A stretch of DNA of 64,000 bases, from contig NZ_CP058601.1 of NCBI RefSeq assembly GCF_013402815.2, positions 372,001-436,000 on the forward strand. Reading direction: 5' to 3'. The notes under the pieces are model-generated. The model searched no databases. It was not told where the DNA came from and saw nothing but the letters and a program-made list of their open reading frames with translations. This document shows positions 1-64,000 of the stretch, piece by piece (positions within the stretch are counted from its first letter, which is position 1; every line of letters starts with the position of its first letter). The stretch is from Natrinema halophilum (GTDB lineage: Archaea; Halobacteriota; Halobacteria; Halobacteriales; Natrialbaceae). A program made the translations under genes and the position numbers.

Positions 1-1
1 A

Positions 2-424
2 GTTATCGGGTGGGTGGCCGTTACCGGAAGCGTCGGGGCACCCGCCATCGGTCTCGCCGCAGTGATTTTCCTGTGGACGCCGGCGCACTTCTACAGCCTC
101 GCGATCGCGTACCGGGAGGACTACGCGCGTGGTGGATTCCCGATGTTTCCTGTCGTCGAAGGCGTCCTTGCTGCCCGTCGACACGTCGCGTTCTATCTGG
201 GGGCGACGCTGCTGTCCGCGAGCGTCCTCGGCTGGCTGGCCGGTCTCGGATGGGTCTATGCGGTCACCTCGATCACGCTCGGCGCCGTCTTCCTCCGATC
301 GGTGATCCGTCAGTACCGCCGACCGACCGACGACGTCGCCCTGCGGTCGTTTTACGTGTCGAATTACTACCTCGGCGCGATACTGGTCGCGATCATCCTC
401 GAGACGCTCGTCGTCGCCGGATAG
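2..424 (+). CDS. ctaB: Heme o synthase (protoheme IX farnesyltransferase), C-terminal part
   Basis: The gene enters from the left edge, so only about 140 C-terminal residues are visible; the frame is open from base 2. CtaB is a multi-spanning UbiA-family membrane enzyme that adds a farnesyl tail to heme b, giving heme o for heme-copper reductases. The signature FLWTPAHFYSLAI followed by DYARGGFPM is the conserved second Asp-rich/loop region of CtaB, and the rest is hydrophobic helices ending with ILETLVVAG. In haloarchaea CtaB is often fused behind a CtaA domain; that cannot be judged here. Its position just upstream of nirK and a heme-copper operon fits a role in cofactor supply. Family call is firm; the start lies outside the window. 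Confidence 0.9.
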   Translation, partial: VIGWVAVTGSVGAPAIGLAAVIFLWTPAHFYSLAIAYREDYARGGFPMFPVVEGVLAARRHVAFYLGATLLSASVLGWLAGLGWVYAVTSITLGAVFLRSVIRQYRRPTDDVALRSFYVSNYYLGAILVAIILETLVVAG

Positions 425-471
425 CGACCACAGGTGCCGATTTTTCGTAGCGTAACCTCGAGTATCGATAC

Positions 472-480
472 GGTATATAA
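472..480 (+). promoter_or_regulatory. Possible TATA box upstream of nirK
   Basis: GGTATATAA lies about 100 bp before the nirK ATG in the 155-bp gap after ctaB. If used, it gives a leader of roughly 75 nt. A weaker AT-rich patch (TATTGAA near 541) lies at the leaderless distance. I see no clear palindromic operator, so which one drives nirK is open. Confidence 0.35.
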
Positions 481-579
481 CTGCCCACGATATAGCGGGA
501 ATTGCCAATTCGATTGCCATTTTTCGGGAACCGTCGCTACTATTGAACGTATGTCTTCCCTCTTCCCGAGTGTAAGACG

Positions 580-1677
580 ATGACTCAGAATACGACTCAC
601 CGACGGCGGTTTTTGCAGGCGATGGGTGCAGCCGGTGCGGTCGCGGTGGCCGGCTGTCTCGGCGGTGACGAATCGGGCACCGAGGCAAATGGTGATCAGA
701 ACGACGGTGGCGGTGAAGAAGATGGGCTGGCTGCGGCGAAGTCGGTCGACGTCGACCAGATCGCACGCGATCCGACCGACATCCCGGCACCGGTCGACTG
801 GACCCAGCCCCGCACGCACGACGTTACGATTCGGACCGAGAAGGTGACCGCCGAGATCGAACCCGGCGTCACCTTCGACTACATGACCTTCGAGGGGCAG
901 GTTCCGGGGCCGATGCTCCGGGTCCGTCGGGGTGACACGGTCAACCTCACCTTCGACGTCCCCGAGGAGTTGAACGCGGCGATGCACAACATGGACTTCC
1001 ACGCGGTCTACGGGCCGGGTGGCGGTGCCGACGCGACGACGATCGCCCCCGACGACGATCCGACCCAGATCCAGTTCCGCGCGGAGTACCCCGGCGTGTT
1101 CATCTACCACTGTGCGATCCCGAACATGGACATGCACATCAGTAGCGGGATGTTCGGCTCGATCCTGGTCGAGCCCGAAGACGGCCTCCCCGAGGTCGAC
1201 AACGAGTTCTACCTCGGCCAGCACGAAATCTACACCACCGGCGAGGTCGGCGAAGACGGCCACCACGGCTTCGACTACGAGGCGATGAAACGCGAACAGC
1301 CGACCTACGTCGTCTTCAACGGCCAGGCCTACGGCTTTACGGAAGACGCGGCCGGACCCATGCAGGCCAACACGGGCGAAACTGCCCGGGTCTACTTCGC
1401 CAACGGCGGCCCGAACCTGCTGAGTTCGCTCCACCCCATCGGCAACGTCTGGAGCGACCTCTACCGCGACGGTGACCTGCTGTCCGACCCCGCGAACAAC
1501 GTCGAAACGACGCCCGTCGCGCCCGGGACCACCACCGCCGGCGTGATGGAACTCCCCGTCCCCGGCCCGGTCAAAATCGTCGACCACGCGCTCTCGCGGG
1601 TCGTCCACCGCGGGGCACTCGGCGTCGTCGACGTGCAGGGCGAACCTAACCCCGAAGTCTTCGACCCCGATCCGTGA
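580..1677 (+). CDS. nirK: Copper-containing nitrite reductase, Tat lipoprotein
   Basis: Reduces nitrite to nitric oxide outside the membrane, the committing step of denitrification. The 365-residue protein starts with a Tat signal (RRRFLQ) and a lipobox ending at C26, so it is likely exported folded and lipid-anchored. Two cupredoxin domains follow. Type 1 copper ligands are H136, C178, H186 and M191; type 2 copper ligands are H141, H177 and H336; the catalytic Asp and His are D139 and H285. Length and motifs match the NirK family, and no key residue is missing. It sits between ctaB and a heme-copper reductase operon on the same strand, 322 bp before the latter. The ATG at 580 is chosen because it places the Tat motif at residues 8-13. 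Confidence 0.96.
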   Translation: MTQNTTHRRRFLQAMGAAGAVAVAGCLGGDESGTEANGDQNDGGGEEDGLAAAKSVDVDQIARDPTDIPAPVDWTQPRTHDVTIRTEKVTAEIEPGVTFDYMTFEGQVPGPMLRVRRGDTVNLTFDVPEELNAAMHNMDFHAVYGPGGGADATTIAPDDDPTQIQFRAEYPGVFIYHCAIPNMDMHISSGMFGSILVEPEDGLPEVDNEFYLGQHEIYTTGEVGEDGHHGFDYEAMKREQPTYVVFNGQAYGFTEDAAGPMQANTGETARVYFANGGPNLLSSLHPIGNVWSDLYRDGDLLSDPANNVETTPVAPGTTTAGVMELPVPGPVKIVDHALSRVVHRGALGVVDVQGEPNPEVFDPDP

Positions 1678-1680
1678 GCG

Positions 1681-1700
1681 GTGACGGCTCGCACCGTCAC
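1681..1700 (+). terminator. Stem-loop just after nirK
   Basis: GTGACGG - CTCGCA - CCGTCAC forms a perfect 7-bp stem with a 6-nt loop four bases after the nirK stop codon. There is no T-run directly behind it. A role as a transcript end or 3' stabiliser is inferred from position. Confidence 0.5.
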
Positions 1701-1823
1701 TCGCGTTCGTAACTGAAGAACTGCCGTCGGACCACACACCACTACCACTGCAACAATTCCTCCAACCCGCCGAAACGTCATTCCCTCGTCTGCCAGTGCG
1801 GTCCGGTTGGCCCTCGTGATCAC
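1697..1823 (-). pseudogene. Possible frameshifted small membrane protein
   Basis: On the minus strand a start at 1823 opens a frame (ITRANRTALADEG, then FRRVGGIVAVVVV) that looks like a short N-terminus plus one hydrophobic helix. The frame then runs on into antisense nirK, but one base over it reads VVRRQFFSYERE and stops at 1697, a natural-looking end for a tiny haloarchaeal membrane protein. This suggests one small gene with a frameshift, or a sequencing error. It may also be chance; I have no family match. Confidence 0.25.
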
Positions 1824-1999
1824 GGGCGTCGGGCAACTCGACGTCGCCCTCGGCTGACCCGACCGATGACGGGTCTTTTTTCGGTTCTCCCATCGGTGAG
1901 CCGAGCCGCCGTCATCGCACGGCGTCCCGGACTCACTCAGGGGAATATGTGCGGGAGAACGGCTATGCGGCTTTCAGATCGAAATCCGTCCGAACAGAG

Positions 2000-2149
2000 A
2001 TGACCGGGTCTCACTCGAGCGAACCGACACCGACGATGCAACGACTGTACGACCGTATCTGGTTACTGGCGGCGGCGGCGCTCGCGTTCTTCGCGCTCTC
2101 GTACGTCGTCTGGGGCTGGATAGACGTATTTTCCGTTCCACTGGGGTGA
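2000..2149 (+). CDS. Small single-helix subunit of the heme-copper reductase (CbaD-like)
   Basis: A 49-residue protein with a short polar N-terminus and one transmembrane helix (WLLAAAALAFFALSYVVW). It lies 4 bp before the CuA subunit gene, in the place occupied by the small subunit (CbaD, like subunit IIa of Thermus ba3 oxidase) in haloarchaeal ba3 operons. The frame is open from 1949, but the ATG at 2000 gives the compact protein expected of this subunit. Function is inferred from position, size and one helix; the sequence is too short for independent proof. Confidence 0.6.
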   Translation: MTGSHSSEPTPTMQRLYDRIWLLAAAALAFFALSYVVWGWIDVFSVPLG

Positions 2150-2153
2150 TTCG

Positions 2154-2693
2154 ATGACGTCACCGATCAAACCCCCCGACGGAAACTGGTGGAATCAGCC
2201 CGTCAACAGGCGCGAATCGATCTGGCTCGGCCTGGGTGCCGCCTGGTCGCTCGTTCTGTTCGGTTGGATGAGCACCTGGACGCGCATCGGGGATCAGAAC
2301 CCGATCGGGGAGACGCTTCGCGTCGACTCCGACGAGTACCAGCAGAAGATGAGCGAGTACAAGGAGGCGGCGACCGAGACCGAAGACGGACTCGTTCCAC
2401 CGGGAACGGACGTCTACCTCAACGCGATGCGCTTTATGTGGGACGGCGCGCCGGTCGTCCTCGAGACCGGAACGGAGTACGACATCCATCTCAGTTCCCT
2501 CGACGTCCAACACGGCTTCTCGCTGCGGCCGGAGGACGCGCTCAGCAAACAGATCAATCTACAGGTACTGCCGGGCTACGAGTGGGTCGTCCCGATGTCG
2601 TTCGACGAGCCCGGGACCTACCACATCATCTGTAACGAGTTCTGCGGGCAGGGTCACCGGACCATGCACGGGACGATCATCGTGGAGGAGTGA
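2154..2693 (+). CDS. Heme-copper reductase subunit II with CuA centre (CbaB-like)
   Basis: 179 residues: one N-terminal membrane helix (about 24-42), then an exported cupredoxin domain that takes electrons from a soluble donor such as halocyanin and passes them to subunit I. The CuA site is complete: H120, C160, C164, H168 and M171 in DVQHGF and CNEFCGQGHRTM. The start ATG has a GGGGTGA Shine-Dalgarno-like stretch just upstream that overlaps the end of the small subunit gene. Its stop lies 5 bp before the start of subunit I. The closest named family is subunit II of B-type (ba3) oxidases; equivalent CuA subunits also occur in some nitric oxide reductases, which matters because of the unusual subunit I. 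Confidence 0.9.
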   Translation: MTSPIKPPDGNWWNQPVNRRESIWLGLGAAWSLVLFGWMSTWTRIGDQNPIGETLRVDSDEYQQKMSEYKEAATETEDGLVPPGTDVYLNAMRFMWDGAPVVLETGTEYDIHLSSLDVQHGFSLRPEDALSKQINLQVLPGYEWVVPMSFDEPGTYHIICNEFCGQGHRTMHGTIIVEE

Positions 2694-2698
2694 GATAT

Positions 2699-4492
2699 AT
2701 GGCACACAGATTAGACGTTCTCGGTCTATTCGACAACGAGTATCGCGACGACGGGTTCCGGACCTGCTCCGTGACGGGGCTCGAGGTCCACCGGTCCGCC
2801 GAAAACCACGTCAAGCTGTTCGGGCTCACGGCGGTCGTTGCCCTGCTGTACGGTGGCATCCTCGCCATTACCGTCGCGATGACCCGCTGGGAGGTGGTCG
2901 GACTGCTCGGGCCCGAGGCGTTCTACAAGCACCTCAGCCTGCACGCCTGGAACCTGTTGATATTCTGGATGGTATTCATGGAGATCGCAATTCTCTACGT
3001 GGGCGGACCGATGGTGCTCGGCCGCCGCTTACCGTTTACGGCTATCGCGAAGACCGGCTGGCTCGTCATGGCCGTCGGCGCGGTGCTCGTCAACTACTCC
3101 ATCTGGACCACCGAACCGCCGAACGTGGCGCCGCTGCTGACTGCCTACGTCCCCCTGCCCATCGATCCGCTGTTTTACGCGGGCGCGATCGTATTCATCC
3201 TCGGAACCGTCGTCGCGGCGCTGCCGTTCTTCGTGACGATGTGGCAGGAAAAGCAGGATCAGCCGGAGCAGACGCTCCCGCTGGTCAGCTTCGCTGCGTT
3301 CGTCACGGCGATCATCGCCGTCGAAGCACTGGTCGGCGGCCTCGTGGCGTTCACGCCGGCTTTGCTGTGGCGGCTCGAGATCATCGAGTGGTGGGACGCG
3401 GCGTGGTACCGCCAGATGTACTGGATCATCGGCCACGGCACCCAGCAGATCAACCTCGTCGCGATGATCGCGGTCTGGTACTTCCTGACCCACGTCGTCG
3501 CGGGTGCGGAAGTCGTCAGCGAGAAGGTCTCACGGACGGCGTTCATCCTCTATCTGTTCTTCATCAATCTCGGGGCTGCCCACCACCTGCTCTCCGATCC
3601 TGCGGTCTCGACCGGGTGGCGAATCTGGAATACGTCCTACGCGTTCTATGGCGCGACGTTCGCGAGCCTCATCCACGCGTTCGCCATTCCGGCGGGGATC
3701 GAGGCCGGCCGCCGCAAACGCGGCAAGGGCGGCGGCCTGTTCGGCTGGCTCACGTCGGCTCCGTGGTCAAACCCGGTGTTCTCGTCGACGATCTTCTCGA
3801 TCATCCTCTTTGGCTTCCTCGGTGGAACGACCGGCGTCATGATGGGCCAACTGCAACTCAACATGACCTGGCACAACACGTTCGCGACGGTGGGACACTT
3901 CCACGCGACGGTCGTCCTCGGGACCACGGTCGCGTTCATGGGCCTGGTCTTCTTCGTGATCCGGACAATGTTCATGCGCCAGTATATCTCCGAGCGACTC
4001 GCGACGCTCCAGCCGTTCTTCTACTCGGCTGCGATGGGCGTCGCCGTTCTGATGATGATGTACGTCGGTATCCTCTACGGTGTGCCCCGCCGGACGGCCG
4101 AAGTCGTCGAGACCATTCCCGGCACCGAATTCAGCCTCTCGGCCGCGTCGCCGCTGTTCGCCATCTTCGGGATCTTCGCCCTGCTCGCCATCGCGGGTGG
4201 CATTCTCTTCATCCTCCTTGCGGTCGGCTCGCTGCTCTTCGGCGATCGCATCGAGAGCAGCGACAACAACGCCGATCTCGTCGCTGACGGAGGGGGCTCG
4301 GAACGCAGTTCCACAAGTAGCGCGTCTGAGCCGCGAGACAGTCTGGCGATGGCCACGGATCCCGACGATCCCGTCCACGCCTACGAGATGCGCGGCACGT
4401 TCGTCATCTGTCTGGTCTTTCTCGCCGCGTTCGTGATCACCTACCTGTTGAACTGGTACCTGCTAACCCAGCTCTGGTCGATCGGCGCCTGA
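2699..4492 (+). CDS. B-family heme-copper reductase subunit I lacking the active-site Tyr; oxidase or NO reductase
   Basis: 597-residue multi-helix membrane protein aligning along its length with Thermus ba3 subunit I. Heme and copper ligands are present: H82 and H402 for the low-spin heme, H400 for the high-spin heme, H246 and H295-H296 for CuB. The residue four after H246, a Tyr cross-linked to His in O2-reducing B-type enzymes (GHPIVY in Thermus), is Gln here: GHGTQQ, Q250. The K-channel Tyr seven residues further is Ile, while Y261 is retained. The nearest Tyr before the HH pair is Y285, ten residues away. Loss of the Tyr is typical of nitric oxide reductases. ATG 2699 is preferred over GTG 2690 because GGAGG sits 10 nt before it. 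A long acidic, Ser-rich loop separates the last helix. Confidence 0.85.
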   Translation: MAHRLDVLGLFDNEYRDDGFRTCSVTGLEVHRSAENHVKLFGLTAVVALLYGGILAITVAMTRWEVVGLLGPEAFYKHLSLHAWNLLIFWMVFMEIAILYVGGPMVLGRRLPFTAIAKTGWLVMAVGAVLVNYSIWTTEPPNVAPLLTAYVPLPIDPLFYAGAIVFILGTVVAALPFFVTMWQEKQDQPEQTLPLVSFAAFVTAIIAVEALVGGLVAFTPALLWRLEIIEWWDAAWYRQMYWIIGHGTQQINLVAMIAVWYFLTHVVAGAEVVSEKVSRTAFILYLFFINLGAAHHLLSDPAVSTGWRIWNTSYAFYGATFASLIHAFAIPAGIEAGRRKRGKGGGLFGWLTSAPWSNPVFSSTIFSIILFGFLGGTTGVMMGQLQLNMTWHNTFATVGHFHATVVLGTTVAFMGLVFFVIRTMFMRQYISERLATLQPFFYSAAMGVAVLMMMYVGILYGVPRRTAEVVETIPGTEFSLSAASPLFAIFGIFALLAIAGGILFILLAVGSLLFGDRIESSDNNADLVADGGGSERSSTSSASEPRDSLAMATDPDDPVHAYEMRGTFVICLVFLAAFVITYLLNWYLLTQLWSIGA

Positions 4493-4529
4493 CCGACCTG
4501 CCGAACCGGTTCCCTCGAACAATTTACCC

Positions 4530-5249
4530 ATGACATCCACCGACGCCAACGCGACCGCATCGCCCCTCGAGCTCGTCCGGCGAACCCTCGGCCAGGCCTG
4601 GCGAGACCTCCTGAGCATCTACTACACTAACACGCCGATCTGGCGGCTCCTCAAGAGCGTCGGGCTCCTCTTCTTCGGGTTCTTCTGCTGGTCAGCGAGC
4701 AGCCTGCTGCTCTCCTACGGCGTCGACTGGACAGTGCTCACGTACACGCGCGCCTACGGCTTCGTCCTCATCCTCTGGGGTCCGTTGACCCACGCCGTGG
4801 TCGTTCCGTTCGTGATTCGACTCCGGCGAACCGCCGATCGTCCGATCTTTCGGTCGGTCGCTCGCCATGGCTCGAAAATCAACCTCTCGGTCTTCCTGAC
4901 CCTCGTTTTGATACTCGGGACTGCACCCGTCTCGCCCATGCTCCTGGACTTCCAGTCGTCGTTACAGAACGGCTCCGGGTCGGACGTCAACCCTGACCTG
5001 GTGTGTAGTAAATCCGACGGTGAGATCACCTGCCAGCTTTCCGACTCCGACGGAATAGACGCCGTCGTAGTGACCAGTGGCGGTCGCGAAATCGAGCGTC
5101 TCGAGGGTCCTCCGTTCGAATTCACGATCCGCGAGGACGACCTGGAAGAGGTGGTCGGACAGAAGGAATTCGTCGTGGAACTCCGCGACGCGGACGCACG
5201 CACCTTGCGGCGATACCGCCGGTACGTCTCGTCCGTCCCCGAACGCTAG
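4530..5249 (+). CDS. Membrane protein of unknown function, downstream of the reductase operon
   Basis: 239 residues. Three or four hydrophobic helices fall in residues 35-150 (LLFFGFFCWSASSLLLSYGV and later segments), followed by a soluble C-terminal domain of about 90 residues with two Cys (VCSKSDGEITC) and a DGIDAVVVTSGG stretch that resembles an extracytoplasmic beta-domain. It starts 37 bp after subunit I on the same strand, so co-transcription is likely. It is not SCO/SenC (no CxxxC-His copper site). A structural or assembly role for the neighbouring enzyme is a guess from position only. Confidence 0.6.
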   Translation: MTSTDANATASPLELVRRTLGQAWRDLLSIYYTNTPIWRLLKSVGLLFFGFFCWSASSLLLSYGVDWTVLTYTRAYGFVLILWGPLTHAVVVPFVIRLRRTADRPIFRSVARHGSKINLSVFLTLVLILGTAPVSPMLLDFQSSLQNGSGSDVNPDLVCSKSDGEITCQLSDSDGIDAVVVTSGGREIERLEGPPFEFTIREDDLEEVVGQKEFVVELRDADARTLRRYRRYVSSVPER

Positions 5250-6030
5250 CTTCGGTTGCCGGGATCGACGTGAGGTCGGCAATCGAATTCGCTCGGTCAA
5301 ACCGCTTCGAGTGCTGTTCGCTCGGTCGATCAGGTCGCGGTCAGGGTCGTCGCCGAAACGTAGTAGTCGTTGAATGTCATTGTACACCCCGCTCGCGAAT
5401 TCGCAGCCAGCGGGCACTCGCTGGCCGCAGCAGTACGAACGGTGGGTAAATCGTTTCAGCGTCTTCTATGAGGCCGTCGCTCCCACCATCGTCGATTCGA
5501 CTCGCGGATGTTCTCTCGAGTAGGGCCGACGAGACGGCCGGCCGGAGAAACGATCCCGGAGGCGAGGGGACGTATTGTGACGAAGCCCAGATCGGATTGA
5601 TTACCGGGAATGGTGGTGCAATGATCAGCTCCTTCCCTCGCCTGGCAGGCGTTTCACACAGGAGTGTTATCAAACTGCTGGCCATTTCGTATCGGTATGA
5701 AAGAATTCGTTGTTCGGTTCTATATGAGCGCTGTCAGTTAGCTATAATTGAGGGGGAAGCCCCCTTCCCCATTGAGGCTCAAACACCCGCCGTCGAAATT
5801 GGAGACGCCACAAATCGAACGGTAACTCGTTCAGTGGCGAGTTCGTCCGACAGCGACCGATTTCGTTCGTCACTGCATTCGAACCGCTGCCTCTGAATCC
5901 GACTCCCTGTTTCGCGACGGCTCTCTGTTCTAGAGGAATCGTTTCGCGTCAACGGTTCGACTACGCGACGCCCGGTTCGTCATCGAATTGGACGCTCGAG
6001 AAGCAGTGGTCCAGTCTCGTCAAAGCGAGA
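5250..6030. other. Gene-free stretch between respiratory operon and minus-strand membrane protein
   Basis: About 780 bp. Open frames here (for example 5468-5896) give Ser/Arg-rich translations with no domain, typical of chance frames in GC-rich DNA. The only structure I see is the perfect hairpin at 5753-5770. Confidence 0.6.
5747..5776. repeat. Perfect hairpin flanked by direct repeats
   Basis: GGGGAAG-CCCC-CTTCCCC (5753-5770) is a 7-bp stem with a 4-nt loop. ATTGAG stands immediately on both sides (5747-5752 and 5771-5776). Direct repeats around a small palindrome look like a target-site duplication or the end structure of a mobile element, but no transposase is nearby. Confidence 0.5.
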
Positions 6031-6810
6031 TTAATATCCCTGGTCGTTTTCGAACTCGTACCGCCGTGCCGCCTTCTGTAGCGCCTTTTTACGGCGTTTC
6101 TTGTTCTCGCCGTTCATCTCTTTTCGCTCTTCCTCGATCGCCCACTCCGTGATGAGTTCTTTCGCTTTTTTTTCGACTTCCCGTTCGCGCCGTTGTTCCC
6201 GAAGAGAGACGATCAGACCGTAGCAGGATGCGCTGACTCCGACCAAAAGCACGAGAATGAAGCCCTTTCCCATCTGCGATTGTCCCAGATACCAATGCCA
6301 ACCGACGAAAACGGCGGTAAGTAGATATCTCGCGACTGCGATGAACGCCACGACGCCCACCGAAACCTGCCCACAGAATGACGTCAGGATTGTCATGTAC
6401 TCTTCGTTTTCGGTGACGAGCGGTGTCAAGTGCGCTAGCGTCGTCAGGAACACCCCGCAGACGAGTAAGATATATGCAGGGTATTGATCGAACAGAACCA
6501 TTTCAGTCGATCTAACAGATATGACGGTATACGTAGAAAAGGCCCCAAACAGGAACCAGCTCGTATCGGACGTGAGATCCTTTATCGAGGAGCCGAGATA
6601 ATAGCCCGTCCCGAGTCCGATTGCGGACATCTTGATGGAAAGAACGATCGTCCCGGAGACGTCCACCAGTTCGGCAGACTGACCGATAGCACCACCGAGT
6701 AAGGCCAGAAAGAACACGAACAAAACGCCCAATAGAAATGCCGTCGTCGGATCGTACCACCGGTGGTTCTGAATCCGCTGTGCTGTCACTTTCCCCCCCT
6801 TGTTTGCCAT
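6031..6810 (-). CDS. Multi-spanning membrane protein with charged cytoplasmic tail, unknown function
   Basis: 259 residues from the ATG at 6810, chosen because a TATA-like box sits 27-33 bp upstream, as for a leaderless gene. Six or so hydrophobic segments occupy residues 20-195 (for example AFLLGVLFVFFLALLGGAIG and ILVLLVGVSASCYGLIVSL). A basic/acidic tail from about 200 (REQRREREVEKKAKELITEW, then ERKEMNGENKKRRKK) is probably a cytoplasmic helix. The composition is less GC-rich and less acidic than its neighbours, hinting at acquired DNA. I do not recognise the family. Confidence 0.65.
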   Translation of the reverse strand: MANKGGKVTAQRIQNHRWYDPTTAFLLGVLFVFFLALLGGAIGQSAELVDVSGTIVLSIKMSAIGLGTGYYLGSSIKDLTSDTSWFLFGAFSTYTVISVRSTEMVLFDQYPAYILLVCGVFLTTLAHLTPLVTENEEYMTILTSFCGQVSVGVVAFIAVARYLLTAVFVGWHWYLGQSQMGKGFILVLLVGVSASCYGLIVSLREQRREREVEKKAKELITEWAIEEERKEMNGENKKRRKKALQKAARRYEFENDQGY

Positions 6811-6836
6811 AGCCACCCTAAGATTATGGCCCCTCG

Positions 6837-6843
6837 TATATAT
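6837..6843 (-). promoter_or_regulatory. TATA box for the 6810 gene
   Basis: ATATATA on the minus strand inside an AT-rich patch, 27-33 bp before the ATG at 6810. The spacing fits a leaderless transcript, the usual form in haloarchaea. Confidence 0.55.
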
Positions 6844-7007
6844 TATTAATGAAGTCAACTTTCATTAATTATTGCCCTATCTCGGAATCTGTTACTCAAA
6901 CTATACACGTATTATGCGTTATCGGTCGTGGGCAGAAAATGGCGTTTGGATCACCGCTCGTCCGTGGTAATTGGGGCCAAACCACTCTCGGACAGATTCG
7001 GCGCGAG

Positions 7008-9455
7008 TCACCGTTCGTCGACGAGCACCGACCGTGTGGAGTTGAGCACGACGATAGTACTACTTGCGGCCATCGCGACCGCTGCGAACAGCGGATTAAG
7101 GAGCCCGAGCGCCGCCAGGGGGATCGCGACGGCGTTGTATACCAGCGCCCAGGCAACGTTTTCGCGGATTCGTCGCCGCGTCCCGTCTGCGAGATCGAAC
7201 ACGGAATGGACGGCACGGAGGTCGCTCGAGGCGACCACTGCGTCGGCGGCATCGGTCGCGCGGGCCGTTCCGTGGCCGAGCGCGATCCCGACGTCAGCCT
7301 CGGCCAGGGCGGGCGCGTCGTTCGTTCCGTCGCCGACCATTGCGGTCACGCCCTCGCGTGCGAGGCGTCGGACGGTCTCGACTTTTCCATCCGGCGGAAC
7401 GCCGGCGAAGACCCGATCGACCGCAGGGCTCCGGGTAACGGTCGCGGTCGCAGTCGCGTCGTCACCCGTCAGTACGACGACTTCGCAGTCGGCGAACGCA
7501 TCGAGTGCGTCGCGCCACTCGGCCCGCATCCGATCGCCGACGACGATGATCGCTCTCGCTCGGCCGCCGTATCCGACCACGGCCGGGAGTCGGCACTCCG
7601 CGCGGGCCTCGTCGATCGCCGTCGCGAGGTCGCCGGGGATCGGACCGACGAGTCGCTCGACGAGCGCCGGCGTCCCGACGACGACGCGTTCGCCGTCGAC
7701 GGTCGCGCTCACACCCTCGCCGGGGTGTCGCTCGAAGTTCGTCGTCTCGAGTGACGATTGCGAGATATTGCCGTCCGCGTCCGGATCACGCCAGCCGCCG
7801 TCGGGGGTGAAATCGTCACCACAGTCCGGTGACGTTTCGAGGTCGGTTTCCGCGCAGGCAACGATGGCGTCGGCGACCGGATGCTCCGAGCGACGTTCGA
7901 CGGCTGCCGCAGGCTGGAGCGCGCTGGACTCGCCGTGGATCTCTACTACGGTCATTTCGCCGGCCGTCAGCGTCCCGGTTTTGTCGAAGACGATCGTCTC
8001 GACAGCCAGCGCCGATTCGAACAGCGTCTCGTTTGCGACGGTGATGCCGCGCTCTAAAGCGTCGCGCAGCCCGGACGTGACCGCAAGCGGCGTCGCCAGC
8101 CCCATCGCGCAGGGACAGGAGACGACGAGTACCGTCAATCCAGTGAGGACGGCATCGCCGGCCGGCGTCCCCGTTGCGAACCGCCATCCCGTCACGACGA
8201 CCGCGAGCGTCAAGACGAGCGGGACGAAGATGGTCGCGAGGCGGTCGGCGAGACGCTGCACTCCCGGCGTCGAGCTCTGGATCTCCCACATGACCGCGGC
8301 GATTCGATCGAGCGTACTCGCCGCGTCTTCGCCCACCTCGAGGACGAGCGCGCTATCCGTCACGATCGCTCCGCCGACGACCGTTTCACCCGAGCCTTTC
8401 GTCACCGGCAGGGATTCCCCGGTGAGGACGGACTCGTCGACAGCGGCCGTCCCTTCTACGACCGTGCCGTCGACGGGGATTCGCTCGCCCGGTCTGACGA
8501 CGACTTCGTCACCCGCCTCGAGTCGATCCACCGGCATCGTCTCGGTCCCCTTTTCGGTTCGGCGGGTCGCGTTCCGGACCTGCGCGGCGGTCACGTCCGT
8601 GAGCAGATCGGTCGCTCGGCGCTTGATCCGGCGCTCGTAGTACGTTCCGAGGCTGACGACCATGATCACTGCGACTGTCACGTCGTAGTAGAGGTGCGTA
8701 CTCCCCATCGCCAGTGCGACCGTACTGTAGGCGTAGGCGGCGACCGCCGCGATGGCGATCAGGAGATCCATGTTCGGCTGCCTGACCAGCAGGCTGACGT
8801 ACGCACCGCGGAGGATTGGATACCCCGTATAAAACAACACGCCGCCCGTCAACACCCCAATCATCGCGAGCGGGAGATACATCCCGACGGACGAGGTTGC
8901 GTCGACAGTGAGAATCCCCGTCTCGATCCCGACGTAGCTCGGGTAGAGATAGAAGAGGTACCACGGCATGACCAACATCGCCAGAAACCCGCCGACCAAC
9001 AACCGCTGGACCAGTTCCTCGTCGGCTCCCGGGTTCCCTTCCGCCGCCTCACCGTCGCGGAATCCCGCCTCGTAGCCGTAGCCCGAAAGCGCCTCCGGGA
9101 CGTCGGCTCTGTCCAGTCGGTCCGGATCGTAGACGACTCGAACGGTATCGGTTGCGTAACTGGCTTCGACGGCCAGGATTCCCGCCGCACGTTCGCCCAG
9201 CAGGGAGACGAACCCTTCGCAGGTCGAACAGTGCATCCCCTCGATCGCGAGGAAGATTTCGGCTGCATCATCGGGAATCTTGCGCTCGACGGACTCGGTC
9301 GCCCGGTCGACGACACTCGAGCGGTCGACGCCGTCGACGTCGTCGAGCGTCGCGCTCACTTCGAGACAGCCGCGACAGCAAAACCGCCCCTCGATGCCGT
9401 CCGCAGTCAGCGGCTGCTCGGGCGTCGGGAGACCGCAGAGCGAACAGGTACTCAT
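7008..9455 (-). CDS. Copper-transporting P1B-type ATPase, CcoI/FixI-like
   Basis: 815 residues. The N-terminus carries a Cys-rich metal-binding module (CSLCG at 4-8 and FCCRGC at 25-30) and a heavy-metal-associated domain with GMHCSTC (C76, C79). The ATPase core has the metal-selective CPC in helix 6 (C447, C449), DKTGTL with phosphorylated D491, TGES, and [10 protein letters not shown]. The double Cys-rich N-terminus is characteristic of CcoI/FixI/CopA2 pumps, which export copper for insertion into heme-copper enzymes rather than for detoxification. That fits the NirK and CuA proteins 3-7 kb away, though it is on the opposite strand. ATG 9455 (MSTCSLCG) was chosen because it starts directly at the metal module; the frame is open further upstream. 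Confidence 0.88.
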
Positions 9456-9597
9456 CTCACGCTCGCATTCACGGACGCGGCCGGTAGCCGTGACCCCGAA
9501 CACGTTCACGTCGGCCGGCGGCCACCGGATCGAGCAGTCGCGGCGATCGGTGGCCCGAACCGTACTGGCAGTCGAGTCTATCGGCGGGACCCGTCCG

Positions 9598-10026
9598 TTA
9601 TCCGCGACAGGTCGCCGCCACCGCGATCCGCCAGGGGAGCACGAACGCGAGTCCGAAAGCGGCGTTGACGAGCAGGAACTCCGCGGGCGCGCCGCCGGGG
9701 AAGACCGACGACGCACGGATTCCACCGCCGATACCGGTGGCGACGATCCACGCGACGGCGACCACCGCTACCGTTCGTCGGAACGACTCGAGCGTCCGGC
9801 GGCGATACGCGCCGACGACCGGAGCGACGATCCCCCAGGCGATCACGAACGGAACCGCCGTGCGGATGGTATACACCGGATACACCCACGGCTCGAGGCC
9901 GTGGGTAAACAGGCCAAAGCCCAGAAAAGCTGTGACGACGACCGCGTCGCCGACGGCGAGGGCGACGACGAACGCTTCGGAAGCGACCCGTCCGACCGGG
10001 CGGGGTTGCGTGCGGGATTCGATCAT
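9598..10026 (-). CDS. DUF3054 family membrane protein
   Basis: 142 residues, four hydrophobic helices ([74 protein letters not shown]). The spacing, the VGAYRRRTL loop and the LPWRIAVA end match the DUF3054 family of small membrane proteins found in actinobacteria and haloarchaea. No biochemical function is known. It is transcribed toward the copper ATPase with a 142-bp gap. Confidence 0.75.
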
Positions 10027-10269
10027 AGCTCTCGAACTGGAGCCACCGCGTGCCGTCGGGACGGCTGATCGGTGTCACGACCATCCGCCCCGACCGGTCG
10101 CGGTAGCGTTCGAGCGAACCGACGTGGACCACGTATGCGACTCCTTTCCCGAACGTGTTCTGTGCTATCACCCTCGACCGGGTCGCGCACCGAGCACCCC
10201 CGACCGAAGTTCACCCGCAGCGCCCTACTGGGACGCGACCCAAACGGTGCGTAAATTGGCGGAGACGTG

Positions 10270-10981
10270 CTACGGCTCGTCGAGGAGGTCGAGAAGAAAT
10301 CCGTCAGTCGCGTCGGCTCCTCGTGGGGAACCCTGTGGCTCGTTCACGACAGTAATTCCAGTCGACAGTCCGGGCAGAAAACCGCGTTATCGGCTGCCAG
10401 CGGTGAAACGAGCGCCTCGTCGGCTTCGCCCCAGACGATCAGCATCGGCGCGGTAACGCGGTCGGTTGGCGAATTCGATGGTCACCGCGCTGTCGGCCGG
10501 CACCAGTTGAGCATTTCGGTGAACGCATCCCTCCTGGTCCATGCCGCCGACAGCGGCCCAGTTCGTCATCGGAGAGCGTTCCCGGCGCGGACGGAGCTCG
10601 GAGCTCGCTCGAGAAAGCGGTAGTCGTCATGCCGCAGCGCCATTCCGGAAGCCATGGCAGTCGAAACAGGATGGCGTACCAGCTGCGGCGTAACTGGTCG
10701 GGATCCGCGAACAGGTATCGTTGATAGGCGGTCGGATTCGGCGCATTGACGCTCGAGAGCCGTTTTACTACCCCGAGAAACTGGAGCGCGAGATCCCAGG
10801 CGACCATGCCGCCCCAGTCGTGGCCGACGACGTGTGCGGTGTTGCGGCCGTCGGATTCGACCAGGGCGACGTGTAACCGAACGCCGTTGGCCGTCCGCAC
10901 CGTCGAACTCGCATCGATCGTCGAGAGGATAGCGCACTCATCGACCCCGACGGCAGACGGCGACCGGTCATTCGGACCCAT
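10270..10981 (-). pseudogene. Decayed alpha/beta hydrolase (epoxide hydrolase type)
   Basis: Translated pieces match a soluble epoxide-hydrolase-like protein in order. VRTANGVRLHVALVES is the normal N-terminal strand. It is joined directly to NTAHVVGHDWGGMVAWDLA (nucleophile elbow with the catalytic Asp), so about 60 residues with the HGFPEFW oxyanion segment are deleted. The cap region (NAPNPTAYQRYLFADP) is intact. From about 10545 the match continues one frame over (DAFTEMLNW, then VTAPMLIVWGEADEALVSPL) with two TGA stops, and the last helix (FLLDLLDEP) needs another shift. Deletion, at least two frameshifts and two stops mean a dead gene. Confidence 0.8.
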
Positions 10982-11058
10982 ATTCCCGGGTTCAGCCGAG
11001 AAAGGATATCGGTTGGTAGGTAAACGTTCGCACGTCTCGACGTATGGGATCTATCACC

Positions 11059-11184
11059 TCACGTCCAGACGCGAAGGCAGTCGGTCGAGCAGAAGTGGAG
11101 GTCGACGCTCTCTCGGCCACCGGTTTCGACGTAGGTCGTTAGGGTGTACGCGACCTCGTCAGCGTCACAGTTATCACAGTCCAT
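11059..11184 (-). CDS. 41-residue zinc-finger protein
   Basis: A very small frame beginning MDCDNCDADEVAYTLTTYVE and ending HFCSTDCLRVWT. Two Cys pairs (C3-x2-C6 and C32-x3-C36) form a treble-clef-like zinc site of the kind seen in many haloarchaeal micro-proteins. It stands alone between the hydrolase pseudogene and gatC. Such proteins often act as regulators or binding adaptors, but no function can be read from the sequence. The start is the only ATG in frame and begins right at the first Cys pair. Confidence 0.7.
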   Translation of the reverse strand: MDCDNCDADEVAYTLTTYVETGGRESVDLHFCSTDCLRVWT

Positions 11185-11802
11185 ACTGGATCGTCACGGC
11201 AGTCGTCCTTGAGTATGAACTGATTAGGTCGTTGGCCCCGTGGTTAATACGGTGTTGGAACCGCATAATACGATATTTCGACCGCCGCCTGCGATCCCGA
11301 TTACGGCCTCGAACGGGCGAGCGGACTCTTCTGAAAGCGATCCATCTTGCTGAGACGGCCATCGGAGGACTGCTTCCGACCGTTTCTGCGTCGAGTCATT
11401 CGCGATTCGACCGTCTCGAGTTCGAAGGGGGCCGGCGGCTGGAATCGCGTTCGATTGCCACGCCTGGCAGTATCGGAGGAAACGGCTTCGATCGCCGCAT
11501 TCGGCGTTCCTCGACTCGAATTTCTCGGCCACATCTGCGAGCCACTCGCTTCTGACGTGCCTCCCAGAAGGCAAAGCGGAACTCCCGGGCGAGGAGCGGT
11601 CGACACCCGCGGACTCGAGGTCGATCCGCAGGGCCGACGAATTTGCTCCGGTCGAACCGTCGGCCCTCGGTCGAACCGCCGACTATGGACACAGACGGGT
11701 CCCTACGGTCGCACCGATGCCTCGAGACGATAGCTTCCGGCCGCTCTCTTCGCCCGTGCCAGTATCGAAACCCTTACTCTCCGAAGGCCGGTGCGAACAC
11801 GT
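11185..11802. other. Gene-free stretch upstream of gatC
   Basis: About 620 bp. The open frames on both strands have Arg/Ser-rich translations without domains. No tRNA-like or repeat structure was seen. The gatC promoter should be at the right end, but I cannot point to a clear TATA box. Confidence 0.5.
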
Positions 11803-12081
11803 ATGAGCGACGACGCCGTCAATCCCGAGGAGGTCCGCCACGTCGCGGAGCTGGCTCGAATCGATCTCGACGACGACGAGGTCGGCCGGTTCACCGGGCA
11901 GTTCGCGGACATCCTCGAATACTTCGAGACGTTAGACGAGGTGCCGGAAGTCGACCGCGACGCCGACCTCGCGAACGTGATGCGGCCGGACGAGGAACGG
12001 CCCTCGCTCGACAGCGCGGAAGCGCTCCGAAACGCGCCGGAAACCGAGGACGGCTACTTCAAAGGACCGAACGTCTCCTGA
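11803..12081 (+). CDS. gatC: Asp-tRNA(Asn)/Glu-tRNA(Gln) amidotransferase subunit C
   Basis: 92 residues. GatC wraps around GatA and GatB and stabilises the complex that converts Asp-tRNA(Asn) to Asn-tRNA(Asn) (archaea use GatDE for Gln-tRNA). The conserved start EEVRHVAELARIDLDDDEV and the DEVPEVD and MRPDE motifs are typical. It sits 2 bp before gatA, so the two are co-translated. ATG 11803 is chosen over an upstream start because it puts EEVRHVA at the family's usual position. gatB is not in the window. Confidence 0.95.
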   Translation: MSDDAVNPEEVRHVAELARIDLDDDEVGRFTGQFADILEYFETLDEVPEVDRDADLANVMRPDEERPSLDSAEALRNAPETEDGYFKGPNVS

Positions 12082-12083
12082 TC

Positions 12084-13352
12084 ATGTCCGAAAATATTTT
12101 CATTACCGAAGAGCGGATCGAGGGCGCCGACGACGGACCGCTGGCCGGAACGACGGTCGCCGTGAAGGACAACATCTCGACGGAAGGCGTTCGGACGACC
12201 TGCGGCTCGCGAATGCTCGAGGACTACGTCCCGCCCTACGATGCGACGGTGGTCTCCCGGCTCAAAGACGCGGGAGCGACTATCGTTGGCAAAGCTAACA
12301 TGGACGAGTTCGGAATGGGGACGACGACCGAAACGTCGTATTTCGGCGAGACGGACAACCCCACCGCACCGGGCCACGTTCCCGGCGGCTCATCCGGTGG
12401 TTCTGCGGCCGCAGTCGCGGCGGGCGAGGCCGACCTTGCCCTCGGCTCCGATACTGGCGGCTCCGTCCGCTGTCCGGCCGCGTTCTGCGGCGTCGTCGGA
12501 ATCAAACCCACGTATGGCTTGGTGTCGCGATACGGGCTCGTCGCGTACGGGAACAGCTTGGAGCAGATCGGTCCCTTCGGCGAAACCGTCGAGGACGCCG
12601 CCCGATTGCTCGACGTGATCGCTGGAAGCGACGAGCACGATGCGACGACCCGGACCGAGGGAGACGATTCGAACTACGCCGATGCGGCGTCGGGCGACGT
12701 CGACGGGCTTCAGATCGGCGTTCCTACGGAACTGCTCGAGGGAGCCGACGAGGGCGTCGTCGAAACGTTCTGGGACGCGATGACCGATCTCGAAGGGCGC
12801 GGCGCGGAGTACCACGAGGTCAGTCTTCCGTCGGTCGAACACGCGGTCGAGGCCTACTACGTGATCGCCATGTCGGAAGCCTCGTCCAATCTCGCTCGGT
12901 TCGACGGCGTTCGCTACGGACACGCGAGCGATGCCAGCGGGAATTGGAACGACACCTTTGCCCGGGCCCGCGAAGAAGGGTTCGGCGACGAGGTCAAACG
13001 CCGAATCCTGCTCGGAACGTACGCTCTTTCGGCCGGGTACCACGACAAGTACTACAAGAAGGCACAGGACGCTCGCGCGTGGGTCAAGCAGGATTTCGAT
13101 CAGGCCCTGTCGGAAGCCGACGTGCTCGCTTCGCCGACGATGCCGGTTCCGCCGTTCGAACTCGGCGAAAGTCTCGACGATCCACTCCAGTTGTATCTCG
13201 CCGACGCGAATACGGTTCCGATCAACCTCGCGGATCTGCCGGCGATTTCGGTTCCGGCCGGTGAGACCGACGGGCTACCGGTTGGACTCCAACTGGTCGG
13301 TCCAGCCTTCGGCGAACCGCTTCTGATCGAGGCCGCGAGCGCGCTCGCCTGA
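12084..13352 (+). CDS. gatA: Asp-tRNA(Asn)/Glu-tRNA(Gln) amidotransferase subunit A
   Basis: 422 residues of the amidase-signature family. GatA releases ammonia from glutamine and passes it to GatB. The Ser-cisSer-Lys catalytic triad is visible: K28 in TVAVKDN, and the two Ser in PGGSSGGSAAAVAAG and GSDTGGSVRCPA. The family motif GIKPTYGLVSRYGLVAYGNS follows, and the C-terminus has LPVGLQLVG. The short N-terminus relative to bacterial GatA is usual in haloarchaea. ATG 12084 follows the gatC stop by 2 bp. Confidence 0.96.
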   Translation: MSENIFITEERIEGADDGPLAGTTVAVKDNISTEGVRTTCGSRMLEDYVPPYDATVVSRLKDAGATIVGKANMDEFGMGTTTETSYFGETDNPTAPGHVPGGSSGGSAAAVAAGEADLALGSDTGGSVRCPAAFCGVVGIKPTYGLVSRYGLVAYGNSLEQIGPFGETVEDAARLLDVIAGSDEHDATTRTEGDDSNYADAASGDVDGLQIGVPTELLEGADEGVVETFWDAMTDLEGRGAEYHEVSLPSVEHAVEAYYVIAMSEASSNLARFDGVRYGHASDASGNWNDTFARAREEGFGDEVKRRILLGTYALSAGYHDKYYKKAQDARAWVKQDFDQALSEADVLASPTMPVPPFELGESLDDPLQLYLADANTVPINLADLPAISVPAGETDGLPVGLQLVGPAFGEPLLIEAASALA

Positions 13353-13379
13353 CGGTCGACCGGTTTACCCCCTGCGTCC

Positions 13380-13407
13380 AACAGATACATTTTTATACAA
13401 CTCTGTT
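13380..13407 (+). promoter_or_regulatory. TATA box enclosed by an inverted repeat
   Basis: AACAGA (13380-13385) and TCTGTT (13402-13407) are inverted copies 16 bp apart, with TTTTATACAA between them. The TATA box would start transcription near 13420, leaving a short leader with GGGTGG before the ATG at 13448. A repressor bound to the palindrome would cover the box; this is inferred. Confidence 0.45.
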
Positions 13408-13447
13408 AACCATACACGTACCCAACTGATCACTCGGGTGGACACTT

Positions 13448-13855
13448 ATGAAAATTGAACAGGAAGTAGAGTTTGACGAGTTTTCACGGGCGTGCGACCT
13501 CGTCGAGGACTACTTCGGGGACGGTATCGACAACGTTGCGTTGCACGCACCCGTCTCGCGGCGACAGCTCGTTGCCGTCCTCGCCCGCGCACAACTCTCC
13601 GGCCGCCAACTGGCCATCGACAGCCTCACCGAACAGGGCGACGTCGTCTACCAGTCGAACGACGAAACCCTGCTCTGGCTAGACGGCGGGTTCTGGACCG
13701 ACATGCGCGGACGCCACCATCTGGAGCCCGACGAAGGCCGTGCGGCACGCGAAGTCCACCGCCGACTTATCGAGGCCATAGACGGCGACGTCCCCTACTA
13801 TAATCGCGAACGCGACCCCTTTGTCCTCATCGAGCGCTTCGATCTGTACGAGTAG
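13448..13855 (+). CDS. Conserved haloarchaeal-type hypothetical protein
   Basis: 135 residues, acidic and soluble, without signal or membrane segments. Visible segments: CDLVEDYFGDGIDNVALHAP, a helix-rich middle (RRQLVAVLARAQLSGRQLAIDSL), and an aromatic end with DGDVPYYNRERDPFVLIERF. I recognise it as a stand-alone haloarchaeal protein but cannot give a function. ATG 13448 is preceded by GGGTGG at a proper distance and by the TATA box at 13391-13400. Confidence 0.7.
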   Translation: MKIEQEVEFDEFSRACDLVEDYFGDGIDNVALHAPVSRRQLVAVLARAQLSGRQLAIDSLTEQGDVVYQSNDETLLWLDGGFWTDMRGRHHLEPDEGRAAREVHRRLIEAIDGDVPYYNRERDPFVLIERFDLYE

Positions 13856-13947
13856 TTCGCATCAGTTCTCGCCCTCGACGGCTTCACGAAAGCCGTGGCG
13901 TATTCATCCCCGACCCTTTTCCGGCACCAAGCGGGATCACCTGTCAC

Positions 13948-14748
13948 GTGCCCGTCGCCCCTGACCCCGCCGAAATCTTCGACCGGGCGGTCGATGAAGG
14001 TGAACGACGTCTCGACCAATCGTTCCTCGAGTTGGTGTCGACGAGTTTCATCGCCGGGTTCACGATCGTCTTCGGCATCGCAACGCTCGGAGTCGTTGAC
14101 GCGCTCGTCAAGCCGCAGTTCGGTGACGTGTCCCATATTGCGGGTGCGCTCACCTTCGCCATCGGTGTCGTCTTCCTGGTCGTCGGTCGAACGGAGTTGT
14201 TCAACGAGAACTTCTTCGATCCGGCCGCGAAAGCGGTCGAAGTGGACGGATCCTGGCTGATATTGCCGCTCTGTCGGCTCTGGATCGTTACCCTCGTCTT
14301 CAACCTCGTCGGCGGATTCCTTTTTGCGCTCGTCTTCGCCGTAAACGGTGTCCTCCCTTCGGGAACGACGGGTGCACTGGGCCGGACAGCGGAAGAGATC
14401 ATCCACCGACCGACGGTAGCGATGTTCGCGAGCGCAATCATCGGTGGTGCGCTGGTGAGCCTCCTATCGTTCCTTCTAGAGGCCGTCAACAGCGTCAGAA
14501 GTCGAATTACGTTGGCGTACGTCGTCGGTTTTCTGCTGGCCCTCGGCCCCTTCGATCACGTCGTCGTCACCGCAATCCACGTCTTTTTTGGATTACTATT
14601 CGACCCGAAAATCGACTATAGCGTGCTTGCTGAGACAATCGCAGTCGCGACTGCGGGCAATTTCGTCGGGGGAATCGGTCTGGTCACGTTCACCCACGTC
14701 GCCCAGGTCAGGGGGGCACGAAAATCGAACGGATCTGACGGTCCGTGA
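13948..14748 (+). CDS. Formate/nitrite transporter family channel
   Basis: 266 residues, six hydrophobic helices, of the FNT family (pentameric channels for formate, nitrite and similar small anions, FocA/NirC/YfdC). The N-terminus DPAEIFDRAVDEGERRLDQS and the FNENFFDP loop in the first half, plus NFVGGIGLVTFTHVAQV at the end, are typical of the YfdC-like subgroup. Substrate cannot be told; nitrite is possible given nirK 12 kb away, but there is no operon link. The start is GTG 13948; no upstream ATG fits the family length. Confidence 0.85.
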   Translation: MPVAPDPAEIFDRAVDEGERRLDQSFLELVSTSFIAGFTIVFGIATLGVVDALVKPQFGDVSHIAGALTFAIGVVFLVVGRTELFNENFFDPAAKAVEVDGSWLILPLCRLWIVTLVFNLVGGFLFALVFAVNGVLPSGTTGALGRTAEEIIHRPTVAMFASAIIGGALVSLLSFLLEAVNSVRSRITLAYVVGFLLALGPFDHVVVTAIHVFFGLLFDPKIDYSVLAETIAVATAGNFVGGIGLVTFTHVAQVRGARKSNGSDGP

Positions 14749-14769
14749 TCGGGTACGCTGACGAGTCGA

Positions 14770-15129
14770 TCACTCCTCGTAGGCGAGGTTCATGATCCAC
14801 TGCGAGAAGGCGTCGCTGTTGGGATCGACCTCTTCCTCGCCGATGAACGGCGAGAGCATGTCACCGGCCATCAGGAGCGTGAAATCGAGGTCGCGGGCGG
14901 TCGGCGTGATGAAATAGGTGTTGTGACCGTCGTAAACGGTCTCCTCCCGATCGACCAGTTCCTTTTCGACGAGTGACTCGACGATCCGACTGCCCTTGCG
15001 CGAGGAGACATCTAGCTCCTTCCAGAAGTCGCTCTGGTGAATGCCGCCGGACTCGCGGACGAGCTCGAGACCGGCCCGTTCGTCGTCGGAGAGTTCGGCT
15101 TCGGCCGCGGTCACGCTCACGGCGACCAC
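14770..15129 (-). CDS. Winged helix-turn-helix transcription regulator
   Basis: 119 residues. A MarR/Lrp-like wHTH covers residues 12-75: DDERAGLELVRESGGIHQSD, then a recognition helix RKGSRIVESLVEKELVDREE, and a wing YDGHNTYFITPTAR. The C-terminus GDMLSPFIGEEEVDPNSDAF is strongly lineage-typical and may be the dimer or effector part. No ligand is known. The start is uncertain: GTG 15129 (VVAVSVTAAE) or GTG 15120 (VSVTAAE). Target genes cannot be named; it converges on the FNT channel gene with a 21-bp gap. Confidence 0.8.
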   Translation of the reverse strand: MVAVSVTAAEAELSDDERAGLELVRESGGIHQSDFWKELDVSSRKGSRIVESLVEKELVDREETVYDGHNTYFITPTARDLDFTLLMAGDMLSPFIGEEEVDPNSDAFSQWIMNLAYEE

Positions 15130-15280
15130 CTCGCTGAGCGCGTCGCTAGAGGCAGGAATGCGTCCATGTCCATACGAGGTAGAGCGAGCCGCTTAAATGT
15201 GCCCTTCCCAACCAACTGTCGAATACCTGCGTTCCCTTCCCGGTCCCTTTCGCGAACGCTATACCCGACGCGAGCGTCGC

Positions 15281-16072
15281 TTACTCCGCGATTCCTTCGC
15301 CACAGCCCTCGAGACCGGTCTCGAAAATCACACCGTCGGGTGATCCGACCGTCTCGTAGGGCGTTCGACAGGGTGGTCCCGGTGCGAAGGCGTACGTCGT
15401 CGTGTCGGGGCCGAGGGCGATCAGCGACGACGAGCGGGTTCCATAGCCGTCCCGGTGAATACAAACGCCGTACTCGTGATCGCCGAGAACGTCGCCCGCC
15501 CGCTCGAGCCAGTCCGTCGCCGTCTCGTCTGGCTCGACCGCGAGCGCGTCACGGACTGCTCGGCCGTTCGACGCTTGCTCTCGGCCTGCAGCCGACCGAA
15601 TCGACGGCACGTCGACGTCGTCGTCGACTGCGACGTTCACGACGACGTGGACACCGGGATCGAACTCGGTCAGAGATAACGCGCCGTCCCACTCGTAACA
15701 GAACGCATTCGCCGCGTCGGCGATGACGAGATAGAAACCGCTGTATTCGTCTGCCTCGGTCGCCTCCTCGACGATCGACGTCGCCTCGGCGGCGGATCGC
15801 GCCTCGAGGGCGTCGGCGACGAGTAACCCTCTGGAGCGCTCCCCGGCGAGGTCGCTGTCGGTCCACTTGTTCGTGATTCCGACGAACACTCCGCGTTCGT
15901 TGTACCCGATCCACGTGCCGCCGGCCTCGGCATCGCGGGGCGCAACGATCAACGGGTCCTCCTCGAAGATTTCGGGCGGCGTCGAATCCCGCCCAAGCGC
16001 CTCGTCACGGTTGGCGGCGACCACAACCGGCGCGTCCTCGAACACCTGCCAGGCGAGGGTGAGCGTACACAC
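15281..16072 (-). CDS. NRDE family protein (TANGO2 homologue)
   Basis: 263 residues beginning MCTLTLAWQVF with Cys at position 2 and AANRDEALGRDSTPPEIF, the N-R-D-E signature of this family (formerly DUF833). Other family blocks: GGTWIGYNERGVFVGITN and YGTRSSSLIAL. The fold belongs to the Ntn-hydrolase group, with Cys2 the likely nucleophile after Met removal. The human relative TANGO2 affects heme and lipid handling; the archaeal role is unknown. The start codon is GTG at 16072. Confidence 0.88.
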   Translation of the reverse strand: MCTLTLAWQVFEDAPVVVAANRDEALGRDSTPPEIFEEDPLIVAPRDAEAGGTWIGYNERGVFVGITNKWTDSDLAGERSRGLLVADALEARSAAEATSIVEEATEADEYSGFYLVIADAANAFCYEWDGALSLTEFDPGVHVVVNVAVDDDVDVPSIRSAAGREQASNGRAVRDALAVEPDETATDWLERAGDVLGDHEYGVCIHRDGYGTRSSSLIALGPDTTTYAFAPGPPCRTPYETVGSPDGVIFETGLEGCGEGIAE

Positions 16073-16144
16073 GGCTCGGGGTAGGTACGCCAGCGGCTTA
16101 ACTTCAGTTCCGGCGGCAATCCGTTTCGGGTCCTCCCCATCGTG

Positions 16145-16184
16145 AACTGCTCCGCCGCTTTATGGACTGCTCCGCCGCTTTCGG
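16145..16184. repeat. Two tandem 20-bp repeats
   Basis: A 16-bp core ACTGCTCCGCCGCTTT occurs at 16146-16161 and 16166-16181, period 20 bp, in the gap between the divergent NRDE gene and the small membrane-protein gene. Probably a simple duplication. Confidence 0.6.
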
Positions 16185-16189
16185 TGACG

Positions 16190-16342
16190 ATGGCGCTCCC
16201 GTTCTCGCTGTTCCTGCTGCTCGTCCTGTACGGGAGTTACGTCGTCGCCCGGAACTACGTCCGTGACGACGAGATGCCTCGGTCGGATCCTCGGACGCCC
16301 CGTCCGCAGCCAGCTACCCACAGCGTAGCCGACGACGATTGA
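16190..16342 (+). CDS. 50-residue single-helix membrane protein
   Basis: Starts MALPFSLFLLLVLYGSYVVA, a clear transmembrane helix, followed by a polar tail with Arg and Pro and an acidic end (VADDD). ATG 16190 is chosen because the helix follows at once; an upstream GTG at 16142 would add residues encoded by the tandem duplication. No family recognised. It is convergent with menE, ending 42 bp from the menE stop. Confidence 0.55.
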   Translation: MALPFSLFLLLVLYGSYVVARNYVRDDEMPRSDPRTPRPQPATHSVADDD

Positions 16343-16384
16343 GCGGCGGCGAGTGTCGGCCCGAGCCCGGGCCGGTGACCGGGA

Positions 16385-17923
16385 TCACGTCGACTCGGTT
16401 ACGTCGGTCCCGCTCCGACGCAGCCGCTCCCGGACCGCCTCGCGGTCGACGGTTCCCGACGCGGTCCGAGGGAGTTCGTCGGCGAATCCGATCGTCTTCG
16501 GCTGCTTGAAGCCGGCGAGTCGGTCGTCACAGTGGGCGAGCAACAGCCCGGCATCGAGATCCGCATCCGAACAAGTCTCGGAAACGGGAACGACCAGCGC
16601 CGCGACGCGTTCGCCCCATTCTTCGTCGGCGAGGCCGACGACCGCGGCATTCTCGACGCGGGGGTGCGATCGGAGCGCTTCGATCACCTCCCCGGGGTCG
16701 ACGTTCTCACCTCCGGTGACGATACGATCGCTGCGGCGGTTGAGGATCCACAGCCGGCCCGCCGAGTCGCGATAGCCGATATCGCCGGTGTGCAGTCCTC
16801 GGTCACCGAACGACGCCTCTGTCTCCTCGTCGTCGAGATAGCCCGGTGTCACAGTCGGCCCGGAGATGACGAACTCGCCCGTCTCTCCCGCGTCGACGGT
16901 CGTGCCGTCTTCGTCGACGATCGAGACGTCGGTACACCCGAGCGGTTGCCCGACCGTCCCGGGATGGGAGAACGCATCAGCCGGCCTGGCCGTCGCGATC
17001 TGTGATGCCGTTTCGGTCATGCCGTACGTCGGATGGACGGGAACCCCCCGTTCCCGACACCGCTCGATCAGTTCTTGCGAAGCAGGGGCTCCGCCCAGCA
17101 GGACGAACCGAAGCGCGTCTGGGGGGGTCCAGCCGGCGTCGAGCAGACGCTTGCACATCGTCGGAACGAGCGACACACCGGTGATGTCGTCCGTCTCGAT
17201 CACGCGGGCGGTTTCTCGTGGGTCGAAGCGACGTTGGATTACGGCGGTCGTTCCGTAGAGCGTTGACCGGACGACCGGAGCCAGCCCACCCATGTGGTAC
17301 ATCGGAAGACAGCACAACCACCGATCGTCGGGATCGACGCCGAGTCGGTACGCTGAGGCGGCAGCGCTGGCCACGAGGTTGCCTACCGTCAGTCGAACGA
17401 CTTTCGGCTCGCCGGACGTGCCCGAGGTGAACATGAGGAGGTGCGTTCGGTCTCGTTCGAGCGGTGTCGGGATCGCGTCCGCCTCGGCGACCGGCCGGAT
17501 CGAGGTCACGTCGTCGTGCTCGGGATCGTCGACCGAGACCACGGGACGAGTAGCTATCTCGAGCGCGAGGGCTTCCGTCTCCGATTCGCAGACGATCGCG
17601 TCGATAGCGGTTCGACTCGCCTTCGATTCGAGTTCGGCGGCCGTTTCGCGAACGTTCAACGGGACGACCGTGACGCCCCGACGCATTGCGGCGAAATACA
17701 CCGTTGCGAACGCGACTCGCGTTTCCATGAGTACGCCGAGACGATCGTCAGGGCCGTACACGACGTTCTCGAGTCGCTCCGTGACCGCGTCGACCTTGCG
17801 GTCGAACTCCCCGAACGTCCATTCCTCGTCCGTGTCAGCGTCGATGACGGCCGTGGCATTCGGCGTCGTCGATGCGCGGTGAGAGAGGAGGTCACGCGTC
17901 GGCCACTCGCCGGCCCCGTTCAT
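16385..17923 (-). CDS. menE: o-Succinylbenzoate--CoA ligase
   Basis: 512-residue adenylate-forming enzyme that activates o-succinylbenzoate to its CoA ester in menaquinone synthesis. Motifs: the P-loop-like MFTSGTSGEPKVVRLT, the A5 motif YGMTETAS, the hinge/TGD motif LHTGDIGYRDSAGRLWILN with RRSDRIVTGGENVDP, and a C-terminal Lys in LPRTASGTVDR. Similar enzymes act on fatty acids, but the ATGA overlap with menC (4 bp) makes the menaquinone role firm. Start ATG 17923 lies inside that overlap. Confidence 0.92.
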   Translation of the reverse strand: MNGAGEWPTRDLLSHRASTTPNATAVIDADTDEEWTFGEFDRKVDAVTERLENVVYGPDDRLGVLMETRVAFATVYFAAMRRGVTVVPLNVRETAAELESKASRTAIDAIVCESETEALALEIATRPVVSVDDPEHDDVTSIRPVAEADAIPTPLERDRTHLLMFTSGTSGEPKVVRLTVGNLVASAAASAYRLGVDPDDRWLCCLPMYHMGGLAPVVRSTLYGTTAVIQRRFDPRETARVIETDDITGVSLVPTMCKRLLDAGWTPPDALRFVLLGGAPASQELIERCRERGVPVHPTYGMTETASQIATARPADAFSHPGTVGQPLGCTDVSIVDEDGTTVDAGETGEFVISGPTVTPGYLDDEETEASFGDRGLHTGDIGYRDSAGRLWILNRRSDRIVTGGENVDPGEVIEALRSHPRVENAAVVGLADEEWGERVAALVVPVSETCSDADLDAGLLLAHCDDRLAGFKQPKTIGFADELPRTASGTVDREAVRERLRRSGTDVTEST

Positions 17924-19026
17924 CGCTCGTCCCACACGTCCGAAACGCCCAGTCCTTTCGCCTGCGGAACGACCGCCGAGCCCTTTTCGAGCAACACGGG
18001 GTCGTGGCCCAGATCCGTCGAGAGGAGGTCGCCGGTCGCGAGCCCGCACGCCGGGACGTCCGGGATCGCCGCCGCGACGTGGACCGCGCCCGTCCGCGCG
18101 ACGACGCCGTCGATGGTAGTCGTCACTAGCGGCGTTATCTCGAGTTCGGCCAACCAGGCCGCCACTTTCCGGGCGATGTCGATACCTCCCAAGGCCATCG
18201 GTTTCAGGACGACGACGTCCGCCGCGCCGGCGTCGCAAATCGCGTCAACGCCGTGCTCGAGCAGTCCTTCGTCGAGCGCGATCGAGACGTCGCTGGTCTG
18301 TGCTCGAAGGTCGGCGTGGCCTTCGAGTGCCCCGCCGGGGAGTGGCTGTTCGAGGATCGAGACGCCGAGATCGGCAAAGCGCTCGAGTGCCGATTCGGCT
18401 TCCTCGTAGGTCCACGCTTCGTTGGCGTCCGCTCGCAGTTCGACGTCCGAACCGACGGCTTCGCGCACGCGCTGGACCCGTTCTATGTCCTCTTCGACGC
18501 TGCGGAGTCCGACTTTCAGCTTGCAACAGCGGAATCCGCGGTCGACGGCCGACAGCGCCTCCCGTACCGTCTCCGACGGCGAGCCGTCGCCGATCGTCGC
18601 GTTGACCGGAACCCGACCGACCATCGGTCCGTTGCCGAGGTAGCGGTACAGCGGCGTCGCATCTCGCGTTGCCTGGAGATCGGCGAGTGCCAGCGCCAGC
18701 CCGTGTCGGGCCGCAACCTGGCGATCGACCGTCTCGAGGGCTTCGCTCGGCCCGGCGGTCTGGATCGCGTCTCGAGCACGCTCAAGGGCTTCTTCACAGT
18801 CTTCGCTCGACTCCGTCCATCCCGGAAGCGGCGTTGCCTCGCCGTACCCCACGGCGGGACTGTCCCCCGAATCGACCGGCTTCCCGCCGTCGGCCGACCC
18901 GTCGTCGACGAGCCGAACGAGAAAGCCGTCGCGGGAGTCGATCGTTCCGTCCGCCGTCTCGAGCGGCTCGGCGAGGTCGAGCGAAAAGGATCGATACTCG
19001 AGGGAGAGGTCGCCAGTGGGACTCAT
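17920..19026 (-). CDS. menC: o-Succinylbenzoate synthase
   Basis: 368-residue member of the enolase superfamily. It dehydrates SHCHC to o-succinylbenzoate. The catalytic Lys pair region is seen as CCKLKVGL, metal ligands as ELRADANEAW and ILEQPLP, and the second catalytic Lys in DVVVLKPMALGG. The N-terminal capping domain is present (SLDLAEPLETADGTIDSRDG). The gene overlaps menA upstream and menE downstream by 4 bp each, a tight operon menA-menC-menE. ATG 19026 is used; the longer frame reads into menA. Confidence 0.92.
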   Translation of the reverse strand: MSPTGDLSLEYRSFSLDLAEPLETADGTIDSRDGFLVRLVDDGSADGGKPVDSGDSPAVGYGEATPLPGWTESSEDCEEALERARDAIQTAGPSEALETVDRQVAARHGLALALADLQATRDATPLYRYLGNGPMVGRVPVNATIGDGSPSETVREALSAVDRGFRCCKLKVGLRSVEEDIERVQRVREAVGSDVELRADANEAWTYEEAESALERFADLGVSILEQPLPGGALEGHADLRAQTSDVSIALDEGLLEHGVDAICDAGAADVVVLKPMALGGIDIARKVAAWLAELEITPLVTTTIDGVVARTGAVHVAAAIPDVPACGLATGDLLSTDLGHDPVLLEKGSAVVPQAKGLGVSDVWDER

Positions 19027-19967
19027 AGCAGTACCACCCCCCCGGCGAAACAGACGGCGTACGTGGCGAGCAGCTTGCCGGTTTGCTCGAGCGCCGGATT
19101 GAGCGCCTCGCCGTCGGTTCGGGTCCACACGGTCCGCGCGATCATCGCGGCGTAGGGCAGCGTGACCAGCGGGAGCAAGACGCCGGGACCGAATCCCGTC
19201 GCGAGCCAGAACCAGACGGGGACGACGTAGGCGAGTGCCAGTAGGGCTCCGTACTCGATGCGACTCGCCCGGTAACCGAGCCGAACGGCGAGCGTTCGTT
19301 TTCCGGTTTCGGCGTCGGTTTCCCTGTCACGAACGTTGTTAACGACGAGGATGGCCGTCGAGAGCCCGGCGACGGGCAGACTCGCGGCGATCGCCTCGAG
19401 CGTAATCGTTCCCTCGGGGATCGTTACCGCGAGTGGCTCTGCGAGAACGGCTGCTGCCTGAACGTAATAGGTCCCCGTCACGGCGACGAGACCGAAAAAG
19501 ACGAACACGAAGAGGTCGCCCAGCCCGTGATAGCCCAGCGGGTACGGGCCGCCCGTGTAGGCCCACCCGCAGAAGACGCTCACTAATCCAACGATGAGGA
19601 TAGGGATCCCCCCGACGTATACGAGGTAGGTTCCGGAAAGGATCGCCAGGGCGAACGTCACGACGGTCGCGAGCTTGACCTGTTCGGGCGAAATGAGCCC
19701 CGACTGAGTGACGCGGGTAAACCCCTCGCGGTCTTCGGTGTCGGCTCCGTTGATCGCGTCGTAGTAGTCGTTCGCGAAGTTCGTTCCGATCTGTATCAGT
19801 GCCGCACCCACAAACGCCATCACCGCCGGTACTGGCGCGAGAACCCCCTCTGAGGCTGCGAGTCCCGTCCCCACGAGTATCGGGGCTGCAGCCGCGGGCA
19901 AGGTCTGTGGGCGGGCTGCCATCAGCCACGCCTTCGTCCGTGAGATTTCGACCTCGGCCGAACTCAT
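19023..19967 (-). CDS. menA: 1,4-Dihydroxy-2-naphthoate polyprenyltransferase
   Basis: 314-residue UbiA-family membrane enzyme that attaches the isoprenoid chain to DHNA, giving demethylmenaquinone. The Mg-prenyl-diphosphate motif is NFANDYYDAINGADTEDR, and the second Asp-rich motif is VNNVRDRETDAETGKRTLAV. About eight helices. First gene of the menA-menC-menE run. The methyltransferase that would finish menaquinone (MenG/UbiE) is not in this window. Confidence 0.94.
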   Translation of the reverse strand: MSSAEVEISRTKAWLMAARPQTLPAAAAPILVGTGLAASEGVLAPVPAVMAFVGAALIQIGTNFANDYYDAINGADTEDREGFTRVTQSGLISPEQVKLATVVTFALAILSGTYLVYVGGIPILIVGLVSVFCGWAYTGGPYPLGYHGLGDLFVFVFFGLVAVTGTYYVQAAAVLAEPLAVTIPEGTITLEAIAASLPVAGLSTAILVVNNVRDRETDAETGKRTLAVRLGYRASRIEYGALLALAYVVPVWFWLATGFGPGVLLPLVTLPYAAMIARTVWTRTDGEALNPALEQTGKLLATYAVCFAGGVVLL

Positions 19968-20033
19968 GGCTCGAGTGTCCCACTCGAGAGAGTGTCAACG
20001 TTGGCATTGCGAGTCGACATTTTTGATGGTCAC

Positions 20034-21257
20034 TCACGCTCCCGAAACGACTAGCTCGATCGAATTCGCGTCGAAAAAGGCCGTTTCGTACCCCTGGTGA
20101 CGGGCTGTTTGCGGGGGGGATTCGACGATTATCGTCACCGAATCACCCGGCTGGACGGCAGCAACGGACCGTCCGTAGTGGAAACCAAACTCGTCGTCGA
20201 GCGTCGGTTCGAGCGTCCGATCGAGGATGCTCGTGCCGGTTCGGTCCACGGTCGCGCGAAGCGTCATGTTCGCCAGCGGAACCCGATTGTACGGCGTCCG
20301 CGGCGAAACGAGCAGGTACCGCTCGTCGTCGCCGGAAAGCCGCGATCCGGCCTCGAGCAGCGTGGCGACGACCGTCGCGTCACCGCTGCTCGGACGTACC
20401 TCTCCGGACGAGATGTCGGATTCCGCGTTCGGGTCGATCAGGTGGGTTCCAGGGTACCCCTCCGCAGACGGCAGTGCGGAGTAGGGAATGCCCGCGGTCG
20501 AATCGCCGCTGTCGTTGTGAGACTCCCCGCTGTGTCCGAGCATCGGCTCGAGTGCCCCCCGTTCTCCCCAGCGCTCTCGCTCGAGTAATTCGATACCGTC
20601 GACGACGTTCTGGCGAAACTGTTCATCGTACGTGAATTCGAAGGTCGCAGTCGCGCGGTCGGTCAACCGGTCCTTGAGGGTGCCGGTTCGTCTCGTCGGA
20701 ATCGGTCCTACCGTGAGCGTCACCGTGTACCTACCGTCTGCGGGTAGCACGACGTTATCACCGAAGTGAACCCCCATCTCCTGGGAGAGCATTGGCCACA
20801 GCGAGCGTGACGCGATCCGATCGCCGTCCCGTTCGATCGTTGCTCGAGGTCCAATATCGACGGGGATGACCGTCTTCGTCTTCGGGTCCCAGACGGTGAC
20901 CATCAGGTGGACGCCGCGGCCAGCTTCGGGCTCGACGAGCTGGGTGTCCGTTCCGGTGACGACCCAGAACGGATGCGGATACGTAAGCATCGGCGCAACC
21001 GCGTAGTCACCGGTTTCGATCGGCTCGAGGACGCGCATCGATTTCCGATGACCGGGGAGATAGACTGCATCCGGCGGATCGTCGATTCGCGGGATAACCG
21101 GCGTCCCAGCGGGTTCGTCGTCATCGGTTGCTCCGGGTTCGTCATCGCTGCGACTTTCGTTTCGGTCGTTTCCTCCGTTATCCGGAGCCTCACAGCCTGC
21201 GACTCCCACTGCGACTGGGAGCAGACTCGTCCGTTGGAGGAACGTTCGCCGATTCAT
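20034..21257 (-). CDS. Tat lipoprotein, iron-transport (P19/Tp34-like) family
   Basis: 407 residues. N-terminus MNRRTFLQRTSLLPVAVGVA with lipobox GC at residues 21-22 marks a Tat-exported lipoprotein, followed by an acidic linker. A beta-rich first domain has MLTYPHPFWVVTG and MLSQEMGVHFGDNVVLPADG; the Met/His pattern and the following YTVTLTVGP strand recall the P19/Tp34 iron-binding fold. The second half contains a similar strand block (FGFHYGRSVAAVQPGDSVTI), suggesting an internal duplication. Metal binding is inferred. It is inserted between menB and menA, and seven 15-bp repeats end three bases before its ATG. Confidence 0.65.
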   Translation of the reverse strand: MNRRTFLQRTSLLPVAVGVAGCEAPDNGGNDRNESRSDDEPGATDDDEPAGTPVIPRIDDPPDAVYLPGHRKSMRVLEPIETGDYAVAPMLTYPHPFWVVTGTDTQLVEPEAGRGVHLMVTVWDPKTKTVIPVDIGPRATIERDGDRIASRSLWPMLSQEMGVHFGDNVVLPADGRYTVTLTVGPIPTRRTGTLKDRLTDRATATFEFTYDEQFRQNVVDGIELLERERWGERGALEPMLGHSGESHNDSGDSTAGIPYSALPSAEGYPGTHLIDPNAESDISSGEVRPSSGDATVVATLLEAGSRLSGDDERYLLVSPRTPYNRVPLANMTLRATVDRTGTSILDRTLEPTLDDEFGFHYGRSVAAVQPGDSVTIIVESPPQTARHQGYETAFFDANSIELVVSGA

Positions 21258-21260
21258 GTC

Positions 21261-21365
21261 GTCTCACCGATCGACGTCTCACCGATCGACGTCTCACTGA
21301 TCGATGTTTCACCGATCGACGTCTCACTGATCGATGTTTCACCGATCGACGTCTCACCGATCGTT
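21261..21365. repeat. Seven tandem 15-bp repeats abutting a start codon
   Basis: Consensus GTCTCACCGATCGAC, seven contiguous units; units 3 and 5 carry CTGATCGAT, and units 4 and 6 start GTTTC. Each unit contains the palindrome GATC/CGATCG. The array fills positions -4 to -108 before the lipoprotein ATG at 21257 and starts 31 bp after the menB stop. On the minus strand it reads as (I-G/S-E-T-S) repeats in a frame that closes with TGA overlapping the ATG. It therefore occupies the whole expected promoter and leader. Confidence 0.9.
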
Positions 21366-21396
21366 CCGAACTGCGTTCCGGCGTTGTACCGCGTAC

Positions 21397-22290
21397 TCAG
21401 TACTGCCACGGAAAGTCGTCGAAATCGGGTTCGCGTCCCTCGACGAACGCGTCCCGGCCTTCTTTGCCCTCGTCGGTCATGTATCCGAGGCGCGTGGCTT
21501 CCCCGGCGAAGACCTGTTGGCCGACCATTCCGTCGTCGGTCATGTTGAACGCGTACTTGAGCATCCGCATCGCCGTCGGGCTCTTCGAATTGATCCGCCG
21601 GCCCCACTCGAGGGCGGTCTCCTCGAGTTCTTCGTGGGGAACGGCTTCGTTGACCATCCCCATCTCCGCGGCCTCTTCGGCCGAATAGGTCTTCCCGAGG
21701 AAGAACACTTCGCGAGCCTTCTTTTGTCCGATCTGCTTGGCGAGGTACGCCGATCCGAAGCCCGCGTCGTAGCTGGCCACGTCGGGGTCGGTCTGGAGGA
21801 ACTTCGCGTGTTCGTCGCTCGCAAGCGTCAGATCGCAGACGACGTGCAGCGAGTGGCCGCCGCCGACGGCCCAGCCCGGCACTACACAGACGACGATCTT
21901 CGGAATGTGGCGGATCAGACGCTGCACCTCGAGAATGTGGAGCCGACCCTGTTCGGACGCCCGTTCCTCGTCACCGTCGTACTGATAGCCGTCCTCACCT
22001 CGAATCGTCTGGTCGCCGCCGGAACAGAACGCCCAGCCGCCGTCTTTCGGCGAGGGGCCGTTTCCGGTCAGCAAGATGCAGCCGACGTCTGTCTGCCGCT
22101 TGGCGTGATCGAGTGCGTCGTACAGTTCGTCCACCGTCCCCGGTCGGAAGGCGTTTCGAACCTCGGGGCGGTCGAACGCGATCCGGACCGTCCCTGAATC
22201 GACCGCGCGATGGTACGTGATGTCTCGAAAGTCGCGGTCGACGCTCTCGACGGATTCCCACTGCTCCTCGTCGAACAGTTCCGAAACCAT
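21397..22290 (-). CDS. menB: 1,4-Dihydroxy-2-naphthoyl-CoA synthase
   Basis: 297-residue crotonase-fold enzyme that closes the second ring of menaquinone from o-succinylbenzoyl-CoA. Typical features: TVRIAFDRPEVRNAFRPGTV, the oxyanion-hole segments FCSGGDQ and VPGWAVGGGHSLHVVCDL, the active-site loop with TDPDVASYDAGFGSAYLA, and the C-terminal EGREPDFDDFPWQY. All are standard for MenB rather than general enoyl-CoA hydratases. It is on the same strand as menA-menC-menE but separated by the lipoprotein gene. Confidence 0.96.
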   Translation of the reverse strand: MVSELFDEEQWESVESVDRDFRDITYHRAVDSGTVRIAFDRPEVRNAFRPGTVDELYDALDHAKRQTDVGCILLTGNGPSPKDGGWAFCSGGDQTIRGEDGYQYDGDEERASEQGRLHILEVQRLIRHIPKIVVCVVPGWAVGGGHSLHVVCDLTLASDEHAKFLQTDPDVASYDAGFGSAYLAKQIGQKKAREVFFLGKTYSAEEAAEMGMVNEAVPHEELEETALEWGRRINSKSPTAMRMLKYAFNMTDDGMVGQQVFAGEATRLGYMTDEGKEGRDAFVEGREPDFDDFPWQY

Positions 22291-22344
22291 TGCCTACGTG
22301 TCGTCGTCGATGGCTGAAATAGATTCGCGTCTCGAGAGCCCGGA

Positions 22345-24924
22345 TCAGGAAAGCGCGATCGAGCCGTCATCGGAGCCAGTTATTCTAATCCAGACTACAA
22401 GCAAACTCGGCAAGACGAGGATACTCGCGAGGAACGCGTAGCCGATCGCGACGCTCGTGACGAATCCGAACCGCTGTAACGACGGCACGAGGGCGAGGAC
22501 GAGGACCCCGAAGCCCGCGGCGGTCGTCACAGCACTGGCGAGCAACGCTCCTCCCGTCCCGCGGACAGTCCGCCGAAGTGCGGAGATGGTGTCCGGTTTG
22601 TCGGTGTATTCCTCGAGGAACCGCTCGCCGATGTGGATGGCGTAATCGACGCCGATCCCGATTCCGATCGCCGCGATGATCGCTGTCTCGGGAGTGAATG
22701 CGATTCCCGCGAGATACATCGTTCCGAACAACCACGCCTGGGCGAACAGAACGGGGGTCAGTACGACCGCTCCCAACGAAAGCGTCCGATATCGGAGCCA
22801 GAAGATCAGCGTCAGGAACGCGGTGATCACCCCGAACGTGATGAGGAAACCGTCGACGAGCGTCGTAAGCAGGCCTTGCTGAACGATTTCTTCGATGATC
22901 GGTCGTCCGGTCGCAGTCACTGTCAACTCGGTCTCCCCTTCGATCGTCGTCGCGACATCTCTCATCTCTTCGGTTACGGTCCCGGTGTCTGCCCCGCCGG
23001 AGAGTCCCACCGAGAGCCGAAGCGATCGATACGCCCCGTCTTGACGGTGGATCGTGGCAGCGGCCTTCTCCGGGGCTGCGCCGTAAACGGCATCGTAGAT
23101 CGCAGTCAGATTTTCGTCCGGGACCCCATCGTCGTCCGTGTCGGCCTCGGTAACCATCGCAGCGACCGTTTCGTTGGTGGCGGCAACCGAATTGATCGTT
23201 TCCAGTGGTCCCGTCACCTCCAGACTCCCGTCAGCCAGTGTTACTGCGGACGATGTATTCGCCAGGTGGCCCTTGCCGGCGGCGATCCGCTCGAGCGCGT
23301 CCGATTCGGTAACCGGGCCTTCTATCAAGAATTCGGCTCGGGATCGGTCGCTGGGCTGGGCGAACTTCGCGTTTATGTACTCGGCGTTCTCCCGGAGTTC
23401 GTACTCGCTCGGCTGGAACGATTTCGGGAGCGAATCCATCCAGGCCGGCGAGTCCCGCGGGAGGAAATCCGTCTGATCGACCGACGTCTCGATATCCGTC
23501 GCGGCAGCTCCGCCGGCGACGCTCAGGACCACCGCGATGGCGATGACGACGTATGGCGCTCGTCGGGCGACGTCTGTGCCAACGCTCAATGCGTTACCTG
23601 CCGCGCCTGCGCGACCGAACGCGGAGGCACGGTGCGTGTATCCGATCCGGCCGAGTAGCCCATCGAGTTCGATTTTCAGTGCGGGCAGCAGTAGACCGAA
23701 GACGAGAAACGCCGCGACGATTCCGACGGCGCTGACGATGCCGAACTCCCGGATCGATTCGAGCGGGCTGACCGCGTTCGAGAGGAATCCGACCGAGGTC
23801 GTGAAGGTGGCTGCACCGATGGCAACGACGACTCCGGCGAGGCCGCGACGCATCGCTTCCCGAGGCGTCGCATCGGGATCGTCGAAATGGGCTTCTCGGT
23901 ACCGCATCACGACGTGTAACGCGTAGTCGATGCTCAACCCGATCAGCAAGAACGGGACGGCGATCAGGATCTGCGTTACGCCGATTCCGGCCCAGCCCAT
24001 GAACCCGGCCATCCACGCGAGAACGAGCGCCACGCCGAGGAGTCCGAGAGCGACGTCGAAGACGTCCCGATAGGCGATGCCGAGAACGGCAAGAATCAAC
24101 AGGAGCGCGACCGGAGAGATGATCGCGAAGCTCTCACCGGTCGCCTGGGTACTTTCCTCGTCGACGATCCCGGCCCCGAAAACGAAACTCTCCGATGTGA
24201 TGATACGCGCAGAGAGGTCTTTCAGCTCGAGTTGGGCATCGACGACTTCCTGTGGAAGGTCGTCGCCAGCGGCGTTGCTCGTATCCTGGAACACGTACAG
24301 GACACGACCCGTCGCAGTCGTCGATCCCGGCTCGTAATCGGTCGTCAAAAGCGAGTACGGCTCGACGGGACCCCTGTTCTCCGAGTCGGGATCCAAAACG
24401 CGTTCGACGGTCGCTTCGACCTTGCGTTCCGGCATCGACTCGAGGTGTGAAATCTGCGCGTCGATCGACGGTGTCTCCGACCGGGAACCGCTGCGTTCGG
24501 GTTGCTCGTCGGTTCCGTTTCCGGGCCCCGATTCGCGCTCTGACTGGCGGATGGCCGTCGTGGCGACGACATTCGACAGCCCGATCATCGAGCGGTTCGT
24601 GCGCAACGTGGTCGTCACCTCCGGATCGTCGGCCACGGCTCGCTGAAATCGTAAGGTCTCGAGGAGCGACTCCTTCGAGAGTACGTTTTCGCCTCGAGTA
24701 ACGACCTGAACGACGGTCGTGTTCTCGCCTTCTGTCGTGAAGTTCTGCTGGAGCGTCTCGTACGTTTCCGCCTCCGTCGAGTCGCTGCTGAAACTCGCGA
24801 TAGAAAGTTCCGAATCGACGTTCCCCGCCGCGCTCCCGACGACCAGCGTCGCTACCAACAGGACCGCTATGATGAGCTTGCTGTGATCGGTCACGAACCT
24901 CGCGTACCGCGCGGCTGGGTTCAT
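22345..24924 (-). CDS. RND superfamily (MMPL-type) membrane transporter
   Basis: 859 residues with two homologous halves, each with one helix, a large exported loop and five helices. Proton-relay signatures sit in helix 4 of each half (LIGLSIDYALHVVMRYREAH and IGIGIGVDYAIHIGERFLEE). The loops contain Asp-rich patches (TDDDGVPDENLTAIYD) typical of haloarchaeal members. Such proteins export lipids or hydrophobic compounds in bacteria; the archaeal cargo is unknown. ATG 24924 has TATTTATA 26-33 bp upstream on its strand. The next gene is divergent and encodes a TrmB-type regulator, the likely controller. Confidence 0.88.
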   Translation of the reverse strand: MNPAARYARFVTDHSKLIIAVLLVATLVVGSAAGNVDSELSIASFSSDSTEAETYETLQQNFTTEGENTTVVQVVTRGENVLSKESLLETLRFQRAVADDPEVTTTLRTNRSMIGLSNVVATTAIRQSERESGPGNGTDEQPERSGSRSETPSIDAQISHLESMPERKVEATVERVLDPDSENRGPVEPYSLLTTDYEPGSTTATGRVLYVFQDTSNAAGDDLPQEVVDAQLELKDLSARIITSESFVFGAGIVDEESTQATGESFAIISPVALLLILAVLGIAYRDVFDVALGLLGVALVLAWMAGFMGWAGIGVTQILIAVPFLLIGLSIDYALHVVMRYREAHFDDPDATPREAMRRGLAGVVVAIGAATFTTSVGFLSNAVSPLESIREFGIVSAVGIVAAFLVFGLLLPALKIELDGLLGRIGYTHRASAFGRAGAAGNALSVGTDVARRAPYVVIAIAVVLSVAGGAAATDIETSVDQTDFLPRDSPAWMDSLPKSFQPSEYELRENAEYINAKFAQPSDRSRAEFLIEGPVTESDALERIAAGKGHLANTSSAVTLADGSLEVTGPLETINSVAATNETVAAMVTEADTDDDGVPDENLTAIYDAVYGAAPEKAAATIHRQDGAYRSLRLSVGLSGGADTGTVTEEMRDVATTIEGETELTVTATGRPIIEEIVQQGLLTTLVDGFLITFGVITAFLTLIFWLRYRTLSLGAVVLTPVLFAQAWLFGTMYLAGIAFTPETAIIAAIGIGIGVDYAIHIGERFLEEYTDKPDTISALRRTVRGTGGALLASAVTTAAGFGVLVLALVPSLQRFGFVTSVAIGYAFLASILVLPSLLVVWIRITGSDDGSIALS

Positions 24925-24947
24925 TACCGACCCGTTCGGCTCGGTGC

Positions 24948-24975
24948 CTATAAATATTGTATATTTCTACTAAAT
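24948..24975. promoter_or_regulatory. Divergent AT-rich promoter region, RND transporter and TrmB-like regulator
   Basis: CTATAAATATTGTATATTTC contains a minus-strand TATTTATA box at leaderless distance for the transporter and a plus-strand TATATTT box about 100 bp before the regulator's ATG. Both promoters lie within 28 bp, so one bound regulator could control both genes. Confidence 0.5.
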
Positions 24976-25065
24976 ATGTTCGAGCGAGTATCCCTGCCAC
25001 TCATAGGCCCGCCGTGCAAAGGGTGGTCCAGACGGAACGAGGGCCACGAATACTGGACGCCATCT

Positions 25066-25824
25066 ATGAGTACACGAGATGCAGTCACAGCGTTGAAACG
25101 ACTCGGATTACCGAATTATCAGGCGCGTACCTTCGTCGCCCTCCAGCAATTGGGAACCGGTACCGCCCAGGAGATCAGCGACGTCTCCGACGTCCCTCGT
25201 TCGCAGGTCTACGGTGCCGCCGACGATCTCGCCGAACGCGGACTTGTCGAGGTGACCGAATCTTCGCCGAAGGAATATCGCCCGGTGAGCCTCGCCACGG
25301 CGCGTGAGCAGTTGACAAATAGGCTCGAGCGAGAACGCGAGCGCGCTTTCGACAACCTGGCTCAACTACGAACGGCACCGTCGGCGCGTGGCGACGACCA
25401 GTCCGTCTCGACGCTCCGCGGCCGCCAGCCGATCGACGACCGGATCGCGAAATTGGTCGAGTCGGCCGACTCGAGGGTCGTCTTCGTCGCGCCTGAAGCC
25501 AGTTCGCTGTCCGAACAGATCGAGACGAAACTCCGCGAGCAGGCTGCTCGCGGGATGTTCGTGACCGTCGTGACGGCCGAGGAATCGGAGCGCCCCCGGT
25601 TCAGCGAGAGTTCGATTACTGTGATCGTGATGGGAGAAGACAACCCGGCCGATTTTGCGGGTCGGGCACTCATGATCGACGACAGGACGGTTCTGTTGTC
25701 GGTCGCAACGGACGACGACACCGTCGACGAGGAGGCGATGTGGACGGCCGGCAGTCGTATCGGTCGCATTTTGACACAGTTCATGCAGTCCGGCATCGAA
25801 TCCGGGCGAGAACGGAATCCGTAA
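25066..25824 (+). CDS. TrmB-family transcription regulator
   Basis: 252 residues. A TrmB-type winged helix fills residues 1-75: DAVTALKRLGLPNYQARTFV, then ISDVSDVPRSQVYGAADDLA and a wing ending KEYRPVS. A coiled linker (REQLTNRLERERERAFDNLA) connects to a sensor-like domain of the phospholipase-D-like fold often seen in this group (RVVFVAPEASSLSEQIETKL, then GRALMIDDRTVLLSVATDDD). It is divergent from the RND transporter and likely controls it and itself. Earlier in-frame ATG 24976 and GTG 24883 were not used, because the family starts with the DAVTALKRLGL helix. Confidence 0.85.
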   Translation: MSTRDAVTALKRLGLPNYQARTFVALQQLGTGTAQEISDVSDVPRSQVYGAADDLAERGLVEVTESSPKEYRPVSLATAREQLTNRLERERERAFDNLAQLRTAPSARGDDQSVSTLRGRQPIDDRIAKLVESADSRVVFVAPEASSLSEQIETKLREQAARGMFVTVVTAEESERPRFSESSITVIVMGEDNPADFAGRALMIDDRTVLLSVATDDDTVDEEAMWTAGSRIGRILTQFMQSGIESGRERNP

Positions 25825-26213
25825 CGATCGAAATTCCACCGTTCCACGGTGGTATACGCGGCTGGTCGTTCCGCCAACTTCACAGGCAGTACGAGGCGGG
25901 TGCTACGGGGCTTGACACCGAGGCGGTTGACTGGAATCAGTCGGCGGGTGCGATCGGCCGATAAGAGGCACCCGAAGCGCCAGCGGACTGCTATCAGCGT
26001 GTTCTCTACTATCGACCAGTACAGCTCTCCAATGACGATATTCGTCGCAGTTACCGGAATCGAATTTGATATAGCGTTATTCGATTTATTTGTCGTGTAT
26101 CCGTCTCACTAACCTGCCGACAGCCTTGGTGAAATCGCCCGTCAGCGACGAGCACGCGGGGCCAGACGTCTAGCCCAAGTGATTTTTACTCGGCAGTCCC
26201 AACCGGCTACGAA
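25825..26213. other. Gene-free stretch
   Basis: About 390 bp between the TrmB-like gene and the J-domain gene. Frames here are chance-like. The segment near 26060-26095 is AT-rich (ATATAGCGTTATTCGATTTATTTG), with no clear box at leaderless distance from 26214. Confidence 0.5.
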
Positions 26214-27233
26214 ATGGGCGAGACGTACTACGAGGTCCTCGGGGTCGACCCTGACGCGACTCGAGACGATATCGAGTCTGCCTACCGCGAGCGCGTCCTC
26301 GAAACCCATCCCGATCACTCCGACGTCCCCGACGCTGCCGAACGGTTCCAGCGCGTCACGAAGGCGAAGTCTATCCTCATCGATGGCGCGGAACGTGCCC
26401 GTTACGATAGACTCGGCCACGAAGCGTACGTCGAGCTCGCCCAGGGGGCGCCGTTCGGCGGTGATTCGACCGCCGAAACCGCCCAGTCCGATCGATCACC
26501 CTCCACACCGAACCATTCGACTGAGACGGGACGGGCGAAAACGACGGACGATACCGACAGAGCAACTGATAGCGACAGCGAGGCGGCCGACAGTGGACGG
26601 GCGAACGAGCGCAATCGATGGACTAGCACGTCGACTCACAGGGCGAACACCAGCACAGACTCGGTGGCCGACGACACTGGCCGAAAGCGGAGCCACCACG
26701 CGCGCCACCGATCCCGACAGCGAACCCGGACGGAACGACGCCGATCGACAGGCGAGTGGCCGTTCGGTGATACCCGAGAGCGGACTCGGAAACACACGTC
26801 TTCGAGAACGACTGCGACGGACGGACATACGGTCGGCCCACAGGGTAGCGATGGGTTCCAGTACTCCGTCCACGGCTGGGACGACGAAATCTCCCTCGAG
26901 TGGGATGGGCCGCCGATCGACCAATCCACGGCGATTACGGTCGGTTCCGTCGCCCTCCTGTATCCGGTGTTCGTCGCCGCGAGTCTCACACCGTTGTTTT
27001 CGGTTCCGGTCAACGCGATCGTCGCCGCCTGTACGCTTGCCCTGATAGGGTACGTGCTTACGATGCCCCGAATCGCGATGGTCGTCTTCGGAACCTGGAG
27101 TGTCCTCTTTCCGACCGGAATGGTCGGTTTTTCGCTCGTCGACCTGGCCTCATCGAGGGGCTTGTTCGTGCTCGCGTTCGCCTGGGTCCCCCTCGGGTAC
27201 GCCGTCGCACTGTGGTGGACGCTTCGACCGTAA
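26214..27233 (+). CDS. J-domain membrane protein (DnaJ-like)
   Basis: 339 residues. Residues 3-70 are a J domain with the HPD motif at 32-34 (YYEVLGVDPDATRDDIESAY). A long polar, Ser/Thr/Arg/Asp-rich linker (about 80-205) follows, then three hydrophobic helices at 225-335 (ITVGSVALLYPVFVAASLTP, VNAIVAACTLALIGYVL, FVLAFAWVPLGYAVALWW). J domains stimulate DnaK; tethering to the membrane would recruit DnaK there. It lacks the zinc and client domains of true DnaJ. Partner proteins are not evident from the neighbours. Confidence 0.85.
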   Translation: MGETYYEVLGVDPDATRDDIESAYRERVLETHPDHSDVPDAAERFQRVTKAKSILIDGAERARYDRLGHEAYVELAQGAPFGGDSTAETAQSDRSPSTPNHSTETGRAKTTDDTDRATDSDSEAADSGRANERNRWTSTSTHRANTSTDSVADDTGRKRSHHARHRSRQRTRTERRRSTGEWPFGDTRERTRKHTSSRTTATDGHTVGPQGSDGFQYSVHGWDDEISLEWDGPPIDQSTAITVGSVALLYPVFVAASLTPLFSVPVNAIVAACTLALIGYVLTMPRIAMVVFGTWSVLFPTGMVGFSLVDLASSRGLFVLAFAWVPLGYAVALWWTLRP

Positions 27234-27339
27234 TGGCGTGACTTCCATCCTGGCCGTTCGGATGCCAGACGCCGGCCGCCAAACGAGGCCATTCGGTTGC
27301 ACGCCAAAAGTACATCCACAGATACCGGGAATAACGGAT

Positions 27340-27825
27340 ATGAACGGACGTCAGCACGAACTCGACGATGTCGACCGAGGAATCATCCATATGCTTCAGA
27401 AAGATGCACGGAACAACACGGCCAGAGAGATCGGCGAAGCTGTGGGCGTTTCCGCAGGAACTGTCCGGAACCGTATCGAAAAACTCGAGGAAGACGGGGT
27501 TCTTCGGGGGTATCTTCCTGATATCGATTACGAAATGGCCGGCTATCAGTTGTCCATTCTGTTCACTTGCACGGCGAGAAATCCATCCGAGACCCTAGCC
27601 GAAGGCATTCTCGACCTCCATGGCGTCATCACCGTTCGAAAGTTGCTCGCCGGCGAGGAAAATTATCACATCGGAGCCGTCGGGACGGACACGAACGACG
27701 TCTCGAGTATTGCGAATGCGATCCGTGATTGTGGTCTGGAAATCGTGCGGTCGGAGGTGCTGGACGAAGAGTATATTCAACCGTTTAATCACTTCGGCAA
27801 AGAAGCATCTCCACCCAACGAATGA
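27340..27825 (+). CDS. Lrp/AsnC family transcription regulator
   Basis: 161 residues. N-terminal HTH (LDDVDRGIIHMLQKDARNNT and GVSAGTVRNRIEKLEEDGVL) and a C-terminal RAM ligand-binding domain (YQLSILFTCTARNPSETLAE, ending in a strand LEIVRSEVLDEEYIQPFNHF). The linker YLPDIDYEMAGY is the usual Lrp hinge. The ligand may be an amino acid, but none can be named. ATG 27340 is chosen because the family starts a few residues before LDDVDR; the frame is open from 27100. Confidence 0.9.
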   Translation: MNGRQHELDDVDRGIIHMLQKDARNNTAREIGEAVGVSAGTVRNRIEKLEEDGVLRGYLPDIDYEMAGYQLSILFTCTARNPSETLAEGILDLHGVITVRKLLAGEENYHIGAVGTDTNDVSSIANAIRDCGLEIVRSEVLDEEYIQPFNHFGKEASPPNE

Positions 27826-27953
27826 AAAATTCAGAGGTAGCTACCAAATATATACTAGATTTTCTACGGAAACAGCAGAATGTTGCTATTCTATCCAGTA
27901 TACCCTGACTTTTGCCCGAGGGCTTATACGTTCTCAGCGGCTCTACAGAACTG

Positions 27954-28244
27954 ATGGAACGCGCTCCGACCGCGAGGACTGCTGCAATAGATACACCCTG
28001 TATCGAAATTGTAGAACAAATTGCAGCCCTCGAAGACGTCGACCCGACGGAACTTCAGCCCCCCCTTCACGACGTAATCGACCCGGAAGCGGTGAACGAT
28101 CTCTTTTCTCCAACCAAGCGCAATGGCACTCGCGAATCCGGTCGAGTCAGGTTCGACTACCTCGGCTACGATGTCGTCGTTCGAGGTGACGGCCGCGTCT
28201 CCGTTTCGAGCGGGAGGACGCAGAATTCGAAGACTGACGAATAG
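27954..28244 (+). CDS. HalOD1 output-domain protein
   Basis: 96 residues from ATG 27954. The segment IVEQIAALEDVDPTELQPPL, followed by DVIDPEAVNDLF and a two-strand end (GRVRFDYLGYDVVVRGDGRV), is the HalOD1 domain, a haloarchaeal output module found alone or after receivers. Its target is unknown. GGCTTATACG about 27 bp upstream is a plausible TATA box for a leaderless transcript, supporting this start over the in-frame GTG at 27912. Confidence 0.85.
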   Translation: MERAPTARTAAIDTPCIEIVEQIAALEDVDPTELQPPLHDVIDPEAVNDLFSPTKRNGTRESGRVRFDYLGYDVVVRGDGRVSVSSGRTQNSKTDE

Positions 28245-28515
28245 AACGCGAGTGGAACCGACGAATTTCACGACCCACCGTAGCACCACGCTCAGTTTAC
28301 GATTACGAAGGGACGGAAAATTGACCTAGTTCAATCCGGTTTCAGTCGGCATCGTCAGATAGGCATTTGACAACTACCGTCACACGGATCGAACGGTCGG
28401 CCCTGCGTCGGTTCGAGGCCGCCGACCGACGACATCGTGTCGAGTTCCCACAGGTGGACTCGGCGATGTGAGGCGCTCGCCCAGAGACGACCGTGTCGGG
28501 CCGCTGACCGCGCTC

Positions 28516-30372
28516 TCACGCCGATTCATCGTCGAATTCGACCGCGATCGAATTCCTGACGCGCTCTTCCAGTCGGTCACGCTGCCGGTGGCTCGTCTCG
28601 GAGTCGAATTCGACGGCGAGCACTTGCGTTCCGGTCCGCTCGAGCGACCGACGATACGCGGAAATGAAGTCCACCGGCGAAACGGACTCGAACTCGAGGT
28701 CGTAGAACGAGGCGAGTTCGTCGAACTCGAGGCCGTGGGGCGTTTTGAACTGATCCGTAAACGGCGGGTCGAAGTTCTCGATCGGGAGCTTGTGGAAGAT
28801 ACCGCCGCCGTCGTTGTCTAGCAGAACGATCGTTGCGTCGACGTTACAGCGGTCCACTGCGAGCAACCCGTTCGAGTCGTGGAGGAACGCCAGATCGCCG
28901 GTCACCAGGACCAGCGGGTCGTCGGTTGCACTGCCGGCGCCGAGAGCCGAACTCGTGATCCCGTCGATCCCGCTTGCGCCGCGGTTTCCGAGAACCGTCA
29001 GGGCAGCGTCGCGGGGCCGACCGAATCGATCTACATCTCGGATCGGCATGCTATTCGAGACGAAAAGCGTCGCCGGATCCGGTGCGTCCGAGACGACCGA
29101 TGCGAGAATGGCTCCTTCGAACGGTGCGGACTCGAGCGCATTCGCAGCAAGCGCCTCGTCGCAGGTTTCCCACTGCACACGTTCGGCCGCGTCGAACAGG
29201 CTTCGCCAGTCGCCGTTTACCGCTACCGAATTCGCACCACCAGTCCGGCCCTCGCTGTCAGCACTGGTGAGCGCCTCGAGCAATCCGTCGACGACGGATT
29301 TCGGTTCAGTGCTCAGCAAGTCGGTTGCGGTGAACGTAGCTTCGCGCCACGCGCCCGCAGGATCGACGAGGAACTGTCGTGCATCGGCATCGCGAAGCCA
29401 GTGTCGAAGCGACTTCGACGTGGGAGATGCGCCAAACCTGAGGACGACGTCCGGGTCCGGTAGTTGGGAGATGTATGCATCGTAGCCCCCGTAGATCGAC
29501 CGCACGCCGTCGGATTCCTCGCTACCTTCGCATCTTTCGTCGACGTGCGAGCCGAATCGAAGCCCTGAGAGCGGGTCCGCGAGGATCGGTGCGCCGAGCT
29601 GATCTGCGAGTTCGGTGACCGCTCCCGGGTCGAGCGAGCGAAGATCCGTGGGGTCGGCGGGTCCCGCGACGATTAGCGGTCTCGCTGCAGATTCGAGTGC
29701 CTGTCGGAGCGGCCGGTCCTCGTCATCCGCGAGCCGTCGCGTTCCGGGACTCGTTTCCACGAACGCACCCGATCGGCCCCGCGCAGCCGCCGTTTCGGCG
29801 AACGAGTCTGGGACGTCGTCGGGGAGATCGATCGGTTCGAGAGGCTTCCGAAACGGACAGTTGAGGTGTACGGGCCCGGGTGAAACGCCGACCGTTTCCG
29901 AGAGCGCGCGTGCGGCGGTCGTCCTGAGGCTCCGTACCTTCCGCTCGTCGGGTTCGGGTTCGGGCAGTTCAGCGTCCCACCGCACCGCGTCGCCGTAGAG
30001 TTTGACCTGATCGACGGTCTGGTTCGCACCGCTGTCGCGGAGTTCGGGCGGGCGATCGGCCGTAAGCAACAACAGCGGCACGCGGCCTCGATCAGCCTCC
30101 ATCACGGCGGGATGGAAGTTCGCCACAGCCGTCCCGGAGGTACAGACCAGCGCCGTCGGCTCGCCATTGCGGCGCGCACGGCCGAGCGCAAAATACGCCG
30201 CCGAGCGCTCGTCTATGTGCGAGTAGACGTCGACGTCCGGATGATCTGCGAACGCGACCGTCAACGGTGTGGAACGGCTCCCCGGTGCAACACAGACGGC
30301 CTCGAGACCACCCTGTGCGAGTTCGTCGGCGAGAATTCGACCCCACAGAGTTGCACGGTTCGGCGCGCTCAT
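28516..30372 (-). CDS. menD: 2-Succinyl-5-enolpyruvyl-6-hydroxy-3-cyclohexene-1-carboxylate synthase
   Basis: 618-residue thiamine-diphosphate enzyme that joins 2-oxoglutarate to isochorismate. N-terminal Pyr domain: VCVAPGSRSTPLTVAFADHP, SHIDERSAAYFALG, CTSGTAVANFHPAVMEAD and LTADRPPELRDSGANQTVDQ, all hallmark MenD motifs. The PP domain has GNRGASGIDGITSSALG and a ThDP loop GDLAFLHDSNGLL with DNDGGGIFHKLPI. ATG 30372 overlaps the menF stop by 4 bp, so menF-menD is one operon. The next menaquinone enzymes are encoded 6-14 kb away on the same strand. Confidence 0.96.
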   Translation of the reverse strand: MSAPNRATLWGRILADELAQGGLEAVCVAPGSRSTPLTVAFADHPDVDVYSHIDERSAAYFALGRARRNGEPTALVCTSGTAVANFHPAVMEADRGRVPLLLLTADRPPELRDSGANQTVDQVKLYGDAVRWDAELPEPEPDERKVRSLRTTAARALSETVGVSPGPVHLNCPFRKPLEPIDLPDDVPDSFAETAAARGRSGAFVETSPGTRRLADDEDRPLRQALESAARPLIVAGPADPTDLRSLDPGAVTELADQLGAPILADPLSGLRFGSHVDERCEGSEESDGVRSIYGGYDAYISQLPDPDVVLRFGASPTSKSLRHWLRDADARQFLVDPAGAWREATFTATDLLSTEPKSVVDGLLEALTSADSEGRTGGANSVAVNGDWRSLFDAAERVQWETCDEALAANALESAPFEGAILASVVSDAPDPATLFVSNSMPIRDVDRFGRPRDAALTVLGNRGASGIDGITSSALGAGSATDDPLVLVTGDLAFLHDSNGLLAVDRCNVDATIVLLDNDGGGIFHKLPIENFDPPFTDQFKTPHGLEFDELASFYDLEFESVSPVDFISAYRRSLERTGTQVLAVEFDSETSHRQRDRLEERVRNSIAVEFDDESA

Positions 30373-31727
30373 CGTTGTTGGTGTGACCGCAGTTCGTCGA
30401 GAATCGGGCGGAATTTTAGCTGTACCTCGTCCCACTCTTCGGCCGGGTCGCTGTCGGCGACGATCCCGTTTCCGGCAAAGAGCGTCACCGTTCCGTCGCT
30501 CGCGACACCGGAGCGAAGGGCGACTGCGAACTCGCCGTTGCCGTCGCCGTCGAACCAGCCCACGGGCGCGGCGTACCAGCCACGGTCAAACGTCTCCGTG
30601 TCGCGAATCGTCTCCCACGCCGCGTCGGGTGGGACGCCACCGACGGCGGGCGTCGGATGCAGCGCTTCGACGATCTCGAGGACGTGATGATCCTCCTCGA
30701 GCGTCGCTTCGATCGGCGTTCGCAAGTGCTGAATCGTCGCTAACCGGCGTATCGTCTGCTCGCTTACGACGAGTTCCCGCGCGAGTGGAGCGAGCTGGTT
30801 TCGGATCGCGTCGACGACGAGTTCGTGTTCGTGCTGGAACTTCGCGTCGTCTCGCATTCGGTCGACGTGCGCTTCGTCTTCGGCTCGCGTCTCCCCCCGA
30901 GGGACCGAACCGGCGAGCGCTTCGGTCTCGACACTGTCGCCTCGTTTCGAGACGAGCTGTTCGGGTGGTGCGCCGAAGAACGTGCCACCGACCCCGTAGC
31001 CAACGAGGAACCGATAACAGTTCGGGTACTGTTTGCGCAGTCGCTCTAGCGTCGCGGGGGCGTCGACCGACTCCTCGAGGTCGACCGAAAGCGCCTGTGC
31101 GAGGACGACTTTCGTCAACCTCCCGCCGGCGATCCGCTCGAGAGCGGTTTCGACCTGTCGGACCCACGCGTCGCGTGAGGTGGTTCGCTCCGTTCGGGCG
31201 ACGCCCGGTGGGGTGCCGGACGAGGGATTCGTCATCGGCGTTGCGACCCGTTCGTGCCAGCTCTCGAGGCGATCCCTGGCCTCGTCGGTTTCTTCCGCGA
31301 CGGCCGTCAACCACGTTTCGTCGTCGGTTTTGCTGACGAGCACCTGTGGGACGACGAACGAGGCGGCATCGAAGCCGCCCCAGGGAGGTCTCGGCTCGTG
31401 GCCGTCGTAGAACGAAAAACCGCCAAACGCCCGCGGTCGGGCGTGATCTGGTCCGTCGTGTGCGAGCGCACCGAACACTCGGTCCGCCTGCGCTCGGATT
31501 TGATCGAATCTGCCGGGGCCGCTGGCTGTAAAACGGGCGGCGACGCCTCGGCCGATGATTTCGAGTCCATCGGGTGTGGCCCACTGTACCCGCGGCTCGG
31601 CGTCATCGTCGAGAATCTCCGCGTAGGAGACTGTCTCGAGTTCACGACTGCGGCTGACCAGTTCGACAGTACGGTCCGTCGACTCCGTTTCTTCGGCCAG
31701 CCGCCCTCCACCCGACGATCGGTCCAT
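30369..31727 (-). CDS. menF: Isochorismate synthase
   Basis: 452 residues of the chorismate-binding family, converting chorismate to isochorismate, the entry step of menaquinone synthesis. Conserved C-terminal catalytic blocks: KVVLAQALSVDL, FFGAPPEQLVSKRGDSVETE, ALAGSVPRGET, KFQHEHELVVDAIR, ALHPTPAVGGVPPDAAW, and GWFDGDGNGEFAVALRSG with AGNGIVADSDPAEEW. ATG 31727 is used; a GTG three codons upstream is also possible. Heads the menF-menD pair. Confidence 0.93.
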   Translation of the reverse strand: MDRSSGGGRLAEETESTDRTVELVSRSRELETVSYAEILDDDAEPRVQWATPDGLEIIGRGVAARFTASGPGRFDQIRAQADRVFGALAHDGPDHARPRAFGGFSFYDGHEPRPPWGGFDAASFVVPQVLVSKTDDETWLTAVAEETDEARDRLESWHERVATPMTNPSSGTPPGVARTERTTSRDAWVRQVETALERIAGGRLTKVVLAQALSVDLEESVDAPATLERLRKQYPNCYRFLVGYGVGGTFFGAPPEQLVSKRGDSVETEALAGSVPRGETRAEDEAHVDRMRDDAKFQHEHELVVDAIRNQLAPLARELVVSEQTIRRLATIQHLRTPIEATLEEDHHVLEIVEALHPTPAVGGVPPDAAWETIRDTETFDRGWYAAPVGWFDGDGNGEFAVALRSGVASDGTVTLFAGNGIVADSDPAEEWDEVQLKFRPILDELRSHQQR

Positions 31728-31792
31728 CGACCGCACGTGAGGACCGCCTCGCCTTCAGCCTAACTATTTGCTGACCGCTATCTCGAGGAGCG

Positions 31793-32389
31793 TTAGCTAT
31801 ATCGTTCCTCCTGCCACGGGTTCGCCGTTAGTGAGTACCCGCGTCGCTCCCAGTACCCCCGGGTCGGTTCGGTACAGAATTCGATACCGTCGACCCACTT
31901 TGCGCCCTTGTAGGCGTATTTGTGGGGAGTAACCACCCGAAGCGGACCGCCGTGATCCGCCGGGAGAGGGCTTCCGTCGAATCCCCAGGCGAATAGCACC
32001 TCCTCGCGCATGCAGTCCTCGAGCGGGAGGTCCGTAGTGTAGTCGTCCATCGCCGAGAAGAGGACGTGGACGGCATCGTCGTGGACGCCCGCTCGCTCTG
32101 CGAGTTCGGGAAACCGAACCCCGGTGAACTCGCAATCGAATTTGCTCCAGCCGGTAACGCAGTGAAAGTCCTGCGTTTGAGTCACGTTCGGCAGGGACCG
32201 AAATTCGTCCCAGGAGAACGTCAGTTCCTCATCGACCGCACCGGTGACGGTAAACTCCCACGTTTCGGGATCCCAATCGGGCGTCCCGCTTTTCGAGAGA
32301 ACCGGAAACTGTGTCGTCTCGCGCTGTCCCGGCGGCAGTCGCTCGTCGCCGAACTCTCGATACAGGTTCGTCACGTCGGTATCGTCCAT
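31793..32389 (-). CDS. Sulfite-oxidase-family molybdopterin protein (YedY/SUOX catalytic domain)
   Basis: 198 residues, essentially a single oxidoreductase molybdopterin-binding domain. The Mo-ligating Cys lies in TQDFHCVTGWSKFDCEFTGV. Further blocks: EDCMREEVLFAWGFDGSPL, LPADHGGPLRVVTPHKYAYK and KWVDGIEFC with RGYWERRGYS, all typical of this fold. No Tat signal or dimerisation domain is visible, so it would be cytoplasmic or depend on a partner. Substrate unknown. ATG 32389 is chosen, since upstream codons give a non-protein-like sequence. Confidence 0.85.
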   Translation of the reverse strand: MDDTDVTNLYREFGDERLPPGQRETTQFPVLSKSGTPDWDPETWEFTVTGAVDEELTFSWDEFRSLPNVTQTQDFHCVTGWSKFDCEFTGVRFPELAERAGVHDDAVHVLFSAMDDYTTDLPLEDCMREEVLFAWGFDGSPLPADHGGPLRVVTPHKYAYKGAKWVDGIEFCTEPTRGYWERRGYSLTANPWQEERYS

Positions 32390-32731
32390 ACGCGTGTGTA
32401 CGTACCGACGGACGTAGATGTGACGACAGACGTGCCGGTGATGTCGCCGATGCTTGCGTCTTGGACGGCCCGCAGGAACGCCGTGGCGTTTCACCGAGCG
32501 ATGACTCGAATGGATCGCGGTCGAAACCAACACACGACGGCGTACGTACTGGTCTCGGGGCGTCGGACGGTCCAGCCACGACGATCGGTTAGCCAATACA
32601 CTTCCGAACGGGAAAGGGAAAATTGGCAGGACTGTAGCGGGATTGAAACGGCAGGAACGCTTACACATTGGATAGTTTCCATTGAAACCCTCGTCATCTC
32701 TTAGTACAGTCTCCCCGAGAGCTATCGTTGC
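32390..32731. other. Divergent intergenic stretch
   Basis: About 340 bp between the molybdopterin gene and the small membrane-protein gene on the plus strand. The minus-strand frame is open through it but gives an Arg/His-rich translation, so I treat it as non-coding. No repeat or RNA gene seen. Confidence 0.5.
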
Positions 32732-33031
32732 ATGGCGAGCAGACAACAGCTTACGGAACAGGAAGTGACAGAACAGGAACCAAAAGAGGTCGGCGAACAG
32801 GCGATGGGCCCAGCGGTCCTCGCGTCAGCCGCGTCGGTCGGCCTTTCGTTGTATTACTTTTTCTTCCGCGGAGAACGCCAACTCGGCGCGTTCATCGGTC
32901 TCTGGCCGCCGACGATACTCGCGTTTGCGAGCTACTTCAATCAACGGCAGATGCAAAAACAGCTTAATACGTTGACTCAACCTGGAACGACCCTGAAGAA
33001 TGCGTTCGATTCGATGATGGGGAACCGCTAG
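32732..33031 (+). CDS. Small two-helix membrane protein
   Basis: 99 residues. A polar Glu/Gln-rich N-terminus (QQLTEQEVTEQEPKEV) precedes two hydrophobic segments (GPAVLASAASVGLSLYYFFF and LGAFIGLWPPTILAFASYF) and a short helix with NQRQMQKQLNTL. It resembles small haloarchaeal membrane proteins of no known function. ATG 32732 gives the complete N-terminus. Confidence 0.65.
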   Translation: MASRQQLTEQEVTEQEPKEVGEQAMGPAVLASAASVGLSLYYFFFRGERQLGAFIGLWPPTILAFASYFNQRQMQKQLNTLTQPGTTLKNAFDSMMGNR

Positions 33032-33292
33032 GGCGAGTTGCTTCTCGGGCGATCTCCCTGACCCGCGTTTCCCAGCGAGCGCGATGTCTCGGTCAGTAAC
33101 TTCCTCTCATTTAGAGAGTGACTCTCGTTTGAGGGGTGACTATCTTTTCTCCGAGAACTGTCGTCGACGAGGCCCAACCAGAGCGGTGAGGGAAGAGCCG
33201 ATCCGTGACCAACTGCGACGATTGCAGTCCAGTTCCAACTGCTGTCGAATCCCCGTCAAACCTAAATACCCCCTCGCCGAAAGCCGAATCAG

Positions 33293-33520
33293 ATGCCGAA
33301 AGTAGAGATCACCATACCGGAACACCTCGAGATGCAGATCGCCCAGATGGTCGAACGCGGCGAATTCGTCAACCGCGAGGAGGCAATCGAGGACCTCCTT
33401 TCGACGGGAATTAAAGCGTACAAAACTAGCGGACCAATGGACGAAGACGAAACAGGTACCGGCGGGACTGGCCTCGAAGACGACGGGATGATGGGCCACG
33501 ACGACGAGTACGTCTTCTAG
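33293..33520 (+). CDS. Ribbon-helix-helix (CopG-like) protein
   Basis: 75 residues. KVEITIPEHLEMQIAQMVER, then GEFVNREEAIEDLLSTGIKA is a complete RHH DNA-binding fold (one strand, two helices). The acidic, Gly/Met-rich tail (DETGTGGTGLEDDGMMGHDD) is lineage-typical. As a dimer it would bind DNA; the target is unknown. It is monocistronic, with about 260 bp before it. Confidence 0.85.
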   Translation: MPKVEITIPEHLEMQIAQMVERGEFVNREEAIEDLLSTGIKAYKTSGPMDEDETGTGGTGLEDDGMMGHDDEYVF

Positions 33521-33775
33521 CGTCTCTGGGCAGAGTAGAACCGAAAACTCACGCTTCAGGGCAGTGATACGGGCCTCGAAGAGGAGAACGAAATCGGTCC
33601 GCTCCTGAGTGTGCGGACTCGAGCGGTCCTTCGCCTCTCTCGTCTGGACAGCATTGGGACTCGCTCTTTCAGTATGGACCCGTAAAGTGACAAAGCGGTG
33701 TGCAAAACCAGGTGACCAGTATCCCTCGCTTAGCGATGGCAGGCGTCACTGGCCGTGTAACGCTTCCGACGTGCT

Positions 33776-33794
33776 CCCGACGGTCGCCGTCGGG
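33776..33794 (-). terminator. Strong stem-loop after the small membrane-protein gene
   Basis: CCCGACGG-TCG-CCGTCGGG is a perfect 8-bp GC-rich stem with a 3-nt loop, lying 8 bp beyond the stop of the minus-strand gene at 33802. The position suggests a transcript end. Confidence 0.55.
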
Positions 33795-33801
33795 GCGACT
33801 A

Positions 33802-33990
33802 TCACACGCCGACGGTTAAAAGCGGAATTCCAAATGCAATCGCTGCCCCCACGACGGCGACTGCGCCACCCACCAGTACGTCACGCGAGGAATACGCACT
33901 CATCGGGGCTGTCGTACGCTCTGCAGTGAGATCGTGCCCGACGTCGGCCCCCGTGTCCGCTCCGTCTGGGGTCTCGGTTTCGTCCGTCAT
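33802..33990 (-). CDS. Small membrane protein (DUF7550-like)
   Basis: 62 residues. Acidic N-terminus with TAERTTAPMSAYSSRDVLVG leading into one helix (GAVAVVGAAIAFGIPLLTVG). The motif of a T-x-P-M stretch just before the helix matches a common haloarchaeal micro-protein family of unknown role. It is divergent from hisF, 200 bp away. Confidence 0.65.
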   Translation of the reverse strand: MTDETETPDGADTGADVGHDLTAERTTAPMSAYSSRDVLVGGAVAVVGAAIAFGIPLLTVGV

Positions 33991-34189
33991 ACTCGCTCGT
34001 TCACGACTCGATCACTTAAGCGCACCTACGTGGTGGTCCGATTTGGAACGTGGCCGAACCCTGGTCCTGATAGTCGCCAGGGTTCGGTTGTCTCAACCGT
34101 CGGCGGTCGTAGCGAAACAGTCGTGCGACGTCACGACCGATCCAGACCGCTTTACTATCCTCGGGCCGAATCATCTCGATAGGAACCAC

Positions 34190-35005
34190 ATGGTACTCAC
34201 CAAGCGAGTCATCCCGTGTATCGACGTGGATCTGGACGAAAACGGGAATCCGGCGGTCTACACGGGCGTCAACTTCGAGGATCTCAAATACACAGGCGAT
34301 CCGGTCGAGATGGCGCGTGCGTACAACCGGGCGGGTGCCGACGAGTTCGTCTTTCTCGACATCACCGCCTCCGCGGAGGGTCGCGAGACGATGCTCGACG
34401 TCGTCGAGCGCGTCGCCGACGAAGTTTTTATCCCCCTGACCGTCGGGGGTGGAATACGGACGACCGACGACATCAAAGAAACGCTGCGGGCCGGTGCCGA
34501 CAAGGTCTCGATCACGACCGGCGCACTCGAGCGGCCGGAACTCGTCAATGAAGGTGCACGGGCGTTCGGCAGTCAGTGTATCGTCATCAGCGTCGACGCC
34601 AGACGTCGGTTCGACGAGGCGGGCGAACACTACGTCGAGATCGACGGCGAATCCTGCTGGTTCGAATGTACGAAGAAGGGCGGCCGCGAGGGAACCGGAA
34701 TCGACGTCCTCGAGTGGGCTGTGGAGGCCGAATCTCGAGGCGCAGGAGAGTTGTTCGTCAACTCGATCGACAAGGATGGGACGAAAAACGGCTACGACCT
34801 GCCGTTGACCTCGGCCGTCTGCGAGGCCGTCGACACGCCTGTCATCGCCTCCTCGGGCTGTGGGGGGCCCGAGGACATGTACGACGTCTTCACCGAGGCC
34901 GGTGCCGACGCCGGGCTCGCAGCCTCGATTTTCCACTTCGACGAGTTCTCGATCGAGGAGACGAAAGCCTATCTCGACGACCACGGCGTTCCGGTTCGGC
35001 TCTGA
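34190..35005 (+). CDS. hisF: Imidazole glycerol phosphate synthase subunit HisF
   Basis: 271 residues, a (beta/alpha)8 barrel that uses ammonia from HisH to form imidazole glycerol phosphate and AICAR in histidine synthesis. Catalytic Asp in the first strand ([18 protein letters not shown]) and the second in ISVDARRR; phosphate loops [26 protein letters not shown] and [11 protein letters not shown]. Stands alone: hisH and the other his genes are elsewhere, as is common in haloarchaea. ATG 34190 ([10 protein letters not shown]) is canonical. Confidence 0.96.
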
Positions 35006-35371
35006 ATACGCAGTCGGCCTTTCTCGATCCGATGGCGCACTTCGGTTAGTATCCAGTCCGCTTTTGCAATCGGGGCCGCGACGGTTCTCGACGAATTCCG
35101 AGAATGTCCCTGGTATCCCACCCCCGCGCGCAGTCGACAAACGTTGTTCCCCCTACAACGGGTGCCAGCCTCAAGCGCGTCGAGTAACCAGGCGACCGTC
35201 TCGAGCGAGAATCGACTGCGTCGAGATGAGGGCGTCCGTTCTCACGTCGTACGGATTGCAGGCTGCTTTCCCCGGGGAAACGCGGTACGGCTTCGGGTCT
35301 ATACCGTTGGGTCACCGTCTTTTCTTCGATCGCCGATACGTTTATTTGTGTGGCAACAAGCCGTTCGTTCA
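35006..35371. other. Gene-free stretch
   Basis: About 365 bp between hisF and the zinc-ribbon membrane-protein gene. No protein-like frame, repeat or RNA seen. The AT-rich CGTTTATTTGTG at 35339-35350 is the likely promoter of the gene at 35372. Confidence 0.45.
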
Positions 35372-36208
35372 GTGAGATGGAGGTGTACGTGGTGTGGGAA
35401 GCCACACGAAGAAAACGACCCGCCGTGTGATGCCTGCGGGCACAATACGTTCGAAAAGGCAATCGTTCGAGTAGACGAAAACGGGGACCGAACCGAGGAC
35501 GAGCCAGCGGTGTCGGAATCCGTTGACACCGGTCGGAGCTTCGTCTGGACCTGTACAGAATGCGGTCGGGAACACGTCCGAAACTCGCCGCCGTGCTCTC
35601 GCTGCGGGAATCCACAGCTCGTACAGACCGAACAGACGTACGACGGATTAGAACGCGACCTGTCCGCACCGGGCTGGCTCGAGGTCATGAAACCGTACGT
35701 GCCGGTGGTAATCGGGTTCGCCCTCGTTGCCGCCGTGTTCGCGACAGGGCTCGTCTCGCTGCCTGACCTGCCGGGTTCGGGGCCGCCCGCACCGCCCGAC
35801 GCGCCGGGCGAGGGGACCGAAGCTTCAGGGATCGACCTCGAAACGACAGAGGAGGTGATCCACGAACGCCTCGAGGCCGAGCGCAGCGGTTCGAGGCGCT
35901 ACGACGATGGCCTTGCAGCGTACGCGGAATATTACAACCGCGCGTACGTGGCGATCGAGTACGAAGACGCGAGGGTCGAGAAAGTATCACTGGACGACTT
36001 CGGAATCGATTGTCATGGGACGCTCGACGAGGGCCAACTGCCGTACACCTTCTCGATCGCAGACTACGACGACGAAGCAACACTCGCCGACGGCGTCGTC
36101 GAACGGCTGCAGTCCGGCGATGTCGTCACCGGTTCGGGATACGACGTCGAGGGAATCGACATTCACGTCGTCGACGGCTCTGTCTACGTATTCTACGCGA
36201 CCTGTTGA
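35372..36208 (+). CDS. Zinc-ribbon membrane protein
   Basis: 278 residues. Two zinc ribbons at the N-terminus: CTWC...CDAC (residues 5-21) and CTEC...CSRC (about 58-74). One helix (YVPVVIGFALVAAVFATGLV), a Pro/Gly-rich spacer, then an exported or periplasm-like domain of 150 residues (EVIHERLEAERSGSRRYDDG, YYNRAYVAIEYEDARVEKVS) with two Cys (DCHG and the C-terminal TC). Function unknown. Start GTG 35372 (RWRCTWCGK) has a TATA-like TTTATTTG 27 bp upstream, so it is leaderless. Confidence 0.8.
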   Translation: MRWRCTWCGKPHEENDPPCDACGHNTFEKAIVRVDENGDRTEDEPAVSESVDTGRSFVWTCTECGREHVRNSPPCSRCGNPQLVQTEQTYDGLERDLSAPGWLEVMKPYVPVVIGFALVAAVFATGLVSLPDLPGSGPPAPPDAPGEGTEASGIDLETTEEVIHERLEAERSGSRRYDDGLAAYAEYYNRAYVAIEYEDARVEKVSLDDFGIDCHGTLDEGQLPYTFSIADYDDEATLADGVVERLQSGDVVTGSGYDVEGIDIHVVDGSVYVFYATC

Positions 36209-36294
36209 TCTGCGCTGTGTCTTCGGCTCGGACCGGAACCGACACTGGAAAACGAAACGGGGCGGTCAGCGAAGGGGCCGAGGGTCGACGGCTG

Positions 36295-36579
36295 TTACGC
36301 GGCGGCTTCGAACGCGTCGCGAAACGACGTCGCCTTCTCGCGGACAGTCACGGCTGCCTCCTCGAGGCATTCGAGCGGATCTGCGCCGCCCTCGGTTTTG
36401 AGCGTCAGAATGGGCTCGGTCTGACCGCCCGACTGTTCGGGGTTGACGTCGTAGGTTGCTGCACTGACGTCCTCGTGCTCGAGTAGTGCACCCTTGAGAA
36501 CGTTCATGAACGTGTGATCCTCGCCGGCAATCTCGATGGAGAGTTCGTCCTCGGTACTCTCGGTGACCCGCAGTTCCAT
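36295..36579 (-). CDS. rpoL: DNA-directed RNA polymerase subunit L
   Basis: 94 residues. RpoL (Rpb11/AC19 family) pairs with RpoD to form the archaeal equivalent of the alpha dimer and starts polymerase assembly. Typical blocks: [60 protein letters not shown]. Single-copy and convergent with the preceding gene. Confidence 0.93.
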
Positions 36580-36722
36580 GTCAGCCAGTCCGTTCGTCGG
36601 CTGCTTGTACCTTTCGAAGCGGCTGTTCGTCAGCCGTCAATACGAGTCTGCCTGCACCGTCGTGGTTCGATCGACGTCCGACGAAGGCAAATCACTATAC
36701 GGACCCGTTCGAACCACGGACC

Positions 36723-38561
36723 ATGCGTTTACTCGCGATCCTGTTGGCTGTGACCGTCGCGGCCACGTTGGTGGGGTCGATCGCGGTCGTCAGACGTATC
36801 CATCGGCCGGAACCACGCTGGCGCGATATAGCGCAACAACGGCTCCTCTACGGTGTGCCGTGGGGCACGATCGTGGTGATCGCGTTCGTACTCTGTGTCT
36901 ATCTATTCGTCCAAAGTGGCTTCACGGACTTCGACAACCCCGTAACCATTCCCTTTCGCACGTGGTCGTATTTCTATCCGCTCGGAATGGCAACGGCCGC
37001 GTTTTCTCACGCTGGCCCTGGTCACCTCATCGGAAACCTGACGGGGACTGTCGTCGCCGCACCGATCGCGGAGTACGCCTGGGGACACTACCTCGACGAT
37101 GGTGACACGAACCGAGCGGACTCGTGGCGGACCGATCCTCGAGTGCGGGCGGTCGTGATTTTCCCGCTGGCAGTCATCGTGGTCGGGCTGATGACTAGCC
37201 TGTTCGCGCTCGGTCCGGTGATCGGCTTCTCCGGCGTCGTCTTCGCCTTCGCCGGGTTCGCGATCGTTCACTATCCGATCGTGACGATAATCGGAACACT
37301 CGGCGTCCAGAGCGTCATTGTTCGGCTCTATTCCGCACTGCAGGAACCGATCCGCGTCTATACCGTCCAGCCGAGTCCCCCGTCGGCTCCCTGGTGGGCC
37401 GGTATCGCCATTCAGGGCCATGCGCTCGGGCTCTTTCTCGGCTTCGTTCTCGGTATCGTCCTCCTCGAGCGCCGGAACACCCGTCCCGATCCGTTTCGGA
37501 TCTGGCTCGCCGTCCTTCTCTTCGGGTTCACCGAGGGACTGTGGGCGATCTACTGGTACGGGGCCGAGAATTCGTTCATCCTCCTGCAGGGTCCCGGCGT
37601 CGCCATCGTCTCGATTCTCGCGCTTCTCGTGACGCTGTCGGTATCTCTCCCCGAAGAGCCCATCGTGCCGGCGCGACTGAAGCGCCTCATTCCGGGCTTC
37701 CAGCGGGTGCGCGCCCGATCAGGCGCCGCGCGATCCTCCGTCGATCGGGTACTCGAATTGGCCGGAAGCGGGAACGACGCCGATACCGCCGGGGCCAGGA
37801 TCGACCGTATCCGCGAACTAGCCGCAGGGCCCCGACGACAGGCCAGCGAATCGCCGTTGGGTTTGAGTGTGAGCCGTCGGAGTGCGGCGTTTCTGGCGGT
37901 CGTGTGCGTTCTTGCGATCGTCGCCGGGATCGCCGTCCCATTTAACGTGTTCGTCGTCGAGGACGCGACCGCTTCCTCGGACGCAGCCGTCCAGATAGAG
38001 GATTACACGGTCGAATACGTAGAGGGAGTCCCGAACGGTCTCGTCACCGGTTTCGGTCTCGAATTTCTCGAGACAGACGATGGGCTCGAGTCCAGCGGAG
38101 TGATAGTCGAGAGCGACAAACGTGAGGTATGGTTCGAGGCGGTCAGTGCACAGCGGCTCGCCTTTACCGGCGAGGAAACGGTCTACGTCGGCGGCCCAGG
38201 CTGGCGGGAGGCAGTACACGTCGAGCGCACGGGCTGGGTGCCCGTCGGCAACGACACCGTCTATCAGGTCTGGCTGTGGGAGGACGGCGCTGAGCGCCAG
38301 CTCGCCCACGAGTCCAACGATTCGCGGGCGGAGGCTCGCATCGCCGGTCGGAACGTGACGATCGACTCCAGCGGCGGCGAATTCGTCATCACCGTCGACT
38401 CGGGCGGGATCGGCGATGCTTCGTCAGCGCCGTTGCCGGCTGAAAACTCGTCAACGACGATCGACGGAGTCAGCTTCGAGCGCCGAAACGAGACGGTGTA
38501 CGCGGCCGCCGACGGGACGCGGGTTGCGGTCGCGAGGGAGGAGACGTACGACGGGTACTGA
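36723..38561 (+). CDS. Rhomboid family intramembrane protease with large C-terminal domain
   Basis: 612 residues. The rhomboid core lies in residues 40-310: FSHAGPGHLIGNLTG (second helix), catalytic Ser170 in GPVIGFSGVVFAF and catalytic His233 in IQGHALGLFLGF. A linker (330-385) rich in Arg/Ala leads to one more helix (SAAFLAVVCVLAIVAGIAVP) and an external beta-rich domain of about 200 residues with several Asn-glycosylation sites (NVTIDSS, NETVYA). The protease probably cleaves membrane proteins within the bilayer; the C-terminal domain could recognise substrates. Start ATG 36723. Confidence 0.88.
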   Translation: MRLLAILLAVTVAATLVGSIAVVRRIHRPEPRWRDIAQQRLLYGVPWGTIVVIAFVLCVYLFVQSGFTDFDNPVTIPFRTWSYFYPLGMATAAFSHAGPGHLIGNLTGTVVAAPIAEYAWGHYLDDGDTNRADSWRTDPRVRAVVIFPLAVIVVGLMTSLFALGPVIGFSGVVFAFAGFAIVHYPIVTIIGTLGVQSVIVRLYSALQEPIRVYTVQPSPPSAPWWAGIAIQGHALGLFLGFVLGIVLLERRNTRPDPFRIWLAVLLFGFTEGLWAIYWYGAENSFILLQGPGVAIVSILALLVTLSVSLPEEPIVPARLKRLIPGFQRVRARSGAARSSVDRVLELAGSGNDADTAGARIDRIRELAAGPRRQASESPLGLSVSRRSAAFLAVVCVLAIVAGIAVPFNVFVVEDATASSDAAVQIEDYTVEYVEGVPNGLVTGFGLEFLETDDGLESSGVIVESDKREVWFEAVSAQRLAFTGEETVYVGGPGWREAVHVERTGWVPVGNDTVYQVWLWEDGAERQLAHESNDSRAEARIAGRNVTIDSSGGEFVITVDSGGIGDASSAPLPAENSSTTIDGVSFERRNETVYAAADGTRVAVAREETYDGY

Positions 38562-38713
38562 TATCGCGACGACCCCCGGTCGGTACCACCACGTCCAGGC
38601 GGTGACGGTAGTCGAGTGCAGTAAGTCACGGTTCACTCGGACGGTTCCAATCGCACTCCCTCCTGCCGTTCGATCACGCACCTGCCGAATGCCGATCACG
38701 GGCGCATCGTCCA

Positions 38714-39376
38714 CTACTCTCGAGTGGCCCACTCGATACGGAAGACCTCGGCCTCGAGCGTTTCTTCGGCGGCTGTATGAAACTCGAAGCGCTTCAGAAT
38801 CGGAAACTCGGCGCGAAACGCGTGGGTCACGGACCCGCCTTCGTCGTCGGCGAACGATTCGACGAAGTTCCGACTGCCCTCGTTGTGAATCGTAAAGGAA
38901 ACGGTTCCGATTTCGGCTGCCGTCTCGAGAAATCGACGATCTGCGTGTCGGTTTCCCCGTTGCGCTCCGAAGGGTGGGTTCGAGAGGACGGTCGCCTCGG
39001 TAACCAAGAACGGATGGCTGGTGACGTCTCCACGAACCCACTCGATTGCGAGCCCATCGCCGCTGTCGGACTCGTCGCCGTCTCCCGCCGAAACAGTTCG
39101 TTCGTTCCGTCGAGCGACGTCGAGCGGGCCGTCGTCGATGTCGATTCCGGTAACGCGATCGGCACCGGCCAGTGCTGCACCGATTGCGAGCATTCCCGTT
39201 CCAGTGCCGAGATCGACGACGTGTCCCTCGAGATCCCCCTGTATGCGCGCCAGATGACAGACGTGTGCGGCGAGTTCTGGCGGTGTCAGATACTGCTCAC
39301 GATTCGCAGCCGGCTCCGAAAAATCCTCGAGGATCTCGAGTCGGCGAGCGAGCGTGCGCCGGGAGGGGCCGGACAT
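38714..39376 (-). CDS. METTL5-like RNA methyltransferase
   Basis: 220 residues. SAM-binding motif I is VVDLGTGTGMLAIGAALAGA, the acidic motif is VTGIDIDDGPLDVARRN, and the catalytic motif is NPPFGAQRGNRHADRRFL. N-P-P-F with this context is the hallmark of adenine N6-methylases of the METTL5 group, which modify rRNA in eukaryotes. The N-terminus LARRLEILEDFSEPAANREQ, followed by YLTPPELAAHVCHLA, is family-typical. ATG 39376 is used; the upstream frame gives no protein-like sequence. Target RNA in archaea not established here. Confidence 0.85.
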   Translation of the reverse strand: MSGPSRRTLARRLEILEDFSEPAANREQYLTPPELAAHVCHLARIQGDLEGHVVDLGTGTGMLAIGAALAGADRVTGIDIDDGPLDVARRNERTVSAGDGDESDSGDGLAIEWVRGDVTSHPFLVTEATVLSNPPFGAQRGNRHADRRFLETAAEIGTVSFTIHNEGSRNFVESFADDEGGSVTHAFRAEFPILKRFEFHTAAEETLEAEVFRIEWATRE

Positions 39377-39768
39377 ACGTACGTGACGGTTCTCGACCGT
39401 TAAGGATCTCTCGAGTTCCACCGCGGGTATCGTCGCGGTCAGCTCAGTTCGAAAACGACGACGCGTCGGTTCGTCGTCTCGGCTGCCGTCGGTCCGAACG
39501 GGCCGGCAATGCCCCGCGGGCTGATAGCGATCGATCGACGTGGCCGACGATCGACACACGCCGCACCCACGCGTACTAACTGGACCGAATAGTACGAACC
39601 GATCGATTAGTTCGACCACCATATGCGAGTGATCCAACGGCCGATCGACCGGTCTACGACCCGAACGAACCGCGTGGCGACGTACGTGGTCTGTGTAGAG
39701 GAGTGCCGATATTGCTAAAATATGACAGTTTCGAATAAAGTTAAGGACATCCCGTGAAAGTTACACGT
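39377..39768. other. Intergenic stretch between divergent genes
   Basis: About 390 bp with several CGATCGATCG-like palindromic runs near 39525-39610. AATAAAGTTAAG at 39734-39745 is a likely TATA region for the gene at 39769, 25-35 bp downstream. No gene seen. Confidence 0.45.
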
Positions 39769-39939
39769 ATGGACGAGTGTCCGCGTTGTGGGGGGGCGAT
39801 CGAGGAGTTCGCACTTGGGGAGGTGTCGACCGTTACCTGCCCGCAGTGCGGGTTTGCCGATGTGCCCGTCGAACATCAACCGAGGCGCGAGGAGATCGAA
39901 TCCTGGCGGGACGCGTTCAACCGATTCTACGAGCGATAG
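39769..39939 (+). CDS. Zinc-ribbon micro-protein
   Basis: 56 residues. CPRC and CPQC pairs (residues 4-7 and 25-28) make a zinc ribbon; the second half is a charged helix (RREEIESWRDAFNRFYER). ATG 39769 is chosen over GTG 39754 because the TATA-like patch at 39734-39745 fits a leaderless transcript from there and the ribbon begins at once. It is convergent with the actin-like gene, 83 bp apart. Function unknown; DNA, RNA or protein binding is possible. Confidence 0.75.
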   Translation: MDECPRCGGAIEEFALGEVSTVTCPQCGFADVPVEHQPRREEIESWRDAFNRFYER

Positions 39940-40022
39940 GTCTCGAGTGGCGTCCATCGCCGTCACCGGGACGATTCGATCTCGAGTGGACGCCCGAAGA
40001 AAGAAACAGTGAAAAGCGAGTG

Positions 40023-41054
40023 TTATTCGTTTGCTGGCGCGGCTTCCGCCTCGTCGTCTTCCGGTTCGTGATCGACGTCTTCGTCGGAACGGGCGGCGAC
40101 GAGGCCACCGCGTGCCACGCTATACAGCGGTTCGTTCGCGTGCGTAACGCCGCTGATCGAGAACGGAATGTTCGCTTCCTCGAGATGGTCGCGGAACAGT
40201 GCTTCGAAGCCGCTGGGACTCGAGGTACCGCCGGTAACGACGACGGGGACGTCGAGGCCCTCTTCGACGTCCTCCTCGTCGACTTCCGTGACGATGTTTT
40301 CGATGACGTAATCGAGTAAATTTTCGTAGTAGATCGACAGCGCACCTTCGACGCCGCCGACGTCCGTCGTGAAGTCGAGTTCGAAGTCGTCCTCCTTGAT
40401 GGACGTAACCTTGTCGACGGGCGTCCCGGTTGCGCGTGCTGCTTGCTCGTCGACCCAGTCGCCACCGCGAGCGACGGAGAATTTCATCACCGGGACGGCG
40501 TAGTACGCCAGACAAACGTTCGTCATGCCGGCACCGAACGAGATTCCGAGGCCGGTGAAGTTGTTGTCCGCGAGTTCGGAGTAAATGACCGACATCCCTT
40601 CGTTGATGGGCTCTGCGTCGTATCCCATGTCGTCGAGGAAGGATTCGATCGTCTTCTGGTGATACAGCGTCGAAAGATCGGAATCGATCGGATCCGCGGG
40701 CGTCGAGAAGTAGAGCTTCTCGTCGGGATATGACGGTTCGCCGACGACCTGTTCGATGATGAGCTTCATCATCGGAATCGCGCTCTGTTCGTCGTTCGAA
40801 AGGATTCCGTGTTTCATCGGGCGGCGCGTCTCCTTGTTGAAAATGTTCGCGAAATTGAGCGCGTCGTCGCCGACGACGTAGACCTTGTCGTCCTTTCGAA
40901 TGTGAAGTACTTCGCTTCGCGAGAGCATCTGCTCGGCCATATCCGAGTACTCGATCTCTACGAAGGAGTTACGCTGTTGCACGAAAACCGTATCGTTCCC
41001 ATCCTGCTGTGCTGACAGGATGTTCATCGTTCCAACGTCTAGGCCTTTGGCCAT
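40023..41054 (-). CDS. Salactin-type actin homologue
   Basis: 343 residues of the actin/Hsp70 ATPase fold. Phosphate-1 motif [14 protein letters not shown], phosphate-2 motif [18 protein letters not shown], and adenosine motif [17 protein letters not shown] are all present; the C-terminus is acidic. The length, DVGTMN start and lineage match salactin, a polymer-forming, dynamically unstable filament protein described in Halobacterium salinarum. It is not MreB of the rod-shape type by its motifs. A TTTATGG box about 30 bp before ATG 41054 suggests a leaderless transcript. The neighbouring gene encodes a membrane protein that might be linked. Confidence 0.85.
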
Positions 41055-41150
41055 GTGTGGGCAAGGCAACCGACGGACCATAAATCTATGTGCGCCACTT
41101 TCGGAACTGATACTACGGCCCAAGGTGCTATTACTTTCAGGCGACCCCTT

Positions 41151-42071
41151 TTAATTCCTATTTACGAGGTTACGGAACCGCTCGAGCACGTTCCTAACCG
41201 CCTTCGTCATCGTCGCGACAGGACCGTCGTCGTCCGCCGTCGCCAGTTCCTCCGCTCGCTTTTGTTCGCGGAGTTCTTTCAGTTTTGCCGTCTGATCGTC
41301 GACCGTCGCACTCGAGGTCGTCGTCTTGGTTTCGCCGCCTTTCAATCCCTTCAGGCCGGCGACTTGAGCGTCGACGCCCGTAGATCGGGTGGTCGTCGTG
41401 CCAGCGTCGGTGTCGACGCTGACGTCGTCGAAATCGTCGTTCGAGAACTGGAGCCGTTTGTGCTCAGTTTTTTCGACGCCGCCCCAGGAGAGATCGACGT
41501 CCTCCATCGCGTCGTCGATGTCACGCCGGACCTGTGCGTCAGTTATTTCGGGGTCGTCGTCTCCGGTGTCCTCGGTCGTTACGACCTCTGCCTGTTGGGC
41601 CATCGTCAGATAATGAGCTATTAACGACGCACCAGTCGAGGCCGTGATGCCGGCAAGGCCGACCGCATAGGGAGCGATAACCACGACGGTGTGATCGTTT
41701 CCGTACCCGTTCCAGTCGTGGGGATACGCGATGAGAAAGCCAACGACCGCAGCCGCGGTGATTACCACGCCCCCGATGGACGTGTACAACACCCGCCGCT
41801 CGGAAGGAAGTAGCGTAACGATCCCGAGCATCGTGACCGGGAGTGCTATCATCGCGAGCGCGTATGCAGGACCGACCCACGCGAAGTATCCGACAGTTCT
41901 CGCCTCGAACGTGTTCCCCCAGAGGAAGAGCAAGAGTCCGACGACCGCCAGACCGATTCCGCCCAGAAAGAGACCGAATCCGACGTAGACGTCGGTCCGA
42001 TCTTCCGGTTCTCCGATGTATCGACGGTAGAGGTCGAAGAGATAGCCGTCTGAGGCCTGTTCCGCTGCCAT
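41151..42071 (-). CDS. Four-helix membrane protein with long cytoplasmic tail (DUF7139/CdpA-like)
   Basis: 306 residues. After an N-terminal segment YLFDLYRRYIGEPEDRTDVY come about five hydrophobic helices (35-165), then a 140-residue charged tail that is probably cytoplasmic, with VDLSWGGVEKTEHKRLQF and a Thr/Ser-rich stretch ending in a basic helix (MTKAVRNVLERFRNLVNRN). The layout resembles CdpA, a haloarchaeal cell-division protein that anchors FtsZ2, but that identification is tentative. It lies 96 bp upstream of the actin-like gene on the same strand, so joint transcription is possible. Confidence 0.7.
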   Translation of the reverse strand: MAAEQASDGYLFDLYRRYIGEPEDRTDVYVGFGLFLGGIGLAVVGLLLFLWGNTFEARTVGYFAWVGPAYALAMIALPVTMLGIVTLLPSERRVLYTSIGGVVITAAAVVGFLIAYPHDWNGYGNDHTVVVIAPYAVGLAGITASTGASLIAHYLTMAQQAEVVTTEDTGDDDPEITDAQVRRDIDDAMEDVDLSWGGVEKTEHKRLQFSNDDFDDVSVDTDAGTTTTRSTGVDAQVAGLKGLKGGETKTTTSSATVDDQTAKLKELREQKRAEELATADDDGPVATMTKAVRNVLERFRNLVNRN

Positions 42072-42305
42072 TAGAAGCCTGTTTATACTCCAGTACTATG
42101 ACTGTTGGGACGAGAAACGAACCGGACGTGTGTCCCCATCGCCAGCCCTCGCGGTCACCACGAAACGTGTCCGTCTCCGCTTCCAAAGATAAACGCGCCT
42201 CCGATCGCCGCTGCTTCCCGGCGGTGGTTTCCTCCCGGACAATCGGTCATAAATTATACCATACTTTGATATCGATCGGGTTCACAGATACAACCATCGC
42301 AAATT

Positions 42306-42905
42306 ATGTCTGGTGATGCGCATGCCGTTCTCGTCGCTGACGACGATTCCGAAGTCGTAACCCGAATTCAATCGTGGCTCGCCGACGACTACGTGGTTGA
42401 GACGGCGACGGATGGCGACGAAGCACTTTCGCTTCTCGAAAGCGTCGATGCAGTTCTCGTCGGGCGGAATCTCCACACGTCTTCCGGAACTGCCGTCGCG
42501 ATGGAAGTCGAACGCCACGCGGCTCTTTCGATGGCGGTCCTTCGCTCCACCGGACCTGGAACCGATAGCTGTACGTCCACCCCCGATTCTCTCGCCAAAC
42601 CCGTCGCAAAGGAACCGCTCCTCGAGACGGTCGATCGACTGGTGCGGCGCACTCGGTACGACGAACTGATGGCCGAATGTGCATCGCTGGCGGTCAAATG
42701 CGGTGCACTGGAGACACAGGTGAACGTCGATTGTTACGCCGGAGACGACGAGGAATACGTAACCCTCCAGCAGCGACTCGCCAACCTATTAGTCGAACTC
42801 GACGACCTGATTCATACCTTCGACGGAAACGATTTTCGAGCTGCATTTGCGACGTGTGATTTCATCGGGAACGCTCAGTCTCAACACGCCGAGCGGCTCT
42901 CGTAA
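42306..42905 (+). CDS. Receiver-like protein with HalX-type C-terminus, phospho-acceptor missing
   Basis: 199 residues. Residues 5-112 have the receiver fold: VLVADDDSEVVTRIQSWLA with the acidic pocket at D12-D14, and the conserved Lys in LAKPV (K98). The position of the phosphorylated Asp reads AVLVGRNLHTSSG, so residue 53 is Gly where family members have D in LLDRRMP. Residues 115-199 resemble HalX (YDELMAECASLAVKCGALET and a following helix with LDDLIHTFDGNDF). It can hardly be phosphorylated in the normal way. Divergent from the four-helix protein gene. Confidence 0.8.
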   Translation: MSGDAHAVLVADDDSEVVTRIQSWLADDYVVETATDGDEALSLLESVDAVLVGRNLHTSSGTAVAMEVERHAALSMAVLRSTGPGTDSCTSTPDSLAKPVAKEPLLETVDRLVRRTRYDELMAECASLAVKCGALETQVNVDCYAGDDEEYVTLQQRLANLLVELDDLIHTFDGNDFRAAFATCDFIGNAQSQHAERLS

Positions 42906-42957
42906 GGCCGATTCAAGAAGCGCCGCCGTTATACGTTCGTGGCCGTAAGAGACGTCA

Positions 42958-44007
42958 ATGAGTCAGGATTCGGAGTACAGTGAGGGCGACCTCAGGAATA
43001 CTGGTATGCGTCTCAAACACGATCGTGAGTGGGATTACGAACTCGAAGAGATCGTGGACGCGATCGAGCAGCGAGACGCGACGAAAGTCGGGTTACAGTT
43101 TCCCGAGGGGTTAAAACGACGGGGGCCGGCCGTCGCAGACGACCTCCGAGAGCTGACCGATGACGACGTAACGTTCATGCTGTCGGGCCAACCCTGTTAT
43201 GGCGCCTGTGATCTCGACACCTATCTCATGAAACGCACCGACGTGTTCGTCCACTTCGGCCATTCACCGATGAAGGACACGGACAAGGTGATTTACGTTC
43301 CGCTGTTCTCGAACGTCGAGATAACGCCGATTATGGAAGAGGCCCTCGACACGCTCGAGCCGCCGGAAGAAACTGACGGCGTCGGCCTCGTTACGACCGC
43401 CCAGCACATGAACCGCTACGACGAAATGACCGAGTTCCTCGAGGATCGCGGGTACGACGTCCACAGTCGTCGCGGGGACGAGCGGCTGACCCATGAGGGA
43501 CAGGTACTGGGGTGTAACTATGCAAGCGCGGACGTGCCCGCAGAGCAAGTGCTCTACGTTGGCGGCGGGAAGTTCCACCCCCTCGGTCTGGCGATGGAAC
43601 ACCCCGACAAACACGTCGTCATCGCCGATCCGGTCAATAACGTCGTTACCGTCGCAGACACGGAGAAATTTATGAAACAGCGGTACGGCGCGATCCACCG
43701 CGCGATGGATGCCGAAAAGTGGGGCGTCATCTTCTGTACCAAGATCGGTCAGGGCCGATGGGAAACAGCCGAAGAGATCCTGGAAAATAACGAGAACGCC
43801 TATCTCATCACGATGGACGAGGTGACGCCCGACCGTCTCCGGAACTTCGATATGGACGCGTTCGTCAACACCGGTTGTCCACGGATCACGACCGACGACG
43901 GGCCCCAGTTCCACAAGCCGATGCTCACACCCGGCGAGTATCGGATCGCGGTCGGTGACGACCCCCTCGAGAGTCTCTCGTTCGATACGTTCCACGGCAC
44001 CTGGTAG
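42958..44007 (+). CDS. dph2: Diphthamide synthase subunit Dph2
   Basis: 349 residues. Archaeal Dph2 is a non-canonical radical-SAM [4Fe-4S] enzyme that transfers the aminocarboxypropyl group of SAM to a His of elongation factor 2. Three Cys expected to hold the cluster are seen: C80 or C84 in SGQPCYGACDLD, the Cys of VLGCNYASAD, and the Cys of NTGCPRI. Also typical are GLQFPEGLKRRGPAVADDLR and LYVGGGKFHPLGLAM. It stands 52 bp after the receiver-like gene on the same strand. Confidence 0.93.
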   Translation: MSQDSEYSEGDLRNTGMRLKHDREWDYELEEIVDAIEQRDATKVGLQFPEGLKRRGPAVADDLRELTDDDVTFMLSGQPCYGACDLDTYLMKRTDVFVHFGHSPMKDTDKVIYVPLFSNVEITPIMEEALDTLEPPEETDGVGLVTTAQHMNRYDEMTEFLEDRGYDVHSRRGDERLTHEGQVLGCNYASADVPAEQVLYVGGGKFHPLGLAMEHPDKHVVIADPVNNVVTVADTEKFMKQRYGAIHRAMDAEKWGVIFCTKIGQGRWETAEEILENNENAYLITMDEVTPDRLRNFDMDAFVNTGCPRITTDDGPQFHKPMLTPGEYRIAVGDDPLESLSFDTFHGTW

Positions 44008-44260
44008 CGAGTCCGAACGTCTTCCGGAGCGCCTATTCTCACGTCCGTGACGTGAACCTGTGATCCGTTGCGGTGACTGTCACCCGTCAGAGACGAAATC
44101 TTCTTCTTATATATTTCAAAACTGGCCGAAATAAGTTACTGCATTATACCTAAATGCCACACAGTACTTCTGGTTTTTTGGTCTATTGCCGGTAATGGGT
44201 TACTGATTCCAAAGTAGTTTGGAGTAGTTCTTTTGCAGGCTAGTCACCGAGTAGTAGTCA

Positions 44261-45463
44261 ATGAGTAACTCAGCTATGAGCGAACCCACGGCCGATCAAC
44301 GAGACGAACTGTTCAGTGCCCTCTCGAGCGTCGGTGGGCGAGCCGTCGTCCGCATCGTCTCCGAACGATCGCCGAACCGAATCGAGAAAAGCGACATTGC
44401 GTTCCGGCTTGCAGCAGTAATCGCAGATATCCGTCTCGCCGACGTTTCCGACGTCGACCACAAACGAGCCCTCGCATCCCTCCATCATCGACTCTTACCA
44501 CAGTTGACGGACGTCGGTTTACTCGAGGAAACGAACGACGGCTCGATCGAGGTAACAGACCACTGGGCATTCGACGGTCGGGGATTCGAAGATCTCCTTC
44601 CGATCAGTGATGAGGATGATCCAGACGTTCGTGATACGATATTCGAAGCGCTCGCCGACAAACGCCGGCGGACGATACTGTCGGTGCTCAGCAATCAGTA
44701 CCACCCGGTCGCGACTGAAACCCTCGCGCGCGACGTCGCAGCCCGCGAAGCCGACTCGACCGAGCGAGAGATCTCGGAACGGCGCGTCGAGGACGTCTTC
44801 ACGTCGCTCGTTCACGTCCACCTTCCGCTGTTGAACGAAGCCACGCTCATAAGCTACGATAGCGTAGACGATCGGGTCTCCTACGAAGGCCACCCCGCAG
44901 TTCGCGCCGAATGGCTTCGGTCCGCCTATCGATCGACGGGAAGCGACTCCGGTGTCGCGACGTCGGATACGGATCTGGCGAACATTCGCACGCTCGAGGA
45001 CCGGAAGTCGATCATCACCACTGGCCAGTCTCTCTGCGAGGTGGCCGAAGACGAATTGTTCCTTCTGTTTGCGAAAAGCGAGTTGCTCGAGGAAGGCTGT
45101 TATCGCCGGATCGAGGACGCGGTCGACCGCGGCGTCGACGTGTATCTCGGTTCGCGCGACCCACGGATCCGCGACCTCGTTCGCGAACGGATTCCTGAAG
45201 TCGTTCTCTGGGAACCACAGTTCGACTTGCTCACTCTCGCACCGGAGGGTGAGTCCGTCGTCCGATTGGTGTTTGCCGACAGGGAGGCGGTCATGATCGG
45301 GACCCTTCAACGATCGGCACAGGACGACAGGACTGCCGAAGCGGCCATTCTGGGCGACGGCCCGCACAACGGTCTCGTCGTCATGATGCGCCAGATGCTC
45401 GCGTCGCGACTCGAGCGTATCGACGCCCAGTCCGACGACTATCGCTTGCAGTTCCCGTTGTGA
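44261..45463 (+). CDS. Regulator with two DUF7344-type winged helices
   Basis: 400 residues. Two similar winged-helix units (about 12-100 and 120-210): QRDELFSALSSVGGRAVVRI with a wing GLLEETNDGSIEVTDHW, and VRDTIFEALADKRRRTILSV with LISYDSVDDRVSYEGH. The C-terminal 170 residues form a sensor-like domain (DVYLGSRDPRIRDLVRERIP, then VVRLVFADREAVMIGTL) of the kind seen in TrmB-like or bacterio-opsin-activator-like proteins. Such architecture suggests a transcription regulator; targets are unknown. The 250-bp gap upstream holds an AT-rich TTATATATTTC near 44105, about 150 bp before ATG 44261. Confidence 0.75.
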   Translation: MSNSAMSEPTADQRDELFSALSSVGGRAVVRIVSERSPNRIEKSDIAFRLAAVIADIRLADVSDVDHKRALASLHHRLLPQLTDVGLLEETNDGSIEVTDHWAFDGRGFEDLLPISDEDDPDVRDTIFEALADKRRRTILSVLSNQYHPVATETLARDVAAREADSTEREISERRVEDVFTSLVHVHLPLLNEATLISYDSVDDRVSYEGHPAVRAEWLRSAYRSTGSDSGVATSDTDLANIRTLEDRKSIITTGQSLCEVAEDELFLLFAKSELLEEGCYRRIEDAVDRGVDVYLGSRDPRIRDLVRERIPEVVLWEPQFDLLTLAPEGESVVRLVFADREAVMIGTLQRSAQDDRTAEAAILGDGPHNGLVVMMRQMLASRLERIDAQSDDYRLQFPL

Positions 45464-45661
45464 CGTCGTGGCTGTTTACCTCGGTCACCGAACGCTATAC
45501 TCGCGGTCAGTCTGTCTCTGCGGTCGTCGCTATCGGTACCCCGGGAGCGTCGCCAGTCGGATTTCGGCTGGGAGCTACCGGTTCGCTGAATGAGTGTGGA
45601 TCTGCTTCGTTTTCCGGTGAATACAATAACACTTACCCAGTTGGTCTCCGCATCTTCGGAC

Positions 45662-46495
45662 ATGATCGAAAGCGATTGGAGCGACTGGCTCGTCCGTGAC
45701 GTTTCGAATGCGTCCCCGGACGGCGTGGCGATTTGGTATCTCGGCTGCAACGGCTTCATCTGCAAAGGAAGCGACGGGTCGACGATTTACATCGATCCGT
45801 ACCTCGGTCTGGGGGACCCACCGCGAACGATCCGCATGATTCCAGTGCCGTTCGATCCGGCGGACGTCGACGAAGCCGATGCCGTGCTCGCGACGCACGA
45901 ACACACCGACCACGTTCACGGACCGAGTCAGGCACCGATCCTCGAAAATACGGGCGCGACTCTCTTCGCTCCTGACGATAGCATCGCAGTCGCTCGCGAA
46001 AACGAAAACTGGACGAGCGAGTGGGACGTGACGGACGACCAACTGAGCGAAGTCACCGAGGGAGACACCCTCGAGGTCGGTGGATTCACGATCCGGGTCG
46101 AGGAGGCATACGATCCCGACGCGACGCATCCGGTGAGCTACGTGATCGAACACGAAGCCGGTACGTTCTTCCACGGCGGAGATACGAAGCCGACCGACGA
46201 ATTCGAGCGGATCGGAACGGAGTACGACATCGACCTCGCCGCACTTGCGTTCGGAACCGTCGGTCAGATTCCGGATAAAGAGACACGCGAACCGAAACGA
46301 ACGCGCTGGTACAACGACGAAAACCAGATCATCGAGTGTGCCGACGCCCTCCAGTGTGATCGGCTGTTGCCGAGCCACTGGGACATGTGGAAGGGACTCA
46401 CCGCCGATCCGACGGTGCTACACCACCACGCACGAAGTTTTGCACATCCAGACCGACTCGAGATCGTCGAGATCGGGGACCGCGTCGATCTGTAG
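45662..46495 (+). CDS. Metallo-beta-lactamase-fold hydrolase (UlaG-like)
   Basis: 277 residues. Metal ligands are in ATHEHTDHVHGP (HxHxDH), with another His in FHGGDTKPTDEF and in LLPSHWDMW. The IWYLGCNGFICKGSDGSTIY start and YLGLGDPPRTIRMIP recall UlaG (L-ascorbate-6-phosphate lactonase) and related hydrolases, but the substrate cannot be told here. ATG 45662 follows the regulator gene by about 200 bp; the frame is open from 45590, where no sensible start exists. Confidence 0.85.
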   Translation: MIESDWSDWLVRDVSNASPDGVAIWYLGCNGFICKGSDGSTIYIDPYLGLGDPPRTIRMIPVPFDPADVDEADAVLATHEHTDHVHGPSQAPILENTGATLFAPDDSIAVARENENWTSEWDVTDDQLSEVTEGDTLEVGGFTIRVEEAYDPDATHPVSYVIEHEAGTFFHGGDTKPTDEFERIGTEYDIDLAALAFGTVGQIPDKETREPKRTRWYNDENQIIECADALQCDRLLPSHWDMWKGLTADPTVLHHHARSFAHPDRLEIVEIGDRVDL

Positions 46496-46567
46496 CGATC
46501 TCCCGCCACTCATTCGGTGAGTTCGTCCGCACAATTTATAGTAATGGTATGGTAACGTTGGTCTCAT

Positions 46568-48163
46568 ATGAGTAGCACCGCCGACACAGACGACGTGATC
46601 GAGATCAGTACCGACGGGATTGCCGTCCAAAAATCGTTTACAGCGGACGAGTTTCCCGTCCCTGCGATCAGGTTCGAGATCGAATCGAACCGTGATGAGT
46701 CGGTTACGTTTCAACTCTCGGAAGACGTTCCGTCATCGTTTCCGATGGACAGGGTCGGTTTCCACCCGGATTATCACAGCGACAACTGGACGGCATTCCA
46801 GGACAATCACGTCGAGTTTACGGCGACGCTCGAGCCGAACGAGCGCCTCGTCACGGTTTACGGGATTCAACTCGACGACGAAAGTCGAGCCGGGGAATTC
46901 CTCTCCGAGCCGACCGTCGTCGAACGCAGTGAAGACGAAGACGTCAGCACGACGGATGCGGAGGAACTAGACGACGAACTGATCGGGAGTATCGTCTCCG
47001 ATGACCGCGATCAAGCTGTAAAAGATATGATTAGTGGAGACTCGGAATCCATGCCGGGTCTCGACAACGACGAGATAACGATCGATACCGGTCCGGAGGC
47101 CGAGACGGACGACGCCGCATCGGAGGACTCAGTCGGGCTGGACCTCGATCTCAGCGACATCGATCCGGACCCGATCGACGTCAACACGGACGATACCGAA
47201 GACGAGGCGGACGATACACCGAACATCGATCTCGGATTTGAAGAAGAAGAGATTCCGGAGCCGGATACCGACGAGACCGCCGTTGGGTCGACCGACGACG
47301 AAGGCGATAGGCCCGACATCGATCTCGATGTCGGTACCGACACGAGTGCATCCACTACCGAGGGGCGCCCCGAAGCTCCATCCGAGACACGAACGGATAC
47401 CGGACCCGATATCGATATCGATCTCGGTGAGACGACCACCGGTGGCCCGGACGATGATTCGGCCGTGGCCCCATCTGCCGAGTCAGAACCGGACGAGGAG
47501 GTCGAGATCGACGTCGGAGACGAACCGACCACGTCGGCCGAACCGACCACGTCAGCCGAACCGACCACGTCAGCCGAACCGACCACGTCAGCCGAATCGC
47601 CGCCGGGTCTCGAGACCGAATTGGACGGATCGATCGCAGCTCGCCTCGCAACCGAAATTCGCGAGGGAACGGTCGACGACGACGATCTCGAGGTCATTCA
47701 GGCCGAACTCGACATCGAACCGACGGGGGCAGATATCGCGAAAATCGACCATCTTCAGTCACGCGTCGAGGAGGTAGCTGCCTATACGGATGCGCTTCAG
47801 ACGTTCCTCGAGGACAACGGTACCGGCGAACAGCTCATCGAAGAGGTCCAGTCTGATCTCGAATCGCTCGACGCCGATCTCTCGTCGATGGATACCAGAC
47901 TCGAAGAGACAGAGTCTCGTGTCGACGATATCGAGGGCGAGGTCGTCGACCTCAGCGACTGGAATACCGACCTCGAAGCCGATCTGGGGGAAGTTACGGA
48001 CGATGTCGACGCGGTCGAGGGGACCGTCGACGAACTGGCACACGATATCGGGACGGTCGAAAACGACCTCGAGTCCGTCGAAAACGACCTCGAAGATGTC
48101 CAATCCGACGTGACGGATATCATGGAGTGGCGCGACCAACTCGGTTCGATGTTCTCCGAGTAA
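46568..48163 (+). CDS. Three-part acidic protein: beta domain, low-complexity linker, coiled coil
   Basis: 531 residues with no signal peptide or membrane helix. Residues 1-125 look like a beta-sandwich (IAVQKSFTADEFPVPAIRFE, FQLSEDVPSSFPMDRVGFHP, LVTVYGIQLDDESRAGEFL). Residues 125-355 are extremely acidic and low-complexity, with repeated (I/D)DLD(V/L)G-like blocks (IDLDVG, IDIDLGE, EIDVGDE) and four EPTTSA repeats. Residues 400-531 form a long heptad coiled coil (LESLDADLSSMDTRLEETES and a similar second run). The pattern suggests a cytoplasmic scaffold. No family recognised. Confidence 0.8.
   Translation: MSSTADTDDVIEISTDGIAVQKSFTADEFPVPAIRFEIESNRDESVTFQLSEDVPSSFPMDRVGFHPDYHSDNWTAFQDNHVEFTATLEPNERLVTVYGIQLDDESRAGEFLSEPTVVERSEDEDVSTTDAEELDDELIGSIVSDDRDQAVKDMISGDSESMPGLDNDEITIDTGPEAETDDAASEDSVGLDLDLSDIDPDPIDVNTDDTEDEADDTPNIDLGFEEEEIPEPDTDETAVGSTDDEGDRPDIDLDVGTDTSASTTEGRPEAPSETRTDTGPDIDIDLGETTTGGPDDDSAVAPSAESEPDEEVEIDVGDEPTTSAEPTTSAEPTTSAEPTTSAESPPGLETELDGSIAARLATEIREGTVDDDDLEVIQAELDIEPTGADIAKIDHLQSRVEEVAAYTDALQTFLEDNGTGEQLIEEVQSDLESLDADLSSMDTRLEETESRVDDIEGEVVDLSDWNTDLEADLGEVTDDVDAVEGTVDELAHDIGTVENDLESVENDLEDVQSDVTDIMEWRDQLGSMFSE
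47522..47593 (+). repeat. Four tandem 18-bp repeats inside the acidic linker
   Basis: GAACCGACCACGTC(G/A)GCC repeats four times (47522, 47540, 47558, 47576), encoding EPTTSA each time. In-frame repeats of this near-perfect kind change length by slippage without breaking the protein. Confidence 0.9.
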
Positions 48164-48261
48164 CAACGTCAGCAGGTCTCATCTACTCCTCTAATAGATT
48201 TACACTCACTGCGGTTTTGAAAACACAACTCGTTTATCCATCGCCGATTGAGAACCGGTCG

Positions 48262-49188
48262 ATGGGCGAGACGATACCGATCGCTGTTCCGCGAAAAGGC
48301 CGGCCACTCGAATCTGTACTCGATCGGCTCGCCGCTCGACTCGACATTACGGGACTTGCCGATGACGTCGCGTCGACGCTTCGCCACGAAAAGGCACTCA
48401 CGAAGGGGACGATCGATGCCGACGAAAATGACGTCTATCATCGCCTCGCAGAGTACAGTACTGTCGATGACCCGACAAAGCCCGAGTATACCCTGCTCCG
48501 GGACGATCGCGCCGGAAAACCCCGCCGTATCGTCTTCGATAGCGTCACGATTCCGCTCGCCGACGTCGAGGGTGCACCAGACGACGCTGAAATTCAGCTC
48601 GTGGGTCGAGAGGAGCCGTTTCGCTCCCTTCGAACTCACGAGTTCGCCCTCGGTTTCGACAGCGCTGATCTCGTTCTCGAAGAGGTCGTCGAATTGCGAC
48701 CGGAGCCGCTCGACCGGATTGCCGACGTAAACGCCCGGATCGACCCTTCGGATACCGACGTTCGGGTCGTTACCGGACTCGGTGACACCGTCTATCACAC
48801 GCTGTTGGCCACGCCAGAGGTCGCACCCGCAGTCGACTCTCTCGACCGGGACTTCCTCGAGACCTACGAGGGGCCACTCTGTATCGAGCCTCGGTACGAA
48901 CGGCTCGTTCAGGCGGTTCTCGGCACGCGAACACTCGACGGCGTCGAGTTTCGTTATCCCGAGGAGGGTCGTGAAGAGGAGGCGGCCATCGCAGATGCGG
49001 GACTGGGCGTCTATTTGACCGTCACTGGTTCGACTGCTCGCGATCACGGCCTCCTGCTCGGCGAACAACTGTTCCCGAGCGAAACCGTCCTCCTCGAAAA
49101 CACCGTGGAATCCACCGACACGATCGGCGTCGTTCGGTCGTTCCTAAACGGGCCGGACCTCGAGACTGAACTCGCCGTCGAACCATAG
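48262..49188 (+). CDS. HisG-like protein of unknown function
   Basis: 308 residues. The start IPIAVPRKGRPLESVLDRLA matches the ATP-phosphoribosyltransferase (HisG) N-terminus (KGRL...); FALGFDSADLVLEEVVEL corresponds to the DLGI...ENVLEE strand; EGPLCIEPRYERLVQAVLGT to the KIATSYP...L helix region; and AIADAGLGVYLTVTGSTARDHGL, split as AIADAGLGVYLTVTG and STARDHG, to the PRPP-binding LADAI...STG.TL..NGL loop. The PRPP loop is altered (TVTGSTA), so normal HisG activity is doubtful. ATG 48262 is chosen because the family begins about there. Distant homology judged by eye; not certain. Confidence 0.55.
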   Translation: MGETIPIAVPRKGRPLESVLDRLAARLDITGLADDVASTLRHEKALTKGTIDADENDVYHRLAEYSTVDDPTKPEYTLLRDDRAGKPRRIVFDSVTIPLADVEGAPDDAEIQLVGREEPFRSLRTHEFALGFDSADLVLEEVVELRPEPLDRIADVNARIDPSDTDVRVVTGLGDTVYHTLLATPEVAPAVDSLDRDFLETYEGPLCIEPRYERLVQAVLGTRTLDGVEFRYPEEGREEEAAIADAGLGVYLTVTGSTARDHGLLLGEQLFPSETVLLENTVESTDTIGVVRSFLNGPDLETELAVEP

Positions 49189-49478
49189 CTGGTTTCATCG
49201 CGTGGGTCGGCAAGGCGAGACTATGTCGCCGGCCCTCACTGCACGAGTCGCTTGCAACCCTATTTTCGCCCCGACAGAGAGCATTACGAGTCCGACCGAC
49301 GTCGAGTCCATCCGTCCGTTCTCGCTGTACCTGCAAACCCGTCCCGTGAGAAGCGTCACAATCGCCATCCCGATCGAGGGCCGTTTTTCGAGACCTGCAG
49401 TCGAAGACCGCTATTTCCCCCTGTGTTGTGGCGAACTCGCCCTCGCACTTCACATGACTCGGGACCGAATGCACGATT

Positions 49479-49928
49479 ATGAAGTCCCTCGTAGCAGTCG
49501 ACGGCTCCGAAGAATCTGAGAATGCCCTCGCCTACGCCGCCGACATCGTCGAAGCGATGGACGGATCGATCACGGTGGTCCACGCGGTCGATCCCACCGC
49601 TCACGACGAGGGCGGAAGCGAACCGACCGTGTCACTCTGGGATGAAGACCAGCGCCTGGTCCTCGAGAGCGTCGAAGAAGCCGAACAGCGGGGCCTGGAC
49701 CTTACCCACGACGCGGCCGCGTTCGCCGACGAACTCGGTCACGACGTCGAGATCGAACTTCTCTATGGAAATCCGATCACGGAGATCGCCAACTACGCCG
49801 AGACCGAGGGATTCGACGCGATCTTCGTCGGCCACCGTGGTCGATCGGAGCGTGCAGGGCTGATGGTCGGTAGCGTCGCGAAGTCACTCGTCGAACGAGC
49901 GACAGTTCCAGTGACAGTCGTGCGCTGA
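49479..49928 (+). CDS. Universal stress protein (UspA family)
   Basis: 149 residues. Canonical fold: KSLVAVDGSEESENALAYAA at the start, HAVD, the GNPITEIANYAETEGFDAIFVG strand-helix (written in parts: GNPITEIANYA, FDAIFVG), and the ATP-binding G-x2-G-x9-G-S motif HRGRSERAGLMVGSVAKSLV. So the nucleotide-binding type is intact. ATG 49479 starts right at the first beta strand. Role in stress survival is by family only. Confidence 0.93.
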   Translation: MKSLVAVDGSEESENALAYAADIVEAMDGSITVVHAVDPTAHDEGGSEPTVSLWDEDQRLVLESVEEAEQRGLDLTHDAAAFADELGHDVEIELLYGNPITEIANYAETEGFDAIFVGHRGRSERAGLMVGSVAKSLVERATVPVTVVR

Positions 49929-49968
49929 CGTTAACTGCTCGCCTACTCGGTATCGGATGCGGTGGCGA

Positions 49969-51183
49969 TCAGTCCTCGAGCATCCAGCCGAAGCGCTTCT
50001 CCCATTCCTCACCGCGGGGCTTTTTGCTCCGCCCGGTGGTCTTCCTGTCTCGAATCTGGCGTTCCAGGATATCCCGCGCTTCGTTGATTGCCTGGCTCGC
50101 ACCGTACCCTTCACCGGAGGCGATGTACAATCCCCGATCTGTGTGGAGCCGAACTCGAGCAAGCAGGAGTGGTCGTCCACGTCGTGTCTCGTCGTGCTCG
50201 TGGAGGTGGACTTTCGCCTCCAGAACGTTCATGTCGTGATCCCTGTCGTCGAACTTTTCGACCATCGCCACGATCTCGTCGTAGGTCACGTCGTCTATCA
50301 GATCAGTTCCGTAGATCTGGACACCCCGGCTCCCGCCGGCCTCCCAGGTGAGCGAATCGAGAATGTCCGTTTTCGTAAGGATACCGTGGGGGTCTCCGTT
50401 CTCCATGACGACCAGCGACGACCCGTCGTACTCGAACATCTCCTCGACTGCCACATCGAGCGTCTCGTCGGGCCGAATCGTTTGGACCGGTGAGGCCATG
50501 ACGTCTCGAACCGGCAGGTCCAGCATTCGCGAGGACTCCCCATCCCGGGCACCGAATCCTCCGCCACGCGCGCGGGCGGAACTAGAAGATATCTCTCCAC
50601 CGAACGGATCGGTTCCCCCAGCGTCGCCACCCTGGCTCTGTACCTCGGATCGGATCGTAAAGTCCGTCACGTCGTAGAGGCTGAGGATGCCGACCGCCGT
50701 GTTCTCTTCGACGACCGGAATGTGCGTGATGCGATGTTCCCGGAAGTCGTTGAGCGCTTCGCCGAGCGTCGACGCCGGACCTAGCGAGACGAGGTCTGCG
50801 GTATATGCCTCGGAGACGGTCGCCGCGTCGAGATACGGCTCGACCTTCTCGAGGATCCCATCGGCAGTAACGACGCCGATCAACTCGTTGCCCTCGAAGA
50901 CCGGGAGGACGTGTGAGTCGCTGTCGATCATGAGCTGTGCCACCTTTCGGATATCCTCGTCGGGTGCGAGTCTGGGAACGTGCCAGACCAGCGATCCGAG
51001 CTTTTCGTTGGGCTGGCGATGCGAGCTTGCAAGCTGCTTTCGCGTTACGACGCCTTCGAACTCGTCGCTACGTATTACGACGCCTTTGACGTCGGAATCC
51101 GCGAACGTACCGACGAGTTTCGAGACGGTCGTGTCCGGTGTGAATTCGATGTACTCCTCCGATACGATGTCAGCAATATCCAT
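49969..51183 (-). CDS. Four-CBS-domain protein fused to an HPF-like ribosome-binding domain
   Basis: 404 residues. Two CBS pairs: IADIVSEEYIEFTPDTTVSK, LGSLVWHVPRLAPDEDIRKV, then VSEAYTADLVSLGPASTLGE and LPVRDVMASPVQTIRPDETL, each followed by (L/I)xGVV/GIL strands. A Gly/Ser-rich linker with ARARGGGFGARDG lies between CBS 3 and 4. Residues 310-385 (EAKVHLHEHDETRRGRPLLL, VRLHTDRGLYIASGEGYGAS) resemble the hibernation-promoting factor (HPF/YfiA) domain. CBS pairs bind adenine nucleotides, so this may tie energy state to ribosome hibernation. Start ATG 51183. Confidence 0.85.
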   Translation of the reverse strand: MDIADIVSEEYIEFTPDTTVSKLVGTFADSDVKGVVIRSDEFEGVVTRKQLASSHRQPNEKLGSLVWHVPRLAPDEDIRKVAQLMIDSDSHVLPVFEGNELIGVVTADGILEKVEPYLDAATVSEAYTADLVSLGPASTLGEALNDFREHRITHIPVVEENTAVGILSLYDVTDFTIRSEVQSQGGDAGGTDPFGGEISSSSARARGGGFGARDGESSRMLDLPVRDVMASPVQTIRPDETLDVAVEEMFEYDGSSLVVMENGDPHGILTKTDILDSLTWEAGGSRGVQIYGTDLIDDVTYDEIVAMVEKFDDRDHDMNVLEAKVHLHEHDETRRGRPLLLARVRLHTDRGLYIASGEGYGASQAINEARDILERQIRDRKTTGRSKKPRGEEWEKRFGWMLED

Positions 51184-51918
51184 GGTTTTCGTGTGTTTCC
51201 GCAGTGGTGATCGCTCTACGATACGGCGGACGTGGCTACAGGAACTCCCTTCGGTACCGAGTCTCAAATGTTCGAGGGTCGATATCGACACCGTCAGTCT
51301 CGTTATCTATCGTATAATCGGTGCACCGACCCACCTGCATCTGCGAGCCAGGCATTCGATTCCGCCTCTCGCGATGGAACCGTGCTCTTCGAAGCACTCA
51401 ATCGATTCCGGACCGACGCCCCAGTACCGCTCGAAGACCGGATCTAGAGCGAATTTACCACCCGCACCCAATCCAGTCGGGCAGTCGGTCCCGACTCGTG
51501 GCCCGGTCCGTCGCCTTGTGGTCTTTACTGCGTCCGGTGGAGTAAGCAGAACGTCCACTCGAGGATCGCAAAGAGGGCCCAACGATGGGAGCCGACGGGG
51601 TAGCCCGTCACCGTTCGAGAATCGATCAACGGATCGAATGCAGTATTACAGGTAGCAGTGAATGGCGCATCTGGTCCCGATATCGATACTTCGACCGACC
51701 GCTTGGTATCGTAGAACGCGTCTAGACCGGACACTCAGCTTTACTGTCCGGGGTGTGCATTCATATAGCGCTATACGATTTACAAGACTGGTTTCGAACA
51801 CATCGATTGAGTACTGGTATTGTTAAATATCCTGGACGAAGTGGCTGCTGATGACATTGTAGAACTGGATCAGTGGGGAATCGGACACCACGATCGTCGA
51901 GTGCCGACAGGAATTCGG
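51184..51918. other. Gene-free stretch
   Basis: About 730 bp between the CBS-HPF gene and the recombinase gene. Frames are short and unrecognisable. One inverted repeat, CCGGACA at 51727-51733 and TGTCCGG at 51745-51751, could be a transcript end. The stretch 51760-51830 is AT-rich. No tRNA seen. Confidence 0.5.
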
Positions 51919-52965
51919 TTACGCTGTCACGGTGTAGATATGCTGGAGGTAGGTTTCTCGGACGCGATCACCCCAGTTGTGGGTGTACGTGTCGATGACG
52001 TCGCCGGCGACATCGCCACGAAGATACTGGACTATCCCGCGGTCACCGGTTCGGTCGCGCAGATGGGTTGTGAAGAAGTGCCGGAAGTAGTGGGGAGTGA
52101 CGTTCTCTTGCGTTCCGCCGCCCGTCCGGTACCAGCCACGTTTTCGGGCGTGTTTTTCAACGATATATCGAATGTCCGAGGGGGTGAGCCGCTCTCCCCA
52201 CGAATCTCCAGTATCGAGAAAGAGCGGCTGTGCCGGCGACACCGCGTCCGGCCGGATCGCAAGCCAATCGATCAACACGCGGCGGAGCTCGGCATCGACG
52301 GGAACGATCGTATCTCGCTTTCGTTTGTTCGAGGCAGTTCGCTGTTCACCGTTGACGTCCGACCCGCGAGCCGGTTCGGCCGAGACGAACAACGATGCGG
52401 ACCGGCGCTCAAGACCCACTCGGGGCATCCACTCGAGGTCGATTTCCGGCGTATCGAGGTTTAGATCCTGCATATCGAGGTTACAGAGTTCCCCCACGCG
52501 CATCCCCGTCTTCAGGAGGGTGACGATGACTGCCCGCTCGAGCGGATGACCGATGTCGGCGACGAACGAGCGCATTTCCGGCACCGACAAATCCCGTCTC
52601 GTGGGATTCGTATCGATCGATTCGGGTAATTCCTCCATCACGAGCCCCATCGGATTGTCTTCGAAGACGCCGACGCGAGTCATATAGTCGTAAAACCGGT
52701 TGAGGTACGACGCGTAGGTTGCGATGGTGCTGGGTTCGAATTCGCCACGTAGCGAGTGGATCCAGGCCATACATTCTCGGCGCTCGGGCCCGTCGACCGA
52801 ATCGACCCCGAATCGTTCGTCGACGAACGATTCGAACCGCCGAAGCACGCGTTCGTATGCCTCGAGCGTCCGTTCGCTCTTGCCGTGATATCGCTGGTCG
52901 TCGAGAAAGTACGCGATAGGGTCGTCTACTTCCTCCGGAGTGACGGAGCCTGGTTCAGTCGCCAT
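51919..52965 (-). CDS. Tyrosine recombinase/integrase (XerC/D-like)
   Basis: 348 residues. N-terminal SAM-like core-binding domain (KSERTLEAYERVLRRFESFV, STIATYASYLNRFYDYMTRV). Catalytic domain: Arg in LLKTGMRVGELCNL, the H-x-x-R box in HYFRHFFTTHLRDR, and the nucleophile Tyr in DTYTHNWGD near the C-terminus. All catalytic residues are in place. ATG 52965 overlaps the end of the upstream RHH-like gene by 11 bp, so the two are co-translated. It may be chromosomal (Xer-like) or belong to an integrated element; no att repeats were found. Confidence 0.9.
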   Translation of the reverse strand: MATEPGSVTPEEVDDPIAYFLDDQRYHGKSERTLEAYERVLRRFESFVDERFGVDSVDGPERRECMAWIHSLRGEFEPSTIATYASYLNRFYDYMTRVGVFEDNPMGLVMEELPESIDTNPTRRDLSVPEMRSFVADIGHPLERAVIVTLLKTGMRVGELCNLDMQDLNLDTPEIDLEWMPRVGLERRSASLFVSAEPARGSDVNGEQRTASNKRKRDTIVPVDAELRRVLIDWLAIRPDAVSPAQPLFLDTGDSWGERLTPSDIRYIVEKHARKRGWYRTGGGTQENVTPHYFRHFFTTHLRDRTGDRGIVQYLRGDVAGDVIDTYTHNWGDRVRETYLQHIYTVTA

Positions 52966-53389
52966 CGACATCACCATCGACCGTGGTGTACCCTCCGTGG
53001 CGACCACTGTACCGGATTCGGTTGTTCGTCTGCAATTCCTCGAGCGTGTCGTCCAGTCGCGACTCGATGTCGTCCGAGACTGCCTCGAGGAGTTCGTCCC
53101 ACGAGTACGTGTCGGCGGATAGCAATTCGATGACTTGCTTTTCGAGGGCGTCACCCCCAGGGTCTGAGTCCGAAGAAGCGGGTTCCGTCGTGGCGGATTC
53201 GAACCCTTTTCGACCAGCCTGAACCATCGTTCGAACGAACTCGCTTTGGCTCATCTCGAGGTCGTCCGCGTGGGATTGCCACTCGGATTTTTGGTAGGCC
53301 GGCACGTACGTTTTGACAGCTTTTCGAGACCTGTCCGCTGAACCGCTCATACTCCGTCCATCAAACGCAGCCTCCTTCAATTTACCCAT
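52955..53389 (-). CDS. Small DUF5805-like protein co-transcribed with the recombinase
   Basis: 144 residues. KAVKTYVPAYQKSEWQSHAD, then LEMSQSEFVRTMVQAGRKGF is a ribbon-helix-helix-like DNA-binding start; the C-terminus (ALEKQVIELLSADTYSWDEL, IESRLDDTLEELQTNNRIRY) looks like a winged-helix half. The combination matches the DUF5805 type that precedes tyrosine recombinases in haloarchaea. It could direct the recombinase or repress the operon. ATG 53389 overlaps one half of an inverted repeat. Confidence 0.75.
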   Translation of the reverse strand: MGKLKEAAFDGRSMSGSADRSRKAVKTYVPAYQKSEWQSHADDLEMSQSEFVRTMVQAGRKGFESATTEPASSDSDPGGDALEKQVIELLSADTYSWDELLEAVSDDIESRLDDTLEELQTNNRIRYSGRHGGYTTVDGDVDGD

Positions 53390-53463
53390 TATTCGAGCTA
53401 AGGGCCTTTATCTCATACAGTATGACGCTATTGACGGCAATAATGGGTACACTATATGAGATA
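53384..53463 (-). promoter_or_regulatory. Interleaved inverted repeats at the recombinase operon promoter
   Basis: ACCCATTATT (53384-53393, over the start codon) is the exact inverse of AATAATGGGT (53439-53448). TATCTCATA (53409-53417) is the exact inverse of TATGAGATA (53455-53463). The inner TATGAGATA on the minus strand, about 20-28 bp before ATG 53389, could be the TATA box. Two interleaved palindromes suggest a protein-binding site, perhaps for the RHH protein encoded just downstream. Confidence 0.6.
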
Positions 53464-55285
53464 TTAGAATGGAAAGGGCTACAATATCGTATACCTGATT
53501 CAGGTGGTAGGTCCCACAGTTCGAGATACAAATTCAGTTCGGACCACTGTGAACGGGACACGAATCACCCAGAGCGACTGGCCGGTGGAGAACTTACTGG
53601 TGATCAGTTTCTCCAGTTTCGTACTGGCGGCAGGTGGCGATGTTCGCAAACTGAGATCCGGTTCCGATCGACGCGCAATCGGCGCTGGCCAATAGACGCG
53701 ACGTCGGTATCTTCCATGGATCGATTCACAGCGTGGTGTCTCTCCCTGTTTTCCGTAGCTCGCATGTCGATTCTCTCGATCGGTAGTACTCGCTCGAGCT
53801 ATCGGCACCGCTGATGGGTTCGCCATCGAGCATTTCTCTCTCCATCTTCCCGTATTTTCGTAGTGAGAGGGAGTGATACGGAAAACGCCGATACGGTCAA
53901 TGGCTACCAGAGTATCGGCTACTACAGGGGGATCACGGGATCCGGAACTCGATTTCCGGCGGGTATCGAGCACAAAATCTACCCCGCATACATCGAATTC
54001 GACCGACTCGTAGCCGGTGTGGTTCGACGAAACCGACCGCAGTAGCCGATCTGCGAGTCGATAGCCGTGGCACAGCGGTACGGGCGGCCCCGTCTCATCA
54101 CGGGAGCGTCGCTCAGGTACGAAGCGTATGGGGTGCTGTTCGTTCGAGCACCGTAATCGGACCCGGCTTCGACGAATTCGAACAGACCAGTGTCGCTGGA
54201 ACGGGACATCGTTCCCGTGACAGCGTGTCGGAGGAGGCGACCCACGACAGCTATTCTACCGGGAACTGTGGCGATAGTTCCACTGCGGAGGGGGCTGCCT
54301 GACGTGGTACAAATTGGTAACGTAAACCCCGTTTTCAGGCGCGGGTCGAGCGGAAGGCCCATCGTCGTACCCGAACACACCGGTTGGACTGGGGTTTCTT
54401 TCGCGATTGTTTTTCGTCCCTTAACGCAATACGAGATGCTACGAATACCGCGAAAGGCCGTTCCCCACTAGACGAGGGGGTGGTGACGAACGTCGTCTGT
54501 TTGTCACACGGTGATGACATGGTACTTGATTGGGTCGTTCGAAAATTTTTGATTTTCGTGATCCCGAGGGGCTTCGCCTCACGAACGGCCCCATTGAACA
54601 GGCCACAGCCCTATATAGGAAAGGTGACGAGAGTTACTCCGGTATGCTGGCGGGTCCCCGTGAGTGCGGGTCGGAAACTCGAACGCTACACCCAGTAGAA
54701 ATTCGCTGGTCGGATTCGACGCCCTTCAGGACGTAGAGGTGGTCAATACTGTCGTTCGTTTCAAGGTATCGTTGCACCCGGGCCGAGAGCGAAGACGGAT
54801 CTCCCTCTCGAGGGAGACCGCTCGGCGCCAGATATGGACGAACAATGGCCGCTACACGTCGCCATTCGGATGAGTGCGGCGTCGCAGTTCGTCACGGGAC
54901 CGAATAGACGACAACGATGGAAGGGGGCTTGGACGCCCCTACAACGCCATCAGCCGACCGGTGGGGAAGGTACTGTGCCTTCTTTCTGCGCTCTCACTCG
55001 AATAGACTGTTCGGTAGCGTTGACTCCTCTGTGTGCTTGGCTACTGTAGCGGATTGGCGACTGGAGCAACCGGCCCTGCGGGAGACGCCTCGCGGACCGT
55101 GGACTAATCGGCCAAGATAGTCGGGCAATAAGAATTCCCATAAGGTATCGCCAAGAACAATTGGTTCCCGTAATACATTGCATGGTGTCGTGTGCCGGAC
55201 CCATATACCTCATATCGCTATACAGAGTTCCAGGTGGGTTCACTATTGAGTTGCGGGTAGAGTATCGTCGAGCCGGTCGTTCGAG
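53464..55285. other. 1.8-kb gene-poor region
   Basis: No frame gives a convincing protein. The longest (53500-53973 minus; 54190-54471 plus; 54950-55243 minus) are Ser/Arg-rich and domain-free. The segment 54530-54736 reads KIFDFRDPEGLRLTNGPIEQ, which faintly resembles a broken ring-cleavage or VOC-type protein. GC content is lower and AT-rich islands occur (54540-54560, 55120-55215). Likely decayed DNA next to the recombinase. No RNase P or SRP RNA signature was seen. Confidence 0.5.
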
Positions 55286-56872
55286 TCAGGCATCTCGATC
55301 GTCAGACTCCTCCCCGTCAATTATTTCGCTCGAGTTAGCAGTCCAACGCCTACTCGACTGCTGGCGATTTCGTGCCCGAAGTCGTTCCTGCAGTCTTGCT
55401 TCGATTTCGTTTTGTATATCGAGACCACGAGTTGCGTCGACGTCATAGGCCGTCGCCACACGACCGAAGAAGGAGGCGGAGCTCGCGGTATCAGCCGTCA
55501 CGTTGGCGATTCTACGCCGCCGCTGGAATAGAGTCGCCTCGTGGAGGATGGACTGTACCCGGTACAGCGGTACGACTTTCGTCGTTCGCCGCCAGAACCC
55601 CGTCCGCGTGAAAAAATACCGATCGCTGACGCGGAACCCGCGGTTTCGCCATTTGAGATGTGCGGCGATCGGGACGAGCACTGCGACACCGCTGAGGACG
55701 TACCACCGTCGAACGACTGGCGTATACCGCGTCGCCAAATATCCGGCCGCGAGGAATACTGCGACGACGAGCAGATACCGGACCGCATACCGTTCCCGTG
55801 CTCGCCGCGGTGGGGATTCGAGTTCGACCGATCCGAACGGTTCGATCGCGCGTGCGAGCGCGTAGACACGGTCGGTAGTAGCGAGCGGAATCGCAGATTC
55901 CGCGCCGCGGGACTCCTGTCCGGGCGCATACCCCGCAGTCTCGACGCTCAACGCGGCATAGCCGAACCACCGAAACGGAATCGACTCGGAGATCGTCAGC
56001 GTTTGTACCTTCTCTAAGGGGATCGTCCCGCTGTATCGCTGGAGGAGACCGCGTTCGTAGTACAGTTCGTCATCGACCCGTGTGAGACGAAACGCGTAGT
56101 AGCGGGTGAACGTAAGCGCTGCACTAATGATCCACGCAGCGAGCCCGAACAGCAAGATTCCCCACGCGAGCGCGAGCAGACCTGATGCCGGTCCCGGCAG
56201 TTCCGCGATGCGATCCGCCGGGATCAATGTCGCGGGATCGAACCCGCTTGCGAACGAGAGTGCGATACCGCCCAACACGCTGGCCCCCGGATCGATCGTG
56301 AAGATGCTCAGGATAGCCAGTTCGCGTGGCGTGATTTCGAACAGAAGTTCTCCGTCGTCGTCTTCGGCGCCCATCGTCGCTGATTCGGGACCTTGCTCCT
56401 CGTCTTCGAACGCATCGGCGCGATTCGACTCTGCGCTACCACCGCGTCTCAGTTGCCGTCTGAGCCGGTGAGCCTCGTCTTCGTCCACGTATCGAAGGCT
56501 GACTTCGGTCTCTCCGCCGCCGGCGGTTTCGATGTGGACCGCGGAGATTCCGAGAAGACGTTCGACGACGTTCTGTCTGATGTCGACGTTTTGAATACGG
56601 CCCAGGGGAAGTTCGCGGTCTCGGCGCGAGATCACCCCGGAAGAGACGTCGAGTGTGTCCGCCGTGAGTTCGTACCGGAACCGCTGGTAATAGGCGAATT
56701 CGTAGACAATTCCGGTGACGATACCGAACGCGACCAAGGCGAACACCGACAGGAGATTCATCCCGTTGCCGCCGGGCGAAACGACGACCCCGACGATGAA
56801 GAACACGAATCCGGTGTTCAGACTCCTCGAGAGCGATCGAACGGCAATCGATGCCGGATGGAGTTTCCTCAT
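55286..56872 (-). CDS. Three-bPH2-domain membrane protein (YdbT-like), copy 1
   Basis: 528 residues. Two N-terminal helices, then a bacterial-PH2 domain (FRYELTADTLDVSSGVISRR, RIQNVDIRQNVVERLLGISA), further helix pairs with a second (YYAFRLTRVDDELYYERGLL, LEKVQTLTISESIPFRWFGY) and a third bPH2 domain (GFRVSDRYFFTRTGFWRRTT). This is the YdbT architecture. In bacteria these YdbS/YdbT-type pairs are of unknown function but linked to membrane and envelope stress. It overlaps the upstream gene by 4 bp. A close paralogue lies at 61074-62705. Confidence 0.85.
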   Translation of the reverse strand: MRKLHPASIAVRSLSRSLNTGFVFFIVGVVVSPGGNGMNLLSVFALVAFGIVTGIVYEFAYYQRFRYELTADTLDVSSGVISRRDRELPLGRIQNVDIRQNVVERLLGISAVHIETAGGGETEVSLRYVDEDEAHRLRRQLRRGGSAESNRADAFEDEEQGPESATMGAEDDDGELLFEITPRELAILSIFTIDPGASVLGGIALSFASGFDPATLIPADRIAELPGPASGLLALAWGILLFGLAAWIISAALTFTRYYAFRLTRVDDELYYERGLLQRYSGTIPLEKVQTLTISESIPFRWFGYAALSVETAGYAPGQESRGAESAIPLATTDRVYALARAIEPFGSVELESPPRRARERYAVRYLLVVAVFLAAGYLATRYTPVVRRWYVLSGVAVLVPIAAHLKWRNRGFRVSDRYFFTRTGFWRRTTKVVPLYRVQSILHEATLFQRRRRIANVTADTASSASFFGRVATAYDVDATRGLDIQNEIEARLQERLRARNRQQSSRRWTANSSEIIDGEESDDRDA

Positions 56873-57357
56873 ACTGCGTCTTCACCCGCGCTCTCTATCG
56901 CGAGTCGGCGCAGCGACTCCTGTAGATCCTCGGCGCGGGCCGGTGTCAGGCCTGGGATCGCGACGTCGGAGCTCCGCGAACCGGCCGTATAGATCACGAC
57001 CGTCGCGAGGCCGACGGTTCGCTCGAGGGGCGATCGACGGGAGTCGACGTGCTGGACTCGAACGTACGGGACGATGGTCCGAATCCGGGTGAAGACCCCA
57101 CGTTCGATGTAGAGATCGTCGTTGCGGAGATCGAACCGCCAGACGCCGTACCGTCGCCAGGCGACGAAGATGCGGAGGGCGGCGAGTGTGAGGGCAATCG
57201 CGAATGCTGCGGGGACGAGCGCTTTCGGCGCGGGATTCCATAGTTCGGTGCGAGAGAGTGCGACCGCTGCGCCCACGATGAGTCCGCCGACGAGCGCGGC
57301 TCGAGCAATCGCGAGTACCAGCCAGACGACTCGAACTCGCGGAGTGAGCCGTTCCAT
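56869..57357 (-). CDS. Single-bPH2-domain membrane protein (YdbS-like), copy 1
   Basis: 162 residues. Two helices (VVWLVLAIARAALVGGLIVG and PAAFAIALTLAALRIFV) then one bPH2 domain (YGVWRFDLRNDDLYIERGVF, VRVQHVDSRRSPLERTVGLA, ending in a helix PGLTPARAEDLQESLRRLA). Pairs with the next gene. ATG 57357 (MERLTPRVR) is preferred to GTG 57369 because the paralogue also starts MESLHPRIR. Confidence 0.85.
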   Translation of the reverse strand: MERLTPRVRVVWLVLAIARAALVGGLIVGAAVALSRTELWNPAPKALVPAAFAIALTLAALRIFVAWRRYGVWRFDLRNDDLYIERGVFTRIRTIVPYVRVQHVDSRRSPLERTVGLATVVIYTAGSRSSDVAIPGLTPARAEDLQESLRRLAIESAGEDAV

Positions 57358-57525
57358 ACCTGTCGTCACGGAACTAACGGGATTAAAGGGTGGGAAAGCG
57401 GTGGCAGTTCTCAGGACGTGAGAAGTTGAGCGGTCGGTGATACAATTGTCCCTTTCGCCTCAATCGTCTCAGAAAGCCAGCTTGTACAGAGAGAGTCCGT
57501 CAAACCAACCGATGAAGTTCAGACG

Positions 57526-57547
57526 GACGAACCGTTGTCGGTTCGTC
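57526..57547 (-). terminator. Strong stem-loop downstream of the zinc-finger gene
   Basis: GACGAACCG-TTGT-CGGTTCGTC is a perfect 9-bp stem with a 4-nt loop, extendable by G-T and Watson-Crick pairs. It lies 27 bp beyond the stop of the minus-strand gene at 57574. Probably its transcript end, and could also shield the bPH2 operon upstream. Confidence 0.55.
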
Positions 57548-57573
57548 TGTTCGCAAAAGGGCTTCGGGGGGCG

Positions 57574-57807
57574 TCAGTGGGTCGCGGTTCTGACGTCTTC
57601 GACTCGATACAGATCCTCCTGCAGTCCGTCTCCCTCACAGTCCTCGTTCGGACATTCGTAGTGCCACCCGTCCTGGGTCGCATCGCCCTCCCGGAACCGT
57701 TCCCCGCATACCTGGCAGAAGAGTTGTCCCTTTTTGCACGTATCACGGTGTAACTCGAGAGCTAACTCGGTCTGGAACGACTGGTTGCAGTTGCGACAGG
57801 TGTGCAT
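57574..57807 (-). CDS. Double zinc-finger protein (C2H2 plus ribbon)
   Basis: 77 residues from ATG 57807 (MHTCRNCNQSFQTELALELH). The first half is a C2H2 finger with C4, C7 and His at the helix end (LHRDTC). The second half has CQVC and CPNEDC, a ribbon-type zinc site. Lineage-typical small regulator or RNA-binding protein; no target known. An in-frame ATG at 57831 would add only basic residues. Confidence 0.8.
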   Translation of the reverse strand: MHTCRNCNQSFQTELALELHRDTCKKGQLFCQVCGERFREGDATQDGWHYECPNEDCEGDGLQEDLYRVEDVRTATH

Positions 57808-58100
57808 ATTTCGTCTGACGCGAGCCTCCATCAAAACTGCTTGGGTTCTTTTATTCCGACGGAACCTGATCCGATTCGGGCTCACTCCCACGATTTACGG
57901 AACACTAATCGGGAATAAAGAACGAAGAAATCAGCGATCGGTCATCGAGAAAATATCATATTTGTGGTGGGTTCGACGAACGCTGGTCGTTCTGACTGCG
58001 TATCAGAAACGAATGATGAGATCAGTACGAGGCAGTTGGCTTGAGACACTGCAGCCTCGAGTTTCCCTATTAATATGTGTCCCTCGGCACAACGAACTAC

Positions 58101-59180
58101 ATGATGGAACCACTCGTCATCGGTGGTCGACTGATCGCAGGGGTGTTGCTCATCCTGGCGAACGCCTTTTTCGTCGCAATCGAGTTCGCATTGACTCGCG
58201 CTCGACAGTTCACTGAGGAGGAGTTCGTCGCCGGGAATCCCAATCTCGAGCGAGCGTGGGAGATGACCGACAATCTGGAGATATACCTGACGACGTGCCA
58301 GGTAGGAATCACCGCTTCGAGTATCGCGGTTGGGATCGTCGCTGAGCCGGCGCTGGCGGCTATTTTCGAACCGCTCTTTGCAAACACCGCGCTGGCGACG
58401 ATCGGGAGCGGGGCGATCCTCGCCTTTCTCATCATCAATCTCGTCCATCTGACTCACGGGGAGCAGACGCCGACGTATCTCGGCGTCGAACGGTCGCGAA
58501 TGGTCTGTCGATACGGGGCGACGCCGCTGTACTGGTTCCACTGGCTAATCTCGCCGATCATCTGGATCGGGGACAGCGTCGCGAAGTGGACCCTCAAGCT
58601 CTTTGGGATTGAGATGACCGGCGCCTGGCTAGAAACCGAAGAGGACGTCATCGAATCCCGCGCGGACCTCCGGAACCGACTGGGCTCGATCCTCGAGGAG
58701 GGCAATCTCCCCGACGAGCGCCGCCAAGAGGTAATGAACGCCTTCCAGATCGGTGAGCAAGCGATTAGAGGAGTGATGGTCGAGCCCGAGCAGATCGTCG
58801 CGCTGTCGACCGAAGACGATGCCGAAGAGAACCTCCGAAAGATGGCCGAACGACCCCAAACGCGATATCCGCTTGTGGGTTCTGAGCTGACGGACTTCCG
58901 TGGAATCGTCTACACGCCGGTCCTCCTCAGGCACCGCGATGAATTGGCCGATGGCGACATCGATTTCACCGATCTGGCGGCGCCACCGATGACGCTCTCA
59001 CCGGACGTGGACGTAAGCGACGCGGTCGACCAGTTCCAGGCGGAAAACCAAGAACTTGCCCTCGTGATCGAAGACGGTCAGGTCGTCGGCCTCGTCACCG
59101 TGACAGATCTGCTCGAGGCGGTAATGGGCGACATCGAGGATCCGCTCGATCAGGAACAGATCGAAATAGCCGATCGGTGA
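58101..59180 (+). CDS. CNNM/CorB-type membrane protein with CBS pair
   Basis: 359 residues. A CNNM transmembrane domain (LIAGVLLILANAFFVAIEFA, ARQFTEEEFVAGNPNLERAW, CQVGITASSIAVGIVAEPAL) with the family's conserved VHLTHGEQTPTYLGVER segment. Two CBS motifs follow (IRGVMVEPEQIVALSTEDDA, LAAPPMTLSPDVDVSDAVDQ). Relatives export Mg2+ in archaea and eukaryotes. It ends soon after the second CBS, without the CorC/HlyC domain. ATG 58101 (MMEPLVIGG) is preferred over the upstream start at 58077, which lies in the leader. Confidence 0.88.
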   Translation: MMEPLVIGGRLIAGVLLILANAFFVAIEFALTRARQFTEEEFVAGNPNLERAWEMTDNLEIYLTTCQVGITASSIAVGIVAEPALAAIFEPLFANTALATIGSGAILAFLIINLVHLTHGEQTPTYLGVERSRMVCRYGATPLYWFHWLISPIIWIGDSVAKWTLKLFGIEMTGAWLETEEDVIESRADLRNRLGSILEEGNLPDERRQEVMNAFQIGEQAIRGVMVEPEQIVALSTEDDAEENLRKMAERPQTRYPLVGSELTDFRGIVYTPVLLRHRDELADGDIDFTDLAAPPMTLSPDVDVSDAVDQFQAENQELALVIEDGQVVGLVTVTDLLEAVMGDIEDPLDQEQIEIADR

Positions 59181-59275
59181 TCGGAACCCGTCGAACGCTC
59201 CTCGAGGACCGGTTGCGGTCAAGCCCCGCTGTTTCACGCGTCTAGTTTTTGTTCGTCAGTGCGAAATCATCCCCT

Positions 59276-59535
59276 ACGTACGGTGACATTCTGGTGCCGA
59301 CTGACGGAAGCGACTCGAGCGAGGCTGCCGTCGGCGAAGCACTCGAAATAGCGGATCGGAATGCAACCACGGCTGACTTCCTTTACGTCGTAAACGCCGG
59401 TGCGGAGATGTCCGCCGGGCCGTCGGGTTCTATCGCTCCACAACTGACGGAGACGCTCGAGGAGGAGGAGGCAGAATCGACACTCGATAGCGCCACGAAC
59501 GAGGCCGATGGAGCGGGTGTAAACTACGACCGAAT
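59276..59535 (+). pseudogene. Truncated UspA-family pseudogene
   Basis: Reads TYGDILVPTDGSDSSEAAVG, then ALEIADRNATTADFLYVVNA and EEEAESTLDSATNEADGAGV, which is the first half of a UspA protein. The codon at the usual start position (59276) is ACG instead of ATG, and the second half with the G-x2-G-x9-G-S motif is lost after about 59535, replaced by an unrelated sequence. No good start codon precedes it (the frame opens with TTG at 59249). Start loss and truncation mark it as dead. Confidence 0.75.
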
Positions 59536-59637
59536 TACAATAATGTATAGTATCCGTCGGACGGCATCTCAGCAGTCCGTGGTCGAGTTCGCTTTCACCG
59601 ATCGTCTGATACCGATAGCGTTTCGTACGGCGGTACC

Positions 59638-61053
59638 TCAGTCGTCTTGACCGAGAATGCCGCGCTCGGTCATCTTTCGAGGATCGAGGACTTCGTCGGC
59701 TTCGTCCTCGTCGAGATAGCCTTTCTCGAGGACGACCTCGCGCACCGTCTTCCCTTCCTTGAGCGCCGTCTTCGCGACCTCGCTGGCCTTGTCGTACCCG
59801 ATGTGGACGTTGAGCGAGGTGGCCATCGCCATCGATTGCTCGACGCGCTCCTCGCAGTACTCTTCGTTGGCCTCGAGTTTCCGGATGAAGCGCTCGCCGA
59901 AGACCTGACTCGCGTTCGAAATGAGTTCCGCGGACTCGAGGAAGTTGTGAGCGAGAACGGGCTTGTAGAGGTTGAGGTCGATCTGGCCTTCCGCCGCGCC
60001 TGCGGAGACGGCGGCGTCGTTACCGACGACCTGCTTGTGGACCTGGTTGACTGCCTCGGCGACGACCGGATTGATCTTACCGGGCATGATCGAGGACCCG
60101 GGCTGATTCTCGGGCTGTTCGATCTCGCCGAGTCCGTTTCGGGGACCGGACGCGAGCAAACGGAGGTCGTTGGCGATCTTGTTCAGCGAACCCGCGACGG
60201 TTCGTAGCGCGCCGTGAGCCTCGCTCATCGCGTCGTGGGCGGCCTGAGCCTCGAAGTGATCGTCCGCTTCGCGGAACTGAACGCCGGTCACCTTCGTGAT
60301 GTATTCTGCTGCACGCCCGGGGAACTCTTCGTGGGTGTTTAGCCCAGTCCCCGTTGCAGTGCCACCGAGCGCGAGTTCGCCGAGATGGTTCCTGACCGCG
60401 TCGACGCGAGCCAGGCCCTTCTCGACTTGCGTGCGATAGCCGCCGAATTCCTGGCCGAGCGTGACTGGCGTCGCGTCTTGCAGGTGCGTCCGGCCGGTCT
60501 TGACGACGTCGTCGAACTCCTCCTCTTTCGCCTCGAGCGCCTCACGGAGGGTGTCCAGTGCGGGAATGACGTCCTTTTCGACGGCCTCGAGGGAAGCGAC
60601 GTGCATCGCGGTCGGGATGACGTCGTTTGACGACTGGCCGTAGTTGACGTGATCGTTGGGGTGGACGACGCGGTCGCCAATGTCAGCGCCCATGATCTCG
60701 GCGGCGCGATTGGCGATGACCTCGTTCGCGTTCATGTTCGAGGACGTCCCGGAACCGGTCTGGAAGATGTCAACCGGGAACTGATCGTCGTGTTCGCCGG
60801 CGATGACCTCGTCGGCGGCTTCGATGATCGCTTCGGCGACGTCATCCTCGACCAGGTCGAGATCGCGGTTGGCCTGGGCAGCAGCCTTCTTGACGACCCC
60901 GAGCGCGCGGATAAACCGCCGACTGAACGTGATTCCGGAAATGGGGAAATTCTGGATCGCGCGCTGGGTCTGGGCACCCCAGTAGGCGTCCGCGGGTACC
61001 TGCATCTCGCCGAGGCTGTCCTCCTCGATTCGGTAGTCGTCTCCGTCTGCCAT
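59638..61053 (-). CDS. fumC: Fumarate hydratase, class II
   Basis: 471 residues. TCA-cycle enzyme interconverting fumarate and malate; iron-free, tetrameric. Family signatures: LGEMQVPADAYWGAQTQRAI, the SSNMNANEVIANRA region, GRTHLQDATPVTLGQEFGGY, and GSSIMPGKINPVVAEAVNQV. The last is the fumarase/aspartase motif with catalytic Ser. Upstream, on the same strand, is the second bPH2 operon, 20 bp away; co-transcription is possible but may be accidental. Confidence 0.97.
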   Translation of the reverse strand: MADGDDYRIEEDSLGEMQVPADAYWGAQTQRAIQNFPISGITFSRRFIRALGVVKKAAAQANRDLDLVEDDVAEAIIEAADEVIAGEHDDQFPVDIFQTGSGTSSNMNANEVIANRAAEIMGADIGDRVVHPNDHVNYGQSSNDVIPTAMHVASLEAVEKDVIPALDTLREALEAKEEEFDDVVKTGRTHLQDATPVTLGQEFGGYRTQVEKGLARVDAVRNHLGELALGGTATGTGLNTHEEFPGRAAEYITKVTGVQFREADDHFEAQAAHDAMSEAHGALRTVAGSLNKIANDLRLLASGPRNGLGEIEQPENQPGSSIMPGKINPVVAEAVNQVHKQVVGNDAAVSAGAAEGQIDLNLYKPVLAHNFLESAELISNASQVFGERFIRKLEANEEYCEERVEQSMAMATSLNVHIGYDKASEVAKTALKEGKTVREVVLEKGYLDEDEADEVLDPRKMTERGILGQDD

Positions 61054-61073
61054 ACGCGCAGCGTTGGCGTCGG

Positions 61074-62705
61074 TCAGGTAAAATCCACCGAAAGCCCGAT
61101 GTCGTCCGCACGGGCGCGCTCACGCAGCGCAGACTGCAGTCGATCTCGACCCGTCGCGTGAGCGTTGCGGGCCGTCTCGAGGTCGATGTCGTAAATCGTC
61201 GGCGACCCCCAGGCGAACGTCCGCGAGCTGGCGGTGTCGACGGCGAGCGACGCCAGCCCGAGACGGCGCTGGAAGATCGATCGCCGCGTCGAAACCGTCT
61301 GCACTCGATAGTACGGGATGACGGTCGTTCGGCGCTTCCAGAATCCGCGTCGGATTACGAGGTGATCCTCGCCGATGAAGTATCCGAGGTTTTCGTACTT
61401 CAGGTGTGCTGCGGGTGGGACTACGAGGAAGGCGACGATGGAGAGAGACCAGCGGTCGAAGGCCGATACGCGTGAGAGTACCAGTGCGGCGACGACGAGG
61501 CAACCCGCGATCAGCGAGTAACGGGCGAAATATCGCCGACGGGCCATCGACGGCGGGTTCCGAAAGCGTGGCGTCTCGACCCCGGTGAGGTTCTCTGCGA
61601 ATCGGTAGATCCGATCGGCACCGGCAAGCGGGACGGCCGACTGGCTGGCGTTACCCATATCGGGACCGTAGCCGGCGGTTTCGACCCAGAGACCCGCGTA
61701 ACCGACCAGACGCTGGAGCGGGTTCTCCGTGACGGTGACCGACTGGACCTTCTCGGCGGGGATCGATCCGCTGTAGCGCTGAATCAGCCCGCGTTCGTAG
61801 ACGAAATCGTCTCCCGCCCGCCCGAGCTGAAAGCCGTAGTAGTTTGCGACCGTGTAGATCGCGCTCGCAACGTACGTTGCGACCGTCCACTGGATCGCTG
61901 CAGTCGCGATCAGGATGAGGAGCGGCCCGACGGCTGCACCGTCGACCGTCTCCGCCCCGCCAAGCGGCTGAGCAACCGCCAAGACGAACTGAGGAATCCG
62001 TCCCGATTCGAAATCGACACCCGAAACGAAGAACAGTATTGCGATCGGGAAAATCGCTGCACCCCACCGGAACGAGGTGAGAGCGTACAGCAGGAGTTCT
62101 TTCATCTCGAGTTCGAAGAGGAGGACCGGTCCGCCCTGGTCTCGAGTTCGCTCGGCCTGGTCGGGGTTGCTGATGCCGTCAGCATCGACTGCGTCAATTG
62201 CCTCGGCGGTAGCGGTCCGTCGGTCATCCGTCGTCCGCCCGCTGGCATCAGCCGTCCGACCGTCGGCAGCGGCAGTTCGGTGGCGGATCTCGGTTCGAAG
62301 CCGCTCGGCTTCGTCCTCGCTTACGAAGTTCAGAGTGGCCTCCGTCTCGCCGCCTCCTGCGGTCTCTATGGAGACGACGGCGAGCCCAAGAACCCGCTGG
62401 AGGACCCCCTGGGAGACGTCGACGTTCTGAATGCGGCGGTACGGGATCTCACGGGAACGCCGCGAGAGGACACCCGAGGAGACGTCGAACGTGCTCGGGG
62501 TGACTTCGTACGAAAACCGATAGTAGTACGCGATGCCGTACCCGATACCGGCGACGAGTCCGACCGGGGACAGCACGAACAATAGGCCGATATCGAGGTC
62601 GAAAATACTCGACCCGATACCCACGAGAAAAAACGGGATCGAGAACCCGGTAACCCCTCGCTGGAGGGCCAGCGTCACCGCACTCAACGGATGCAGCCGG
62701 TTCAT
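61074..62705 (-). CDS. Three-bPH2-domain membrane protein (YdbT-like), copy 2
   Basis: 543 residues, the same architecture as the protein at 55286-56872: helices, bPH2 (FSYEVTPSTFDVSSGVLSRR, IPYRRIQNVDVSQGVLQRVL), helices, bPH2 (FQLGRAGDDFVYERGLIQRY, SGSIPAEKVQSVTVTENPL), helices, bPH2 (LGYFIGEDHLVIRRGFWKRR). The linker of about 45 residues after domain 1 is rich in Thr/Ala/Arg/Asp and differs from the paralogue. ATG 62705 follows the YdbS-like gene by 1 bp. Confidence 0.85.
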   Translation of the reverse strand: MNRLHPLSAVTLALQRGVTGFSIPFFLVGIGSSIFDLDIGLLFVLSPVGLVAGIGYGIAYYYRFSYEVTPSTFDVSSGVLSRRSREIPYRRIQNVDVSQGVLQRVLGLAVVSIETAGGGETEATLNFVSEDEAERLRTEIRHRTAAADGRTADASGRTTDDRRTATAEAIDAVDADGISNPDQAERTRDQGGPVLLFELEMKELLLYALTSFRWGAAIFPIAILFFVSGVDFESGRIPQFVLAVAQPLGGAETVDGAAVGPLLILIATAAIQWTVATYVASAIYTVANYYGFQLGRAGDDFVYERGLIQRYSGSIPAEKVQSVTVTENPLQRLVGYAGLWVETAGYGPDMGNASQSAVPLAGADRIYRFAENLTGVETPRFRNPPSMARRRYFARYSLIAGCLVVAALVLSRVSAFDRWSLSIVAFLVVPPAAHLKYENLGYFIGEDHLVIRRGFWKRRTTVIPYYRVQTVSTRRSIFQRRLGLASLAVDTASSRTFAWGSPTIYDIDLETARNAHATGRDRLQSALRERARADDIGLSVDFT

Positions 62706-62706
62706 T

Positions 62707-63168
62707 TCAGACCGCGTCCTCCGCATCGCTTTCGACCGCCAGTTCGCGGAGCGTGTCCTGCAGATCGCGGGCTCGAGACGGTGTCAATCCCGGTATTCGA
62801 ACGTCCGCGTTTCGGGAGCCGGCCGTATACACGACGACGCTCGAGAGGCCGAGCACCCGCTCGACCGGGCCGAACTGCGTATCGACGTGCTGGACGCGGA
62901 CGAACGGGACGGCGGTTTCGACGAAGGTGACGACGCCCCGCTCGAGGTAGAGGGCGTCGTCCTGCAGTTCGAATCGCCAGATCTGGTACAGTCGAACGGC
63001 GTAGACTGCCCCGAAACCGAGTCCTACCAGGACGACCGCGACGACGATCGGCGTCGGTACGGCCAGTAGCAATTGATCGACCGCGACGAGAGCAACCCCG
63101 AGGAGGATCGCGACGAGTGCACCCCGGGCAATCCAGAGCAACCTGATGCGGGGATGGAGGGATTCCAT
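62707..63168 (-). CDS. Single-bPH2-domain membrane protein (YdbS-like), copy 2
   Basis: 153 residues. Two helices (LLWIARGALVAILLGVALVA, IVVAVVLVGLGFGAVYAVRL) and one bPH2 domain (WRFELQDDALYLERGVVTFV, VRVQHVDTQFGPVERVLGLS, ending IPGLTPSRARDLQDTLRELA). Clear paralogue of the 56869-57357 product: the endings share GLTP-R-DLQ--LR-LA and EDAV. One bp separates it from the next gene. Confidence 0.87.
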   Translation of the reverse strand: MESLHPRIRLLWIARGALVAILLGVALVAVDQLLLAVPTPIVVAVVLVGLGFGAVYAVRLYQIWRFELQDDALYLERGVVTFVETAVPFVRVQHVDTQFGPVERVLGLSSVVVYTAGSRNADVRIPGLTPSRARDLQDTLRELAVESDAEDAV

Positions 63169-63509
63169 ACCCGTGATGTGTCAGCACTGATGGATAAATT
63201 TACGGTTCTGTGCGAGCGCAATTGGGTGACGCAGTCGGTCACACGCACGATGGGTATCCGAGGGTGACGGTATCGTATTCCGCCGAACGAGCGGTGAGAC
63301 TGCTCGATCGCTCGTGCCAGACCGGCGGTTCCGACGAGGACCGGCGATCACAGGGCGGTCAATCGCCCCGTACCTGTCCACGGCGGCTGCTGCGGGGACG
63401 GTCAACTGTGTTCGACCCTCGTGATCGCGGAGGTCGGACCCCTCCTCCCGAATCGGTCTCGAAACACTTTGCAGGGGCATTTAATAGCAGTACCGGCTAC
63501 CAACCACAC
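63169..63509. other. Intergenic stretch between divergent genes
   Basis: About 340 bp. No coding pattern. CATTTAATAG at 63479-63488 is a TATA-like patch 22-31 bp before the ATG at 63510, consistent with a leaderless transcript for the crotonase gene. Confidence 0.5.
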
Positions 63510-64000
63510 ATGGCTTCTGATCCATCAGACACCGAACGCTGGGAAAACGTCGAAATCGGACGCGACGGGCACGTCGGCAGAATTACGCTGTCTCGACCCG
63601 AGGCGATGAATACCTTCAGTACCGGACTCGCACGGGACCTCGACGCTGCGCTTCATACCCTCGACGAGGAATCCGACGTGCGGGCGATCGTGGTCGACGG
63701 GTCGGGCGAAACGTTCTCGGCCGGAATCGATCTGTCGGAACACGACGACCATGAGGGGACGAACGAGTACGAGGAGTGGGTGACACGGATGGAAGAACCC
63801 TTCCACACGGTGACCGAGATGCGGACGCCCGTCGTTGCCGCGGCCCACGGTCACGCAGCCGCCAACGGGATCGGGCTGGTCGCGGCCTGCGACCTGGCCG
63901 TCGCCGCTGAAAACACGCAGTTCGGGGCGACGGCGCCGAAAGTCGGACTGTTCTGCATGGGCCCTGCCGTACCACTGATGAAGGCACTCACCAGAAAACG
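63510..64000 (+). CDS. Enoyl-CoA hydratase/isomerase family protein, N-terminal part
   Basis: The first 163 residues; the gene runs off the right edge. Crotonase fold: GRITLSRPEAMNTFSTGLAR, the oxyanion-hole segments ETFSAGIDLSEHDDH and HGHAAANGIGLVAACDLAVA, and TQFGATAPKVGLFC. Likely acts on acyl-CoA in beta-oxidation or a related pathway; the exact substrate cannot be read. ATG 63510 has a TATA-like patch just upstream. Confidence 0.9.
   Translation, partial: MASDPSDTERWENVEIGRDGHVGRITLSRPEAMNTFSTGLARDLDAALHTLDEESDVRAIVVDGSGETFSAGIDLSEHDDHEGTNEYEEWVTRMEEPFHTVTEMRTPVVAAAHGHAAANGIGLVAACDLAVAAENTQFGATAPKVGLFCMGPAVPLMKALTRK

Follow-up and report, generated by a model that had tools for sequence, protein, structure and literature searches.

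Is the heme-copper enzyme encoded next to a copper nitrite reductase in the haloarchaeon Natrinema halophilum an oxygen reductase, or does it reduce nitric oxide? The gene lies in a stretch of 64,000 nucleotides (assembly GCF_013402815.2, contig NZ_CP058601.1, 372,001-436,000, forward strand), which is called the window throughout, and all coordinates are window positions unless a locus is named. An initial annotation had proposed a CuA-type NO reductase which pipelines would call cytochrome oxidase, and homologues are indeed annotated as "cbb3-type" or "b(o/a)3-type" oxidases. The genes and sites are listed in Table 1.

Table 1. Features of the nirK-eNOR region in window positions.
Feature	Position	Strand	Evidence
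3' end of CtaA-CtaB fusion (heme A/O synthase), upstream of nirK	2..424	+	
nirK, copper nitrite reductase, Tat-type lipoprotein signal	580..1677	+	TIGR02376, PDB 1kbv
49-aa one-helix peptide, candidate small eNOR subunit	2000..2149	+	profile matches in eNOR loci
eNOR subunit II, one helix and CuA cupredoxin domain	2154..2693	+	1ehk_B, E 2.5e-17
eNOR subunit I, 597 aa, heme-copper catalytic subunit	2699..4492	+	PF00115 175.7 bits, ligands, signature, tree
CAG codon of Q250, position of Thermus ba3 Tyr237	3446..3448	+	sequence, alignment
239-aa membrane protein, C-terminal fibronectin/Ig-like domain, invariant Cys pair	4530..5249	+	eNOR co-occurrence, alignment, model
Heavy-metal (probably copper) P-type ATPase, conserved neighbour	7008..9575	-	PF00122, HMA PF00403

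The heme-CuB site and the proton channel

Subunit I was numbered from the ATG at 2699, which is the likelier start, the GTG at 2690 overlapping subunit II. Its resemblance to Thermus ba3 along the length of the protein was confirmed, as subunit I of that enzyme (1ehk_A and others) aligns over about 460 residues with an E of about 1e-31. All six His ligands of the hemes and CuB given in the initial annotation (H82, H246, H295, H296, H400, H402) were reproduced with this numbering, and the cross-linking Tyr of the oxidases (Tyr237 in Thermus ba3) is replaced by Q250 in both the sequence and the alignment. The cross-linking Tyr of cbb3 oxidases, which lies six residues before the His pair, has no counterpart in the window protein either, as this position is occupied by I289. 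Three identities were considered and rejected: O2-reducing ba3, because the fourth residue after the first CuB His is not a cross-linkable Tyr; cbb3 oxidase, because of the Ile at the next-helix position; and cNOR/qNOR, because the site has Gln and not the Glu of HxxxE, and because the closest solved relatives are ba3 subunits and not NorB. Pfam and NCBIfam searches with subunit I return COX1 or a weak CtaD match, and neither of the two eNOR subunits is named by curated NCBIfam models.

Subunit II, which is encoded immediately upstream, aligns with Thermus subunit II with the CuA motif H..CxxxCxxxHxxM kept. Its E21 corresponds to Thermus E15, the Glu at the channel entrance.

The initial annotation had further noted that the K-channel Tyr seven residues after the Gln is Ile, and had spoken of a weakened proton channel. 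This is only half right. The position of Thermus Y244 is indeed I257 in the window protein and Ile or Val in eNORs generally, but Y248 is kept as Y261, S309 as S323 and the Glu of subunit II as well, while T312 has become an invariant His (H326). Q249, Q250, N252, Y261, S323 and H326 are invariant in all 103 eNORs compared. At the position of T315 haloarchaeal eNORs have Ala and bacterial ones Thr or Ser. Ten residues ahead of the CuB His pair, where ba3 has Phe, eNORs have a Tyr (Y285) with 98% conservation. To judge from these conserved polar residues the channel appears to be remodelled and not lost, which fits the single proton channel predicted for eNOR in table A4 of PMC8756737. Y261, the Glu of subunit II, the His at the T312 position and the downstream 239-aa gene as part of the unit are features which the initial annotation had not recognised.

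Assignment to the eNOR family

Searching 391 Halobacteria genomes reveals two well separated groups of relatives. Matches with 60-91% identity occur in 72 genomes, many genomes have matches of about 30% identity which are ba3 oxidases, and a wide gap lies between them. The motif H[GS][TS]QQ is kept in 32 out of 32 haloarchaeal homologues examined from the first group (60-91% identical), whereas all seven aligned ba3 paralogues (about 30% identical) have Tyr at the site. Therefore the Gln is not a chance substitution. Among bacterial relatives found from similarity alone, the corresponding GHxxQQ is present in Thermus, Thermomicrobium and Defluviimonas proteins (36-42%). A wider scan, seeded partly on the Gln motif, gave more than 500 relatives, and the best 80 of these, all bacterial, were kept. 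Gln occupies the Tyr site in 103 out of 103 relatives compared, part of the bacterial set having been gathered with a motif that contains this Gln.

In a maximum-likelihood tree of Gln enzymes and ba3 oxidases the Gln enzymes of haloarchaea and bacteria fall together in a single clade (100/99) and ba3 in another (99/95), so that the window protein groups outside the O2-reducing ba3 enzymes; sNOR, gNOR, nNOR and bNOR were compared by the published residue table only. The eNOR family is reportedly that of Hemp and Gennis 2008 and Murali 2024. Gln at the Tyr site together with a CuA subunit II is diagnostic for eNOR according to PMC8756737, which also reports the enzyme from Natronomonas and "throughout other Halobacteria". 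In PMC11388526 eNOR is counted among the biochemically characterised NO reductases and related to the B-family.

Based on the Gln, the CuA subunit II, the clade shared with bacterial Gln enzymes and the published definition we assign the window operon to eNOR. That it encodes this B-family-derived, CuA-containing NO reductase is the best explanation and in our view highly probable, with NO reduction as the activity expected from the family. With the known eNORs it shares the B-family-derived subunit I, Gln in place of Tyr, the CuA subunit directly upstream, the association with NirK and a common clade with the bacterial relatives. With ba3 (Thermus 1ehk and the haloarchaeal proteins in loci L005/L076) it has in common the fold, the heme and CuB ligands, the CuA subunit II and the Y248, S309 and E15 positions; it differs in the three exchanges Y237 to Q250, Y244 to I257 and T312 to H326, in an identity of about 30% and in the separate clade.

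The initial annotation had compared the enzyme with NorSY/sNOR. Our analysis supports an NO reductase of CuA type beside NirK, but not the kinship to sNOR. Both are B-family NO reductases of CuA type without the Tyr, and sNOR (NorSY) as well as bNOR (CuANOR) have lost this residue. However, table A4 of PMC8756737 gives Asn for these two and Asp for gNOR, and the window gene groups with the Gln enzymes, which makes an sNOR-type enzyme extremely improbable. The enzyme is thus a member of a named, known NO reductase family and not an sNOR-like novelty.

Homologues of eNOR encoded on Thermus thermophilus plasmids carry GHFK (AAG) instead of GHFH in four out of four records (L078 6983-8668; L169-L171). 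Here the axial His of the low-spin heme is Lys, all other ligands being kept, and the enzyme could be inactive or altered.

NirK, the second NO reductase and the role of the enzyme

The upstream gene encodes a genuine NirK, as had been assumed: it scores 365.6 bits against a TIGR02376 cut-off of 296.3 and matches 1kbv with E 1e-74, the copper ligands and the catalytic Asp and His being aligned. As had been noted, 322 bp separate its end from the first eNOR gene. This gap contains inverted repeats and a T6 run, so that co-transcription of nirK and eNOR is uncertain. The proposed nitrite-to-N2O module is therefore supported by co-occurrence and synteny and not as a single transcript. NirK is found in 68 of the 72 eNOR genomes (in four it was not detected) versus 146 of 319 without eNOR (p 7e-16); these tests were made at the genome level and kinship was handled solely by collapse to genera, which gives 25 of 26 genera with eNOR versus 28 of 60 without (p 6e-6).

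In sister genomes a plastocyanin-like protein, SCO1, a thioredoxin-like protein and a CcdA-like membrane protein (a call made by eye, with no Pfam match) are encoded between nirK and eNOR, and the gene after the cluster codes for either a DsbD_2-type protein or a copper-type ATPase. The window locus does not have these intervening genes for copper-centre assembly. A P-type ATPase neighbour is seen in 17 of 32 haloarchaeal eNOR loci. The Thermus relatives adjoin nirS, a nirK-like gene, Rrf2 and DUF542 genes, and PMC7694296 speculates that those Thermus genes use NO. For Ardenticatena an eNOR-NirK operon has been published (PMC4653789).

The complete CtaA-CtaB gene (L074 8977-10425) matches UbiA (PF01040, 186 bits) and COX15-CtaA (PF02628, 32 bits). 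Upstream of this fusion and nirK are genes for an HTH_10 (Bat-like) regulator and a DUF2249 protein (L074 7126-7797, 8538-8798), possibly regulators or NO-related proteins. In several haloarchaeal families (L055, L058-L060, L062, L063) the genes for eNOR subunit I and the 239-aa companion are separated by one for heme O synthase, a hint that eNOR contains heme O or A.

Seven genes for heme-copper subunits I are present in the genome: four of A-type (L001-L004), one Tyr-bearing ba3 (L005/L076), eNOR and qNor. The latter (C1:2679884-2682196) matches PDB 3ayf with E 1e-181, whereas neither NosZ nor NarG was found over cut-off. Another qNor in the genome was one half of what the initial annotation had named as speaking against its reading. 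Because of this separate qNor, eNOR is not the sole NO reductase of the organism and need not be its main NO sink. Haloarchaeal qNor (NorZ) likewise reduces NO and belongs to the same superfamily, but it is related to the C-family, consists of a single fused chain with the HxxxE motif and has no CuA.

Could the enzyme nevertheless be a high-affinity O2 reductase which works without the cross-linked Tyr in low-oxygen respiration? The B-family fold, the full set of ligands, the CuA subunit and the retained channel residues would suit such an enzyme. We consider it very unlikely, since none of the 103 relatives has the Tyr or a replacement of cbb3 type, a Tyr-bearing ba3 is encoded in the same genome, the link to NirK is tight, and eNOR has, according to PMC11388526, been characterised as an NO reductase.

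A different role for the same eNOR, namely the removal of toxic NO under microoxic conditions instead of energy-conserving nitrite respiration, is possible though not the reading we favour. It would agree with the lack of NarG and NosZ matches and with the qNor already present, and eNOR functions under microoxic conditions according to PMC11388526. On the other hand, both subunits I and II keep residues of channel type, which points to an electrogenic enzyme.

Taking the ligands, the substitution, the clade, the conserved parts and the gene inventory as read from the sequences, we infer substrate, electron donor, proton path and the roles of the small proteins of this eNOR as follows. On the outer side of the membrane NirK would reduce nitrite to NO. 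The CuA centre of subunit II would take up electrons, probably from a halocyanin, and these would pass via the low-spin heme (H82, H402) to the site formed by the high-spin heme (H400) and CuB (H246, H295, H296), where two NO would be converted to N2O and water; lacking the redox Tyr, this site would not be suited to normal O2 splitting. The protons would probably come from the cytoplasm through the remodelled K-type channel along E21 of subunit II and S323, H326, Y261, Q250 and possibly Y285 of subunit I. Beside eNOR, qNor would act as a second NO sink. The two small proteins, of 49 and 239 aa, probably either belong to the enzyme as accessory subunits or help to assemble it.

Companion proteins and haloarchaeal NO reduction

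The 49-aa peptide, a single helix encoded just upstream of subunit II, has profile matches in 32 of 32 haloarchaeal and in 79 of 83 bacterial eNOR loci. The 239-aa protein encoded downstream of subunit I, with several predicted helices and the invariant Cys pair, is distributed differently. It accompanies eNOR in 71 of the 72 haloarchaeal genomes, and the one genome without it (G034) has a contig that breaks off within subunit I. Four genomes (G208, G313, G371, G387) have two eNORs and two copies of the companion each. A companion without eNOR occurs in three genomes only, each time as a truncated remnant; in G281 (L172, about 6239-6855) a deletion has removed subunit I and left a scar in which the first 73 residues of subunit II run on into the companion at its residues 107-238. 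No significant match was found in the 83 bacterial eNOR loci, which sets the haloarchaeal enzyme apart from the bacterial one, nor in the plasmids searched. The protein belongs to no Pfam or NCBIfam family, and a partial literature search found no published description. In a structure model built from one sequence the C-terminal domain alone is confident (pLDDT 86-94), and a fold search with this model gives generic fibronectin/Ig-like matches.

Because of the co-occurrence, the remnants and the lack of a bacterial match, the most suitable reading of the 239-aa protein is that of an eNOR subunit or assembly factor specific to haloarchaea. Somewhat more speculatively, but still with the balance in its favour, we suggest that haloarchaeal eNOR is a larger complex than so far described, with the 239-aa protein as an obligate extra subunit or a dedicated assembly factor and the 49-aa peptide as a subunit common to all eNORs, and that it replaced qNor after NirK in some haloarchaea.

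Surveys of haloarchaeal denitrification treat qNor as the sole NO reductase of the class (PMC8400030, PMC8301774). As eNOR is present in 72 out of 391 genomes, this view needs correction. No qNor match, absence being scored at E 1e-100, was obtained for 26 of the 72 eNOR genomes, 25 of which have NirK, and therefore some species scored as stopping at NO probably make N2O. For the window organism itself N2O is the predicted product, as NirK and qNor are present and NosZ was not detected, and it is predicted to release this greenhouse gas. What deserves a specialist's attention is the accessory protein that is always present, the 49-aa peptide and the correction of the surveys; the constant companion provides a direct handle on how the archaeal eNOR is constructed.
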